Part shown: in pieces, positions 1 through 53,077 of the stretch
Numbering within the stretch: position 1 is the stretch's first letter
Layout: the number at the start of each line of letters is the position of its first letter
Source: Methanomicrobiales archaeon
GTDB lineage: Archaea; Halobacteriota; Methanomicrobia; Methanomicrobiales; JACTUA01
Direction: 5' to 3'
Length of the DNA: 53,077 nucleotides
Assembly: GCA_030019205.1 (NCBI GenBank)
Contig: JASEFH010000019.1
Span: forward strand, 1 to 53,077
The notes under the pieces: model-generated
The model's input: only the letters and a program-made list of their open reading frames with translations
Database searches by the model: none
Told to the model about the DNA's origin: nothing
Position numbers and translations under genes: made by a program

Positions 1-138
1 GCTGTTCAGGTAGTCGACTATCGTTGTGCCCAGCACGGCAGCGAGGGTCAGGAGCGCAATCGAGATCAGGAGGTACGTGGAGAAAGGACGCCTCTTTGCA
101 GCGGACGGTTGAGTATCCCCGCGAGCTGGACCGCTCAT
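1..138 (-). CDS. N-terminus of a membrane sensor protein (cut by window edge)
   Basis: The gene runs leftward and leaves the window, so only 46 residues are visible. The ATG at 136-138 follows a purine-rich AGGGAAGGGG ribosome site. The product begins with a polar, basic stretch (MSGPARGD, then AAKRR) and continues into one hydrophobic segment ([18 protein letters not shown]), which looks like an N-terminal signal anchor. A short hydrophilic start follows (TTIVDYLNS). This is the usual beginning of methanogen sensor kinases with an extracellular Cache domain. It lies directly downstream, same strand, of a decayed sensor kinase, so the two may be tandem paralogues. The rest of the protein, and hence the output domain, is not visible. 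Confidence 0.6.
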
Positions 139-154
139 CGCCCCTTCCCTGCTT

Positions 155-2254
155 GATGATCCACCCGGCGGAAAGAAAAACGTTGCGCCTTTATCCGTCT
201 CGGACTCTGCCCCGATGCGGTCGCCGTGCCGCTCGCGAATCCGCTTCACGGCGGCGGGACCGACGCCGGTTCCCTCGTACTCGCGGGGATCGACCCCCTG
301 GAAGGCCCTGAAGCGTTTTCCGGCTACTGCATATCGAACCCGATCCCGTTATCCCGGACGCAGCAGACGGTCCGCCCTTCCGCGGGAGGGGATCCGATCT
401 CGATCTGCGCGACTGTCCGGTTCCGTGTGAACTTCAGGGCGTTGTCGCTAAGATTCAGAAATGCCGGATCATGGGGGAGGATCTGCCTGTATTTCGGGAA
501 GACTGCCAAGGATTGCCTCGACTGTGCGGCTTTCCTGCTCCTGGCACAGGCTGGCCAGCGTCCCGGCGGCACTCGTCTCCATCGATACCGCCTGCCTGTG
601 GGCTCCCTGTCGTCCCATCCGTGCAAAATCGGGAAGCTTGGCGGGGAGATTTCGCCATCCCTTCGACATTCTCCCGAACCTTCCCCGGGCAGATCCGATC
701 GTCGGGGGCGATGGCCGGCGGCTCCTTTACCAGGAGGATCCGCTTGTAGCCGTCGATGGCCCGAAGGGGTGCGCGAAGATCGGGGGAGATGGGGTGGCCG
801 AAAGATTCCAGGTCGCTCACCGCCGATCCCACCTGTGTTGTCCGTGTCCTGTGGTTCACCCACCGCGTCTCGCCGCAACTTGTCCAGATCCGGAACTCAC
901 CCGCCGGCAACCGGTCATTTTCGAGCTGGCTCTGCTGGTCCAGAAACCGTGCGCGGTCTTCGGGATGGATGACGAACAGCACACCCCCTGCTTCAACAGC
1001 CCCTCATGGGGGATAGCCCGTTATGCGTTCGAGAGATCCCGTGATCCAACCGGGAACGGACCTGCCGTCGGGTCCCGCCTGCAACGCACAGGCATAGTCC
1101 GGGATGATGCCTGCGATGCTCCCATGCCGCTCCTCGCTTTTGGTGAGGCGTTCCCGGCTCTCCTCCAGATGCGGACGTGCGATCGAGCCTGCCGACCTTC
1201 GTATTGGCGCTCTCCTCGAGCTGGGCGAACTCGCGCCCCCGGTCGGCGGGATCTGGTGCTTATGGTCTCCCTGCGGGATGATCCCGGCATCCCGCACGAT
1301 CTCGGTGGCGGGGCGCGTGATCTATCGTGATATGACGATGGCACCCGCGGATCCCAGGATCGGTGCCAGGGATGACAATCGTGACATGCGAGAGGATCGA
1401 TTCGGGAAGGGATCTCTCCAGCGGTGCGGTGTTGTATGCGAGTTCGATGACCCGGGCGGTATCAGAGGCATGGTCGCCAAAGGGGGAGCCGATGGAGAGA
1501 TACTTGCTCTCCTTTCCAACCCCTCCGATCCCGACGTTCTTCTTCCGGGATATCCCCTCCTGTACGATGGCCGTTGTACTCCCATCCACGGCAGCGGCGG
1601 GATCGTCCATCAGTCTCCGCGGGTAGTCGAAAATCCGGATATCGACGAGACAGGGATTGTCGGCAGGGGTCTGGCCGAGCATCTCCCGTCCCCGAATCCT
1701 CGATCGTTCCTGCTCGAATACCGGTCCGGCAGGGCCGAACCCGAGGTTTTACGGGTGATCCGGTGTCGGCTGGCAGGCATCCTTGCGGAGGCGGCAGAGG
1801 TCTCCACACCCATTCCATCGGGAACAATCCCCCCTCAGGCGGATTCTTTCCAGGTATGTGTACGGGGAGGGGTACTGGCGGAAGGGCGGGCCCCGCCCGG
1901 GCTCGAAGGTGGCGAACTCGAGGATGCCGGAGGCGTTGATGATATACAGGTCCACCGTGCATGCGATTCCCGTCTGGCTACGATCGTCTCGTCGATCGGG
2001 GCCTTCACCTTCTCCGGGTCCGTCTTTGACGGGCCCCCTCCCCGACTTTTCATGCTCCTTCATGAAGGGGAGAAATCCCTGTTCCCTCCGGCGGTTGAGC
2101 GTCGCTCCGTAGGGCAGACAGGCGGAGTCGGTCGGGTGCACGGTATTGACGCCGGTACCCCCGTATGCGCCTCGAACAAGCGGCCCTCCGGCTCGGGGTG
2201 ACGCTGCGTCGTGATATAGTCGAGCAGCGTGATTCCCGCTGTCACCGCACGCAT
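155..2254 (-). pseudogene. decayed Cache-PAS sensor histidine kinase
   Basis: Pieces of one sensor kinase lie in order on the minus strand but in several frames. Around 1900-1955 there is a Cache-like piece (DLYIINASGILEF, then FEPG). Around 1460-1680 is a second sensor piece (DIRIFDYPRRLMDDP). Around 1010-1150 is a PAS piece (LTKSEERHGSIAGIIPDYA, ITGSLERITGY). Around 860-980 is a PAS tail with HPEDRARF. Near 760-790 is a phosphoacceptor helix reading ISPDLRAPLRAIDGY, where the usual His of SHDLRAPL is Pro. Around 330-430 are the ATPase N box (DNALKFTRNRT) and DNGIGFDMQ followed by a stop. Near 185-300 the last ATPase motif (EGTGVG, then ATFFF) sits in a third frame. Several frame changes, a stop and loss of the catalytic His together indicate a dead gene. 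Confidence 0.8.
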
Positions 2255-2480
2255 GAGGGTTAAGATGAATGGACGTTTTTATGGAGAACCCGGGGCTGCT
2301 GCCCGTGCTCCCCCGGCGGCCGGGGACGTTCGATGCGGGAGGGCGTCACTGTTCATTTTCATTCCGGTGCATTCACCACGATGTTTGCGCATCGCTTTCT
2401 CAGGTCGGGCAAGCCCTTGCCGTCCTTTCGTGCGATGCGTTCATGCGCGTCATCGTGGGGATCGTACCGAAAAAGGAGAG

Positions 2481-2514
2481 CTGCTTATAAACCTGAATGG
2501 TGTATGTTCGTATA
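2481..2514 (+). promoter_or_regulatory. TATA element for the HTH-PAS gene
   Basis: GCTTATAAAC at 2483-2492 is a good archaeal TATA box. Its centre is about 26 nt before the ATG at 2514, so the mRNA probably starts at the start codon (leaderless). This supports 2514 as the start rather than the open frame that extends upstream to 2229, whose extra residues resemble no domain. Confidence 0.55.
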
Positions 2515-4283
2515 TGCTCCTCCACCAGGACAGGATCGATACGATTAAAGGCATCCTGAAGAGGAATTCCAAAGGTCTGACAATATCCGAACTGTCGCAG
2601 AAGGTGAACCTGAACCGCAACTCGCTTGCGAAGTACCTGGAGATTCTGCTCGTCTCGGGACAGGTGGAGATGGAGTCGTTCGGCACGGCCAAGGTATACT
2701 ACCTCTCCCGCCGCGTGCCGCTCTCTGCCCTCCTCAAATTCTCAACGGACCTGATCGTCATGCTGGACGGCGATCTCAAGGTCGTGCAGGCGAACGACAA
2801 CTTTCTGTCGTTCTTCAGTCTGGCCCGGGAAGCGATTCTGGGGGAGGACTATTCGAAGCTGCCTCTCCTGTCGGATCTCCCCCTGCAGACTCTTGCCCGC
2901 GACCCGAACGCGGAGGGCGAGATCGTGCGGGAGATCTGCATCCCTCGGGGCGGCGAGGAGGTCTTCTTTCGGGCCAAGATGGTTCCGACCGTCTTCGACG
3001 ACGGGAGCAAAGGTGTCACTCTGATCGCGGAGAACATCACGCTCCGCAAACAGTACGAGGAGCAGCTGAAGGCGAGCGAGGCTCGGTACAGGGCAATCGT
3101 CGAAGATCAGACGGAACTCATCTGCCGCCGCCTGCCGGACGGGACGATCACATTCGTGAACGACGCCTACTGCCGCTACTTCGGTATGAGTGCGGAGAAT
3201 CTCGTGGGGCACAAGTTCTTTCCCGGCATGCCGCTTACGGATCTGGCGCACCGCACGGAGGCGCACAGGAAGATGTGCCCGGCGGAACCTGTCGTCACGT
3301 ACGAAGTGCGGCATCCGCGGCCCGGAGGCGAGGTGCGATGGCTGCAGTGGACTGATCGCGCTCTGTACGGCGAAGGGGGGATTCTCCTGGAGATCCAGTC
3401 AGTCGGTCGCGACGTGACCGAGCGCAGGCAGGCGGAGCAGGAGCTGCGGATCATGGAGACCGCCATTGCCTCCTCGATCGACGGGATTGCCATCTTCAGC
3501 CCCGATGCCGCCCTGACGTACGCGAACCGGGCGTTCCTGGACATATCCGGGTACGCCAGCGTCTCGGATATCGCCGGGAAACACTTCCGGGAGATCTACT
3601 CGCACGATCCGGGGCTGGTGGAGAGATTGCGCGAGATCGAGCAGGTCGTGGAGAGGGAGGGGAAATGGGTCGGGAGCATCGATACGATCGACGCAGAGGG
3701 TCGCCCCATGAACCTGCACCTCTCCGTCACCCGCGTGCAGGACAGAGAGAACAGAACCCTCTGCTACCTGGCATCCGTTGTGGATGTCACCGAGCAGAAG
3801 CATATGGAGGATGCGCTCCGGAGCACCTACGAGAAGCTGCAGGAGTCGATCGAGTTCATGTCCGATCCCACCTTCATCGTGGACCGCGAGAAACGGGTGG
3901 TCGCCTGGAACCACGCGATGGAGAGCCTCACCGGGATCGAACGGGAGAAAATTCTGGGGAGAACCGATTACCAGGCGGCTTTTCAGATTTTCGAGGGATC
4001 CCGCCCGATACTCGTGGATCTGCTCGATCTGCCGTCCGAGGAGATCGCCCGATCGTACCCCGATGTGCGCCGCTTCGGCGAGAGCATCTTCGTGGAGGCG
4101 TTTGTGCCCTCCCTGCATCACGGAAGAGGGGCCTACATCTGGGGCAAGGCCTCCCGCCTCACGGACAGCAACGGCAACTACATCGGGGCGATCGAGTCCA
4201 TCAGGGATATCTCGGACTGGAAGAGGGCGGAGGAGTCCCTGCGGCAGGTGTACGAGTCATCCCGATCGGCGCTGCCGCGCTGA
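2514..4283 (+). CDS. HTH-PAS multi-domain sensor/regulator
   Basis: 589 residues. The first ~65 residues form a winged helix (LTISELSQKVNLNRNSLAKYL, then an FGTAKVYYLS wing). About four PAS domains follow at roughly residues 70-185, 190-310, 312-430 and 440-560, with typical linkers (TLRKQYEEQLKASEARYRAIV; DVTERRQAEQELR; DVTEQKHMEDALR). There is no histidine kinase, GGDEF or other output domain, so DNA binding by the N-terminal helix is the likely output. The protein is probably a cytoplasmic one-component regulator, since no membrane segment is seen. The C-terminus stops shortly after a PAS linker (DWKRAEESLRQVYESS), which could mean loss of a further domain, although the frame is clean. Ligand and targets are unknown. 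Confidence 0.75.
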   Translation: MLLHQDRIDTIKGILKRNSKGLTISELSQKVNLNRNSLAKYLEILLVSGQVEMESFGTAKVYYLSRRVPLSALLKFSTDLIVMLDGDLKVVQANDNFLSFFSLAREAILGEDYSKLPLLSDLPLQTLARDPNAEGEIVREICIPRGGEEVFFRAKMVPTVFDDGSKGVTLIAENITLRKQYEEQLKASEARYRAIVEDQTELICRRLPDGTITFVNDAYCRYFGMSAENLVGHKFFPGMPLTDLAHRTEAHRKMCPAEPVVTYEVRHPRPGGEVRWLQWTDRALYGEGGILLEIQSVGRDVTERRQAEQELRIMETAIASSIDGIAIFSPDAALTYANRAFLDISGYASVSDIAGKHFREIYSHDPGLVERLREIEQVVEREGKWVGSIDTIDAEGRPMNLHLSVTRVQDRENRTLCYLASVVDVTEQKHMEDALRSTYEKLQESIEFMSDPTFIVDREKRVVAWNHAMESLTGIEREKILGRTDYQAAFQIFEGSRPILVDLLDLPSEEIARSYPDVRRFGESIFVEAFVPSLHHGRGAYIWGKASRLTDSNGNYIGAIESIRDISDWKRAEESLRQVYESSRSALPR

Positions 4284-4336
4284 TCCTGCCCGCCATTGCG
4301 GGATGGGGGAAGGAAAGAGTCGTCTCCCCCGCGGGA

Positions 4337-4813
4337 TCAGTCGATCGAGATCCGTTTCCCCTGCGCTTCCGCACGTTTCTGGAGGCGGACCTCCAGCACG
4401 CCGTTCTTGAAACTCGCCGATGCCCCCTGTTCGGTCACCGGCGAAGGCAGGGTGACCATTCTCGACATCGAGCCGAACGAGCGTTCGCGGAGGAAGTAGC
4501 CCTCCCGCTCCTCGTCCCGCTCTCCCCTCCGTTCCGTTTCGATCAGGAGGGTCTGCGGGTCCATGAGACGGATCGAAATGCCTTCCTTCTCCACGCCGGG
4601 GAGATCGGCGACCACCAGCACCTCGTTCTCGTGCTCGCGGACGTCGACCTGGAATTCAGGACCCCGCCATGCGGGGAACCCGCCCCATCTCGGCGAGGGG
4701 AGCATCCTCGGCCCTGCGCTGCTGAGCTCCTGGAAGCGGCGTTCCATGTCCGCCATCATCGCTTCGAACTCTCGCCAGACAGATTCAAAAGGTTCCCGTC
4801 TTCTCCATGCCAT
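4337..4813 (-). CDS. small heat shock protein, Hsp20/alpha-crystallin family
   Basis: 158 residues; an ATP-independent holdase that binds unfolding proteins in the cytoplasm. The N-terminal arm (MAWRRREPFESVWREFEAMM) is followed by an alpha-crystallin domain at about residues 55-150. That domain has the family signatures VVADLPGVEKEGI, an acidic loop (ERRGERDEEREGYFLRERSFG), and SASFKNGVLEVRLQK, matching the usual A-x-x-x-N-G-V-L. Start: the ATG at 4811-4813 follows GGAAGGTGA. A longer open frame to 4984 adds no recognisable sequence and would cross the promoter. The gene is single, with its own promoter and an inverted repeat at the predicted transcription start. Confidence 0.92.
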   Translation of the reverse strand: MAWRRREPFESVWREFEAMMADMERRFQELSSAGPRMLPSPRWGGFPAWRGPEFQVDVREHENEVLVVADLPGVEKEGISIRLMDPQTLLIETERRGERDEEREGYFLRERSFGSMSRMVTLPSPVTEQGASASFKNGVLEVRLQKRAEAQGKRISID

Positions 4814-4843
4814 GGGATTCACCTTCCATCCATCTCTCGCTAC

Positions 4844-4892
4844 TGCAGCGAATGCTGCATGGTGTCTTTTATGGTACTGGAATTTAATAAAC
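4844..4892 (-). promoter_or_regulatory. hsp20 promoter with inverted repeat at predicted +1
   Basis: On the minus strand TTTATTAAA (4882-4890) is a TATA box predicting transcription from about 4860. Exactly there lies TGCAGC-GAAT-GCTGCA (4844-4859), a perfect 6-bp inverted repeat with a 4-nt spacer. It could be a repressor operator blocking transcription start, as archaeal heat shock regulators do, or a hairpin at the 5' end of the mRNA. The leader then carries the ribosome site GGAAGGTGA. Confidence 0.5.
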
Positions 4893-5008
4893 CTGACGCG
4901 GGCACGACACCATTCCGCCGGCAGGCGGGGGCGTTCGAGCAGCACGACGCAGCGGGGCGGATGCGGCGCGGATGTCTCCGCCAACGGGGAACCGAAAAAA
5001 TGGAGTGA

Positions 5009-5179
5009 TTAGAATCTCGGCTTTCTGTGCTTGGGAAGGCATTCGCGACAGTATACGGGTCTGCCTTCGGTGGGCTTGAAAGGAACTTCACACTCTGCTC
5101 CGCAGTCAGAGCAGATCACTTTGTGCATCTCTCGCGGACCGAAACTTCTCGGGCCGCCAAAACTTCTACGACTTTCCAT
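5009..5179 (-). CDS. small zinc-binding protein, CxxC-x17-CxxC type
   Basis: 56 residues. After a Gly/Arg/Ser-rich tail (MESRRSFGGPRSFGP) comes MHKVICSDCGAECEVPF, then PVYCRECLPKH. The two CxxC pairs (C23/C26 and C44/C47) are separated by exactly 17 residues, the hallmark of the CxxC-x17-CxxC family found in methanogens and some bacteria. One zinc ion is expected to be bound by the four Cys. The function is unknown; nucleic-acid or protein binding is possible. An AT-rich stretch (GTATAGATAC near 5211-5220) could be its promoter. It stands alone between hsp20 and a long non-coding gap. Confidence 0.8.
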   Translation of the reverse strand: MESRRSFGGPRSFGPREMHKVICSDCGAECEVPFKPTEGRPVYCRECLPKHRKPRF

Positions 5180-5863
5180 TATATTCTCTCATGCAGATGT
5201 TGCACTGCCTGTATCTATACGGGAGCTGAGGTGATAAAGGTACCCTGCCGCGGGATGGATTCGGGGGGAGGGCACCGACACTCCCGCCCGCGGTGGAGCG
5301 CCCCGATGCGGGAGGGCTGCCGCATCCGTCCAGCGGAGCGCAGCGAACCGTGCGGCAGATGGGCGGCGGGAAGAGACGATCGAGGGATTGGGTGGAGGAG
5401 AATCCATGATCTCTTCTTCGACCCCCATTGCGGGGATAGGACTCCTTGAAAAATATCCTCGGGGTCCTGTGTTATTGCAGTCCGATAGTCCGCATCATCG
5501 TATTCGCACAGGCTGCGCGGGGCCCGTTCACCCTACCCCGAAGAAGTATTCTTCGGGGAGAACCGATGTCTGGCGCACTCCGCTCCCTCACAAATTCTCC
5601 CTGATCAGCTCCCGTACCGTCTCGGTTGCTCACATCGCCTTCTTCCGGCGAACGATCCCTTCTTCCCATGCGGATGATCCTCAAAATCCGTATCCGACTG
5701 GGGATGGACCGGATATTCCCGTTCGTGAGCAGGATTGGAATGACACCAATATCAGAGCGATTTTTGCATCGAGGTGCCCATTCATGGCAAATGCATCGAT
5801 AATTGTTATTCTGCATCGACTTCGTGCAGGAATTGTTCCATAAACCCGATCGATCATGCAGTA
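5180..5863. other. gene-free stretch with a strong palindrome
   Basis: I see no convincing gene here on either strand; the open frames are short and unlike known proteins. The one clear structure is a perfect inverted repeat at 5536-5558: CCCCGAAGAA, loop GTA, TTCTTCGGGG (10-bp arms). It could be a terminator, an operator, or part of an RNA. The right end (5700-5860) is more AT-rich than the surrounding genes. Confidence 0.4.
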
Positions 5864-5948
5864 TGCGAGGGAAGGGATTCGAACCCCTGAACTTCTTCAA
5901 GACTGGACCCTAAATCCAGCGCCTTTGACCTGGCTCGGCAACCCTCGC
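5864..5948 (-). tRNA. tRNA-Leu (anticodon UAG)
   Basis: 85 nt without encoded CCA. The acceptor stem GCGAGGG pairs with CCCTCGC, and the discriminator base is A. The D arm contains GCCGAGCCAGG, the anticodon loop reads TTTAGGG with anticodon TAG, and there is a long class II variable arm typical of tRNA-Leu. The T arm is AGGGGTTCGAATCCCTT. No intron is seen. It reads CUN-type leucine codons, chiefly CUA. A second tRNA-Leu with nearly the same D arm lies at 27560-27644. Confidence 0.95.
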
Positions 5949-6281
5949 CCTGAATATCGCATAATTGATCGACTCCTGATGAGTTATAGGTTGCTCCGTG
6001 AACGGCAGAACGCGGTACGATTTCGTGCGGTTCGCCCCGGGGCGGATGCCGGCAGTCTCCGTTTTCGCCGGGCCCCACCAGACGCTCGTCCAGGCAGCAG
6101 GGATCGCGTCCGCAGAAGCCCTGTTTGGGGTTTCTCGTTTGCGACAGGGGCATATTCGGTGTCAGAAGCAGAAGGCAGATCCTCGGCAGTGCGATGTATT
6201 AATTACTCAAGAGCGCAATATTCCGGTAACTGGAAACCTTAATCGCACCGCACAACAACCTCTACTGTCGGAGTTCCCTGA
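5949..6281 (+). promoter_or_regulatory. leader and promoter region of the eha-fwd operon
   Basis: No gene is visible in these 333 nt. The last part is AT-richer and holds candidate TATA elements for the hydrogenase operon: GTATTAATTAC near 6197-6207 and AACCTTAATCG near 6236-6246. The second would give a leader of about 10-15 nt. CGGAG near 6270 is the likely ribosome site for the first gene. Confidence 0.4.
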
Positions 6282-6770
6282 ATGCTGGATGTTGTGGCGC
6301 GAATTTTTATCGCGTCTGCCGTCTGCTGGCTCATTTTCGTTCCCATCGACATACTCTTCCGGCTGCCGGAGAAGGGCGGCGTGAGCGGGGCGACGGCGAT
6401 CGGGAGAGCGATCGAGCATGACGGCGGGGCGCTCGCCGGCGGCTACATGATGGGCAACATCGTCTCGTCACCGGACGCCTCCGCCGGAACCCTGCTGGCG
6501 TCCATCGGCGTCTATATCGCCGGCATCCCCGGCGGGCTCTTTGCCGCCCTCCTGGTCTACATCGGAAACCGCATCTGCCATGATCCCGGCTATGCCGGCA
6601 CCACGGGGGCGATCGCCGCCACCTTCGCCGTCTTCGGGTTCACCCAGATCGGGTTTCTGGCATCGGACTTCATCGCGGGGATGGTGATCGCCATCCTGAC
6701 CATCCAGGGCATCTCGCACGTGCATGCCAGCAGTATCCTGGCGCGTCTGTGGAGCGTGAGGCGCGGATGA
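6282..6770 (+). CDS. ehaB: energy-converting hydrogenase A subunit EhaB
   Basis: 162 residues, almost entirely membrane: an N-terminal hydrophobic helix (ARIFIASAVCWLIFVPIDI) and further segments around residues 70-95 and 110-145 (FAVFGFTQIGFLASDFIAG). As the first gene of the operon it matches the size and character of EhaB, an integral membrane subunit of the Eha hydrogenase that couples ion flow to ferredoxin reduction with H2. I see no separate EhaA upstream. The end overlaps the next gene by 4 nt (ATGA). The identification depends on gene order and on the diagnostic downstream subunits. Confidence 0.7.
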   Translation: MLDVVARIFIASAVCWLIFVPIDILFRLPEKGGVSGATAIGRAIEHDGGALAGGYMMGNIVSSPDASAGTLLASIGVYIAGIPGGLFAALLVYIGNRICHDPGYAGTTGAIAATFAVFGFTQIGFLASDFIAGMVIAILTIQGISHVHASSILARLWSVRRG

Positions 6771-7024
6771 TCCCCGCAGAACTGTCTCTCGCATTCTGTG
6801 CAGGCATCGCCCTCTTCTCGGCATTCCGCATCGTCCTGGAGAGGAGAACCCTTCGGAAACTCCCGTACCTGAACGTGCTCGGGTTTGCCATCGCGGGATC
6901 GGTTGCCCTGATCGTTCCCCACCCGCTCGCCATCGTCGCGGCGGCTGCCTACTTTGTCGGATCGACTCTCGAGTCCAATGCGATCGCGAGCGCTTACGCC
7001 GGAGGGATAGAGACGCGTGAATGA
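6767..7024 (+). CDS. ehaC: Eha hydrogenase membrane subunit EhaC
   Basis: 85 residues. The ATG overlaps the ehaB stop (ATGA); a GTG at 6749 in frame is less likely. There are three hydrophobic segments: MIPAELSLAFCAGIALFSAF, then LPYLNVLGFAIAGSVALIV, then LAIVAAAAYFVGSTLESNAIA. Size, membrane character and position between EhaB-like and EhaD-like genes fit EhaC. It is likely part of the ion-conducting membrane arm. No catalytic residues are expected or seen. Confidence 0.65.
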   Translation: MIPAELSLAFCAGIALFSAFRIVLERRTLRKLPYLNVLGFAIAGSVALIVPHPLAIVAAAAYFVGSTLESNAIASAYAGGIETRE

Positions 7025-7247
7025 GGGATTCGCTCTCGTCTTCGGCTTCGTCGCCATCCTGGGCGCCGTCGCCGCGATGATCCAGAAGGATCCGTTCGAC
7101 AAACTCGTATCGCTCGGCATCCTCGCAGGCGGCATCGTCCCCTTCATCGTGGATCGGGGCTACCTGGATGTCGCCATCGCGTATGCCCTCATCGTCCCGA
7201 TCGCGACCATCTTTATCCTGCTCGTGTGCCGGAGGGGATGCCCGTGA
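7017..7247 (+). CDS. ehaD: Eha hydrogenase membrane subunit EhaD
   Basis: 76 residues, with a GTG start overlapping ehaC by 8 nt. It is hydrophobic throughout: an N-terminal segment EGFALVFGFVAILGAVAAMI, a short amphipathic piece KDPFDKLVSLGILAGGIVPF, and a C-terminal segment VAIAYALIVPIATIFILLV. The KDPFDKLV-SLG motif resembles MnhB/MbhB-type small antiporter-related subunits. Position and size match EhaD. It is probably one of the small subunits of the membrane arm; translation is coupled to its neighbours by overlaps. Confidence 0.65.
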   Translation: MNEGFALVFGFVAILGAVAAMIQKDPFDKLVSLGILAGGIVPFIVDRGYLDVAIAYALIVPIATIFILLVCRRGCP

Positions 7248-7480
7248 CGGCGGAGTTTCTCCTGGGTCTCGTCATCCTCGGGATCGGGGTGCTCGCCGCC
7301 GTCTTCCCGCGGCCGAAGACCTACGTGAACCGGCTGATCAACCTGGAGATTCCGGCGTTCGGGCTCCTCCTCGTCATGCTCTCCTACGACGAGACCCTCG
7401 CCCTTCTCACCTTCATCGCGGTCACGGCCATCGCCACGTTCGTCCTCGTGCGTGTGATCGAGAGGAGGGAGGCGCCGTGA
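7238..7480 (+). CDS. ehaE: Eha hydrogenase membrane subunit EhaE
   Basis: 80 residues. I chose the ATG at 7238, which follows GGAGG at 7229-7233; a GTG at 7244 (GTGA overlap with the ehaD stop) is an alternative. It resembles an MnhC/NuoK-like small subunit: VTAEFLLGLVILGIGVLAAV, then TYVNRLINLEIPAFGLLLVML, then LALLTFIAVTAIATFVLVRVI. It overlaps both neighbours. The inferred role is in ion translocation within the membrane domain of the hydrogenase. Confidence 0.65.
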   Translation: MPVTAEFLLGLVILGIGVLAAVFPRPKTYVNRLINLEIPAFGLLLVMLSYDETLALLTFIAVTAIATFVLVRVIERREAP

Positions 7481-7926
7481 TCGTCCGCCGCATATCGGAG
7501 GCGATCTCCCGCCTGGAGAACCTGACCGCCGTCTACGCCCTCGTCGTCGTCGCGGTGACGATCGTCGGTCTCGTCACGCTCCCGCTCCTGGAGTACCGGG
7601 GGGACGCCCTCTACCCGAAGGCGATCGATCGGGGGAGCTCGCTCGATCCCTACGACCGCGGGGGCACCCCCTTCAATGCCACCGGGGTGAAGGCCCAGTA
7701 CATCGAGAACTCGCCCTATGCCGGCTATGTCACCGCCTACCTGACGCCCCTCTCGCTCTACATGGCGCAGAGCACGCTTCACATGGGGACGACGATCGTC
7801 TCCCACCCCGGGGGGATCATTGACGAGATCCTCTACAACACACGGGGCCTGGACACCGTCGTGGAGACGAGCATCCTCTTCGCGGCGTTCGCCATCGCAT
7901 CCTACATCTTCCGGAGGAGGGACTGA
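7477..7926 (+). CDS. ehaF: Eha hydrogenase subunit EhaF
   Basis: 149 residues, GTG start in a GTGA overlap with ehaE. An N-terminal membrane helix (AVYALVVVAVTIVGLVTLPLL) and a C-terminal one (VVETSILFAAFAIASYIF) flank a polar, probably extracellular loop of about 85 residues rich in Tyr, Asp and Pro (EYRGDALYPKAIDRGSS). The final segment resembles MbhE/MnhE-type or EhaF subunits. The longer upstream open frame is an overlap artefact. Assigned by length, topology and operon position. Confidence 0.65.
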   Translation: MIVRRISEAISRLENLTAVYALVVVAVTIVGLVTLPLLEYRGDALYPKAIDRGSSLDPYDRGGTPFNATGVKAQYIENSPYAGYVTAYLTPLSLYMAQSTLHMGTTIVSHPGGIIDEILYNTRGLDTVVETSILFAAFAIASYIFRRRD

Positions 7927-7927
7927 C

Positions 7928-8527
7928 ATGGCTGCGGAGTACTCCCTGGGCCTTCTCGTCGCGTTTCTGGGGATCGTGGCAGGATTCTCCGCCCTCGTCC
8001 GGGAGAGAGACGACCTCCACCGCATCCTGCTCACGGACCTCGCAGAGATCCTGGCGCTCGCGGTCATCGCCCTGATCGCGACGGACCTCGCAGAAGCCCT
8101 CATCCTGCCCGGACTGGTCGTGGGAATCTCCGAGCTGATGGCGGTCTCCGAGGTCTACATTCTGCGGGAAGGGCTGACGAGGCAGCCGGAGCAGCGGGTG
8201 CGGATCGAGGTGATGGAGAGCGCACCCCCCATCATCGCCGTCATCCTCGTCGGCTACGGGATCGTGCTCTCCGGGTTCTCGGGAGGAGCGGTCGCCGCTC
8301 TCGGAGTGATCTTCTACTTCCTGTGCCGCGGGCACCGCGAGCGGTTCCACGCGATCGAGGTGGCGAGCGGCTATGCCTGGGCGATCTGGATCCTCGCCTT
8401 CTTCGTCTTCATGCTCCTGCCCGCCTACTGGTTCTTCGCCGTGATGATCGCGGGAGGGGCGATCCTCCTCAAGGTGATGGCGAAGATGGCGCTCGTCGGG
8501 ACCATGCGGGGTGGATCGAATGTTTGA
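7928..8527 (+). CDS. ehaG: Eha hydrogenase membrane subunit EhaG
   Basis: 199 residues, ATG one base after the ehaF stop. About six hydrophobic segments (EYSLGLLVAFLGIVAGFSAL; DLAEILALAVIALIATDL; PPIIAVILVGYGIVLSGFSG; GYAWAIWILAFFVFMLLPAYW). Lengths and order agree with EhaG, an integral membrane subunit of the ion-translocating arm. The end overlaps the next gene by 8 nt. Function within the complex is inferred from context. Confidence 0.65.
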   Translation: MAAEYSLGLLVAFLGIVAGFSALVRERDDLHRILLTDLAEILALAVIALIATDLAEALILPGLVVGISELMAVSEVYILREGLTRQPEQRVRIEVMESAPPIIAVILVGYGIVLSGFSGGAVAALGVIFYFLCRGHRERFHAIEVASGYAWAIWILAFFVFMLLPAYWFFAVMIAGGAILLKVMAKMALVGTMRGGSNV

Positions 8528-9188
8528 GCTCCCCGGGGCGGCCATCGGTGGCCGCGAGATCCTGGTGCTGGAGTTCGGCGACATTGTGGACTACTTCACG
8601 CCCTATACCGCGTGCCTCTTCGCGTTCGCCCTGGTATTCACGCTCCTCGTCATCCTGGCCCGCCCCGAGCGCCAGGTGGACATCGCGTTCGGCGGCGACG
8701 CCTACTACACCAAGGAGGTCCAGGAGAAGGAGTTCCGGTTCCAGCGGTTCATGGCGATCGCCTGCGGGTTTGCCACCATGGGTGCGATGGCGAGCGGGGA
8801 TGTCTTCAACTTCACCCTCTTCACGTCCATGATCGGGATCACGAACATCGGCATCGTCGCCGCTTACCGGATCCGCCACGTGCTGGACGCCGCGTTCCAG
8901 TACGGCATCGTCGCCATGGTCGCCACCGTCCCCCTCTTCGGGGGGGCGGCGATCACCCTGGCGACCACCGGAACCCTGAGCCTGTGGGAGCTCTACCGGA
9001 GCGCTGTCGAGGTGCCCCTCATCGCCAGGGCCTTCCTGGTGCTCGGGGTGATGGGGGAGGGGATGGCGCCGTTCTACATCGCCAAGGCGGAGATCACCCG
9101 GGCGCCCGGCGCCCCCTTCATCCTGATGATCCACGTCAGTTCGCTCCTGATATTCCTGCGGGTCGTCGAGATTGTCGTATCGATGTGA
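8520..9188 (+). CDS. ehaH: Eha hydrogenase antiporter-like subunit EhaH
   Basis: 222 residues from the ATG at 8520, which follows GGGGTG at a good distance; a GTG at 8511 would add three residues. It contains pieces of a proton-antiporter (MrpD/NuoN-like) fold in shortened form: FQRFMAIACGFATMGAMASGDVFNFTLF, TNIGIVAAYRIRHVLDAAFQYG, and FLVLGVMGEGMAPFYIAKAEITRAP, with a charged residue inside a helix (GVMGEGMAPF). The family member EhaH has about this size. It is likely the main ion-translocating subunit. Confidence 0.7.
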   Translation: MFELPGAAIGGREILVLEFGDIVDYFTPYTACLFAFALVFTLLVILARPERQVDIAFGGDAYYTKEVQEKEFRFQRFMAIACGFATMGAMASGDVFNFTLFTSMIGITNIGIVAAYRIRHVLDAAFQYGIVAMVATVPLFGGAAITLATTGTLSLWELYRSAVEVPLIARAFLVLGVMGEGMAPFYIAKAEITRAPGAPFILMIHVSSLLIFLRVVEIVVSM

Positions 9189-9193
9189 GGGAA

Positions 9194-9397
9194 ATGAAGA
9201 AGAAGAACGCACGTACGCTGGCGATCGGTTCGGGCATCGCCTGCCTGGGTGCAGCGGCCTCCGGAGCGCTGCCGCCGCTCCCGCCATGGGCCGCGGCGAT
9301 CGCGCTCGTTTGCACGTTCCCGCTGTTCGTCGCCTCGCTCGGGCTGTGGTGGAGCGCGGAGGAGGGGGAGGACGACATCCCCTTCGTGGGGTACTGA
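9194..9397 (+). CDS. ehaI: Eha hydrogenase small membrane subunit EhaI
   Basis: 67 residues. Two hydrophobic helices (TLAIGSGIACLGAAASGAL and AAAIALVCTFPLFVASLGLW) are followed by an acidic tail (SAEEGEDDIPFVGY). The ATG follows GAGGGAA. Size and position between EhaH and the NuoH-like EhaJ fit EhaI. Nothing in the sequence gives a specific function; it is presumably an accessory subunit of the membrane arm. Confidence 0.6.
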   Translation: MKKKNARTLAIGSGIACLGAAASGALPPLPPWAAAIALVCTFPLFVASLGLWWSAEEGEDDIPFVGY

Positions 9398-9398
9398 C

Positions 9399-10241
9399 AT
9401 GATCGGATACCTCCTCTCCGCCACGCTCCTCGGGCTGCTCTTCCACGGCATCCACCGCAAGGTGATCGCGCGGATCCAGGGCAGGCCCGGCCCGCCGGTC
9501 TGGCAGGAGATCCTGCACACCCTGAAGTTCTCCTTCAAGCAGACGTGGATCCCGAAGACCGCCAGCCAGTCGCTCTTTGTCGCGGTGGTGCTGGTGGCGA
9601 TCGCGATCTGGAGCGCCTCCCTCTTCGTCCTCCTCGCCTCGGGGAGCATCCTGCTGCTGTTCGGGTTCTATATGCTCCACAAGATCGTGGAGCACGGGCT
9701 GGGGCTCTCCTCCGGCTCCCCCTACGGCAAGTTCGGCGCGATCCGCTCGGTGATGACCGCCGCCTCGGAGATCCCGCTCTTCGCCACCATCGGGGCGATC
9801 TACCTCTTCACGGGATCGCTGATGCTCTCCGAGATCCTCGCCTACCAGGCGGCGCACGGCCCCCTCCTGCTCATCGCGCCCCCGGCCGCCCTGGCCATGT
9901 ACCTGGTCCTCCTCTCGAAGATGCACTACAGTCCGTTTGCCGTCATCGAGGCGAAGGAGATCGTGAGCGGGAACAGGACGGAGCACTTCGGGGTCTGGAG
10001 GGCGGGGCTCGAGGTGGGGTTCGCCCTCAAGACGTTCGTGCTGCTCTACGCCTTCACCCTGATCTTCATCGGGAGCCTGCCCGCATGGGCGGCGCTGCTC
10101 GTCATGCTCCTGATCCTGCTCTCGCTCTCGTTCGTCTGCGCCCTCACCCCGATGCTCTCCCCCTACGATACCGTCACCGTCCAGCTCCTGGCGACCGCCG
10201 GGATCGTCGTCTACGCCCTGGTGCTGGGGGTGATCTTTTGA
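9399..10241 (+). CDS. ehaJ: Eha hydrogenase NuoH-like membrane subunit EhaJ
   Basis: 280 residues; the NuoH/EchB-like subunit that joins the hydrogenase module to the membrane. Family signatures are near the N-terminus ([22 protein letters not shown], the GRPGP turn typical of NuoH) and in the middle ([35 protein letters not shown], corresponding to the conserved E-A-E/K-E-I-V-x-G loop). About eight membrane segments. ATG one nt after the ehaI stop. The TGA overlaps the TTG start of the next gene. Confidence 0.8.
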
Positions 10242-10486
10242 GCCTGCTCCGCGTGGCGCTCGCCATCGCAGCCCTGATCTACGGGATCCTTGCCGTGCTG
10301 CAGTTCGTGGACAATACCGCCCTCCGGATCCAGACCATCGGCGTGCTGGGGCTGCTCGCCTTCGCCGCGGCGGTCTCGTGGGGGAGCGACGAGCACCGCC
10401 TGAAGGCCTGCGAGATGGCGATCCTCTGGCTCGCCGTCCTGCTCTTCGCGGCATACACCGCGTTGAAACTGGCGGGGGTGGTGTGA
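10238..10486 (+). CDS. small membrane subunit of Eha hydrogenase (EhaK/EhaL position)
   Basis: 82 residues from a TTG start (10238) overlapping the ehaJ stop, with GGGGGTGAT just upstream; no ATG or GTG is available near the beginning. Three hydrophobic segments: [61 protein letters not shown]. By position between EhaJ and EhaM it corresponds to EhaK or EhaL. I cannot tell which from sequence, so no symbol is given. The likely role is structural in the membrane arm. Confidence 0.55.
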
Positions 10487-10873
10487 TTGGAGTTCCTGTA
10501 CGAGAAGGATCTGCGCGGCATGCAGCTCAACATCCTCACCAGCTTGCGCCACGACTGGACCGTCGCCGAGATCGCCCGCCGCTACGGCATCGAGAAGCAG
10601 CGGCTGCGGAGGCTGATGATGGAGAGGCTCGACATGATCCTCCTGGAGAATCTGCCGGCGCGCTACGAAGCCTGGCTCGCCCTGGGCGATCCGGGGGGTG
10701 CGGTGGAGAGGCGACTGGGGGAGGAGCTGCTCACGCGCTACGTTCCCCTGCTGGATTCGCCGTCCATGCGGTATATCGTATCGGAGGCGAAAAGATCCAT
10801 CGCGAACGGTCTCTCCGAAGAGCGGGCCGTCGCATCCGCCATCGAAAAAGTTCGGGAGGTGCTCTCTGCATGA
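10487..10873 (+). CDS. ehaM: Eha hydrogenase soluble subunit EhaM (DUF1959-like)
   Basis: 128 residues, no membrane segment. It reads as an all-helical protein: [21 protein letters not shown], then a helix-turn-helix-like piece [27 protein letters not shown], later [26 protein letters not shown]. Position before the small subunit and its length fit EhaM (DUF1959). It starts at a TTG (10487) directly after the upstream stop, with GGGGGTGGTG as ribosome site; this is the second TTG start in a row. Stop and next start overlap (ATGA). Its role in the complex is not known; it is probably a peripheral cytoplasmic subunit. Confidence 0.65.
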
Positions 10874-11325
10874 GCCTCCTTCAGGATATCAAGAATACCG
10901 TTCGTCGTAAGTCCATCCACGTCTGCTACGTCAACGTCGGGTCCTGCAACGGCTGCGACATCGAAGTCCTCGCCATGCTGGCGCCCCGCTACGACATCGA
11001 GCAGTACGGCATCTACGTGCACAACAACCCGCGGGAGGCGGACGTGCTCCTGGTGACCGGTGCGGTCACTCCCCAGTGGGAGGACAAGCTGCTCTCGATC
11101 TGGAACAAGATCCCCGAGCCCAAGGCGGCGATCGCCGTCGGGAACTGCCCCATCTCCGGCTGCGTCTTCAACCGCCGGGGCTCGTACGTGGATCCGCCCG
11201 TATCGAAGCACATCCCCGTTGCCGCGGAGGTGCCCGGCTGCCCGCCGCGCCCGACGGAGCTCCTGAACGCGATCCTCTCGCTCGCCCCGGCGATCTTCCG
11301 GGACTTCGAGGAGAAGAGGCGATGA
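10870..11325 (+). CDS. ehaN: Eha [NiFe] hydrogenase small subunit EhaN
   Basis: 151 residues; the small subunit that carries the proximal [4Fe-4S] cluster next to the NiFe site. Cluster ligands are visible: C26-x2-C29 in [10 protein letters not shown], a third Cys in [10 protein letters not shown], and a fourth in PGCPPRPTE. This matches the NuoB/EchC-like family with its CxxC, C and CPxxP pattern. The protein lacks a Tat signal, as expected for a cytoplasm-facing group 4 hydrogenase. ATG overlaps the ehaM stop. Confidence 0.88.
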
Positions 11326-12407
11326 AGAAGACCGTGGACGTCTCGCTGCCGCTGGGGCCGCTGCACCCCTGCTTCAAGGAGCCTGCGCGGCTGAAGTGCG
11401 AGACCCGGGGCGAGTCCGTGGTGCGCACCGAGGTGGAACTCGGCTACGTCAAGAAGGGCATCGAGCGGATCATGCGGGGGCGGCCCTGGCAGGAGGTGAT
11501 GTTCCTGGCCGAACGGATCTGCGGCATCTGCTCCGTCATCCACAACATGGTGTACATCGAGGCGGTGGAGGAGATCAGCGGCATCGCTGTCCCCGACCGG
11601 GCCGCCTACCTGCGCGTCATCGTGAACGAGCTCGACCGGATCCAGAGCCACATCCTGGCGAACTTCTCCTACTGCTACACGATCGAGCACGAGACGCTGG
11701 CGATGTACCTCTTGAACCTCCGCGAGACGGCGATGGACGAGCTGGAGCGGGTCACGGGCGCGCGCGTCACCTGCTCCTACATGGTGCCCGGCGGCGTGCG
11801 GTTTGACCTCGCGGAAGAAGATGCGGCGGCGCTGCGGCAGGGTCTCGACCACATCGAGACGGAGCTCGAGCGGTTCGTGCGGATGTTCCGCGACGGTCCC
11901 CTGATCGCCCTCCGCAGCCGCGGGATCGGCATCCTCACCCCAGAGGACGCGCGTGTCGCCCACGCCGTGGGGCCGACGGCCCGGGCCAGCGGGATCGCCG
12001 TCGACCTGCGGACGGAGCATCCGACCTACCGCAGGCTCGGATTCGCCCCCGTCACCCGCACCGGGGGGGACAACTACGCCCGCACCATGCTGCGGTTCGA
12101 CGAGGTCGCCCAGAGCATCGGGCTGATCCGCCGCTGCCTGGACGAGATGCAGCCCGGCCCCGTGCGGGGCGGGGGTGAGGTGCGGGGCGGCGAGGCGCGC
12201 CATGCGGGGGAGGCGCCCCGGGGTGAGCTCACCTACTACGTGAAGACGGACGACCATGGCAGGATCGCGGAGATCGCCGTGCGGACGCCCTCCATCATGA
12301 ACATCGAGGCCTGCACCCACTTCATGCTCCGGGGCGTCCTCTCGGCAGCGGACATCACGTCCACGTTCATCAGTTCCGACCCCTGCGTCGCCTGCACGGA
12401 GCGGTAG
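11322..12407 (+). CDS. ehaO: Eha [NiFe] hydrogenase large subunit EhaO
   Basis: 361 residues; catalytic subunit binding the NiFe centre, reacting with H2. The four Ni ligands are visible: C67 and C70 in [11 protein letters not shown], and C355 and C358 in DPCVACTER at the very end. Ending on DPCxxCTER means no C-terminal extension for a maturation protease to remove, as seen in other Ech/Eha-type enzymes. The NuoD-like body contains HPCFKEP, LNRIQSH-like [13 protein letters not shown], and GPTARASG. One unusual Gly/Arg/Glu-rich insertion ([19 protein letters not shown]) lies near residues 280-300. ATG overlaps the ehaN stop. Confidence 0.93.
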
Positions 12408-12409
12408 GG

Positions 12410-13012
12410 ATGGTCCGGTCGATCCTCTGGTACCTGAAGGAGTTCCTGCGGCGGGAGTGGCTGACCAAGTTTTTCTTTGCCAGGACAGCTCCTCTTGCCG
12501 CCCCGCCCCACTTCCGGGACTTCCCGGCGCTGACCGGCAGGGAGTGCACGCACTGTCTGCTCTGCATGATGATCTGCCCCGCGCCGGGGGCGATCGAGGT
12601 CAGGAAGACGGCGAACGGATGGGAGCCGCGGATATCCCCGGGCCACTGCATCCGATGCGGGCTCTGCGTGGAGGTCTGCACCGAGGACGTCCTCTCCTCG
12701 GGCCGAATCCTGGAGGTCCGCCGCCGCGACCGCAGCGGCTTCCGCACACGGTTCCACATCCACGTCGATCCGGAGCGCTGCATGAAGTGCGGCAACTGCG
12801 TCGTCTCCTGCCCGGTCAACAAGGAGATCGACCCCGAGATCGCGTACGGGGGGCACAGCGCCAGCGACGAAGTGATCATGCGCATCGAGCAGGGGCAGCA
12901 CCGCATCCTGCATCCGGAGAAGACGACGGGGTGCAGGACGTGCGAGAATACGTGCCCGAACGGTGCGATCCGGGTGGAGCGGATCCTGGAGCCCGTCCAG
13001 GAGGGGGCATAG
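12410..13012 (+). CDS. polyferredoxin of the Eha/Fwd operon (EhaP-like)
   Basis: 200 residues with four iron-sulfur motifs: CTHCLLCMMICP (near residue 46), CIRCGLCVEVCTED (near 81), CMKCGNCVVSCPVN (near 124), and a shorter TGCRTCENTCPNGAI near the C-terminus. The first three have four Cys each, so three [4Fe-4S] clusters are clear; the fourth motif may take a Cys from elsewhere. The N-terminus (LWYLKEFLRREWLTKFFF) resembles NuoI/EchF-type subunits that contact the membrane part. It sits between ehaO and fwdD and could pass electrons from the hydrogenase to the formylmethanofuran dehydrogenase. It could also be named EhaP. Confidence 0.8.
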   Translation: MVRSILWYLKEFLRREWLTKFFFARTAPLAAPPHFRDFPALTGRECTHCLLCMMICPAPGAIEVRKTANGWEPRISPGHCIRCGLCVEVCTEDVLSSGRILEVRRRDRSGFRTRFHIHVDPERCMKCGNCVVSCPVNKEIDPEIAYGGHSASDEVIMRIEQGQHRILHPEKTTGCRTCENTCPNGAIRVERILEPVQEGA

Positions 13013-13013
13013 C

Positions 13014-13403
13014 ATGCGTCTCCTGCTGAACACCGCGCGGACCGTGCGGCAGGGGGATTCGGTCGAGTTCAAGTACGCACCAGGCTATCGCGAGGCGACC
13101 TCCGTCTGTGCGATGCACGAGCTCGACATGCTGGAGCTCGGGGTCGTGCCGGGCGGGAACGTGCGCGTGCGGAACGGTGCGGGCGAGGTGGTGCTGCGCC
13201 TGGTCGAACGGGACGACGCGGAGCGGGGGACCCTCTTCGTGCCCTACGGACCCTACGCCAACTGTCTCATACCGGCAGAGACGCACGGGACGGGCATGCC
13301 GGACTTCAAGCTGGTCTGGGTGGACGTGGAGCCGACGGACGATGAGCGGTCGACCGTCGGCGAGCTGATGGGGAGCCTGGGGGGTGTTCCCTACGATTCA
13401 TAG
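13014..13403 (+). CDS. fwdD: formylmethanofuran dehydrogenase subunit D
   Basis: 129 residues; the molybdopterin-dinucleotide-binding domain that completes the tungsto/molybdopterin site of FwdB. Recognisable from LLLNTARTVRQGDSVEFKY at the N-terminus and VPPGGNVRV-like GVVPGGNVRVRNGAGEVVLR and the C-terminal FVPYGPYANCLIPAETHGTGMPDFK, all typical of FwdD/FmdD. The start ATG follows the polyferredoxin stop by one base. The 3' end overlaps fwdB by 20 nt, so translation is coupled. The sequence alone does not distinguish the tungsten from the molybdenum isoenzyme. Confidence 0.9.
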   Translation: MRLLLNTARTVRQGDSVEFKYAPGYREATSVCAMHELDMLELGVVPGGNVRVRNGAGEVVLRLVERDDAERGTLFVPYGPYANCLIPAETHGTGMPDFKLVWVDVEPTDDERSTVGELMGSLGGVPYDS

Positions 13404-14682
13404 AGACGTCGTCTGCACCTTCTGCGGCTGCCTCTGCGACGATCTGGAGGTGACCGTCGAGGGCGGGCGGATCCGGGGGGTGGACAACGCCTGCGAGCTC
13501 GGGGCGCACAAGTTCACCACCGAGGGGCGGCTGAAGGCTCCGATCCGCCGCCGAGGGGGGGTCTGGGGGGAGGAGACCTATACCGCCGCCATCGAGCGGG
13601 CAGCGGAGATCCTGCTGGATGCCGATCGCCCCCTGCTCTACGGCTGGAGCGGCACATGCGGGGAGGCCCAGAGCGTTGGCGTCCAGCTGGCGGAGATCCT
13701 GGGCGGGGTGATCGACGCAACCACGTCGGTCTGCCACGGCACCTCGATCCTTGCGATCCAGGAGGTGGGTCACCCGGGATGCACGCTCGGGCAGGTGAAG
13801 AACCGCGCCGACGTGATCCTCTACTGGGGCTGCAACCCCATCGAGGCCCATCCGCGGCACATGAGCCGCTACACCACCTATACTGACGGGTTCTTCCTGG
13901 GGAACTCGCACCGCGACAGAACCGTGATCGTGGTGGATATCCGCAGGACCGATACCGCGCAGGTGGCTGACGAGTTCATAAAGATAAAGCCCGGCGGGGA
14001 TTACGCCGTGCTCTCCGCCCTCCGCGCGATGGTGAGGGGAAAAGATGACATGATCCCCCCCACGGTGAGCGGTGTCTCCCGTCAGCAACTGCGGCGGGTC
14101 GCCGCGATCTGCAAGTCCGCACAGTACGGCGCCCTCTTCTTCGGCATGGGGCTGACGCAGACGGGCGGTAAATACAAGAACATCCGCAACGCGATCGAGC
14201 TCGTGGACGAGCTGAACCGCCATACCAAGTTCACGCTGACGCCGATGCGGGGTCACTTCAACGTCTACGGGTTCAACGAGGTCTGCACCTGGATGACGGG
14301 ATACCCCTTTGCCGTGGACTTTTCGCGGGGCATCGCCTGGTACAACCCCGGCGAGACGAGCGCCGTCGATCTCCTGGCCCGGCGGGAGTGCGACGCCTGC
14401 CTGGTGGTGGCGAGCGATCCGGCGGCCCATCTTCCCCGCTCGGCCGTGGCGCATCTCGCCGATATTCCGCTGGTGCAGCTCGATCCCTATCCCAATGCGA
14501 CCACCGCCTTCGCCGAGATCCAGATACCGGTCGCCGTGACCGGCATCGATGCCGAGGGGACCGCCTACCGCATGGACGGTGTGCCCATCCGCACGCGGAA
14601 GATCCTGGACCTGGGGTATCCCGACGACCGCACCGTCCTGCAGCAGATGCTCGAGCGGATCCGGGAGGCGAAAGGGAGATGA
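13384..14682 (+). CDS. fwdB: formylmethanofuran dehydrogenase subunit B (catalytic)
   Basis: 432 residues; it reduces CO2 to formate at a tungsto- or molybdopterin centre in the first step of methanogenesis. A GTG start at 13384 lies inside fwdD. The N-terminal [4Fe-4S] site is C11-x2-C14-x3-C18 with a later Cys near residue 37. The metal-ligand Cys is C117 in TTSVCHGTS; in some methanogens this is selenocysteine, here it is a normal Cys codon. Other signatures are WGCNPIEAHPRHMSRY and GGDYAVLSALRAM. The stop overlaps the fwdA start (ATGA). Confidence 0.93.
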   Translation: MFPTIHRDVVCTFCGCLCDDLEVTVEGGRIRGVDNACELGAHKFTTEGRLKAPIRRRGGVWGEETYTAAIERAAEILLDADRPLLYGWSGTCGEAQSVGVQLAEILGGVIDATTSVCHGTSILAIQEVGHPGCTLGQVKNRADVILYWGCNPIEAHPRHMSRYTTYTDGFFLGNSHRDRTVIVVDIRRTDTAQVADEFIKIKPGGDYAVLSALRAMVRGKDDMIPPTVSGVSRQQLRRVAAICKSAQYGALFFGMGLTQTGGKYKNIRNAIELVDELNRHTKFTLTPMRGHFNVYGFNEVCTWMTGYPFAVDFSRGIAWYNPGETSAVDLLARRECDACLVVASDPAAHLPRSAVAHLADIPLVQLDPYPNATTAFAEIQIPVAVTGIDAEGTAYRMDGVPIRTRKILDLGYPDDRTVLQQMLERIREAKGR

Positions 14683-16379
14683 CCGAACTGCTGATCCGCA
14701 ACGCCTGCGTGATCGATCCCATCAACGGCATCCGGGGGGAGACGATGGATATCCTGATCCGGGACGCCCGCATCGTGGAGTCGGTGAGCGGCCGTGCGGA
14801 GGTGATCGATGCCGCGGGATGCCTCACGCTCCCCGGCGGCATCGACTCGCATACGCATATCTGCGGCACCAAGGTGAACTTCGGGCGTTACATGATGCCG
14901 GAGGACATGCGGGCCGGGAGGACGGCGCGGCAGGGGGGGATGCACGCCACTTCGGGCTACAGCGTGCCCACCACCTTCGGGAACAGCTACCGTTACAGCG
15001 CGATGGGATACACGACCGTGCTGGAGGGCGCCATGGCCCCCCTCGAGGCGCGGCACACCCACGAGGAGTTCTCCGCGACGCCCCTCCAGGACACGATGGC
15101 GAACACGCTCTTCGACGGCAACTGGGCGGTGATGGAGGCGGTGAAGGAGAACGACGTGAAGAGAGCCGCCGCGATCGTCGGCTGGACGCTCTCCGCCGTC
15201 AAGGGGTTTGCCATCAAGCTGACCAACCCCGGCGGAACCGAGGCCTGGGGCTGGGGGAAGAACGTGGAGTGCATCCACGATCCGGTCCCCCACTTCGAGG
15301 TGAGCCCGATCGAGATCGTCACCGCCCTGGTGCGGGCGAACGAGCTCCTGCACCTCCCGCACTCCGTCCACCTGCACTGCAACCGCCTGGGCGTGCCGGG
15401 GAACGCCTGGTGCACGGTGGACACCTTCCGCCACATCCCCGACCTGAACCCGGAGCGGCAGAGCCTCTACGCCACCCATGTCCAGTTCCACGCCTACGGG
15501 GGCTCGTCCTGGAAGGACATCTGCTCCCGCGCGGATCTGGTCGCCCGTGCCGTGAACGACCGCCCCCAGATCGTCATGGACATGGGGCAGGTGATGTTCG
15601 GGAAGACGACGACGATGACGGCGGACGGGCCGATGGAGTTCAACCTCTACCGCCTCCACCACAACAAGTGGTCCAACCACGACGTGGAGCTGGAGACGGG
15701 TTCGGGGATCATCCCCGTCTACTACAGCCGGAAGAGCACGGTGAACTGCGTCATGTGGGCGGTGGGCCTCGAACTCGCCCTCCTGACCCGCAGCCCCTGG
15801 CAGTGCCTCCTCGCAACGGACAACCCCAACGGCGCCCCCTTCGTGAAGTACCCCGAGATCATCGGGCTCCTCATGAGCAGGAAGTACCGGGACGCGGAAC
15901 TCGCCACCCTCCATCCCGAAGCGGAGCGCCGCATCGCACTGCCGGCGATCGACCGCGAACTGGACTGGAACGAGATCGCCGTGATGACGCGAGCCGGGCA
16001 GGCGAAGGCGCTGGGTCTTCTCCCCCTCGGCAAGGGGCACCTCGGGCCCGGGGCCGCGGCGGACCTCGCCATCTACCCCGTCCGCATCGGGGAGATCGAT
16101 CCCTCGGCCGAGTACCGCAGGGTGATCGAGGGGTTCCGGCAGACCCTCTATACCGTAAAGCGGGGGCGGGTGGTGAGCCGCGAGGGAAGGGTCGTCGTGG
16201 AGGGCGACAACAGCACCATCTGGGTGAAGCCCCGCATATCCGAGGAGTACGACATGGGGCGGGATCCGGAGTTTGCGAAGAAGTTCGCCCGCTACTACAC
16301 GGTGCGGATGGGCAACTACCCCGTGCAGGAGGCGTACATCAGGAGGAGCATCTGCATCGAGACGGAGGCGGAGCTATGA
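14679..16379 (+). CDS. fwdA: formylmethanofuran dehydrogenase subunit A (amidohydrolase)
   Basis: 566 residues; the dinuclear zinc amidohydrolase that condenses the formate made by FwdB with methanofuran. The amidohydrolase motifs are visible: GIDSHTHICG (H58, H60), GFAIKLTNPGG with the Lys expected to be carboxylated (K180), VHLHCNRLG for the metal His, and LATDNPNGAPF with the catalytic Asp. The start at 14679 overlaps fwdB by 4 nt; an open frame extends upstream but inside fwdB. The length agrees with the family (about 570). Confidence 0.94.
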   Translation: MTELLIRNACVIDPINGIRGETMDILIRDARIVESVSGRAEVIDAAGCLTLPGGIDSHTHICGTKVNFGRYMMPEDMRAGRTARQGGMHATSGYSVPTTFGNSYRYSAMGYTTVLEGAMAPLEARHTHEEFSATPLQDTMANTLFDGNWAVMEAVKENDVKRAAAIVGWTLSAVKGFAIKLTNPGGTEAWGWGKNVECIHDPVPHFEVSPIEIVTALVRANELLHLPHSVHLHCNRLGVPGNAWCTVDTFRHIPDLNPERQSLYATHVQFHAYGGSSWKDICSRADLVARAVNDRPQIVMDMGQVMFGKTTTMTADGPMEFNLYRLHHNKWSNHDVELETGSGIIPVYYSRKSTVNCVMWAVGLELALLTRSPWQCLLATDNPNGAPFVKYPEIIGLLMSRKYRDAELATLHPEAERRIALPAIDRELDWNEIAVMTRAGQAKALGLLPLGKGHLGPGAAADLAIYPVRIGEIDPSAEYRRVIEGFRQTLYTVKRGRVVSREGRVVVEGDNSTIWVKPRISEEYDMGRDPEFAKKFARYYTVRMGNYPVQEAYIRRSICIETEAEL

Positions 16380-17152
16380 TGCGGGTGCTCCTGGTGGCAA
16401 AACCGCGGAAGAAGCCCAATATTCCCATCGAAGCGGAGCGCATCCTCCCCCGCACGTTCCTCGAGGGCGATGAGTTCACCGTCTTCGAGGGGAACAAGGA
16501 GCGGCGGCTCACCGACCTCTTCTCGGTCTCCATCGAGGGTGAGGCGCGGGACGTCTCGGAGGTGGAGGTGATCCTCCGCGGGGACGTATCGCGCGTCAAG
16601 CGCATCGGGGAGTACATGGACGGGGGGTGCATCCTGATCGAGGGTTCCGTGGGGATGCACTGCGGTAACTTCATGAGCGGCGGCACGATCGAGATCGGCG
16701 GGAACGCGGACCACTGGCTCGCCCGCGAGCTCCAGGGGGGGACGGTGATCTGCCACGGGGACGCCGCCCACTACCTGGCATCCGGCTACCGCGGGGAGAA
16801 GCACGGCATGCGGGGCGGCACCGTCATCGTCCACGGGAATGCGGGGGACTTCGCGGCTGAATACCTCGCGGGCGGATCGGTCACCATCCACGGCAGTGCC
16901 GGGGACATGGCCGGTGTGGAGATGAAGGGCGGGGAGCTCGTCATCGGCGGCGACTGCTACCGCCCCTGCGGCAACATGACGGGCGGCACGTGCACCGTGC
17001 ACGGAACGGCCCATAACCTGCTCCCCACGTTCCGGAAGATCCGCACCGCTCCGCTGACGGCGGGAGGGCCGCCGTACGCCGTTTTCGAGGGGGATATCGC
17101 CAACAGAGGAAAGGGAACCCTTTTTATACGGAACTACCGATATATGGATTGA
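16376..17152 (+). CDS. fwdC: formylmethanofuran dehydrogenase subunit C
   Basis: 258 residues; a scaffold subunit with a right-handed beta-helix like the glutamate synthase GltB C-terminal domain. The repeats are plain to see: GGCILIEGSVGMHCGNFMSGG, GGTVICHGDAAHYLASGYRG, GGTVIVHGNAGDFAAEYLAGG, GSVTIHGSAGDMAGVEMKGG, GGTCTVHGTAHNLLPTF. Starts with two Met codons, the first overlapping the fwdA stop. FwdF and FwdG, the usual polyferredoxin subunits, do not follow; a zinc-ribbon gene overlaps the stop instead. Confidence 0.92.
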   Translation: MMRVLLVAKPRKKPNIPIEAERILPRTFLEGDEFTVFEGNKERRLTDLFSVSIEGEARDVSEVEVILRGDVSRVKRIGEYMDGGCILIEGSVGMHCGNFMSGGTIEIGGNADHWLARELQGGTVICHGDAAHYLASGYRGEKHGMRGGTVIVHGNAGDFAAEYLAGGSVTIHGSAGDMAGVEMKGGELVIGGDCYRPCGNMTGGTCTVHGTAHNLLPTFRKIRTAPLTAGGPPYAVFEGDIANRGKGTLFIRNYRYMD

Positions 17153-17301
17153 TGCTCAGGCATTCCTGCGGTTTCGAGGCGAACATACACTGCAAGAAGT
17201 GCGGCGGACCGCTCGAGGACCGGGATCGGATCGGGCTCTTCTGCCCCCGCTGCGGGCGGAGGGTGACGGCGGTCTGCCCGGGGTGCGGGAAGCTCTGGTG
17301 A
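17152..17301 (+). CDS. small double zinc-ribbon protein coupled to fwdC
   Basis: 49 residues, too short for most gene finders. The ATG shares its A with the fwdC stop (TGATG), so it is probably translated by coupling. It contains HCKKCGGPL, FCPRCGRRVT and VCPGCGKLW: three CxxC pairs plus one earlier Cys (RHSCGF). A zinc ribbon with one or two metal sites is expected. No function is known. Its place as last gene of the eha-fwd operon suggests a link to assembly or regulation of that operon, but this is inference only. Confidence 0.7.
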   Translation: MLRHSCGFEANIHCKKCGGPLEDRDRIGLFCPRCGRRVTAVCPGCGKLW

Positions 17302-17568
17302 TCACGTCTGGTTCCGCAGCCACTGCAGGTACCTCTCCCGCAGTCTCCGCAGCTCCTCTCCCGTGAGGTCCTTTCTCCCCGTCTCGCGGAGGAACGTCTC
17401 CAGCTGGCTCACCACGCTCTCGGCCTCGTGGTGATCCCGGACGTCTAGGTAGATCGGGATGCTGCTGATATTGATGGTCTCTCCGCACACGTGGCAGAGT
17501 TTCCAGCGCTGGTACCGGTCCACGTAGCTGAAGGTCTTGCATCCCGGACAGCGGATGACGAGGTACAT
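17302..17568 (-). CDS. DUF1922-like zinc-ribbon protein
   Basis: 88 residues. The N-terminus MYLVIRCPGCKTFSYVDRYQ and WKLCHVCGETINIS make a rubredoxin-like zinc site with two CxxC pairs. A helical C-terminus follows (VSQLETFLRETG, EELRRLRERYLQWLRNQT). This fits the archaeal DUF1922 family, which starts MYL and has the same Cys spacing. A TATA element (GGATAAAT, 17593-17600) lies about 26 nt before the ATG, supporting this start and a leaderless mRNA; a longer start at 17622 would cross the promoter. It converges on the operon above with no gap between stop codons. Function unknown. Confidence 0.75.
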   Translation of the reverse strand: MYLVIRCPGCKTFSYVDRYQRWKLCHVCGETINISSIPIYLDVRDHHEAESVVSQLETFLRETGRKDLTGEELRRLRERYLQWLRNQT

Positions 17569-18053
17569 CAGTAACGGTAGATACGCATGTCTGGATAAAT
17601 AGATTCCTAAATTCTCGTTCATCCGGGTTTTCCCGCACAACGGCGCCATGCAGCGCTCCGGAGAGGGTGCCAGCGGGTCTGCTTTCGCACGTCCCGCGCT
17701 GACGGAGAGCTGGGGATTCTGCATCGCGCCATGCAGACGACGCCCTCTACAGAATCCGAAGAGGTCGTCGACGTCCACCCTGACCGTACCCCCCCCTCTG
17801 CCCGTCTCCTCGCGATCCAGGAGACCTGCAGACGAACGGATCGAATCCGCCGGATCCCGCCTGCGGCGTCCCCTCTGGCACCTCCGGGCGCGCTCTGGAG
17901 CCGCGGGAGAGGGTGAAGCGGTCCCCTTCGTCCCCCGGTCACTCGCAGGATCGATCCCCGGCCGTCACGCATCTGTCCTGCCGTGATCCGCCCCGCCGGG
18001 GCTTCCCGCCCGGTGCTGATGCCGGGTTTAATCCCTGAAAAGAGGGTGTTCGC
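17569..18053. other. gene-free, GC-rich stretch
   Basis: About 485 nt between two divergently placed leftward genes. Open frames on both strands are Arg/Pro-rich, lack ribosome sites and resemble no family. Only the TATA element of the DUF1922 gene (17593-17600) stands out. AAAGAGGGTGTT near 18040 could belong to the 3' end of the Sec61-beta transcript. Confidence 0.4.
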
Positions 18054-18212
18054 TCAATAGACGACGTTCAGTATGTAAATGGATACCCCGATCGCGATCG
18101 CGGATGCGACGACCAGCACAGGGTTGATGTGGATCGCCCGCCGGTCCTCGCTCTCGTAGTAGTTGACGAGACCCGCCGACGAGATCAGCCTTCCGCCACC
18201 CTTCTTTGCCAT
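18054..18212 (-). CDS. secG: preprotein translocase subunit Sec61-beta (SecG-like)
   Basis: 52 residues. Small third subunit of the archaeal SecYE-beta protein-export channel. The sequence has the expected two parts: a polar cytoplasmic N-terminus (MAKKGGGRLISSAGLVNYYESEDRRAIHI) with the conserved GLxxYYE piece, and one C-terminal membrane helix (PVLVVASAIAIGVSIYILNVVY). The length matches archaeal Sec61-beta. A CTTTATACC box at 18235-18242 is 26 nt before the ATG, so the mRNA is probably leaderless. A longer open frame upstream is a shadow of the divergent gene. Confidence 0.92.
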   Translation of the reverse strand: MAKKGGGRLISSAGLVNYYESEDRRAIHINPVLVVASAIAIGVSIYILNVVY

Positions 18213-18251
18213 AAAGGATATTTTCTCGCGCATGGTATAAAGAAGTAGCAG
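18213..18251. promoter_or_regulatory. compact divergent promoter, secG / amidohydrolase
   Basis: Only 39 nt lie between the two divergent start codons. GGTATAAAG (18235-18242) read leftward is CTTTATACC, well placed for secG. Read rightward, AAAGGATATTTT near 18215-18225 could serve the amidohydrolase gene. The two promoters must interleave, so their transcription may interfere. Confidence 0.45.
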
Positions 18252-19304
18252 GTGCCGCAGTTGTCTTCGACCGTCTATGCCGGCCACGCGCTCGTCGGGG
18301 AGGATCTGGAGGAGAGGAGCGTGCGGATCCACGTGGAGAGCGGCCGCATCGCCTGCATCGAGGAGGCGCGGAGCGTCCCCGAACTCTGGATCTGCCCCGC
18401 CTTCTTCAACGCCCACACCCACGTCGGCGATACTGTCGGCATGGACATCCCGCTGCAGGGATCGCTGGAAGCCCTGGTGGCCCCCCCGGACGGCCTGAAG
18501 CACCGCATCCTGGCTGCCACGGACCGTCCCCGCCTCGTCGCCGCCATGCGGGCGAGCCTGCAGGGGATGCTCGCATCCGGCACGCACGGTTTCGCGGACT
18601 TCCGGGAAGGGGGTGTGGAGGGGGTGCTCGCCCTGCGGAGCGCGCTCGCCTCCCTCGATATCGCGCCCGTCATCTTCGGGCGCGAGGGCGGGGAGCGGGA
18701 GGGCGACGGGATCGGCATATCCAGCATCCGGGATGTCGTTTCTGCCGAGACGCTGGCGGAGGAGGCACGGCGATCCGGCAAGCTCGTGGCGATCCACGCC
18801 GGCGAACGGGATGCGTCCGACGTGGAGCGGGCGCTCGCCCTCGAGCCCGATCTCCTCGTCCACTGCACGCATGCAACGGACGCGCAGCTGGCAGAGTGCG
18901 CGGATCGGGGGATCCCGATCGCCGTCTGCCCCCGCTCCAACTGGATTCTCGGTGTTGCCGGGGATGCGCAGCACCCACCGCTCCGCCGCATGCGGGAGTT
19001 GGGCTGCACCGTCCTCCTCGGCACGGACAACGTCATGTTCATACAGCCGGACATGTTCGCGGAGATGTCCTTTGCATACCACGTCTACCGCCTCGATCCC
19101 CGGGACCTGATCCGGGCTGCCGTGCTGGGCTCCAGACTCCTCTTCCGCTCCTTCTTTATCGAAGAAGGCGCCCCCGCAGACTTCCTCCTGATCAGACCCG
19201 CGCGATCCAGCCTGGTATTCAGCGCGGATCGCTGCTCCACTATTGTAAAAAGGGTAACCCGGTGCGATATCGAGAAAAACGTTATTAGTACTTCATGTAA
19301 ATAA
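18252..19304 (+). CDS. amidohydrolase family protein (chlorohydrolase/deaminase-like)
   Basis: 350 residues from a GTG at 18252; a TTG at 18261 is an alternative start. Metal and catalytic motifs of the amidohydrolase superfamily are present: PAFFNAHTHVGDT (HxH), KLVAIHAGERDAS (metal His and Glu), LLVHCTHATDAQ, and LLGTDNVMF (catalytic Asp). It resembles the cytosine/guanine/S-adenosylhomocysteine deaminase and chlorohydrolase branch, which hydrolyse amino groups on ring compounds. The substrate cannot be told from sequence. No operon partner: divergent from secG and followed by an independent Usp gene. Confidence 0.8.
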   Translation: MPQLSSTVYAGHALVGEDLEERSVRIHVESGRIACIEEARSVPELWICPAFFNAHTHVGDTVGMDIPLQGSLEALVAPPDGLKHRILAATDRPRLVAAMRASLQGMLASGTHGFADFREGGVEGVLALRSALASLDIAPVIFGREGGEREGDGIGISSIRDVVSAETLAEEARRSGKLVAIHAGERDASDVERALALEPDLLVHCTHATDAQLAECADRGIPIAVCPRSNWILGVAGDAQHPPLRRMRELGCTVLLGTDNVMFIQPDMFAEMSFAYHVYRLDPRDLIRAAVLGSRLLFRSFFIEEGAPADFLLIRPARSSLVFSADRCSTIVKRVTRCDIEKNVISTSCK

Positions 19305-19335
19305 TTAAGGGTAGTCTCATTTTCCGAGGGTGTGT

Positions 19336-19764
19336 ATGTTTCGCAAGATACTTGCGGCTATTGACGGCTCCAAAACCAGCACGGAGGCTCTGGAGAAGGC
19401 CATCGACGAGGCAAGACGATGGTCGGCAGAACTCCACGTGGTCTACGTGGTGGAGACCGGTCTCTTCTCGTCGATCCCGATGGACAACACCTGGGAGGTG
19501 ATCTACGGGTTGCTGGAGAAGGAGGGGCAGGATGCGCTCTCCGCTGCACGGCAGACCGCAAAGGCGGCTGGCCTGGAGATCGCCACCCATATGCGGCAGG
19601 GGCGGGCCGGCAACGAGATCATCCGCCTGGCCGAGGAACTAGGAGCCGACCTGATTGTCTTGGGTGCCCACGGCAAGAGCAATATCGACCGCCTGCTGAT
19701 CGGCAGCGTGAGCTCGCACGTGGTGAAGTACAGCCCCATAACGACCATGGTGGTGAGATCATAG
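19336..19764 (+). CDS. universal stress protein, UspA family
   Basis: 142 residues. Starts FRKILAAIDGSKTSTEALEKA, the usual first beta strand and Asp of UspA. Near the C-terminus it has LIVLGAHGKSNIDRLLIGSVSSHVVKYSP, the G-x2-G-x9-G-S ATP-binding motif, so an ATP-binding type is likely. The ATG at 19336 follows GAGGG at a good distance; a GTG at 19330 is less likely. A TATA element AAATAATTA (19299-19307) lies upstream. Five nt downstream begins a CBS-domain gene, so the two probably form a stress or energy-sensing pair. Confidence 0.9.
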   Translation: MFRKILAAIDGSKTSTEALEKAIDEARRWSAELHVVYVVETGLFSSIPMDNTWEVIYGLLEKEGQDALSAARQTAKAAGLEIATHMRQGRAGNEIIRLAEELGADLIVLGAHGKSNIDRLLIGSVSSHVVKYSPITTMVVRS

Positions 19765-19769
19765 TCGTG

Positions 19770-20615
19770 ATGACCGTCGCCGACTTCATGACCACCGATG
19801 TGGTGAGCGTCGAGATCCCCGGCAGCCGGGACGACGTGCTGAAGATCCTGAAGCGGACGGGCATCAGCGGTGTGCCGGTGCTCAAGGACGGCAAACTCGT
19901 GGGGATCATCACGAGAAAAGATCTGCTCCGGAAGTCCGAGGAGACCCAGCTCGGGCTCCTGATGTCGCAGAATCCGGTGAGTGTCGCCCGGGACACCCCC
20001 CTGGACGAGGCTGCACGCCTGATGATCGCGCACAACGTGCGGCGCCTGCCGGTGGTCGAGGATGGCAGCCTGGCGGGCATCATCAGCGTGGCGGACCTGA
20101 TCACCGCCATCGCACAGATGCGGATAAAGCAGGAGATCAAGGATCTCTACACAAGCCACACGTTCGCCCTCTGGGAGGAGACTCCTCTCTGCCTCGTGGG
20201 GCGGATCATGGAGATATCCGGCTTCGACGCGATCCCCATCCTGGACGAGGAGGGCAAACTCTCCGGCATCATCACCGAGCGGGACCTCATCAGAAACTCC
20301 AGCGTCGAGGACAGCATCCAGACGAGCGACTTCAGCAATGGCACCGACGACGACGAATGGACCTGGGAGAGCATTCGGGATCTCCACACCCTCACCTACG
20401 GCGTCTCCAGGATCAAGCTTCCGCCCCGTCCCGTGAAGTCCGCCATGATCAGGAACGTGGTGATGGTGCCCCTGAATGCCGAGGTGAGCGACTGCGCCCT
20501 GAAGATGAAGCGGGCCCGGGTCGATCAGCTCCCGGTGGTGAACAGCGACAAGGAACTCGTCGCCATGCTGTTCGATCGCGAACTCATCAAAGTGCTCTGC
20601 AGGAATGAGGGGTAA
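19770..20615 (+). CDS. four-CBS-domain protein
   Basis: 281 residues made of four CBS motifs in two pairs: 1-58 (TVADFMTTDVV, GVPVLKDGKLVGIITRKDLL), 62-118 (LLMSQNPVSVA, RRLPVVEDGSLAGIISVADLI), 130-185 (IPILDEEGKLSGIITERDLI) and 215-278 (SAMIRNVVMVPL, QLPVVNSDKELVAML). Each pair (Bateman module) usually binds adenine nucleotides such as AMP, ATP or SAM. An acidic linker (NGTDDDEWTWE) separates the pairs. No catalytic domain is attached, so it is probably a regulator that acts on a partner. The start ATG at 19770 lies just after the Usp stop. Confidence 0.85.
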   Translation: MTVADFMTTDVVSVEIPGSRDDVLKILKRTGISGVPVLKDGKLVGIITRKDLLRKSEETQLGLLMSQNPVSVARDTPLDEAARLMIAHNVRRLPVVEDGSLAGIISVADLITAIAQMRIKQEIKDLYTSHTFALWEETPLCLVGRIMEISGFDAIPILDEEGKLSGIITERDLIRNSSVEDSIQTSDFSNGTDDDEWTWESIRDLHTLTYGVSRIKLPPRPVKSAMIRNVVMVPLNAEVSDCALKMKRARVDQLPVVNSDKELVAMLFDRELIKVLCRNEG

Positions 20616-20660
20616 CAACAATATTTAAGTCGGTTGCTGTCATTCTATACTCTGGAGCAC

Positions 20661-20700
20661 TTTTATATAATTTCCAGCGTTTATACCATTCGGAGGAAGA
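20661..20700 (+). promoter_or_regulatory. promoter and ribosome site of psmB
   Basis: TTTATATAA at 20662-20670 is a strong TATA element, predicting transcription from about 20692. A strong Shine-Dalgarno GGAGGA lies at 20692-20697, six nt before the ATG at 20704. A second AT-rich box, GTTTATACC near 20679, is too close to the start to serve as the main TATA. Confidence 0.5.
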
Positions 20701-20703
20701 TAT

Positions 20704-21345
20704 ATGTCCGATACGTATCCCCAGACGATGACGGGTACCACTACGGTGGGTCTGACCTTCAGCGGAGGCGTGGTGCTCGCGACCGAGAAGCGGGCGACGA
20801 TGGGCTACCTCATCGCCAGCAAGAAAGCCAAGAAGATCTACCGCATCGCCGATCGGATCGGGATGACCATCGCCGGCGGTGTGGGGGATGCCCAGCAGCT
20901 GGCGCGCATCATGACGGTCGAGTGCAGCCTGTACGAGATCCGGCGCGGAAAGCCCATCACCGTGGCGGCCGCATCGACGCTGCTGTCCAACTACCTGAAC
21001 CAGAACCGCTACTTCCCCTACTACGTGCAGCTGCTCGTGGGCGGATACGACCGCAACGGACCGAGCATCTTCTCGGTGGATGCCCTCGGGGGTGCGACGC
21101 GGGAGGAGGAGTTCATCGCCACGGGATCCGGTTCGCCGATGGCGCTGGGCGTGCTGGAAGACCAGTACCATGCCGATCTGGAGGAGAAGGAGGCGGCCGA
21201 CCTGGCTATCCGCGCCCTGAAAGCCGCCATGCGCCGGGACATCGCCTCGGGAGAGGACATCTCGGTCGTTGTGATCGCCGCTGACAAGTACGAAGAGGCC
21301 ACCATCGTCGTGAAGCCGAAGGCGTCCGTCGCTTCAACCGTTTGA
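20704..21345 (+). CDS. psmB: proteasome subunit beta
   Basis: 213 residues; the catalytic beta subunit of the archaeal 20S proteasome. A short propeptide (MSDTYPQTMTG) ends before TTTVGLTFSGGVV, so autocleavage would expose Thr12 as the active-site nucleophile. The catalytic Lys follows in ATEKRATMGYL. GGVGDAQQLARIM, PYYVQLLVGGYD and ATGSGSPMALGVLE, then the SGEDISVVVI strand, all match the family. The gene is followed after 25 nt by the aCPSF1 gene, a linkage common in euryarchaea. Confidence 0.96.
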   Translation: MSDTYPQTMTGTTTVGLTFSGGVVLATEKRATMGYLIASKKAKKIYRIADRIGMTIAGGVGDAQQLARIMTVECSLYEIRRGKPITVAAASTLLSNYLNQNRYFPYYVQLLVGGYDRNGPSIFSVDALGGATREEEFIATGSGSPMALGVLEDQYHADLEEKEAADLAIRALKAAMRRDIASGEDISVVVIAADKYEEATIVVKPKASVASTV

Positions 21346-21370
21346 AAAATTCTTTTTTGGGAACATATGT
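21346..21370 (+). terminator. U-rich tract between psmB and aCPSF1
   Basis: Directly after the psmB stop comes TTGAAAAATTCTTTTTTGGG, with TTCTTTTTT at about 21350-21358. U-rich runs like this are the signal for archaeal termination, and aCPSF1, encoded next, is the nuclease that acts at them. It may terminate psmB transcripts or tune read-through into the next gene. Confidence 0.4.
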
Positions 21371-23260
21371 ATGCTTATTGAGGAGAGGCTTAAGGAATTA
21401 AAGGAGAAGATCAACAGTATCGTCCCCCGAGGGATTACTGTCTCCCAGGTAGAATTCGAGGGACCGGAGCTGGTCATCTATACCGACGACCCGAAGGTCT
21501 TCGCAGAGCAGGCGGATCTCATCAAGGTGCTGGCACGGGACCTGCGGAAGCGGATCGTGGTGCGCCCGAACGTGCTGGAGGATCCCGAGGTTGCCCTGAA
21601 CGAGATCCGTGCGGTCGTCGCCGAGAGCGCGGGGATCACCGACGTCTTCTTCGATGCCGATACGGGTGAGGTGCTGATCGAGGCGGAGAAGCCCGGCGTG
21701 GTCATCGGCAAGAACGGCTCGACGCTGCGCGAGATCACGCGGCACATCGGCTGGACTCCGAAGGTGGTTCGGACGCCGCCGATCGAGTCCTCGACGATCA
21801 AGCAGGTGCGGCAGTACCTCCGCGCCGTCAAGGATGAGCGCAAGGAGTTCCTGCGGGTCATCGGGAGGCGGATCCACCGTGAGATCACCAGCAAGGACCA
21901 GTGGGCGCGGGTTACCATGCTGGGAGCCTGCCGCGAGGTGGGGCGGTCGGCGTTCCTCCTCTCCACGCCCGAGAGCAAGATCCTGGTGGACTGCGGCGAG
22001 AAACCGGGCAACAGCAACGGCACGCCCTACCTTTACGTGCCGGAGATCCACCCGCTCTCCCAGCTGGATGCGGTCGTGCTGACCCACGCCCATCTGGACC
22101 ACTGCGCCTACATACCTCTCCTCTTCAAATACGGCTACGAGGGGCCCGTATACAGCACGCCGCCCACGCGCGATCTCTCGGCGATGCTGCAGCTCGACTA
22201 CCTGGAGGTGCTGCGCAAGGAGAACGAGAAGATCCCCTATACCTCGAACGAGGTGAAGGAGTACATCAAGCGCTCGATCGCCCTGAACTACGGCAACGTG
22301 ACCGACATCGCGCCGGATATCAAGCTCACGTTCCACAACGCCGGTCACATCCTGGGCTCTGCGATCGCCCATTTCCACATCGGGGACGGGCTCTACAACG
22401 TCGCTTTTACCGGTGACTTCAACTACAGCAAGAGCCGTCTCTTCAGCCCGGCGACGACCCAGTTCCCGCGGCTCGAGGCGCTCTTCATCGAGAGCACATA
22501 CGGGGGCTCGAACGACATCCAGCCGTCCCGCAAGGAGGCCGAAGAGAAGCTCTACGAAGAGGTGAACGCCACCCTCTCCCGCGGCGGGAAAGTGCTGATC
22601 CCCGCGTTCTCGGTCGGGCGGTCGCAGGAGGTCATGCTGGCTCTCGAGGAGGGCATCCGCCTGAACAAGATCCCGAAGATCCCGATCTACCTGGACGGGA
22701 TGATCCGCGAGGCGACCGCCATCCATACCGCCTATCCCGAGTACCTGAACCCGGATCTGCGGAACCAGATCTTCCGCGAGGGGATGAATCCGTTCCTATC
22801 GGACGTCTTCGTGCAGGTGGACTCACCCGAGATCCGCGAACGTGTCATCCAGGGCGGCGCCTGCGTGATCGTCACCACGAGCGGCATGCTGAACGGCGGA
22901 CCGGTGATGGAGTACCTGCGGGGGATCTCATCGGACCAGCGGAACGCCCTCATCTTCGTGGGGTACCAGGCGGAGGGCACGATCGGGCGGCGCATCCAGA
23001 AGGGGTGGCGGGAGCTGCCGCTCGGCGGGCGGGAGACGATCGCGGTGAACATGGAGATCGTGACGATCGACGGGTTCTCGGGTCACTCGGATCGCCGCGA
23101 ACTGATGAACTACGTCGGCCACGTCCAGCCCCGGCCGGAGAAGATCTTCACCATACACGGGGACGAGAACAAGACGATCGATCTGGCCAGTTCGATCTAC
23201 AAGCGCTACCGCATCGAGACGCACTCCCCCATGAACCTGGAAACCTACCGCATGATCTGA
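21371..23260 (+). CDS. aCPSF1/FttA: KH beta-CASP ribonuclease, transcription termination factor
   Basis: 629 residues, a normal length for this family. Domain order: an N-terminal KH-like domain (about 1-70), a second KH domain with the VVIGKNGSTLREI loop (near 112), a metallo-beta-lactamase domain with LTHAHLDHCAYIP (HxHxDH at about 239-244), HNAGHILGSA and FTGDFNYSKSR, an inserted beta-CASP domain, and the C-terminal GFSGHSDRREL motif with its His. It cleaves RNA 3' to U-rich signals and releases RNA polymerase. All metal ligands appear intact. It starts at an ATG after a U-rich tract that follows psmB. Confidence 0.95.
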   Translation: MLIEERLKELKEKINSIVPRGITVSQVEFEGPELVIYTDDPKVFAEQADLIKVLARDLRKRIVVRPNVLEDPEVALNEIRAVVAESAGITDVFFDADTGEVLIEAEKPGVVIGKNGSTLREITRHIGWTPKVVRTPPIESSTIKQVRQYLRAVKDERKEFLRVIGRRIHREITSKDQWARVTMLGACREVGRSAFLLSTPESKILVDCGEKPGNSNGTPYLYVPEIHPLSQLDAVVLTHAHLDHCAYIPLLFKYGYEGPVYSTPPTRDLSAMLQLDYLEVLRKENEKIPYTSNEVKEYIKRSIALNYGNVTDIAPDIKLTFHNAGHILGSAIAHFHIGDGLYNVAFTGDFNYSKSRLFSPATTQFPRLEALFIESTYGGSNDIQPSRKEAEEKLYEEVNATLSRGGKVLIPAFSVGRSQEVMLALEEGIRLNKIPKIPIYLDGMIREATAIHTAYPEYLNPDLRNQIFREGMNPFLSDVFVQVDSPEIRERVIQGGACVIVTTSGMLNGGPVMEYLRGISSDQRNALIFVGYQAEGTIGRRIQKGWRELPLGGRETIAVNMEIVTIDGFSGHSDRRELMNYVGHVQPRPEKIFTIHGDENKTIDLASSIYKRYRIETHSPMNLETYRMI

Positions 23261-23261
23261 C

Positions 23262-24320
23262 ATGAGGGATCGGTGGGCGGTCCTCCTGGGCATATTCGGG
23301 GTGATGGCGCTCTCCAACGCGGTTGTACCCGTCCTTCCCGCGTTCTCGGACCGGGTCTCGTTCCAGGGAGCGATCTACGCCGCCTACTTCCTGGGGGCGC
23401 TCATCACCGTCCTGCCCGCGGGCGTGGCGAGCGACCGGATCGGGCGGGGGATCCTGATCCGGGGCGGGCTCGTGCTGACCGTCGCCTCCGGCGCCGTGAT
23501 CCTGCTCTACCCGCAGGGGATCGCGCTGCTGGCGGGGCGGCTGCTCGAGGGGATCGCGGCCGGGCTCTTCGTTGCAGCCGGTCTCTCCTGGGTGAACTCG
23601 CGGGCGGATCACGTCCGCCTCTCCGGTTACTTCTTCGCCTCGCTCAACCTGGGTCTCCTCGCGGGGCTCCTGGTTGCGGGCGCGCTGAGCGCACTTGCCT
23701 CCACGGCGCTCGGCGGGATCGCCTTCTTCACGGCATTCTCCCTGATCCCCCTCCTGCTGAGCGGGGGCATCTCCGAAGGCGACCGCCGCGGGTTCCGCGT
23801 GCCGAACATCCTCCGCCTCGGGCAGAGGTACCTCTGGCTCTACCTCTCCGCCGTGGTGCTGCTCGGCGTCACGGGGGCGATCCCGGCGATCTATCCCCAG
23901 TTCAGCGGGGGGGATCCCGCTCTCCTCGGTCTCGAACTCGCCACGATGAACATGGCAACCATCGCCGCCGTCCTGGTCGCCCCGCGGTGGCAGCTGGCGC
24001 CGATCCGCACGATCCGCATCGCTGCGATCGGCATGGCGATCGCTGTCATGGGATCGTTCGTGACGCCGCTGGCGTTCCCCGTCATCGGGCTGTGCGCGGG
24101 ATTCGCGATCGTCTCCCAGATGGCGTTCCTGGCCGAGAGCGGCATTGCGCAGGGGGTGCTGATGGGTCTGTACTCCGCCGCGAACTACGCGGGTTTCGCG
24201 ATTCTGCCCTTCATCGCGGCCCAGGTTGCGGAGAACGTGAGTTTCCTGGCCGCCTTTGCGGTGGTCGCCGCCATGACCGCGATGATGGCTCTCACGATCG
24301 GGAGGTGCGAGTGCGGGTAA
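23262..24320 (+). CDS. MFS transporter
   Basis: 352 residues with about 11-12 membrane helices. The signature of the major facilitator superfamily is seen after helix 2 (GVASDRIGRGILIRGG, the GxxxDRxGRR-type loop). It is short for the family (usually about 400). The ATG lies one nt after the aCPSF1 stop, so it may be co-transcribed with that gene, although a functional link is not obvious. The substrate is unknown; exporters of drugs or metabolites are typical of this group. The central loop has SEGDRRGFRVPNILRLG. Confidence 0.82.
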   Translation: MRDRWAVLLGIFGVMALSNAVVPVLPAFSDRVSFQGAIYAAYFLGALITVLPAGVASDRIGRGILIRGGLVLTVASGAVILLYPQGIALLAGRLLEGIAAGLFVAAGLSWVNSRADHVRLSGYFFASLNLGLLAGLLVAGALSALASTALGGIAFFTAFSLIPLLLSGGISEGDRRGFRVPNILRLGQRYLWLYLSAVVLLGVTGAIPAIYPQFSGGDPALLGLELATMNMATIAAVLVAPRWQLAPIRTIRIAAIGMAIAVMGSFVTPLAFPVIGLCAGFAIVSQMAFLAESGIAQGVLMGLYSAANYAGFAILPFIAAQVAENVSFLAAFAVVAAMTAMMALTIGRCECG

Positions 24321-24371
24321 AAGAGGTTCCCCGACGTACGACGAGGCGTGCCCGAAGCGCAGCCGTTGCGC

Positions 24372-24509
24372 CTAGCCGCTCTCTTCCTTCGTGGCGTCCC
24401 GGTTCTGGTTGATATCGACGGGCGTTTTGCAGAGGGGACAGGTGGTCAGCCACCGGGATTTTCCCTGGTAGATCCACTCGTAGCCGCACTTCTGGCACTT
24501 CAGTATCAT
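24372..24509 (-). CDS. tiny zinc-ribbon protein
   Basis: 45 residues. Two CxxC pairs in MILKCQKCGYEWIYQGKSR and TTCPLCKTPVDI form one zinc site. The pattern KCGYEWIYxGKS is a common archaeal small zinc ribbon, probably for nucleic-acid or protein contact. CTTATAGGG, read leftward from about 24540 to 24532, is a TATA box about 26 nt before the ATG, so the mRNA is likely leaderless. The tail (NQNRDATKEESG) is polar and probably disordered. Exact function unknown. Confidence 0.75.
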   Translation of the reverse strand: MILKCQKCGYEWIYQGKSRWLTTCPLCKTPVDINQNRDATKEESG

Positions 24510-24727
24510 TTCAGAGATAGATTGTCCCTCCCCCTATAAGAACGGAATCGGTTCACGATCGGGGGTTGCCTCTTCAAACCGCAGCCTCCTGTCCGTCCGC
24601 AGATCCGCTGGCGGGTTCATGGGTCCGGCATCGCCCCCGGAGTGCCTGCCCTCCCCTGCTCTCGCGGGAGCGGTCGAATCGACCGCTCTCCTTTTATACC
24701 GGGTGCGCATCTGCAAGGAACGTTTCG

Positions 24728-24784
24728 ACAGGGTTATATATGTATATATGTATGTATGTATTTAGGCAAACCCAGGGGTGATGG
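24728..24784 (+). promoter_or_regulatory. AT-rich promoter with TATA/TGTA repeats
   Basis: GTTATATATGTATATATG followed by TATGTATGTATTTA (24733-24763) is a low-complexity run offering several possible TATA boxes. AGGGGTGAT at 24774-24782 is a strong ribosome site for the winged-helix gene that follows. Length changes in the repeat could alter promoter strength. Confidence 0.4.
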
Positions 24785-25039
24785 ATGGGTATGCACGAGA
24801 ATATCTGGAAGAATTACAATGTGACGCAGCAGAAGATTCTGAACTACCTCTATACGGGCATTCAGAAGGACAAGCGGTTCTTCAAGTCGAAGTACATCGC
24901 AAGCGACCTGGGGCTCTCCCCCAAAGAGGTGGGGACGAACCTGGGGATCCTGGCGGAGATCTGCGACGACCTGGATATCGTGCGGTGGAGCTACTCCAGC
25001 AGCACGACCTGGATGGTCACGCCCCGTGCAGCGTTGTGA
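24785..25039 (+). CDS. small winged-helix protein (DUF7123-like)
   Basis: 84 residues from ATG 24785, or 82 from ATG 24791, which has better spacing from GGGGTGAT. A single winged helix: NVTQQKILNYLYTGIQK, then KRFFKSKYIASDLGLSPKEVGTNLGILAEI, and a wing ending WSYSSSTTWMVTPRAAL. The pattern FKSKYIASDLGLSPKEVG and SSTTWxV resembles a euryarchaeal family of stand-alone winged-helix proteins. It is likely DNA-binding, but its targets are unknown. It sits alone between two convergent leftward genes. Confidence 0.75.
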   Translation: MGMHENIWKNYNVTQQKILNYLYTGIQKDKRFFKSKYIASDLGLSPKEVGTNLGILAEICDDLDIVRWSYSSSTTWMVTPRAAL

Positions 25040-25093
25040 ACGGTCCCTCTCCCCCGAAAATACGCCCCCTGTTCTCTTGAGTGCGGCAGGCCG

Positions 25094-25288
25094 CTACCCC
25101 TCCCGGCCCTGATCCCGATCTCCCCCCTCCAGCGGGATCAGGGCATCGGCGATCGCGTCGATCTCGTCCAGCACCCTCAGCTCGCGGCGCTTCATCTCGC
25201 GGAGTTCGCCGATGAGGAGCTGGAGACGCTCGCGAAGAACGCTCTCCTGCACCTCGCGGCGGGTTGCTCTGCCGGTATCCCTGGCCAT
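25094..25288 (-). CDS. small coiled-coil protein downstream of MFS gene
   Basis: 64 residues. Almost entirely charged and helical: REVQESVLRERLQLLIGELREM, then KRRELRVLDEIDAIADALIPL, a heptad-like pattern consistent with a coiled coil. It starts at an ATG 38 nt after the MFS stop, so it is likely the second gene of that leftward operon. No family is recognised, and a function cannot be named. It might be a regulator or partner of the transporter. Confidence 0.5.
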   Translation of the reverse strand: MARDTGRATRREVQESVLRERLQLLIGELREMKRRELRVLDEIDAIADALIPLEGGDRDQGREG

Positions 25289-25326
25289 GGCCCGATCTCT
25301 GCCTGCGGGCGAGATAAGAATTTCTC

Positions 25327-26550
25327 CTAAAGGGCCGGGGTGGCGGAGGTGGCGGTTCTCTCCGTGCCGATCCAGAAGATGATCACGGAGATGAGGCTCA
25401 CTGCCCCGGAGAAGACAAAGACGCTCACGATGCCGGCGAGGTCCATCACCAGCCCGGAGACGACGGGGGCGATGATCATACCGGCGCTCGAGGCGGTGTT
25501 GTAGGCACCCATGGCGGATCCCTGGCCGATATCCCTGCCGATGATGGTGGTGATGGCGGTCGCCGAGGGGACCACGATCGCGCTGCCGAGCCCGATCAGG
25601 ATGGAGGCGGCCAGGAGAGCGGGGAACCCGGCGAGGAAGGGGATGCTGGTCAGGGCTGCCGCCACCAGGACCGAACCGGCGATCACCAGGATGTTCTTGT
25701 TGTGGCGGTCGGCGACCCGTCCGAAGGCCCGCTGGAAGATGGCAGTCGTAAAGATGGAGAGGGAGATGGCGATCCCGATCTCGGTGGGCGACAGGAGCAG
25801 CAGCATGGCCGCAGCGAGGGGGAGGAACACCCAGAACGTGCCGTTGGCGAAGGAGTTCATGAACTGGAATATGATCACTGCCCGCATCAGGGGGTGGCGC
25901 ATCGTATCCTTCACCGGGACGCGGACACGCAGGGAAGGCGCGGACTGCGGGAGGAACGCCAGGCAGACGAGCAGGGAGACTGTCGAGAAGAACGCCATCG
26001 AGAGGAAGACCGCCTCCATGCCGGCCATGTCCTTGATGATGCCGCCCATGAAGGGCCCGAATCCCATGCCGAGGAACATGGCGATGGAGAAGGTGCCCAT
26101 GTACTTCCCTTCCTCCCCCTTCGGAGCCGCGTCGGCCACGTAGGCCATGGCGACCGGTATGACCGCCGCCGAGGCCATGCCGTGGATGAGCCGCACCAGC
26201 GTGAGCGCATAGACGCTGGTGGCCAGGATATAGCCCAGCGAGAGGAGGGTGTAGAGCAGGAGGCCGGCGAGGATGAAGGATTTTCGGCCCCGGCGGTCCG
26301 AGATGGAGCCCACGATGGGCATGACGATGGCCCTTGAGAGGGAGAATCCGGAGAATATGGCGCCTATCCAGAACCCCGTCGCCCCCAGGCTCTCCGCGTA
26401 GAACGGGAGGAGCGGAATCACGATGCCGAGCCCGATCATCGCCGAGAAGACGGCGATGAAGAGGACGTTGAAGACGGACCGCGTTCCCGTCGTCGGATCG
26501 GGAGGGGCTCCTCCCGGTAAGGGGTCCAGTGAGCGCGGGTGCAGTCTCAT
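25327..26550 (-). CDS. MFS transporter
   Basis: 407 residues with 12 predicted membrane helices. Typical MFS signature between helices 2 and 3 (PIVGSISDRRGRKSFILAG) and a related one in the second half (RAFGRVADRHNKNILVIAG). The N-terminus has a short hydrophilic lead (MRLHPRSLDPLPGGAPP) before the first helix VFNVLFIAVFSAMIGLGIVI. It resembles multidrug/sugar-type exporters; the substrate is unknown. A small coiled-coil gene follows in the same direction. It is unrelated in detail to the other MFS gene at 23262-24320. Confidence 0.88.
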   Translation of the reverse strand: MRLHPRSLDPLPGGAPPDPTTGTRSVFNVLFIAVFSAMIGLGIVIPLLPFYAESLGATGFWIGAIFSGFSLSRAIVMPIVGSISDRRGRKSFILAGLLLYTLLSLGYILATSVYALTLVRLIHGMASAAVIPVAMAYVADAAPKGEEGKYMGTFSIAMFLGMGFGPFMGGIIKDMAGMEAVFLSMAFFSTVSLLVCLAFLPQSAPSLRVRVPVKDTMRHPLMRAVIIFQFMNSFANGTFWVFLPLAAAMLLLLSPTEIGIAISLSIFTTAIFQRAFGRVADRHNKNILVIAGSVLVAAALTSIPFLAGFPALLAASILIGLGSAIVVPSATAITTIIGRDIGQGSAMGAYNTASSAGMIIAPVVSGLVMDLAGIVSVFVFSGAVSLISVIIFWIGTERTATSATPAL

Positions 26551-26947
26551 GATGTATCTGAATGATACCGGCGGTACGTCGATGCGGCCGGTTCGTATGC
26601 AGTATACCTGTGGTCATTCGGGATCCAAAAAATTATGCCCTGGAGCGCAGCCCGGAAAACCGCGCATAACCGTCGTTTCCGGCAAATGCTGAAATGGAAA
26701 CTTATTATCTGGCCGAAGAGAGGTTTACATGCGGTCCGATGCATGGCAACCGCACAATACTGTTCCGCGGGCCTGCACGGACCCCTCGTATCCTCGTTCT
26801 CCGCATACCGCCAGCCCGCAGGCCGAGCGCCGCTGCCATGGCGGGATCGTCCATCGATCGGATGATCCGCACGGTGCAGACTGGCGGCGTCCGGCGGTTC
26901 GGAAGCGCACTCTCTCGGCGAATCCCTCGGGCACGGGAGAAAAAGAG
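26551..26947. other. gene-free stretch upstream of the MFS gene
   Basis: No supported gene. An open frame starting at 26694 (METYYLAEERF) follows an AT-rich box, GAAACTTATTAT, but it turns into Arg/Pro-rich sequence typical of non-coding GC-rich DNA. It is probably the 5' region of the leftward MFS gene and the 3' region of the small Cys-rich gene. Confidence 0.35.
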
Positions 26948-27058
26948 TCAGTTCCAGCGAATGCAGTGCGGCACTTTATCGCATTCGGTGCGGTGCATGT
27001 TGCACCGGTCTTTCTTTCCTTTCTTCGATACCTTCTGATCGCAGCTATCGCATTTCAT
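26948..27058 (-). CDS. 36-residue Cys/His-rich micro-protein
   Basis: 36 residues: MKCDSCDQKVSKKGKKDRC, then NMHRTECDKVPHCIRWN. It has five Cys and two His, with a CxxC at the start and further Cys at regular intervals, so it could bind one zinc ion. Lys-rich between the pairs. A TATA element GGATAAATTT (27085-27094) lies about 30 nt before the ATG, which supports transcription. Upstream in-frame residues to 27145 lie across that promoter and are not counted. No family is recognised; the gene is below usual size limits. Confidence 0.5.
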   Translation of the reverse strand: MKCDSCDQKVSKKGKKDRCNMHRTECDKVPHCIRWN

Positions 27059-27559
27059 AACCCCCCCATATGCGGGGTAAAAACGGATAAATTTTCTTTT
27101 TTTCGTTATCGAGATGAGGTGCGGTGATGAATTCCGGATATTCACAGCGGGGGGACGAACATGCTCGTTCCCCTTCGAATGGATGCAGGCGATCGCGCTC
27201 TTCCGATGGCATCGGGATCCGGGCGATGCAGAGACCGAACGAGCAGACGATGCTGGTCTGCTGGACGGCAGGCTGTGCCAATCCGTGCCGGTACAGGCGG
27301 ACCATGCATCGCGGTCTGCGCGATAGGATCCTTGCTGTCGTGCCGGTCACGCCGACATCTGCAAAAGAGGACGATGCGGTCTCCCTGCAGGCTTCAGCGT
27401 ACCAGCAGGAACAGAACAATTCTTCCGGCACAGAAGTCCCTCACGCACGCGCGGTGCGGGCATCCGTTCCCGGAGGGCCGCGCAGCGGGGCGGATCGAAC
27501 GGGACAGGCCGGCGTTCGCGCGAAATGGACGCCCGGCTATCTGCTAGAGCCCAAGAGAA
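27059..27559. other. gene-free stretch before tRNA-Leu
   Basis: About 500 nt without a believable gene. Open frames on both strands are short and rich in Arg, Ser and Pro. An AT-rich core at 27078-27115 belongs to the promoter of the Cys-rich micro-protein. Nothing else stands out. Confidence 0.35.
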
Positions 27560-27644
27560 TGCGGAGGGGGGGATTTGAACCCCTGAACTCCTGCGAGACA
27601 GGACCCTGAATCCTGCGCCTTTGACCTGGCTCGGCAACCTCCGC
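27560..27644 (-). tRNA. tRNA-Leu (anticodon CAG)
   Basis: 85 nt, no encoded CCA. The acceptor stem GCGGAGG pairs with CCTCCGC, discriminator A. The D arm GCCGAGCCAGG and following TCAAAGGCGC are identical to those of tRNA-Leu(UAG) at 5864-5948. The anticodon stem-loop GGATTCAGGGTCC carries CAG. A class II variable arm (CTCGCAGGAG) and T arm AGGGGTTCAAATCCCCC follow. It reads CUG, the dominant leucine codon in this GC-rich genome. Confidence 0.95.
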
Positions 27645-28129
27645 CCAAGCGATCGAGCGCGACTCCCGGAAGGAGCCGCGGATACCGCTGCCTTTCGCAG
27701 GCAGGGCATCCATCGCGCATCCATATTATTTCCCGGCCCATCACATAAAGGTGCGTGTCCTGCAGCCGCACGGCTCCCGCGGACCGGGAACCTGCACGAA
27801 CGAGCGGCACATGAGCCGCTCCCCGTGCCCCTTGCGTTGCCGGGACGATGGGCGGCGCAGTCGGGGTGCGGCACTGCGGGCTCTGTTCGGGATCGGCTGC
27901 AGGAAGAGGGGATGCGGCGACGGGCGGGCAGGAAGCCTCCGGCGCGATTCGCAGGCCCGACGATCCCGCCGATCGCCATGGCAGGTATCCTGCCCTGCCG
28001 CCCGCCCCCCCCTGCTCATTGCCCTCCGGGCACGTCCCGCGCTTCATTCCGGGCGCCGGCACGCGGACCCTCCGCATGCGGGATCCCGTGCGGATGCAGG
28101 CCCGGCAAAAAAAAGAGTGCGTGCGCTGC
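27645..28129. other. gene-free GC-rich stretch between tRNA-Leu and acyl-CoA synthetase
   Basis: About 485 nt without a credible gene; the long frames here are shadows continuing from the opposite strand of the synthetase gene. AAAAAAAAGAG near 28109 (read leftward, a T-run) could be the terminator of the synthetase transcript. Confidence 0.35.
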
Positions 28130-29839
28130 CTACCTGCCGCTCCGACCGCTCTCCGAACCGCCGAATCCCCCGTTGTTGCTGTCCGAGAACTTCTGCATCT
28201 CGCGCTCCCGCAGCTCGTTGCGGCGAATCTTGCCGGATATGGTCTTCGGGAGCGAGTCCACGAACTCGATCGCCCGCGGGTACTTGTAGGGCGCCGTGAC
28301 CTGCTTCACGTGCTTCTGCAGTTCTTTTACGAGGGAGTCCGAGGGTTCGTAGTTCGGTTTCAGGACGATGAACGCCTTGACGATCAGCCCGCGGATTACG
28401 TCCGGCGACCCGACGACCGCCGCCTCGGCGACGGCCGGATGCTCGAGGAGCGCGCTCTCCACCTCGAAGGGGCCGATGCGGTATCCGGAGGCCTTGATCA
28501 CGTCGTCGTCCCGCCCCACGAACCAGTAGTAGCCGTCATCGTCCCGGTACGCCCGATCCCCGGTGTAGTACCAGCCGTTCACGAACGAGTTCCTGTTCTC
28601 CTCGGGACTCCCCATATACTCCCGGAAGAGCCCGACCGGGCGGGGATCCAGCTTGATCGCCATCCGCCCCTCCTGCTTGATCCCGACAGGGTTCCCGTCG
28701 TCGTCGTGCAGTTCCACGATCCAGCCGGGCGCCGGTCTGCCCATGGAGCCCGGTTTGCACTCCATGCAGGGGAACGTCCCCACGCAGAGGGTGGTCTCGG
28801 TCTGGCCGTATCCCTCGAAGATAGTGATGCCCGTCCCCTCCTTCCAGGCGCGGATCACCTCCGGGTTCAGGGGCTCCCCGGCGCTCGTGCAGTGGCGGAG
28901 CTCGGAGAAGTCGAACCGCGAGAGGTCAGCGAGGATGAGCATTCGGTAGATCGTGGGCGGACAGCAGAAGGTGGTGATCGCGTACTTCTCCAGGAGCGGC
29001 AGGATCTCCGTCGGCTTGAACTTGCCCCGGATGTCGTAGACGAAGATCGCCGCACCCTCGATCCACTGCCCGAACAACTTGCCCCAGGCGCTCTTCGCCC
29101 AGCCCGTGTCCGAGAGTGTGAAGTGGAGGTCCGTGCTCTTCAGGTCATGCCAGAACCGCGCCGTCGTGATGTGCCCGAGGGGGTAGGAATGGTCGTGCAC
29201 AACCATCTTGGGCTCGCCCGTCGTTCCCGAGGTGAAGAAGATCACCAGGGGGTCAGTCGACCGGGTGCGGCGCATGCCGGGGAGGTTGACCAGCCTGTAG
29301 GAGACCGGTGCCGGGTAGCGCAGCTCCTGCGGGTAGCTGATCCAGTTCGGGAGTTCCCCGTCCACGACCATTCGAAGCTGCAGGGACGGGCTCTCTGCGC
29401 AGATCTGCTCGATCTTGCCCGCGTTCTCCATGTCGGTGATGACCATCTTGAAGTCCGCCGTGTTCACCCGGTACCGGATGTCCTTGGGGGTGAGCATGGT
29501 GGGCGCAGGGCTGTACACCGCCCCGAGTTTGATCAGCGCGATGGTCAGGATCCACCACTCCGGAACCCTGGGGAGCATGATCAGCACCCGGTCCCCCTTG
29601 TGGATGCCGTACTTCAGGAGGATGTTCGCCGCGCGGTTGGACTCGGTCTTCAGATCCCAGAAGGTGTACTTCTTCTCATCGCCCTTCTGGTTCACCCAGA
29701 TCATCGCGAGCTTGTTCCGGTCCTTTGCCGCCCACATGTCGATTATGTCGAAACCGAAGTTGAAGTAGGGAGGGACGTCGATGGAGAAGTTCCTGTACAC
29801 CTCCTCGTAGTCCCGCATATTGTGCTCTGACTCCGCCAT
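28130..29839 (-). CDS. AMP-forming acyl-CoA synthetase (acetyl/medium-chain type)
   Basis: 569 residues. Makes an acyl-CoA from a carboxylic acid, ATP and CoA through an acyl-adenylate. Signature motifs of the family in order: IFFTSGTTGEPKMVVHDHSYP (P-loop, near 205-225), IFEGYGQTETT, WYYTGDRAYRDDDGYYWFVGRDDDVIK (adenylate-binding and hinge), and PKTISGKIRRNEL with the catalytic Lys. The overall type resembles the ACSM/MACS branch, so branched or medium-chain acids, or acetate, are possible substrates. A Gly/Ser-rich tail ends the protein. Single gene with its own promoter. Confidence 0.9.
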   Translation of the reverse strand: MAESEHNMRDYEEVYRNFSIDVPPYFNFGFDIIDMWAAKDRNKLAMIWVNQKGDEKKYTFWDLKTESNRAANILLKYGIHKGDRVLIMLPRVPEWWILTIALIKLGAVYSPAPTMLTPKDIRYRVNTADFKMVITDMENAGKIEQICAESPSLQLRMVVDGELPNWISYPQELRYPAPVSYRLVNLPGMRRTRSTDPLVIFFTSGTTGEPKMVVHDHSYPLGHITTARFWHDLKSTDLHFTLSDTGWAKSAWGKLFGQWIEGAAIFVYDIRGKFKPTEILPLLEKYAITTFCCPPTIYRMLILADLSRFDFSELRHCTSAGEPLNPEVIRAWKEGTGITIFEGYGQTETTLCVGTFPCMECKPGSMGRPAPGWIVELHDDDGNPVGIKQEGRMAIKLDPRPVGLFREYMGSPEENRNSFVNGWYYTGDRAYRDDDGYYWFVGRDDDVIKASGYRIGPFEVESALLEHPAVAEAAVVGSPDVIRGLIVKAFIVLKPNYEPSDSLVKELQKHVKQVTAPYKYPRAIEFVDSLPKTISGKIRRNELREREMQKFSDSNNGGFGGSESGRSGR

Positions 29840-30221
29840 AAAACCGTTCCTACAGTTTTGTTTATGGACGTTTAATGGTGTCTCTTTTCAACCGCGGCGC
29901 TGCCGGGCGGGTGACCGCTGCGTTCCGCCCGTGCTCCCCCTCCCGCGCCGACCTCTCCGTCCTCCGCCTCCCGATCCCGTCTGCGGGACGGGGGAATCCC
30001 CGGAGCGCCCTCCCTCCCGCGTGGATGCCTGCTATTTCGCGGGTGGCCTCGATCCGGGTTATTACCCTTTGGAGGCATACCCGGCCCAGATCGTTCTGGC
30101 TTTGCCATTCCGAACGATATTCTTCGGCGAATCGGCTCTTTCCGGGAGAAACGAACCTGTCGATGCGCTTCTGCCGGATATCCCGATACTGTTATGGTTT
30201 AAAAGGGGATACACTTGATCA
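29840..30221 (+). promoter_or_regulatory. divergent intergenic region and tbp promoter
   Basis: No gene is seen in these 382 nt. At the left end ATTAAAC and CATAAAC boxes (read leftward, 29860-29876) can serve the acyl-CoA synthetase. At the right end GGTTTAAAAGGGG (30196-30208) is a BRE/TATA-like element about 20 nt before the tbp ATG, suggesting a leaderless or very short-leader mRNA. The GC-rich middle has no clear features. Confidence 0.45.
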
Positions 30222-30776
30222 ATGGAAGGCGCAAAGTACGAGACACTGAAGATCGAGAATATCGTGGCGTCCGGAGTCATCGCCGACTCCATCGATCTCC
30301 TGGAAGTATCCAGCAAGATTCGGAGCTGCGAGCTGAACACGAAACGGTTCCCCGGCGCGGTCTACCGCATCGACAACCCCAAGATCGCTTCCCTCATCTT
30401 CTCCTCGGGCAAAGTCGTCCTGACCGGCATCCGGGACAAGGCGGACCTGGACAGGGGTCTCTCCATCATCATCCGCTCGCTCCGGGAGGCGGGCGTGGCG
30501 ACCTACGACGAGCCGCAGGTGGCGATCACGAACATCGTCTGCTCCTACGACATCGGGAAGTACATCAACCTGAACAAGGTCGTGATCACCCTCAACCTCG
30601 AGAACATCGAGTACGAACCCGAGCAGTTCCCCGGTCTCGTCTACCGCATCGCCGATCCCAAGATCGTGGCGCTCCTCTTCTCTTCGGGCAAGATCATCCT
30701 GACCGGCGGGAAGAACCTGGACGATATCAAGCGGGGGCTCGACTTCCTGGAGAAGAAGCTCGCCAACATCATGTGA
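30222..30776 (+). CDS. tbp: TATA-box binding protein
   Basis: 184 residues; binds TATA boxes and, with TFB, recruits RNA polymerase. The two direct repeats of the saddle are clear: residues about 7-93 (LKIENIVASGVIADSIDLLEV, FPGAVYRIDNPKIASLIFSSGKVVLTG) and 98-184 (VAITNIVCSYDIGKYINLNKV, FPGLVYRIADPKIVALLFSSGKIILTG). The conserved intercalating region is intact. It lacks the acidic tail of some homologues. It converges on the Lhr gene, with only one base between the stop codons. Confidence 0.97.
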   Translation: MEGAKYETLKIENIVASGVIADSIDLLEVSSKIRSCELNTKRFPGAVYRIDNPKIASLIFSSGKVVLTGIRDKADLDRGLSIIIRSLREAGVATYDEPQVAITNIVCSYDIGKYINLNKVVITLNLENIEYEPEQFPGLVYRIADPKIVALLFSSGKIILTGGKNLDDIKRGLDFLEKKLANIM

Positions 30777-30777
30777 T

Positions 30778-33501
30778 CTACCAGAATCGGTGAGTCCGCA
30801 CGAAATTTCTCTCTGCCTTCAGGATCTCGCGATAGAACGCGTCGCCCTCCGTCCCGGTGGCGAGGATGCGGGACGCGGTCTCCGCCCCCACTCCCCGCGC
30901 CGCGAGGGCGATGACCGCCTTCCTGCCGCTGGAGAGCACGATATTGGCGTTGCGCAGCAGGCGGAGCTCGATGGCGCGCTCCTCCTCGGTCTTCTTCTTT
31001 CTGGTCGCCGCCGCGATCTGCGGGTCCTCCCAGGGTTTCAGGGCGGCGATCAGGCGGGCGCCGCAGACCGGGCACTGCGGGCGCTCCGGCACGCTGGCAA
31101 CGACGGTGCGGCTCTTCCAGCGGCGGCAGTGCATGCAGAAGAGGATGACGTGGTCCTGCTCCAGCCGCCTCTTCAGGACGGCGATCACCGCCTGGTCCGC
31201 CTCCGGCGGCGGGATCATGTCCCTCGAGGAGAAGAGACCCTCGCTCCCGAGCGCCGAGAGGCGGGCGGTCCGCACCCCAACCTCCCCCGATCGGATGGCG
31301 GCGAGGACCGCCTCCGCCCCGGCGACGTCCATGTACTGGGAGAGGAGCTCCCGGTAGGCCTCCGCCTGGACGATGGTGCCTTCGAAGAGGTCGATCAGCC
31401 GCTGGATGCTGATCCGCTCGTAGTCGGCGTCCGCGTCGATCGCCCCGAACTTCTTGGCGACCTGCACCAGCTTCCACTTGAAGAGGGCGGTCCGTTTCAG
31501 CGCCAGGCGGAGAATGCCTCCGACGTGGGCGGGCTCGAGTTCCCGGAGAAGATCCCGCACCTCCGGTGCCCCCACGTTCGAGGGGAGGCGCAGCAGGAAG
31601 CGGTAGGCCCCCACCTCGATCCCGACGGTGGTGCCGTAGCGGGCGGAGAGGAGGATGGAGAGCGCCCGAGCCAGCGCCTCGTTCGCCTTGTGGCCGGCGC
31701 AGACGTTGCAGACCACGCCCTCGGGGGCGCTCTCGATGGTGATCAGGCGATCGGAGGGGACGGGAGATCCGGCTTCGTCCATCCGCTGCAGGAATCCCGA
31801 TAAGAACTCCCTCGCGCGCCTGTCCAGGGCGTACTTCGCGAAGTCGCGCTCCCGGCGGGCGCGCCCGACCTCCTGCGCCACGGCGAAGGGTACCGGGATC
31901 TGCTCTCCCTCCCAGGAGGGGAGTTCCCCCTGCACCTTCTTCGCCGGCTCCACCATGATCCGGTCCGCCTCGATATCCAGCACCCGCCAGGGCTGGCCCT
32001 TGGTGATGAAGACGGCGCCGCTGTGGATCCAGCCCACGACGAAGGACTCGTCCAGGGTCCCGACCGAGCGGCGGGAGACGATGTCGAAGACCGCCATCTT
32101 CCGCTCGTCATGGATCATGGAGAGATTCAGCGCGAGGTAGCGGCGCGCCCGGGCAGTGCGGACGATCCGGTCCCCCTCGACGCGGATCAGGCGGTGGAGG
32201 GCCATCTGCGCGCAGACGGAGTCCAGCAGCTCCCGCGCATCCTGGAAGCAGTGCGAACGCTCGACGATTGAGAGGACCTGCGCCTTCCGGATCTCGCCGT
32301 ACTCGACGGAGATCGCGGCGACCTGGTTGGCCAGGACGTCGGCGGCCTGACAGTGGGGGACGACGGGCTCGTACGCACCCGCTCCGGCCATGCGGGCGAT
32401 CACCGCGGACTCCAGGAGGTCGTCGAACCCGGTGCCCAGGATGGTTCCGCGGGAGACCAGGTGCAGGCGGTGGCCGGCCCGCCCGACCCGCTGCACCAGC
32501 CGCGCCACCTCGCGGGGGGACCCGAACTGGACCACGTGATCGACGTGCCCGATGTCGATCCCGAGCTCCATCGAGGATGTCGCGATGAGAGCGGAGATCT
32601 CGCCCTTCTTGAAGCGATCCTCCGCCTCGATCCGAACCTCCCGCGAGAGGGAGCCGTGGTGGACCTCCACGTCCCCCCGCTCGAAGAGCTGGTGGCCCAG
32701 GGCCTCGGCGGTGACGCGGGTGTTCACGAAGACGAGCGTGGAGCGGTTTCCGTCCAGGCACGCCGCCACCGCCTTCGACTGCTGCAGGAAATCCGCTCCC
32801 CCGTAGCGCACCCCGACCTCCAGATAGGGCGCGACCGGGATCTGGACGAGATCGAAGGGGCGATTCCCGCAGAGGAAGCGGCCGATCTCCCCGGGGTTCC
32901 CCACGGTGGCGGAGAGGCCGATCCGCTGGAACTCCCCCGCGTATTCGGCGAGCCTCTCCAGCGCGATCGAGAGCTGGGCGCCCCGCTTGGATCCGGCGAG
33001 TTCGTGGATCTCGTCGATGACGACGTACCGGACGTTCCGCAGGTAACCACGCAGCTTCCTGCCCATGAAGAGCGCCTGCAGGGTCTCGGGCGTGGTGATG
33101 AGAAGGTCGGGCGGGTGCAGGGCCTGGCGCCTCCGCTCCGCCTCGGGGGTGTCTCCATGGCGCACCCCGACGGTGATCCCGAGCTCGCGGCACCACCAGG
33201 CCAGGCGGTCCAGGATGTCGCGGTTCAGCGAGCGGAGCGGGGTGATGTAGAGCGCCTTGAAACCCGCCCCCGGGGTGCGGAGGAGGGCGTCGAAGAGCGG
33301 TATCATGGCGCTCTCGGTCTTGCCGGTGCCGGTGGGCGCGATCAGGATCAGGTGCTTCCGCTCGACGAGACGCGGAATCGCCTCCTCCTGGGCTTCCGAG
33401 AGCTCGGTGAAGCCCCGCTTCTCGATCGCCGCCCGCACCCGTTCATCCAGGGGTGTCAGAGCCTGGCTGGAGGGAACGGAGCGGGCCAAGGTAGGTCCCA
33501 T
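30778..33501 (-). CDS. lhr: ATP-dependent helicase Lhr family
   Basis: 907 residues. Superfamily 2 DNA helicase involved in repair and restart of forks. Helicase motifs in order: Walker A (LIAPTGTGKTESAM), TTPETLQALF, DEIHELAGSKRG (DEIH box), LSATVGNPGE, FVNTRVTAEAL, and RVGRAGHRLH for motif VI. The C-terminal half has the Lhr-specific winged helix and a CNVCAGHKAN element. A zinc site follows near the end: FCMHCRRWKSR ... ERPQCPVCGAR. The ATG at 33501 follows AGGTG and lies 59 nt inside the upstream phosphoesterase gene; a GTG at 33438 is an alternative. It is the last gene of the leftward operon. Confidence 0.93.
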   Translation of the reverse strand: MGPTLARSVPSSQALTPLDERVRAAIEKRGFTELSEAQEEAIPRLVERKHLILIAPTGTGKTESAMIPLFDALLRTPGAGFKALYITPLRSLNRDILDRLAWWCRELGITVGVRHGDTPEAERRRQALHPPDLLITTPETLQALFMGRKLRGYLRNVRYVVIDEIHELAGSKRGAQLSIALERLAEYAGEFQRIGLSATVGNPGEIGRFLCGNRPFDLVQIPVAPYLEVGVRYGGADFLQQSKAVAACLDGNRSTLVFVNTRVTAEALGHQLFERGDVEVHHGSLSREVRIEAEDRFKKGEISALIATSSMELGIDIGHVDHVVQFGSPREVARLVQRVGRAGHRLHLVSRGTILGTGFDDLLESAVIARMAGAGAYEPVVPHCQAADVLANQVAAISVEYGEIRKAQVLSIVERSHCFQDARELLDSVCAQMALHRLIRVEGDRIVRTARARRYLALNLSMIHDERKMAVFDIVSRRSVGTLDESFVVGWIHSGAVFITKGQPWRVLDIEADRIMVEPAKKVQGELPSWEGEQIPVPFAVAQEVGRARRERDFAKYALDRRAREFLSGFLQRMDEAGSPVPSDRLITIESAPEGVVCNVCAGHKANEALARALSILLSARYGTTVGIEVGAYRFLLRLPSNVGAPEVRDLLRELEPAHVGGILRLALKRTALFKWKLVQVAKKFGAIDADADYERISIQRLIDLFEGTIVQAEAYRELLSQYMDVAGAEAVLAAIRSGEVGVRTARLSALGSEGLFSSRDMIPPPEADQAVIAVLKRRLEQDHVILFCMHCRRWKSRTVVASVPERPQCPVCGARLIAALKPWEDPQIAAATRKKKTEEERAIELRLLRNANIVLSSGRKAVIALAARGVGAETASRILATGTEGDAFYREILKAERNFVRTHRFW

Positions 33502-34195
33502 CGGTCAGGTACACCTCTGCTTCTTCCATCCGCATGCAGCGGGCCATCGGCCCGAGGGATGTCTTCTTCAACCGCTGCACGTCGAAACCCGCGAACTCGT
33601 TGATGGAGGGCATGACCAGGAGGCGGGTCTCGCACCTGCCGGCGGGCAATCCCAGGCACGCCGCATCCAGCGTGGCGGAGAGGTAGGCCTGCGCCCGCAG
33701 GGCACATCCCACCTCGTCCTGGAGGGAGACCGTCGGGTGGAGGTGCCCGATGATCAGCCGTCCGCCGGCGAGCGCCGCATCCGGAACGGTGTGTCCGTGA
33801 AGGTAGCCGACGCCGTCCACGAGTGCGCCCTTCGCCGGCAGCAGCTCCCCTTCCTCCAGGAACCGCTCCAGTCCGCCGTCGTGGTTGCCCGGCGCCACAC
33901 GGATCGGAACCCGCTTCCGGAACGCTGCGAGCGCCCCGGGGAGTTCGCGATACTCCTGCCGCGTGGTCATCGGGATGCTGTGCTTGACGTCCCCGAGGAG
34001 GATCAGGAGATCCGGGTCCGCCTGCTCTATGCAGGCGATCACCCGCTCCGTCCTCCCCGCGCTCTGGCTGGGGACGTGCACGCCGCGCCGCGCGAGGTCG
34101 GCCTCGATGCCGTAGTGCAGGTCCGCGACGACGAGCACCCTCTCTCTGTTCTCCACCTGGAGCGCCGGGCCGGTATCGATGAATGTCAGATGCAT
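33443..34195 (-). CDS. calcineurin-like metallophosphoesterase linked to Lhr
   Basis: 250 residues. Two-metal phosphoesterase: VLVVADLHYGIEADL (D-x-H), LILLGDVKHS (GD), IRVAPGNHDGG (GNHD) and RLIIGHLHPTVSL (GH-x-H) give the expected metal ligands. It belongs to the archaeal and bacterial family usually encoded next to Lhr helicases, so a nucleic-acid phosphodiesterase role in the same repair pathway is likely. The 3' end overlaps lhr by 59 nt, and the start lies 6 nt after the upstream OB-fold gene, so all three are one operon. Confidence 0.9.
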   Translation of the reverse strand: MHLTFIDTGPALQVENRERVLVVADLHYGIEADLARRGVHVPSQSAGRTERVIACIEQADPDLLILLGDVKHSIPMTTRQEYRELPGALAAFRKRVPIRVAPGNHDGGLERFLEEGELLPAKGALVDGVGYLHGHTVPDAALAGGRLIIGHLHPTVSLQDEVGCALRAQAYLSATLDAACLGLPAGRCETRLLVMPSINEFAGFDVQRLKKTSLGPMARCMRMEEAEVYLTDGTYLGPLRSLQPGSDTPG

Positions 34196-34201
34196 GGAAT
34201 C

Positions 34202-34954
34202 CTATGCGAGGCGGATCAGCCCCCGTCTCGGCATGTAGCACTCCCCCTCCGCCAGGAGCGCCTCGAGAGCGGCCTTCGCCTCCGCGGGCGGACAGCCCCT
34301 CTCCCCGGCCCGCGCGATCAGGAGGTCGATCGGGGTCGGCTCCGTGCAGTCCGCCAGGAGGGCGAGCAGGATCTCCCGCGGGGGCGATGGCGGTGGCGGC
34401 TCCCCCTCGCGGACACTCAGCAGCGCACTCTCCACCATCCCGCCGAGCTCCCGCAGCTGCGCCTCCGAGATCCCGTAGTGGGCGATCGCCGCCCGCAGCG
34501 CGGGTTCTGCCGCCCCGCCGCGGACGGCGGCGAGGAGGCGCTCGAGCCGCTCGAGGGTGAGCTCCGCCGTCCGCATCACCCAGACGTCACGCGCCGCCCG
34601 ATCCGACGCCCAGAGCGTCTCGGGCCGCACCCGCACGCTGGACCGCGATCCCTTCTGGAAGAGGCAGGCGGTGGCGGTGACGGCGACGAACCCCGGGATC
34701 GGGAGGGTATCGAGGACCTCAGCGACCTCCGGCTGCTGCCAGCCCGCCTCCAGACTGAACCCGCCGCTCGGGTCCGCGATGCGGGCGTGCATCACGCCCC
34801 CCCGCCGCCCCTTCACCTCGACGAGGGCGCCGACGATGTAGAGGCGGCGGCAGGCGAGCCCCCCCGGCGTCACGACGAGCGGCGGATCGGACTCCAGCAG
34901 CAGGGTAGAGCGGTTGAACTCAGCCGCAAACACCCTCCTCGCTGCATCCATCAT
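34202..34954 (-). CDS. RPA-associated OB-fold protein (COG3390-like)
   Basis: 250 residues. The N-terminal half looks like an OB fold ([35 protein letters not shown], then [13 protein letters not shown]), and the C-terminus like a winged helix ([40 protein letters not shown]). This layout fits the RPA-associated or third RPA-like proteins of euryarchaea that act with single-stranded DNA binding protein. It heads the operon with the phosphoesterase and Lhr, supporting a repair role. The start has two Met codons (34954, 34951). Confidence 0.75.
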
Positions 34955-35135
34955 CGTTCCGCCCCGCGGGGACTCCCGCCGATCCGCCCCCCGGAATTCT
35001 CCTCAAACATTGGTCGCCGGGCCCCATAAAACCATCCCGCGGCCAGCGCGGCGAGGGCGGCAGGTGCGCCGCCGCACGGAACCGCCCTGTTCACCTCCGC
35101 GATGCATGCTAAAACGTAATACCTTCGCCATCCCA

Positions 35136-35160
35136 ATATATAAGCAGCAGACGCAGGAGA
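35136..35160 (+). promoter_or_regulatory. promoter and ribosome site of rfcS-mcm
   Basis: AATATATAAGC at 35135-35145 is a strong TATA element and GGAGA at 35156-35160 lies 8 nt before the GTG at 35169. The predicted transcription start is close to the start codon, so whether the ribosome site is transcribed is uncertain. Confidence 0.45.
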
Positions 35161-35168
35161 ATGGCATC

Positions 35169-36149
35169 GTGACAGATGAACCGCCCGTCCACACCATATG
35201 GATCGAGAAGTACCGCCCGACGACCCTCTCGGAGATCGTGGGGCAGGAGGAGATCGTGGAGCGCCTGACGTCCTATGTGCGGAACGGGAGCATGCCCCAC
35301 CTGCTCTTCACGGGGAGCGCGGGGGTGGGCAAGACCACTGCGGCGATCGCGCTCGCGCGGGACTTCTTCGGGGAGAACTGGCACACGAACTTCCGCGAGC
35401 TGAACGCCTCGGACGAGCGGGGCATCGACGTCGTGCGGAACCAGATCAAGCAGTTCGCCCGCACGGCGCCGTTGGGAGGGGCGACGTTCAAGATCCTGTT
35501 CCTGGACGAGGCGGACGCCCTGACACCCGATGCGCAGGCGGCGCTTCGCCGAACCATGGAGAACTACGCCGCCACATGCCGCTTCATCCTCTCCTGCAAC
35601 TACTCGTCCAAGATCATCGATCCCATCCAGAGCCGCTGCGCCATCTACCGCTTCCGCCCGCTCCCGCGGGAGGCGGTCGAGGAAGAGCTGAAGCGGATCG
35701 CCGCGATCGAGGGGCTCACTGTCACGGACGCGGCGATGAACGCGATCGTCTACATCGCCCAGGGTGACATGCGGAAGGCGATCAACGCGCTGCAGGGGGC
35801 GGCGATCCTGGGGAGCCGGATCGAGGAGGACCGGGTGTACGCGATCACCGCGACGGCACGACCCGAGGAGATCGACGAACTCCTGGAGCTGGTGAGCGGA
35901 CGGGCGGCGTTCGACGAGGCGGAGCGGGCGCTGCGCGCCCTCCTGAACGACCGCGGAATCGCGCCGCTGGAGCTTATCGGCCAGATCTACCGCGCCCTGG
36001 TGCGGAGGGAGATGGACGGGGGGCTCAAGGTGGAGCTGATCGATCACCTGGCGGAGACGGAGTTCCGCCTCTCGGAGGGGGCGAACAGCGACATCCAGAT
36101 GGAGGCGCTGATCGCCCGCATGGTCCTCTCCGCGACAGAGAGGAAGTGA
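35169..36149 (+). CDS. rfcS: replication factor C small subunit
   Basis: 326 residues; AAA+ clamp loader subunit that places the PCNA clamp on primed DNA. Walker A is GSAGVGKT (49-56), Walker [10 protein letters not shown], sensor 1 [10 protein letters not shown], and the arginine-finger motif SRC in [11 protein letters not shown]. The [16 protein letters not shown] start is characteristic. GTG start at 35169 chosen because it begins the conserved sequence and follows GGAGA; the longer open frame upstream crosses the promoter. The stop overlaps the mcm start (GTGA). A divergent paralogue lies at 44424-45449. Confidence 0.96.
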
Positions 36150-38245
36150 GCAGCGTGGAGCAGCCCCAGACGACGGTAACGAACGTCACCGGGCAGTGGG
36201 AGAGGTTCCTGAAGAGGAGCTACAAGAGGGAGATCGGGGAGCTGGAGCGGGAGTTCCCGAAGCGCCGCTCGATATACATCGATTTTCGGAAGATCCTGGA
36301 CCTGAAGCTGCAGCAGAGCGTGCTGGACAGCCCGGGATCGACCATCGAGACGATCCGCGACGCCCTCCACAACCTGGGCACCGTCAAGCGTGAGGAGGAC
36401 AAGAGCCGGGTGAACGTGCGCTTCCTGAACCTCCCCCGGCGGACGGGGGTGCGGGACATCCGCGCCGACCAGATGAACACCTTCCTCTCGGTGGAGGGGA
36501 TCCTCCGGAAGACGACCGAAGTGCGCCCGCGGATCGTGGAGGCGGTCTTCCGATGCCCCTCCTGCGGGCGGACCCACATGGTGCCGCAGAAGCACGGGCG
36601 GTTCCAGGAGCCGGAGTCCTGCCCGCACTGCGAGAAGAGGGTGAAGATGGAGCTGCTGCCCTCCCGCTCCCGGTTCATCGACGCCCAGAAGCTGCGCATC
36701 CAGGAGTCCCCCGAGGGGCTGCGGGGGGGCGAGCAGCCGCAGACGCTCGACGTGGACGTGACAGACGACCTGACCGGCATCGTCTCGCCGGGCGACCGCG
36801 TGATCGTGAATGGCATCCTCCGCTCCCTCCAGCGGGTCGTCGGCATGAACAAGAGCACGCTCTTTGACATCTACCTGGAGTGCAACTCGATCGAGGTGGC
36901 GGAGAAGGAGTTCGAGGAGGTGGAGATCAGCGAGAAGGACGAGGAGGATCTGCTGGCGCTCAGCCGGGAGCCGGGGCTCGTGCGGAAGATCACGCGCTCG
37001 ATCGCCCCCACGATCTACGGGAGCGACGACGTGAAAGAGGCGATCGCGCTCCAGCTCTTCGGCGGGATCCCGAAGGAGATGCCCGACGGGAGCCGGCTCC
37101 GCGGGGATATCCACATGCTCCTCGTGGGGGACCCGGGCATCGCCAAGAGCCAGCTGCTCCGCTACGTGGTGAAGATCTCCCCCCGCGGGATCTACACCAG
37201 CGGGAAGTCCTCGACCTCCGCCGGGCTCACGGCGACCGCGGTCAAAGACGAGTTCGGGGACGGGCGCTGGACGCTGGAGGCCGGCGCCCTGGTGCTTGCC
37301 GACATGGGGATCGCCGCCGTGGACGAGATGGACAAGATGCGCAGCGAGGACCGCTCCGCCCTCCACGAGGCGATGGAACAACAGAGTATCTCCGTGGCAA
37401 AAGCCGGCATCACCGCGACCCTGAAGTCCCGCTGCGCCCTCCTGGGGGCTGCAAACCCCAAGCTCGGGCGGTTCGACCAGTTCGTGCCGATCGCCGAGCA
37501 GATCAATATGCCCCCGGCCCTGCTGTCCCGCTTCGATCTGATCTTCGTGATGCAGGACCAGCCGGAGAAGAAGAGGGACGAGGCGATCGCGGAGCACATC
37601 CTGAAGGCCCACCGCCTGGGCGAACTTCTCGTCCAGCACGCGCATTCCCCCATCCCCGGTGTGGACGAGGCGTACATCGAGCGCGAGCGGGCGCCGGTCA
37701 CACCCGACATCGAGCCGACGCGGCTGCGGAAGTACATCGCCTACGCCAAGCGGACCTGCTTCCCCATTCTCTCTGCGGAGGCGAAGGAGACGCTCGTCGA
37801 GTACTACATGCGGCTCCGCGGGCTCGCCGACAGCAACAAACCGGTGCCGGTGACCGCCCGGCAGCTGGAGGCGCTCGTGCGCCTCGCCGAGGCGAGCGCC
37901 CGCATCCGTCTTTCAAAGACGATCGAGCGCGAGGATGCCGAGCGGGTGATCCGCATCGTGGACACCTGCCTGCGCATGGTCGCCTACGACGCCGAGACGA
38001 ACACGTTCGACATCGACAAGCTGGTCACCGGTGTCCCGAAGACGCAGCGGGACATCATCCGCACCATCAAGGAGGCGATCCGCACCCTGAGCGGCGAGGG
38101 CGGGAACCGCGCGCGGATCGACCAGGTGATCGAGAGCGTCGTCTCCCAGGGGTTCGACCGCGCGAAGGTGGAGGCCCAGATCGAGCTCCTGATCCGCCAC
38201 GGCGAGGCGATCGAGCCCCGGCACGGTGTCATCCAGCTCATCTAA
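36146..38245 (+). CDS. mcm: MCM replicative helicase
   Basis: 699 residues; the hexameric helicase that unwinds DNA at replication forks. The N-terminal domain carries a zinc site ([10 protein letters not shown] ... SCPHCEKRV, near residues 135-170) and OB fold. The AAA+ domain has Walker [10 protein letters not shown], Walker [10 protein letters not shown], and an arginine finger in [11 protein letters not shown]-terminal winged helix follows (about 620-699). GTG start overlaps the rfcS stop by 4 nt; a second GTG at 36155 is possible. Co-expression with the clamp loader makes functional sense. Confidence 0.96.
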
Positions 38246-38271
38246 ATCCTCCGGACCCCCTACCCTTCTCC

Positions 38272-38607
38272 ATGATCACCGATCGAGAGAGGGCGGCATT
38301 CGAGGCCGGCATCAAACTCGGGGCCCTCTACCACCAGTGGGTGGGCACGCCCATCTCCCCGGAGACCGCGGGGACGGTGGAGACCGCGATCGAGCAGGCC
38401 GTTGCCCTGCAGCCCTGCGTTGAGGGGGTGCGGGTGCGGCTGGACCGCAGCCTGATGGAGCCGAACCTCTTCGGCTACTCCGAACTCCGCGGGCTGATGT
38501 TCCGCGTGGAGGTGACGACCCGTGTGGGGCGGGCCGTCTGCCGGGCCGTTCTCGAGAGCCGGGACGGTTACCCCCTGATGGATCTGGTGTCCTGCGATGA
38601 GGGCTGA
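38272..38607 (+). CDS. mptD: archaeal dihydroneopterin aldolase MptD (DUF372)
   Basis: 111 residues. Cleaves dihydroneopterin in the pathway to tetrahydromethanopterin-type C1 carriers. The N-terminus (ITDRERAAFEAGIKLGALYHQW) and the VGTPISPET element, then the conserved EPNLFGYSELRGLMFRVEV strand, match the archaeal MptD/DUF372 family in sequence and length. Starts at ATG 38272, 26 nt after mcm. The stop overlaps the next gene by 11 nt, so the two are translationally linked. Confidence 0.85.
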   Translation: MITDRERAAFEAGIKLGALYHQWVGTPISPETAGTVETAIEQAVALQPCVEGVRVRLDRSLMEPNLFGYSELRGLMFRVEVTTRVGRAVCRAVLESRDGYPLMDLVSCDEG

Positions 38608-39424
38608 GAGGATTCCCATCACCGACGATCACATCCACATCGATCCCCGCAACGGCCGCGGGATCGAGGCTGCGAAGGAGTTCCGGCGGGCGGGGGGCAC
38701 TCACATCTTCCTGGTCTCCAAACCTTCCTGGAGCTGCGGGGTCGAGCCCGCGAGCGGTGCGGAGTACGGGGCGGTGTTCGAGTACACCCTCTCGGTCGCC
38801 GAGCGGGTGCGGGAGGCGGGCGTCGTGGCATTCGCTGTGCTCGGGGTGCATCCGGCGGAGATCACCCGCCTGTCCGAACGGATGCCCCTTCCCGAGGCCG
38901 CGGCGGCGATGCGGCGGGGGCTGGAGGTCGCCGCCGCCTACGTGCGGGAGGGCCGGGCGGTCGGCCTGAAGAGCGGGCGCCCCCACTACCCGGTCCCGGC
39001 GGAGGTCTGGGATGCCAGCAACGGCGTACTGCGGCACGCCCTCGCCCTGGCCGCCGACTGCGGATGCGCCCTGCAGGTCCACGCCGAGAGCGGGCCCTGC
39101 GCCGATATCGTCGGCATGGCGGAGTCGGTCGGCATGGACCCGGGGAGGGTGGTGAAGCACTTCGCCGTGCCCGAGACGCCTCTCGTGCCCTCCCTCATCG
39201 CCCGCCACGAGGGGATCGCGGATCTCGCCCTCCGGGGCAGGCGGTTCACGATGGAGAGCGACTACATGGACGAGACCAGCCGGCCCGGCGCCGTGCTGGG
39301 GCCGAAGTCCGTCCCCCGCGCGACGAACCGACTCCTCGCCGAAGGGCGGATCGGCGTTGAGGAGGCCTGGCGCATCCACGCGGACACCCCCGCGGCGGTG
39401 TACGGTGTCGAGATCGCGCTCTGA
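38597..39424 (+). CDS. TatD-related metal-dependent hydrolase (COG1099-like)
   Basis: 275 residues. TIM-barrel hydrolase with a first metal motif PITDDHIHIDP (HxH), a second-strand motif AVLGVHPAEI, then GLKSGRPHYPV, LQVHAESGP for a metal His, HFAVPETPL, and an end motif MESDYMDETSRPGAV with the Asp of the active site. This is the archaeal TatD-like group of predicted metal-dependent hydrolases; the true substrate is unknown. It overlaps mptD by 11 nt, which may point to pterin or nucleotide metabolism, but that is inference. Confidence 0.82.
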   Translation: MRAERIPITDDHIHIDPRNGRGIEAAKEFRRAGGTHIFLVSKPSWSCGVEPASGAEYGAVFEYTLSVAERVREAGVVAFAVLGVHPAEITRLSERMPLPEAAAAMRRGLEVAAAYVREGRAVGLKSGRPHYPVPAEVWDASNGVLRHALALAADCGCALQVHAESGPCADIVGMAESVGMDPGRVVKHFAVPETPLVPSLIARHEGIADLALRGRRFTMESDYMDETSRPGAVLGPKSVPRATNRLLAEGRIGVEEAWRIHADTPAAVYGVEIAL

Positions 39425-39504
39425 CGGTTCCCGCGGTCATGGGCGTACCCGGACGAGCTCCCGGCGTTCATTTTTTCATGCCTCCCGTCGATGATCTACC
39501 GGCA

Positions 39505-39798
39505 ATGTACATGAAAATCCACCGCACCCCGGACGGCCATGCCGTCGTCGCCGTCTGCGACCGCGAGCTTCTCAATACGACCGTCCGCAGCGGAGAGGTC
39601 GAAATCTTCATCTCCGAGAAGTTCTACGGGAACACGCCGGCCACGGAGGCGGATGTGGAGAGGGCCCTCGCGGCTGCCGACAACGTCAACCTGATGGGGG
39701 AGCGGTGCACGGCGATCGCGATCCGCCTGGGTCTCGTCTGCCGGGATGGCTGTATCCGTCTGGGCGATGTGCCGCACGCCCAGATCTACGGACTGTGA
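39505..39798 (+). CDS. DUF424 family protein
   Basis: 97 residues starting MYMKIHRTPDGHAVVAVCDREL; homologues of this archaeal family start in the same way, so the ATG at 39505 is chosen (39511 also possible) rather than the longer frame from 39439. Conserved pieces: LLNTTVRSGEVEIFISEKFYG, NVNLMGERCTAIAIRLGL, and the C-terminal VPHAQIYGL. The function of DUF424 is unknown. It is placed 13 nt before nmd3, so a role in ribosome or RNA biology is plausible. No clear ribosome site. Confidence 0.85.
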   Translation: MYMKIHRTPDGHAVVAVCDRELLNTTVRSGEVEIFISEKFYGNTPATEADVERALAAADNVNLMGERCTAIAIRLGLVCRDGCIRLGDVPHAQIYGL

Positions 39799-39811
39799 TG
39801 CGGATACGTCC

Positions 39812-40855
39812 ATGAAGGGCATCCTCGAGAGTTTCTGCCCGCGGTGCGGACGACCCTCCGAGGGGATCTGCGATCGCTGCCGCGCCGCGGAGGTCGTGTG
39901 GATCCGCTGCGATCCCCGCATGGAGAGCGTGGCCTGTCCGATCTGCGGGGCGGTGAAGCAGGGGGGCGCCTGGGTCGCGTCCGCCGCGGAGCGGGAGCAG
40001 CTCGCCCGCGAGCTCGCCCTGCGGGCAGTGCACCTCCATCCCGAGGTGGAGGACGTCCGCGTCTCGACCGCGCTGCAGGAGCGTAGCCAGAACCGCACGG
40101 TCGCCACCACGTCCGTCTCCGGGACGCTCTACTCCGTGCCGCTCTCGGCCACCTGCCGCACGGAGATCAGGTTCCGGAGCGAGCAGTGCACCCGCTGCAG
40201 CCGCATCCGGGGAGGCTACTACGAGGGCGTGGTGCAGGTCCGCGCGAAAGACCGTGCCCCGACGGGTGGCGAGGTGCAGGCGGCGGCGCGGATCGCCTGC
40301 GATCTGGAGAGGCGGCTGCAGGAGAGCGGCGAGCGTCTCTCGTTCGTCTCGGAGATGCAGGAACTCCGCGAGGGGCTCGACATCGTGGTGGGCACCCAGC
40401 ACCTGGGGCTGCTCCTCGCCCAGGCGATCACCGCCGAGCTCGGCGGGCGGTTCACCACCCACCCCAAACTCGTCGGGGAGAGGGACGGAAAAGCGCTCTA
40501 CCGCATCACCTACTCCATCCGCCTCCCCTTCTACCAGAAGGGTGACGTGATCGAGGCGGAGGGGCGCTACTACGAGGTGCGGGAGGTGGAGAACCAGTAC
40601 CTCCGCGTATTCGACCTCGTGAGCGGCTCGGCGCGGTCGATTCCGGAGGATCAGCCCGCCCGCCGCATCGGCAACGTGCGCGAAGCCCGGGACGCGATCG
40701 TCGCCTACCGGGACGGCGCCGCCCTGGGCATCCTGGACCCCGATACCTATGTCCTGCACGAACTGGAGCCGATCCGCTGGCTCCCCCTGGAGGGCGGGGA
40801 TACGGTGCGGGTCCTGCGGGACCGCGAGCGGGAGCGGCTGGTGCCGGTCGGGTGA
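39812..40855 (+). CDS. NMD3-related ribosome biogenesis protein
   Basis: 347 residues. Archaeal relative of NMD3, the factor that in eukaryotes exports the 60S ribosomal subunit and in archaea probably acts in large-subunit maturation. The N-terminal zinc sites are visible: FCPRCGRPSEGICDRC and VACPICGAVKQG, then QCTRCSRIRGGYYEG further on. Conserved IVVGTQHLGLLLAQAI and YSIRLPFYQKGDVIEAEGRYYEV follow. The ATG at 39812 is the first residue of the conserved sequence. It precedes the tRNA-modification gene taw2. Confidence 0.88.
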   Translation: MKGILESFCPRCGRPSEGICDRCRAAEVVWIRCDPRMESVACPICGAVKQGGAWVASAAEREQLARELALRAVHLHPEVEDVRVSTALQERSQNRTVATTSVSGTLYSVPLSATCRTEIRFRSEQCTRCSRIRGGYYEGVVQVRAKDRAPTGGEVQAAARIACDLERRLQESGERLSFVSEMQELREGLDIVVGTQHLGLLLAQAITAELGGRFTTHPKLVGERDGKALYRITYSIRLPFYQKGDVIEAEGRYYEVREVENQYLRVFDLVSGSARSIPEDQPARRIGNVREARDAIVAYRDGAALGILDPDTYVLHELEPIRWLPLEGGDTVRVLRDRERERLVPVG

Positions 40856-40858
40856 GGG

Positions 40859-41737
40859 ATGCGGGCGCGAAGGTGCAGGAGGGGCGATCTCCCCCGGATC
40901 GCAGCGGAGGCGTGGGTCGATCCCTCCCGCCGCATCCACCTCTGCGGGGAGACGGCGTACGTCCCCGTGCGGGAGGGCTGCGCCTGGGATACGGAACTCC
41001 CCGAGCGGATGCCCTACCGCGGACGGGGGTTCCAGCGGCTCGGCGACGTGATCGTGCTGCACGGGCGGCCGCCGGATGCCGGCGAGCTCGCGGCGATCGT
41101 CGCCTGGGAACGCCCCCGCGGGATCCTGCACCTGCGATCCCTCGAGGGGGCGACCCGCACACCGGAGACCGTCCTCCTCTACGGGACCTGCGGAGAGGTC
41201 TGCCAGCGCGAGAACGGCTGCCGCTACTGGCTCGATCCCGAAAGGGTGATGTTCGCGCAGGGCAACCGGGAGGAGAGAGCGCGTATGGGTGCGGTCGTAC
41301 GGGAGAGCAGGCGGTGCGAACGGATCGCCGATCTGTGCGCGGGGATCGGCTACTTCACCGTCCCGATGGCCCGGAGCGGGGGGGATGTCCACGCAATCGA
41401 GCTGAACCCCGTCGCGTTCCGCTACCTCGAGCGGAACGTGGCCGAGAACGGGGTGCAGGACCGCGTGCAGTGCTCCTGCGGGGACTGCCGCGACCTGCTC
41501 GAGGGGTGCTACGACCGCCTGGTGCTGGGCCACTTCGGGAGCCGGGCGTTCCTCCCCGCCGCGCTGCAGCATGCGCGGGGGGGGAGCGTGCTCCACGTCC
41601 ACAGTATCGGGAGCATGGAGGCGGAGATCCGGGCCCTCTCTGCCGCCCACGGCTTCTCGGCCGAGGTGAGCGTCCGCCGCGTGAAGAAGTACGGGCCCCG
41701 CGCCCTCCACGTGGTGCAGGATGTGAGGCTTACATGA
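40859..41737 (+). CDS. taw2: tRNA wybutosine-pathway enzyme Taw2
   Basis: 292 residues. Transfers an aminocarboxypropyl group from SAM to the modified base at position 37 of tRNA-Phe. It has a Rossmann methyltransferase-like core: ADLCAGIGYFTVPMARSG (motif I), VHAIELNPVAFRYLERNV, then RLVLGHFGSRAFLPAAL, and the typical Taw2/Trm5 piece before it (YWLDPERVMFAQGNREERARM). The end KKYGPRALHVVQDV also fits. It lacks the NPPY-like motif of Trm5 at the catalytic position (GHFGS instead), which favours Taw2 over a methyltransferase. The stop overlaps coaBC (ATGA). Confidence 0.85.
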   Translation: MRARRCRRGDLPRIAAEAWVDPSRRIHLCGETAYVPVREGCAWDTELPERMPYRGRGFQRLGDVIVLHGRPPDAGELAAIVAWERPRGILHLRSLEGATRTPETVLLYGTCGEVCQRENGCRYWLDPERVMFAQGNREERARMGAVVRESRRCERIADLCAGIGYFTVPMARSGGDVHAIELNPVAFRYLERNVAENGVQDRVQCSCGDCRDLLEGCYDRLVLGHFGSRAFLPAALQHARGGSVLHVHSIGSMEAEIRALSAAHGFSAEVSVRRVKKYGPRALHVVQDVRLT

Positions 41738-42870
41738 CCGTCCAGACGCTCGCCGGGAAGGTGATCGTGCTCGCCGTCACGGGGAGCATCGCCGCCGTCG
41801 AGACGGTGCGGCTCGCCCACGCCCTCCGCCGCCGCGGCGCCGCGGTCCAGGGCGTGATGAGTGCGGCGGCGTGCGGGATCCTCCATCCGGATGCCCTGAC
41901 GTACGCGACCGGTCGGGAGACGATCCTCCGCTGCGGGGGGCGGGTGGAGCACGTGGAGTACTGCGGCGAGGGGGGGCGGGCGGACCTGCTGCTGATCGCC
42001 CCCTGCACGGCGAACACGATCGGCAAGATCGCCGCCGGGATCGACGATACCGCCGTGACGACGTTCGCGACGACCGCCATCGGGCGGGGTATGCCGTTCG
42101 TCGTCGCCCCGGCGATGCACGGGAGTATGTACCGCCACCCGCGCGTGAGGGAGAACCTCGCCCGCCTGGAGGGCTGGGGGATCGATGTCGTCCCCCCGCG
42201 GATCGAGGAGGGGCGGGCGAAGATCGCCGGGATCGAGGAGATCGTGCTGCACGCGGAGCGGGCGGTGATGGGAAGACCGCTCCAGGGGAGGAGGGTGCTC
42301 GTCACCAGCGGGGCCTGCCGTGAGCCGCTCGACGACGTGCGGGTGCTGACCACCCGCTCGAGCGGGCGGATGGGGCGCGCCCTGGCGCTCCAGGCCTACC
42401 GTCTGGGGGCGGAGGTGACGGTGGTCCACGGCGACTCCTTCCCCGCCGTGGAGAATGTCATGGCGGAGACCGCGGCCGAGATGGCGGAGCAGGTGCTCCG
42501 CCGCGTGGAGGCCGGCGTGGACTACTATGTCAGCGCCGCGGCGGTCTCGGACTTCGCCCCCGAGCGCCGGGAGGGCAAGATCGAGAGTGGTCGGGCGGTC
42601 ACCGTCTCGCTCCGCCCCCTCCCCAAGCTGCTGGATGCGGTGCTCGCCGCGGATCCGCCTCCCCGTGTCGCGGCATTCAAACTGGGATGGGACGCGGAGG
42701 AGAAGGCGCGGGGGATGCTCGAGCGGGGCGTCTCCGTCGTCGTGGCGAACACCCCGGCCGCGATGGGGGCGTCCCGCGGCGAGTTCGTCCTGATCGACCG
42801 GAACGGGCGGCTGCCGCTCTGCGGCTCGAAGGAGGAGGTGGCGGCGGCGCTATGGGCCCGGTTGCAGTAG
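41734..42870 (+). CDS. coaBC: phosphopantothenoylcysteine decarboxylase / phosphopantothenate-cysteine ligase
   Basis: 378 residues; two CoA-synthesis steps in one protein. The N-terminal flavoprotein half (about 1-175) has VTGSIAAVETVRLAHALRRRG, LLIAPCTANTIGKIAAGIDD and PAMHGSMYRHP, the last corresponding to the PxMNxxM motif. The C-terminal ligase half has LVTSGACREPLDDVRVLTTRSSGRMG and SAAAVSDFAPERREGKIES, with the conserved Lys. It overlaps taw2 at the start and pantoate kinase at the end (19 nt), so it is translationally coupled. Confidence 0.94.
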   Translation: MTVQTLAGKVIVLAVTGSIAAVETVRLAHALRRRGAAVQGVMSAAACGILHPDALTYATGRETILRCGGRVEHVEYCGEGGRADLLLIAPCTANTIGKIAAGIDDTAVTTFATTAIGRGMPFVVAPAMHGSMYRHPRVRENLARLEGWGIDVVPPRIEEGRAKIAGIEEIVLHAERAVMGRPLQGRRVLVTSGACREPLDDVRVLTTRSSGRMGRALALQAYRLGAEVTVVHGDSFPAVENVMAETAAEMAEQVLRRVEAGVDYYVSAAAVSDFAPERREGKIESGRAVTVSLRPLPKLLDAVLAADPPPRVAAFKLGWDAEEKARGMLERGVSVVVANTPAAMGASRGEFVLIDRNGRLPLCGSKEEVAAALWARLQ

Positions 42871-43709
42871 GCTACTCCCCGGGCCACATATCGGGATTCT
42901 TCCGGGCGGTGTGCAGCGGCGATCCCGCGATCTCGGGCTCGGTCGGGGGCGGGATCGTGATCGCCGAGGGGGTGTGGGCCTGCGTCTCGCCGGCGGATGA
43001 GACGCGGATCGTGGTGCACAGCGTCTCGGGGGGACGGGCGGTGACGGAGGAGGGATCCCCGCCGCTCGCCTACGTGCTGCGGAGACTGGGTATCGCCGCC
43101 GAGGTCACCACTGTCTGCCGCCTGCCGATTGGATCGGGCTTCGGCCTCTCCGCGGCCTCGATCCTTGCGTCCCTGGCCGCCCTGAACTCCCTCTACTCCC
43201 TCGGGCTATCGCGGGCGGAGATCGCCGCCCTGGCCCACGAGTCCGAGATCGTCCACCGCACCGGCCTGGGGGACGTCGCCGCCTGCCAGGGGGGAGGGGT
43301 CGCCTGCCGCAAGGGCCCCGGGACCCGGGCGGAGATCGTGCGCTGTACCGACGTGCGGGAGCCGATCTTCGCGGTGACGTTCGGACCGCTGGACAGCCCG
43401 ACGGTGCTCCGCTCCGCCGCCGCGATGGAGCGGGTGGCGGCCGCCTACCCCCCGCGGTTTCCGCGGGACATCCGCGACTTCTTCGCCCTCTCGCGAAGTT
43501 TCGCGGAGAAGAGCGGGCTTGTCACCCCGGAGGTGGCGGAGGTGCTGGCCGCCTGCGATGCGGCGGGGGTGCCGGCGAGCATGACGATGCTCGGGCGCGG
43601 GGTGTTCGCCCTGGGGGAGGGAGCCCGAGCGGTCTTCTCCGAATTCGGCGAGGCGATCCCCCTGACCGTGGCGAAGAGCGGGTTCGGGCTGCGGGAGGCG
43701 GGGGGGTGA
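42852..43709 (+). CDS. pantoate kinase (archaeal CoA pathway)
   Basis: 285 residues; phosphorylates pantoate in the archaea-specific route to 4'-phosphopantothenate. A GHMP-kinase: the N-terminal [11 protein letters not shown] and the ATP-binding [20 protein letters not shown] (GxGLGSSxx type) are visible, and [16 protein letters not shown] follows. The C-terminal motif [13 protein letters not shown] has Gly-rich character. It begins inside coaBC and its stop overlaps the GTG start of phosphopantothenate synthetase. Length fits the family. Confidence 0.92.
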
Positions 43710-44437
43710 TCCCCCCCGATCACCCGCGCCACCGCTCGCTCGTGGTGCGGGAGCGGCTGGCGGCGTATGCCCGGGAGGGTGTGGTGGCGCTCGAAGGCCT
43801 GATCGCCCACGGGCGGGGGGAGGCCTTTGACTACCTCCTGGGGGAGCGGACGATAGAGAGCGCCCTTCTGGCCGAACGGACCGCCGCCGCCATGCTGCGG
43901 ATGGCGGAGCGCCCCGTCTTCTCCGTGAACGGGAACACCGCGGCGCTCGCCGCCGGGGCGATCGCCGCCCTCCAGCGGGTGTCGGGGATCCCCGTGGAGG
44001 TGAACCTCTTCCACCGCACGGAGGAGCGGGTGCGGCGGATCGCACGAATCCTGGAGGACGCGGGGGTGTCGGTCCTCGCGGGCGAGGCGGAGAGGCTGAT
44101 CCCCCTATCCCACGATCGGGCGTACTGCCTGCGGGACGGGATATACGCCGCTGACGTGGTGCTGGTCCCCCTGGAGGACGGGGACCGCTGCCAGGCCCTA
44201 CGCTCTCTCGGGAAGCAGGTGATTGCAATCGACCTGAACCCCCTCTCCCGCACTGCGCGCTCCGCCACGCTCACCATCGTGGACGAGGTGACACGGGCGA
44301 TTCCGGCGGTTGCAGAGGCGTACCCAACGCTCACCGATGCGGAGAGCGCAAGGCTGATCAGCCGTCTCGACAATACGTATCTACTGCGATCCGCCCTGGA
44401 TGCGATAGGAGAACGACTTTTCCATGCTCTGGATTGA
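43706..44437 (+). CDS. 4-phosphopantoate--beta-alanine ligase (phosphopantothenate synthetase)
   Basis: 243 residues; joins phosphopantoate and beta-alanine using ATP, the archaeal replacement of pantothenate synthetase. Recognisable from [20 protein letters not shown] at the N-terminus, [35 protein letters not shown], and [30 protein letters not shown] start overlapping pantoate kinase (GTGA). The 3' end overlaps the RFC-like gene by 14 nt. With coaBC and pantoate kinase it forms a compact CoA-synthesis operon. Confidence 0.93.
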
Positions 44438-45449
44438 GAAGCACCGCCCGCGGCGGTTCGAGGACGTGGCGGGGCAGGAGCGGGTGATGGAGCACCTCGC
44501 CACGTTCGCCGCCACCCGCAACGTGCCGCACCTTCTCGTCTGCGGACCGCACGGCACGGGGAAGAGCGCCGCGGTCGAGTGCTTCGCGCGGAGTCTCTAC
44601 GGGGAGTTCTGGGAGGAGAACACGACCGTGATTCCGGCCGCCGACCTCTTCGGGGAGGGGAAGCGCTACCTGGAGGCGGACGAGCGGTTCGGCCACCTCT
44701 ACCGCAGGGACCTGACCCTTCTCGCGAACTTCAAGCATGTGGTGAAGTGGTACGCCTCGCTCCGCCCCCTGGGCGCGGAGTTCAAGCTGATGGTCTTCGA
44801 GGGCGCGGAGGGGCTCACGAAGGACGCGCAGGCGGCGTTGCGGCGGATCATGGAGAGATACTCCGCCACCTGCCGCTTCGTCTTCGTCACGACCAATCCT
44901 TCCGCGATCCTGCCCGCGATCGGCTCCCGCTGCCTGCCGCTCTTCTTCTCCCCCCTCCCCCCGGAGCGGATCGAGGAGACGCTCCGCCGCATCCTGCGGC
45001 AGGAGGCGCCCGACACGGTCCTCCCCGATGAGGATCTCGCCCTGATCGTCCATGCGGCGCGGGGGGACCTGCGGATGGCGATCCTGCTCATCCAGATCCA
45101 CGTCGCGTCCGGTGGAAAGACCGATCTCGCCGAGATCGCCATCTCCGAGACCGACAACGTCGCCGCGGCCGCGTTCGCCTCGGTGCGGAGCGGGGAGTTC
45201 GCGGCGGCCCAGAAGCAGGTCGAGTCCCTCTTCATCGACTACGGCCTCACCGCGACCGAGGTGCTCGCCGCCCTGCGGCGGGCGGTGCGGAGGGAGTACA
45301 ACGATCCCCGGCTGGTGGAGCGGATCGCGGAGGCGGACTACCGCCTGACCCGGGGGGGGAACGAGTACGTCCAGGTGAACGCCCTCCTGGCGACGATGAT
45401 GGAGGGGGTGCCGCAGCGAAATGGCGGCGCTTCACGCCTGCACGCCTGA
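44424..45449 (+). CDS. second RFC small-subunit-like AAA+ ATPase with altered Walker B
   Basis: 341 residues. Closely resembles rfcS: starts [20 protein letters not shown], Walker A GPHGTGKS, and the stretch [20 protein letters not shown] is nearly the same. The SRC arginine-finger motif is kept ([11 protein letters not shown]), and sensor 1 (FVTTNPS) keeps Asn. The Walker B box, FLDEAD in rfcS, is VFEGAEG here: Asp and Glu of the catalytic pair are replaced by Glu and Gly, so hydrolysis may be weak or lost. Some euryarchaea have a second RfcS subunit; this may be that one. It overlaps the CoA operon by 14 nt. Confidence 0.85.
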
Positions 45450-45932
45450 ATCGTGCGGCGGTTCCGGCTCGAGGGCGACCCGCGCATCTCTCTGCATCCA
45501 CCAGCCCGCGGCGAGGAGCATCGGGATGCCGACGGGAATCGAGATGCCGCCCGGGCCGTGGAGCAGCGGACCGTACTGGATCGCGCACGAGAGGAGGAAG
45601 AGGACGCCGCTTCCCATCACCGCGTATCCGGCGCGGTTCTTCGCGGTCCGGGGAGAGGCGTCATCGGCCGCGAGCAGAACGGCCAGAACGAGCAGCAGGA
45701 CGGCGCAGCACCAGACGACGATGCTCCACGCCGTCCGCCCGCCGAGGTGGCCTCCCGTCACGTAACCGATATCCTGGAGCAGGGAGATCCAGTTCGAGCC
45801 GAGGTACGTCTGCTGGTACCGGAAGAGAGCGCACTGGATTCCGGTTCCCAGAAATGAGCCGATGATGTAGATATTCAGGGGAGCGAGCAGCATCGCCGCC
45901 ACGGCGGCAGGGCGGGCCCGGGGGTATGCCAT
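45432..45932 (-). CDS. four-helix membrane protein, unknown
   Basis: 166 residues. About four hydrophobic segments: PAAVAAMLLAPLNIYIIGSFLG, RTAWSIVVWCCAVLLLVLAVLL, AGYAVMGSGVLFLLSCAIQYG and GGISIPVGIPMLLAAGWWM, with a polar C-terminus. No family recognised. TATA element GATTTATGG (read leftward, 45956-45965) about 26 nt before the ATG supports a leaderless mRNA and a real gene. The 3' end converges on and overlaps the RFC-like gene by 18 nt. Confidence 0.65.
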   Translation of the reverse strand: MAYPRARPAAVAAMLLAPLNIYIIGSFLGTGIQCALFRYQQTYLGSNWISLLQDIGYVTGGHLGGRTAWSIVVWCCAVLLLVLAVLLAADDASPRTAKNRAGYAVMGSGVLFLLSCAIQYGPLLHGPGGISIPVGIPMLLAAGWWMQRDARVALEPEPPHDSGVQA

Positions 45933-46288
45933 ACCCTACTCTCTGCGAACGTCTCCATAAATCCAGCAGATCCGGCAGCGCCGGGGATCCGGGCAATCTT
46001 CCCATGCCCGCACCGCCCGCCTGCCGCCGCTCCCGGCTGCTCGCCCGCGGGGGCGCCGGCGACCGACACGGGCATCGGATCCACGGCGGAGCCCGGTCCC
46101 GTATCCGCGGGCCGGCAGGGAGCATCCCTGCCGCATCTGTCCGGAATGGATAAAAAGAGTCTTAAAACCTCGAAGCGAATGTACAGAATCGACAGATTCG
46201 TCCCGCGAAGCGGAACATTTAGATTCGGCTCCATCTACAGAAGGGCGGTTTCAATTCCAGACGGCACGGCAGGATCGGAGGTATCGGA
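45933..46288 (+). promoter_or_regulatory. intergenic region with promoter and strong SD for the methyltransferase
   Basis: No gene in 356 nt. The left end has the promoter of the membrane protein gene. ACATTTAGATTC near 46215-46226 is a possible TATA for the rightward methyltransferase. A consensus Shine-Dalgarno GGAGGT at 46277-46282 lies exactly 6 nt before a CTG codon at 46289, which is the likely start of the next gene. Confidence 0.45.
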
Positions 46289-47008
46289 CTGAAGAAGGTC
46301 GCCGAGCACTACGACGCGGTGGCGGGCATCTACGACCGCCGCTACGACTCCCCGCGGGGGAAGGCATACCACGGCCATATCAGCTGGCGGGTGATGGAGC
46401 GGCTCCCGCGGGGGGTCTCGCTCCTCGATCTGGGCTGCGGCACGGGACTCTTCATCCAGCGCTACACCGCGGAGGGGGGGACGGCGGTCGGCCTGGACAT
46501 CAGCGGCGGCATGGTGGAGATGGCCCGCCGCCGCTGCCCCGCGAGCGACTTCGTGGTCGGGACCGCGGAGGTGCTCCCCTTCCGCGAGGGGCAGTTCGAC
46601 GCGGTGGCGAGTCTGCTCGCGTTCAGCTACCTCTCCCGCCCCGATCGGATGCTGCGGGAGACCTACCGCGTGCTGCGGCCGGGGGGGAGCGTGGCGATCT
46701 GCACGCTGGGGTCCTCCCTGCTCACGCTCGTTCTGGTGCCGGCGGTCTACCGCCTGGGGGAGCTCCTGGGCGTGCGCCGTGTCGGCGTGGGGGATTTCAA
46801 CGAGCACTACTATTCGGAGGAGGAGATCCTCGAACTCTTCGACCGGGCCGGATTCGAGGCGATCCAGGTGCAACGCTGCTCGTTCGCAAACATCCACCTG
46901 GCCGACCCGCTCTTCCGGATCTTCAAGGCCGCGGAGCCGTTCGTCGAGGAGAATCTGCCGGCTCTCGCCTACAACATCCTGGCGAGCGGGAAGAAGCCGC
47001 TGGAGTGA
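46289..47008 (+). CDS. class I SAM-dependent methyltransferase (CTG start likely)
   Basis: 239 residues when started at CTG 46289. The usual N-terminal piece is in frame before any ATG or GTG: LKKVAEHYDAVAGIYDRRYD, and the first ordinary start (GTG 46319) would cut into it. Motif I is LLDLGCGTGLFIQRY, then VGLDISGGMVEMARRR, VGTAEVLPFREGQFDAV, and SYLSRPDRMLRETYRVLRPGG. This is a UbiE/COQ5-type methyltransferase; the substrate is unknown. The GGAGGT six nt before the CTG supports that start. It is an isolated gene. Confidence 0.75.
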   Translation: MKKVAEHYDAVAGIYDRRYDSPRGKAYHGHISWRVMERLPRGVSLLDLGCGTGLFIQRYTAEGGTAVGLDISGGMVEMARRRCPASDFVVGTAEVLPFREGQFDAVASLLAFSYLSRPDRMLRETYRVLRPGGSVAICTLGSSLLTLVLVPAVYRLGELLGVRRVGVGDFNEHYYSEEEILELFDRAGFEAIQVQRCSFANIHLADPLFRIFKAAEPFVEENLPALAYNILASGKKPLE

Positions 47009-47049
47009 CGGGGTCTGACCGTCAAAAGACCGTATCCATTCCGCCCAGG

Positions 47050-47111
47050 ACCCCTCCCCGCGGCCTTCGGCCGCCCCCTCCCCTCGAAGGGGAGGGGCCT
47101 GGTGCGATTGG
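47050..47111 (+). repeat. diverged copy of GC-rich double-hairpin repeat
   Basis: A hairpin GCGGCC-TTC-GGCCGC (47060-47074) is followed by a second inverted repeat, CCCCTCCCC with GGGGAGGGG around CTCGAA, and then CCTGGTGCGATTGG. Read leftward the element begins CCAATCGCACC, like the 61-bp repeats at 48778 and 50978, which it resembles in structure but not closely in sequence. Confidence 0.55.
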
Positions 47112-47200
47112 CACGTATTGGATACTCCACTGCTTCAAACATCCCGGATACTTGGGGCTTCGGTATCGCCAGAACCCCCGGTGAGATTCTTTGATCAGGC

Positions 47201-47254
47201 CCTCTCGCACCCGGGGGGTGCCGCAGCGGCGGGGGCGATGGCCCCGGGAGCGTC
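47201..47254 (+). repeat. GC-rich repeat, type B copy 1
   Basis: CCTCTCGCACCCGGGGGG followed by TGCCGCAGCGGCGGGGGCGA and GCCCCGGGAGCG closely matches 52988-53044 near the window end. It begins with the same CCTATCGCACC-like head as the type A repeats but has a different body. Confidence 0.55.
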
Positions 47255-47304
47255 CTCGATGGTATGAAAGAGTATATCAGCTGGATGGCTGCCAAAAGCG
47301 AGGA

Positions 47305-48624
47305 TCAGCCCCGCAGCCGCTCCACGATCCGCCGCTTCTTCTCGATCGCGGCAGCCGCCGCGCGGTCGATGCCCGCCTTCATCTCCTCCATGCTGCGGCC
47401 GCTCTTCTCCACGACCTTCTTCAGCGGCGTGTAGGCGGACTCGCGGAAGCGGGGGGAGAAGTCGCGGTCCTCGCCGTCCACGCGGAGCACCGCCCCGGGC
47501 TTTCCCTCCTCCACGCGGCCGATCTCCGCGATCTCCACCCCGGCCGAGCGGACGACCGCCATGATCTCCCCGGCCGCGTCCGGCGGGGCGGCGATCAGGA
47601 GGGCGTCCAGCGAGACGCCCAGGTAGTCGATCTTCAGGCGGTCGAGCAGGGCCAGGACCGCGGGGTTCACGAGCCGGCGGAGGTTCTGCTCCTCGACGAC
47701 GATGCGGCAGCGGGCGGTCTGTGCCATCTCGTAGGCGTCGCCCCGCAGCCCGCCGTTCGTCACGTCGGTCATCGCGTGGATCCGCGCCAGGCAGGGGCTC
47801 GAGAGCAGCGCCTCGCTCGCCTTCAGGAACGCCAGGTTGATCGTCTCCTCCACGACCTCGGGGTAGCCGTAGTAGAGGGCGGAGGTCGCGATCGTCCCCC
47901 CGCCCGCCCCCTCGGTCATCAGGAGCAGGTCGCCGGGCCGCATCTCCTTCCGCGCCGTCAGGCGGTCCGCCACCCCGACGGCGCCGACGGCCCCCGTCAT
48001 GCGGGTGCCCAGCACCATGTCGCCCCCGATGCGGAGGGTGGAGCCGGTGACGAGCGGGATGCCCATCGCGTCCCCGACCGCCGCGATCCCGGCGGTGTAG
48101 TCGAAGACCTTCGCGACGTCCCCGTCGTCGGCGACGTGGATGTCGGAGAAGAGGGAGACGGGGCGGGCCCCCATGACGTAGATGTCCCGCAGGGTGGCGC
48201 GCGTCGCGTGGAACCCGGCGAGGAAGGGGAAGTCCGAGAGGCGGGAGTGCATGCCGTCCACCGTGCTGACGATATACCTTCCTGAGGCCACGACGGCCCC
48301 GGAGTCGTCCATCTCGTCCACTCCGACGGCGGCGCCCGTCCGCCCGATGATCTCGGCGATCTTGCGGTGGGCGTAGAAGTCCCCGCTCCCCCTCGATCCG
48401 ACGCCGAACTCCCCCATGCTGACGCCCGCGGGGACGAAGGTGACCAGATCCCCGGTGAGCCCCTTGGTGTTGTTCACCTCGATGAGGACGGCCCGGGCGA
48501 ACTCCCGCGCGTAGGCGGGATCGGCCCCCTTCACCTCCACGATCCGCTCGGCGAGCCTCTCCACGATCTCCCCGTCGCCAACCCCCCGGGCCAGGAGGCG
48601 GCGGGCGTATCCTTCCGCATCCAT
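47305..48624 (-). CDS. AIR-synthase-related protein (PurM/HypE/SelD superfamily)
   Basis: 439 residues. ATP-grasp-like PurM-type fold used by AIR synthase, HypE and SelD. The N-terminal half has GVGSRGSGDFYAHRKIAEIIG, GVDEMDDSGAVVASGRYIVSTVDGMHSRL with the Asp/Gly pieces of the ATP site, then RDIYVMGARPVSLFSDIHVAD. Later VTGSTLRIGGDMV and HAMTDVTNGGLRGDAYEMA. Methanogens have several such proteins of unknown role. The start is taken at ATG 48622-48624; the longer open frame upstream crosses the promoter and repeat region. Single gene. Confidence 0.82.
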   Translation of the reverse strand: MDAEGYARRLLARGVGDGEIVERLAERIVEVKGADPAYAREFARAVLIEVNNTKGLTGDLVTFVPAGVSMGEFGVGSRGSGDFYAHRKIAEIIGRTGAAVGVDEMDDSGAVVASGRYIVSTVDGMHSRLSDFPFLAGFHATRATLRDIYVMGARPVSLFSDIHVADDGDVAKVFDYTAGIAAVGDAMGIPLVTGSTLRIGGDMVLGTRMTGAVGAVGVADRLTARKEMRPGDLLLMTEGAGGGTIATSALYYGYPEVVEETINLAFLKASEALLSSPCLARIHAMTDVTNGGLRGDAYEMAQTARCRIVVEEQNLRRLVNPAVLALLDRLKIDYLGVSLDALLIAAPPDAAGEIMAVVRSAGVEIAEIGRVEEGKPGAVLRVDGEDRDFSPRFRESAYTPLKKVVEKSGRSMEEMKAGIDRAAAAAIEKKRRIVERLRG

Positions 48625-48982
48625 AGGTGTATAGAGATGGATCGGGGGATCAGTTAAGGTGTTTGGGTTGCCGGACAGCGGCGGCGGTATTCGTGGCTGT
48701 CCTCCTCGGGGAGCAGTCCCTATCGCACATGCATCCGGAATATTTCTTCTCGCCTGGAATCTCCAGCATTCTCTCCGCCCCACCCCCGCGGCCTGAAGGC
48801 CACCCCCCTCCCACAGGGAGGAGGACTGGTACGATAGGTCCGGGAAGATGAGAGCAAAACACGCGTGATATAGGCGATTTTGTCGAGCGATCTGGCCTTC
48901 CGCTGTGATAAGGAGAGGGTTTAAGAAAGGGGTTATTAGATTATGTAAAAATAGATTGACGGATTTTTTCAACAAGGATGCC
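48625..48982. other. intergenic region containing one 61-bp repeat copy
   Basis: 358 nt without a gene. It holds the repeat at 48778-48838. To its right (48850-48980) the sequence becomes AT-rich, including TTATTAGATTATGTAAAAATAG, marking the left edge of the AT-rich toxin-antitoxin island. Confidence 0.45.
48778..48838 (+). repeat. 61-bp type A repeat, left copy flanking TA island
   Basis: Matches 50978-51038 at 60 of 61 positions in the same orientation; the only difference is A at 48802 versus G at 51002. Contains two inverted repeats: GCGGCCTGAAGGCC(A/G)C and CCTCCC-ACA-GGGAGG, followed by ACTGGTACGATAGG. The near identity of a non-coding sequence argues for recent duplication or a mobile or recombining element. 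Confidence 0.9.
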
Positions 48983-49785
48983 TTATCTCCTGCTTAAGCC
49001 TCCGATGACTCCCAGATATTCTTCGAGCTCGATTCCCAGATGTCTTGCGGCTTTTCGTGCAATATCATCAGAGATGGCATTGACGCCGTTCATCGTTTCA
49101 ACAGGATACTCTCTTCGGACATACGATAGAATTTCTGCGTAGGATGCCGGGGAGTGCCACAGAATCGCAAAGATATCGCACGCATCTTTCACCTGTTTGT
49201 CGTCCTGGGTTCGGTTTGAAATTGATTTTAATTTCGATGCGAGCAGGATATGCGGGGGAGGCACAAAAATATCTAAATCAAGGTGGACCACCGACAACCC
49301 AGAATGCTCGTTAAAGACTCTCTCGAATATCGGTTCATCGATCACCCCGCAACCGAATAGGCTCTCGTGCAGGGGATGAATATAATCGACCATGACATCG
49401 ACGTACAAATAGTACAAATCATACATGGCGAATCTTTTGGCATTCTCCTCCGTGAGAACTTCCCCTGTCTCTTTGTGTACTATTTTGCAGAAACGGCCGT
49501 TGCTGTGAGGCACGTAGCCCAACGTCCGGATGATCCGGATTGCTCTGGCAAACGTGCATTCTTTGAATTCATGGGGCTCGCTCTCCCTCTCGATGTGAAA
49601 ACAGACATCGATATCCCTCGATCCCAGATAATTTGATCCGCGCATTCTCGAAAGGAATGATTGACAGTAAAATACACCGCCCATCCTCCAAGGAGTAAAA
49701 AGGGTTCCGGTAAAGAGCGGGCAAGGTGAGTGAGGGCAGCAAGAGCAGATTCCGTCTCGAATGGATTGTACAACTCATCGGTCAT
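48983..49785 (-). pseudogene. AbiEii-like nucleotidyltransferase toxin, frameshifted
   Basis: Two frames together make one protein. Frame 1 from ATG 49785: MTDELYNPFETESALAALTHL, LLLGGWAVYFTVNHSF, with GGWAVY the usual start of AbiEii-type nucleotidyltransferases. At about 49640-49655 the reading must shift to a second frame that continues MRGSNYLGSRDIDVCFHIE (GS-x-D-x-D active site), then LLASKLKSISNR and KDACDIFAILW, also family features, ending at 48983. One insertion or deletion near CGAGAATGCG explains the break. In intact systems the toxin adds nucleotides to tRNA or other targets. It overlaps the antitoxin-like gene by 11 nt. Confidence 0.75.
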
Positions 49786-50383
49786 AATACACTCTTTTTA
49801 TCAGGATATCGGCCGCTTCCCTGCATTCGGCCCCTTCGCGGATGAGATCCACTATCAACTGCTGAATGGAGACCACAAAATAATGGTCAATTCTGCTCCG
49901 TTCGTAGAACACATGGGGATCGGTGAGAATAATTTTGACATTTCCTTTGCCGGCATACCCATTGCTCATCAGAAGATTGTGCCAATAGATCTGATCGCCG
50001 GGCTTGATGTAGAATTCAACGGACCTCGGAAACAGATAGTGGCTCATTAGATTCTCCGCAAAATATCCCGTGATCGCATATTCTTTTTTTACGTCTTTGA
50101 ATAACTGTGCCGGGTTCTGGATATTGTATTCTCGGTATAAGCGCGTCTCTTTCCGTCCTGCCCAGAGATAAAACAGTTTTTCCGGATCGCGGAGGATATG
50201 TTCACGGATGATTCCTTCCCGCTCAAGCTCCCTTAATACATTGAACACGTACGTGTAGCTGACGCCAGCCTCTTTTGCGATACGGTACCGCGTTGGATTT
50301 TTCAGTTTCCTGCTCAGCAGAACTCGATATATTCTCTCTGTTTTCGCGCCATAATAGATATCTGTACTCGATGCGCTCTTCAT
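49775..50383 (-). CDS. AbiEi-like winged-helix antitoxin/regulator
   Basis: 202 residues. An N-terminal winged helix at about 10-65 (ERIYRVLLSRKLKNPTRYRIAKEAGVSYTYVFNVLRELER) and a C-terminal AbiEi-like domain (YAITGYFAENLMSHYLFPRSVEFYI; VVSIQQLIVDLIREGAECREAADILIKRVYYD). This is the usual partner of the nucleotidyltransferase that follows on the same strand with an 11-nt overlap. The gene is AT-richer than the surroundings, suggesting acquisition by transfer. It appears intact and could still repress its own promoter. Confidence 0.75.
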   Translation of the reverse strand: MKSASSTDIYYGAKTERIYRVLLSRKLKNPTRYRIAKEAGVSYTYVFNVLRELEREGIIREHILRDPEKLFYLWAGRKETRLYREYNIQNPAQLFKDVKKEYAITGYFAENLMSHYLFPRSVEFYIKPGDQIYWHNLLMSNGYAGKGNVKIILTDPHVFYERSRIDHYFVVSIQQLIVDLIREGAECREAADILIKRVYYDR

Positions 50384-50410
50384 AGGAATATGTAACTTTT
50401 TAGTTCTATT

Positions 50411-50464
50411 ATTTATAATTAACTTATATATCTCATTTTACATTCTATATTTATAATTAACTTA
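50411..50464 (-). promoter_or_regulatory. promoter with two 16/17-bp direct repeats
   Basis: ATTTATAATTAACTTA occurs at 50411-50426 and again at 50449-50464, 38 bp apart (centre to centre). Read leftward each contains TAATTATAAAT, a TATA-like box. The copy near 50411 is placed to start transcription at about 50390, next to the ATG of the antitoxin-like gene. The pair may be tandem binding sites for autoregulation. Confidence 0.55.
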
Positions 50465-50479
50465 CAGACCGAGTCTTTA

Positions 50480-50602
50480 TTCAGAAATGCATCGGTCTCG
50501 AATTACCACGCACGGCCATCTCCAGGTGCGCATTTCAAAAGCTGGCGATTTTGATCTTAGAGAGATTGTGAACTTAGAGATATGCCGGATCGCATCACGC
50601 TT
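50480..50602 (-). pseudogene. truncated HEPN toxin remnant
   Basis: Directly after the minus-strand MNT gene a second frame reads RDAIRHISKFTISL, then FEMRTWRWPCVVIRDRCISE and a stop. This matches the first third of HepT toxins (DAIR-I-EFT ... VIRDLEIIGEA). The catalytic Rx4H part is missing. The gene ends about where the AT-rich promoter of the AbiE-like operon begins, so the later arrival of that operon may have cut it. Confidence 0.5.
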
Positions 50603-50915
50603 CAACCCAGACGACCTCTTGTTCAATGGACGGCCGGAGGTACGGGCCAAGCCCCTGTCCGGTGACCAGGTCCACGCGGCGACCAAGGAGGTCCTCAAGG
50701 TAGTATGCCAGCTCCATGAAATTCCGGAACGTGGTTTCCCCCGGCGCAAACTCGACTAATATGTCGATGTCACTGTTCGGCCTGTCCTCTCCCCGGACGG
50801 TGGATTCGAAAATCCCGATCTTGGCCACGCCGAATCGTTTCCGGATGTAAGGGAGCACCTATTCGAGCCTCCCGATAACGGATCGCTTCCCTACGGGGGG
50901 TTTCTGAACGGCCAT
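50595..50915 (-). pseudogene. MNT nucleotidyltransferase antitoxin with in-frame UAG
   Basis: From ATG 50915 the frame reads MAVQKPPVGKRSVIGRLE, then TAG (50859-50861), then VLPYIRKRFGVAKIGIFES and DRPNSDIDILVEF. The sequence continues in family style across the stop, so a nonsense change of one codon is the simplest view. A GTG lies right after the TAG and could restart translation. The usual GSxxRG motif is ESTVRG: Gly of the GS pair is Glu. Asp pair DID is kept. Together with the broken HEPN frame downstream this looks like a decayed toxin-antitoxin pair. Confidence 0.65.
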
Positions 50916-50977
50916 CTCTGCTTCTTCCTAGGAGACGTGAGAAGATGAAATTTCCCAATGCAGATACGCGATTTCTT

Positions 50978-51038
50978 CCCCACCCCCGCGGCCTGAAGGC
51001 CGCCCCCCTCCCACAGGGAGGAGGACTGGTACGATAGG
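50978..51038 (+). repeat. 61-bp type A repeat, right copy flanking TA island
   Basis: Same orientation and 60 of 61 bases as 48778-48838. GCGGCCTGAAGGCCGC (50988-51003) is a perfect inverted repeat here, followed by CCTCCC-ACA-GGGAGG. It lies between the decayed MNT gene and the intact mntA-hepT pair. Confidence 0.9.
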
Positions 51039-51145
51039 GATTACAGAGAGTCCATGGAATGTCGCAGGCTATCGAAGATTCAAACGTATCAGAATGGGAT
51101 AAACGGCGCAACACCCTTATATACCTGAAACCCAGCTGATCATGC

Positions 51146-51439
51146 ATGAAGACTCTCCCCGAGATCATGAAGATAATTCGGGATCATGAGGATACGCTGC
51201 GGCGGCGATACAAGGTAAAGAGAATCGGGCTGTTTGGCTCGTACGTGCGAGGAGAGACGCATCCCGGGAGCGATGTCGATGTGATCGTGGAATTTGACGA
51301 AGTCATCAGTCTGCTGCAGCTGGTATCCCTGGAGAACTACCTGAGCGAGCTCCTCGGCCAAAAGGTCGACGTCGTCCCGAAAGACGATATCCGGAGCGAG
51401 TTGAAGGATCGGATCCTCCGCGAAACTGTATATGCATGA
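51146..51439 (+). CDS. mntA: MNT nucleotidyltransferase antitoxin MntA
   Basis: 97 residues. Minimal nucleotidyltransferase: [25 protein letters not shown] contains the GS (31-32), RGE (35-37) and the D43-x-D45 pair that hold Mg-ATP. In MntA/HepT systems the antitoxin AMPylates a Tyr of HepT and so blocks its RNase activity. All motifs are intact, unlike those of the minus-strand copy 230 nt upstream. ATATACC near 51119 may be its TATA element. The stop overlaps hepT (ATGA). Confidence 0.88.
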
Positions 51440-51795
51440 AGGAAGAATCCAGGAACGTCAGGATCTACCTCACGGACATTCTCGACAATATCTACCGCAT
51501 CGAGAGGTTCATCGGAGGTATGGAGTACGATACCCTCTCTCACGATGAAAAGACGTACTTTGCCGTTATACAGTGCATCCAGATTATCGGGGAAGCCGCA
51601 AAACACGTTCCTGCATCGGTACGATCGCGCTACCCCGATATTCCCTGGTCAGATATCGCAGGTATGCGGGACAAACTCATCCACTTCTATTTCGGGGTTG
51701 ATCCAATCAGAGTCTGGAAGGTCATCCAGGAAGACTTTCCATTTCTGAAACCCCAGATTCAAAAAGTATTAAATGATCTCAATGGGGGAAGATAG
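51436..51795 (+). CDS. hepT: HEPN RNase toxin HepT
   Basis: 119 residues, all-helical HEPN domain. The catalytic and target motif Rx4HxY is intact: R78, H83 and Y85 in [13 protein letters not shown]. It also has the usual [13 protein letters not shown] helix. HEPN toxins cut RNA, often tRNA, and are controlled by MntA modification of the Tyr. Its ATG overlaps the mntA stop, so the two are made in fixed order. A functional pair is likely; it may act as plasmid-type addiction or phage defence, which the sequence cannot tell. Confidence 0.88.
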
Positions 51796-51836
51796 CACCA
51801 TGGCAGAAGTCACTTCAGCACCGAAGGGGGGAAACG

Positions 51837-52646
51837 ATGGCAGATGAGATGGCATGCGCCTGCACGATCGCCGGCTCGGACTCGAGCGGCGGGGCCGGGA
51901 TCCAGGCGGACCTGAAGACCTTCACGGCCATCGGGGTCTGGGGGGTGACGGTCGTCACCGCGGTCACCGCCCAGAACACCCGCACCGTGATGGGCCTCTG
52001 GAGGCTCCCGGCGGAGGCGGTCGTCGCCCAGCTTGCAGCCGTCCTCGAGGACTTCCCCGTCGGGGCGATCAAGACCGGGCTGCTCTGCGACCGCGAGACG
52101 ATCCACGCCCTGCACGACTACCTCCCGCGCGACATCCCCCTCGTGCTCGACCCCGTGATGATCTCGACGACCGGCTATACGTTCCTGAAGGCGGAGGCGA
52201 TCCAGGAGATCAAAGACCACCTCATCCCCCGCACCACGATCATCACCCCGAACCTCACCGAGGCGGCGACCCTGGCCGGAATGGAGACGATCCGCAGCCT
52301 GGACGACGTGCGCGAGGCGGCCCGGAGGATTCTCAACATGGGCCCGAGGGCGGTGATCGTCAAGGGCGGCCACCTCCCCGGCCGCGAGGCGATGGACTTC
52401 TACATGGACCGCCAGGGCGAGGAGATCCTGAAAGGCGAGCGCTTCCCCTACGAGGTGCACGGCACGGGCTGCTGTTTCGCCGCGGCCCTCGCCGCCTACC
52501 TGGCGCTCGGCTGCGACGAGCGCGGCGCCTTCCAGCGCTCGAAGGCGTTCGTCGCCGGGGCGATCGAGCGGGCCCTTCCCGCGGCCCGCAGCGGTCGGCG
52601 GGCCGTCCAGCCGGAGCTGCCGGCCTACGAGGAGGGTTACGAGTAG
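51837..52646 (+). CDS. thiD: hydroxymethylpyrimidine (phosphate) kinase ThiD
   Basis: 269 residues; phosphorylates HMP and HMP-phosphate in thiamine synthesis. Motifs: [19 protein letters not shown] at the N-terminus, [48 protein letters not shown], and the anion-hole [17 protein letters not shown] near the C-terminus. It is the length of a stand-alone ThiD, without the ThiN domain found in many archaea. ATG 51837 follows AAGGGGGGAAAC. I see no TPP riboswitch in the short leader. Confidence 0.94.
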
Positions 52647-53077
52647 GGCCGGCGAAGAGAGAACGGCAACCTCCCGGCGTGCAGCCGGGACCAATCCGTC
52701 AGGCCCCCATCCTCCTCTCTTCCCGCCGCTTTTCTTGCGATAATTCCGGGACTCCACACACCAGACACCGGGACCGAATAATCGGATCCGTATGATCCCC
52801 CGAGCACGCGCATCCCGCCGCGTCGAAGATTTTTTTCCATCCATCCCGACCTCCTGTATCCCCTCTCTCCCCCTTCCGCTGCTGGTGCGACTGCAAGAGG
52901 ATACAGGATGCCGGAGTCCTGCGCTGGGATATTCTTGGAACTTCACGGAGCAGAGCCCATTCCGATCGATCGCCTCCTGGAGTAAGGCCTATCGCACCGG
53001 GGGGGGCGCCGCTGCGGCGGGGGCGACAGCCCTCCCGGGAGCACCGGAGAATCGAAAGAGGGGGATGGAACGTATGG
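52647..53077. other. gene-free end of window with type B repeat copy 2
   Basis: About 430 nt without a gene. A repeat beginning CCTATCGCACC and continuing GGGGGGGGCGCCGCTGCGG at 52988-53044 matches the copy at 47201-47254. The sequence is cut by the window edge soon after. Confidence 0.5.

Follow-up and report, generated by a model that had tools for sequence, protein, structure and literature searches.

The locus examined here raises the question of why a membrane-bound Eha hydrogenase and a formylmethanofuran dehydrogenase (Fwd) are encoded as one block in a Methanomicrobiales archaeon, and of how electrons might pass between them. The window, the whole stretch of 53,077 nucleotides that was analysed, is one contig (C19) of a genome of 2.73 Mb. 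Positions 6282-17301 are filled by 19 co-directional ORFs on the + strand with a largest gap of 5 nt: 13 eha genes, a 200-aa ferredoxin gene here called pfd, fwdD, fwdB, fwdA, fwdC and a 50-aa zinc-ribbon gene, as follows.

6282..6770, +, ehaB-like membrane subunit, 162 aa; first gene, place conserved in relatives, no Pfam match
6749..7024, +, ehaC (DUF2109); PF09882 1e-28; ATG at 6767 likely
7017..7247, +, ehaD (DUF2108); PF09881 1.2e-24
7226..7480, +, ehaE (DUF2107); PF09880 5.8e-29; ATG at 7238 possible
7477..7926, +, ehaF (DUF2106); PF09879 4.7e-56
7928..8527, +, ehaG (DUF2105); PF09878 4.9e-73
8511..9188, +, ehaH, NuoN-related ion-translocation subunit; PF10125 1.2e-94; ATG at 8520 possible
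9194..9397, +, ehaI-like small protein, 67 aa; by position and conservation
9399..10241, +, ehaJ, NuoH-like membrane subunit (NADHdh); PF00146 3.4e-29
10238..10486, +, ehaK-like membrane protein, TTG start; by position
10487..10873, +, ehaL/M-like soluble protein, 128 aa, TTG start; DUF1959 0.0024, sub-threshold
10870..11325, +, ehaN, hydrogenase small subunit (Oxidored_q6); PF01058 5.9e-29
11322..12407, +, ehaO, NiFe hydrogenase large subunit (49-kDa/NiFe); PF00346 1.7e-49, PF00374; both CxxC pairs
12410..13012, +, pfd, short EhaP-type ferredoxin with four [4Fe-4S] motifs; candidate Eha-to-FwdB adaptor
13014..13403, +, fwdD; NF042908 5.9e-28 (below cut-off), PF01568
13384..14682, +, fwdB of the Eha clade, GTG start; TIGR03129 2.8e-181, 603 bits; tree; active-site Cys
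14679..16379, +, fwdA; TIGR03121 1.2e-232, 773 bits
16379..17152, +, fwdC; TIGR03122 1.9e-71, 240 bits
17152..17301, +, 50-aa double zinc-ribbon protein; PF12773 2.6e-06

The names ehaB, ehaI and ehaK rest on gene order, not on a model match. The original prediction of at least 17 nearly gapless genes from ehaB to fwdC is borne out by 18 such genes (6282-17152), and its start and extent of the block stand, except that 17301 is the end of the zinc-ribbon ORF, fwdC ending at 17152. All 18 junctions measure about -22 to +5 nt, most being overlaps, and this range reflects start-codon choice for ehaE, ehaH, fwdB and fwdC. The sole TATA-like site in the block lies at 17121, 31 nt upstream of the zinc-ribbon gene, which stays beside eha-pfd even at loci without fwd. 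Scans for sigma-70 promoters and terminators are uninformative for an archaeon.

Profile searches place the hydrogenase in Eha (group 4h), with the ehaB-O core and the DUF2105-2109 membrane subunits. The motifs RICGIC and DPCVAC, the Cys pairs of the NiFe site, are intact in EhaO, as are the Cys ligands of EhaN and the SVCHG and HTH motifs of FwdB and FwdA. FwdA, FwdB and FwdC all exceed the general curated cut-offs (TIGR03121, TIGR03129 and TIGR03122); FwdD scores 97.5 bits over nearly its full length against the tungsten-type model NF042908, whose cut-off is 175, with no match to another curated FwdD model and with Pfam Molydop_binding above cut-off. Of the class I gene set, the operon lacks ehaA and ehaQ-T. 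It also contains no fwdF, fwdG or fwdH, only a FwdG-like half within pfd, so that the Eha-linked Fwd lacks the FwdG/FwdF electron module of its own that Hdr-linked and class I enzymes possess.

The genome also has, on contig C4, a complete operon of fwdG-like, fwdF, hdrC, hdrB, hdrA, mvhD, fwdD, fwdB, fwdA and fwdC genes, which includes the sole strong FwdF of the genome; the Eha-linked Fwd is therefore a second, dedicated copy. The FwdB proteins of the two operons are 50% identical, and a midpoint-rooted tree of 98 such proteins splits them into two deeply diverged groups, an Eha clade of 81 members and an Hdr clade of 17.

EhaF is found in 120 of 150 genomes of the order. Among the loci fetched, the complete order eha-pfd-fwdDBAC recurs in 65, distributed over all six sampled families, so the arrangement is not due to chance. 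In genomes at least 90% complete, Eha-clade FwdB accompanies Eha in all 92 that have it and is absent from 15 of the 16 without it, the sole exception (G051) being explained by a contig that begins inside ehaG (L112); the Fisher value for this co-occurrence ignores shared ancestry and is unfit to be read as a probability. Eha was lost, along with its Fwd, in at least three families, some members having no Eha at all. Functional coupling of Eha with Eha-clade Fwd is thus well supported by their joint gain and loss across genomes. This, together with the conserved operon, agrees with the prediction that Eha is dedicated to a Fwd, an idea already put forward by Anderson 2009 (PMC2686161).

The gene order, expected to be conserved in relatives, is so in most of the order but not in g7, g12, g14 and g20, four genera of a single family, where the partners still co-occur. 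Seven complete loci of these genera, plus L069, have eha-pfd without fwd, most of them retaining the zinc ribbon; in five of the genomes with such loci, an Eha-clade fwdDBAC adjoins the hdr-fwd operon in tail-to-tail orientation (L093-L097). Only fwdA and fwdC follow pfd in nine further loci and in L027, whose fwdDB sit upstream. Physical linkage of eha and fwd is dispensable.

Two other arrangements were observed. One genome (G076) has its eha operon split on one contig, with ehaB-H and ehaJ-O-pfd-fwdDBC about 40-45 kb apart (L060 and L108) and no fwdA seen. In Methanoculleus and others (L102, L098 and L110) there is a third FwdB type, related to the Eha clade, with a frame of about 590 aa that seemingly includes FwdD and is adjoined by fwdA in some cases.

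The ferredoxin Pfd is the best new lead on how the two enzymes might be joined. Residues 1-110 are NuoI/HycF-like, with best matches to HycF, MBS and NuoI, and residues 114-195 are FwdG-like, with best matches to the FwdG chains 9sfi_U (1.7e-15) and 5t5i_G (9.3e-15), the next chain outside Fwd and Mvh following at 7e-5. Against a profile made from 11 FwdG sequences, pfd proteins reach about 37-60 bits (32 for one truncated copy) over almost the full FwdG length, compared with about 150 for true FwdG; the profile ranks them right behind true FwdG and, with few exceptions, above FwdF and HdrA, and gives class I EhaP 26 bits in a different register. The AlphaFold model (mean pLDDT 88.7) was aligned by Foldseek to 5t5i_G with a TM of 0.83, 1.9 A and 42% identity. 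In a ligand-spacing comparison the loops were alike (35-38 in FwdG, median 37 in pfd), but pfd sequences had slipped into its control group, and this is not evidence.

The FwdG-like half is not tied to fwd linkage, since it is kept where fwd has moved away and is present in the outgroup G274, which has no fwd nearby; the latter rules out that this half arose together with the linkage. In G221 the ferredoxin consists of the NuoI-like N-terminal half only, and the Eha genes with this half-length ferredoxin are followed by genes resembling a membrane uptake NiFe hydrogenase (L114). Residue 172 of the present pfd, a ligand of cluster 4, is Thr (codon ACG, window positions 12923-12925), whereas the remaining 87 of the 88 sequences have Cys there; no frameshift is involved, and the substitution may be genuine or result from an assembly error. 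At residue 49 (second Cys of cluster 1), 22 of the 88 sequences have another residue, Glu in a subset of one family and His, Ala, Ser, Gln or Thr in another.

We consider it probable (roughly 0.72) that the operon encodes an ion-gradient-driven Eha and a dedicated Fwd isoenzyme, coupled via Pfd and serving start-up and refilling. Eha would oxidise H2 and spend an inward ion flux on lowering the potential of the electrons, which would pass from EhaN through Pfd to FwdB; there CO2 would be reduced to formate, which FwdA would then condense with methanofuran. A connecting role of Pfd between EhaN and FwdB is suggested by its FwdG-like half and by the lack of fwdF and fwdG in the Eha operon, the one strong FwdF belonging to the hdr operon. 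The N-terminal half would face the hydrogenase and the C-terminal half would stand in for FwdG, the subunit that delivers electrons to FwdB, and because Pfd appears to combine an EhaP-type half with one replacing FwdG, electrons most likely pass directly or between closely docked partners. In solved Fwd, the polyferredoxin FwdF docks onto the electron-transferring subunit G (PMC11656701). Since this route would cost ion gradient, it most likely serves start-up and the replenishment of C1 intermediates, working alongside the bifurcating Hdr-Fwd without replacing it.

The coupling could take a stronger form. A single physical Eha-Fwd supercomplex, as originally proposed, is plausible, the best, though indirect, evidence being the module architecture of Pfd, whose gene lies between the two gene sets and whose FwdG-like half the original prediction overlooked. 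Somewhat short of even odds, we would place the idea that Methanomicrobiales have a membrane-bound H2:CO2 reductase driven by an ion gradient, its hydrogenase being connected directly to FwdB by an EhaP-FwdG hybrid ferredoxin; this would be a third type of Fwd electron input besides Hdr/FwdF and F420 reductase. Counted against coupling via Pfd are the dispensable linkage, outgroup G274, the moderate likeness to FwdG among 2[4Fe-4S] modules, the lost ligand in pfd and expression in one Methanoculleus study (PMC12008871), where shaking lowered ehaB and ehaD but brought no differential expression of the Eha-linked fwd.

The alternative that survives best, and which we regard as a real if lesser possibility, holds that Eha works separately from its Fwd, with a diffusible ferredoxin as the only link between the two enzymes, that the operon serves co-regulation and that Pfd is an ordinary output subunit of Eha. 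It would accommodate the family whose fwd left for a site beside hdr-fwd while both enzymes were kept, the class I Eha with its EhaP polyferredoxin and no linked fwd, and the half-length ferredoxin of G221. It accounts less well for a C-terminal half closest to FwdG by both sequence and predicted fold, for an Eha operon devoid of fwdF and fwdG, and for the strict co-occurrence of Eha with one FwdB clade.

That Eha-Fwd is instead the main methanogenic route of CO2 reduction, replacing electron bifurcation, was proposed both in Anderson 2009 and in the original prediction, and we find it unlikely. The conserved linkage and the absence of Mvh from several species (Anderson 2009, PMC2686161) would fit such a role; however, the bifurcating complex of M. 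hungatei has been solved (7bkb), some members have lost Eha altogether, and an hdrABC-mvhD-fwd operon with fwdF, or failing that an Hdr-clade Fwd, is retained in the source genome and in the closed genomes studied in detail. Nor does Eha-Fwd seem to be the only Fwd of some genomes: apparent single-copy genomes mostly show fragments of Hdr-type FwdB at contig ends, and the closed genomes examined carry both types, G088, G104 and G108 being excepted from this rejection. The claim that direct wiring takes the place of an independent anaplerotic role for Eha is not supported, as the second fwdDBAC has its own fwdF and fwdG, which leaves the Eha-linked copy free to play the anaplerotic part. Selfish or neutral linkage can preserve overlapping operons, but the reading of eha-fwd adjacency as a neutral gene-order relic without functional meaning is already disfavoured and very improbable, since the pair was lost jointly in at least three families and both partners were kept where their genes had separated.

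The Eha-Fwd linkage itself is already known from Anderson 2009 and Gilmore 2017. The former (PMC2686161) describes Eha adjoining Fmd in three Methanomicrobiales and proposes Eha as the source of the reduced ferredoxin on which Fmd draws; the latter (PMC5563889) reports two Fwd enzymes for Methanocorpusculum parvum, the first associated with Eha and the second with HdrABC, and assigns the Eha-linked copy an intermediate-replenishing (anaplerotic) role. The anaplerotic reading is repeated in PMC11346949, and PMC11201294 places Fwd beside several ferredoxin-reducing systems. The present locus has the same gene order (eha...ehaO, ferredoxin, fwdDBAC, as in the 65 complete loci) and the same inferred ferredoxin link as the Eha-Fmd cluster of M. 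marisnigri, M. labreanum, M. hungatei and Methanocorpusculum parvum; the consulted portions of the two papers do not describe a FwdG-like ferredoxin half, co-loss or the relocation of fwd in one family. A search of literature available without subscription turned up no account of an Eha ferredoxin resembling FwdG.

Among other known systems, the bifurcating Hdr-Fwd supercomplex (M. hungatei 7bkb, and contig C4 here) likewise has a FwdABCD core fed by a FwdG-type ferredoxin, but its electrons come from HdrA/MvhD via FwdF and not from a membrane hydrogenase, and its FwdB is only about 50% identical. The F420-reducing formylmethanofuran dehydrogenase of Ca. Ethanoperedens (8rja) likewise joins a Fwd core to a non-FwdF partner via a ferredoxin module and contains the closest solved FwdB to the Eha-linked one (541 bits); its partner is an F420 reductase, whereas here it would be an ion-pumping hydrogenase. 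The class I EhaA-T operon (Methanothermobacter; L161) likewise runs from ehaB to ehaO with the EhaP ferredoxin directly after ehaO, but that EhaP is longer and not FwdG-like, and fwd is unlinked.

What is new beside the published linkage is the joint gain and loss of both enzymes and a ferredoxin that looks like a built-in electron plug. The either/or reading of Eha function is corrected accordingly: most Eha-bearing members pair a bifurcation Fwd with a second one that serves Eha. Should Pfd be a direct plug, very-low-potential, H2-driven CO2 reduction would take place on the membrane without free ferredoxin, and this would explain how these methanogens start and refill the pathway at low H2.
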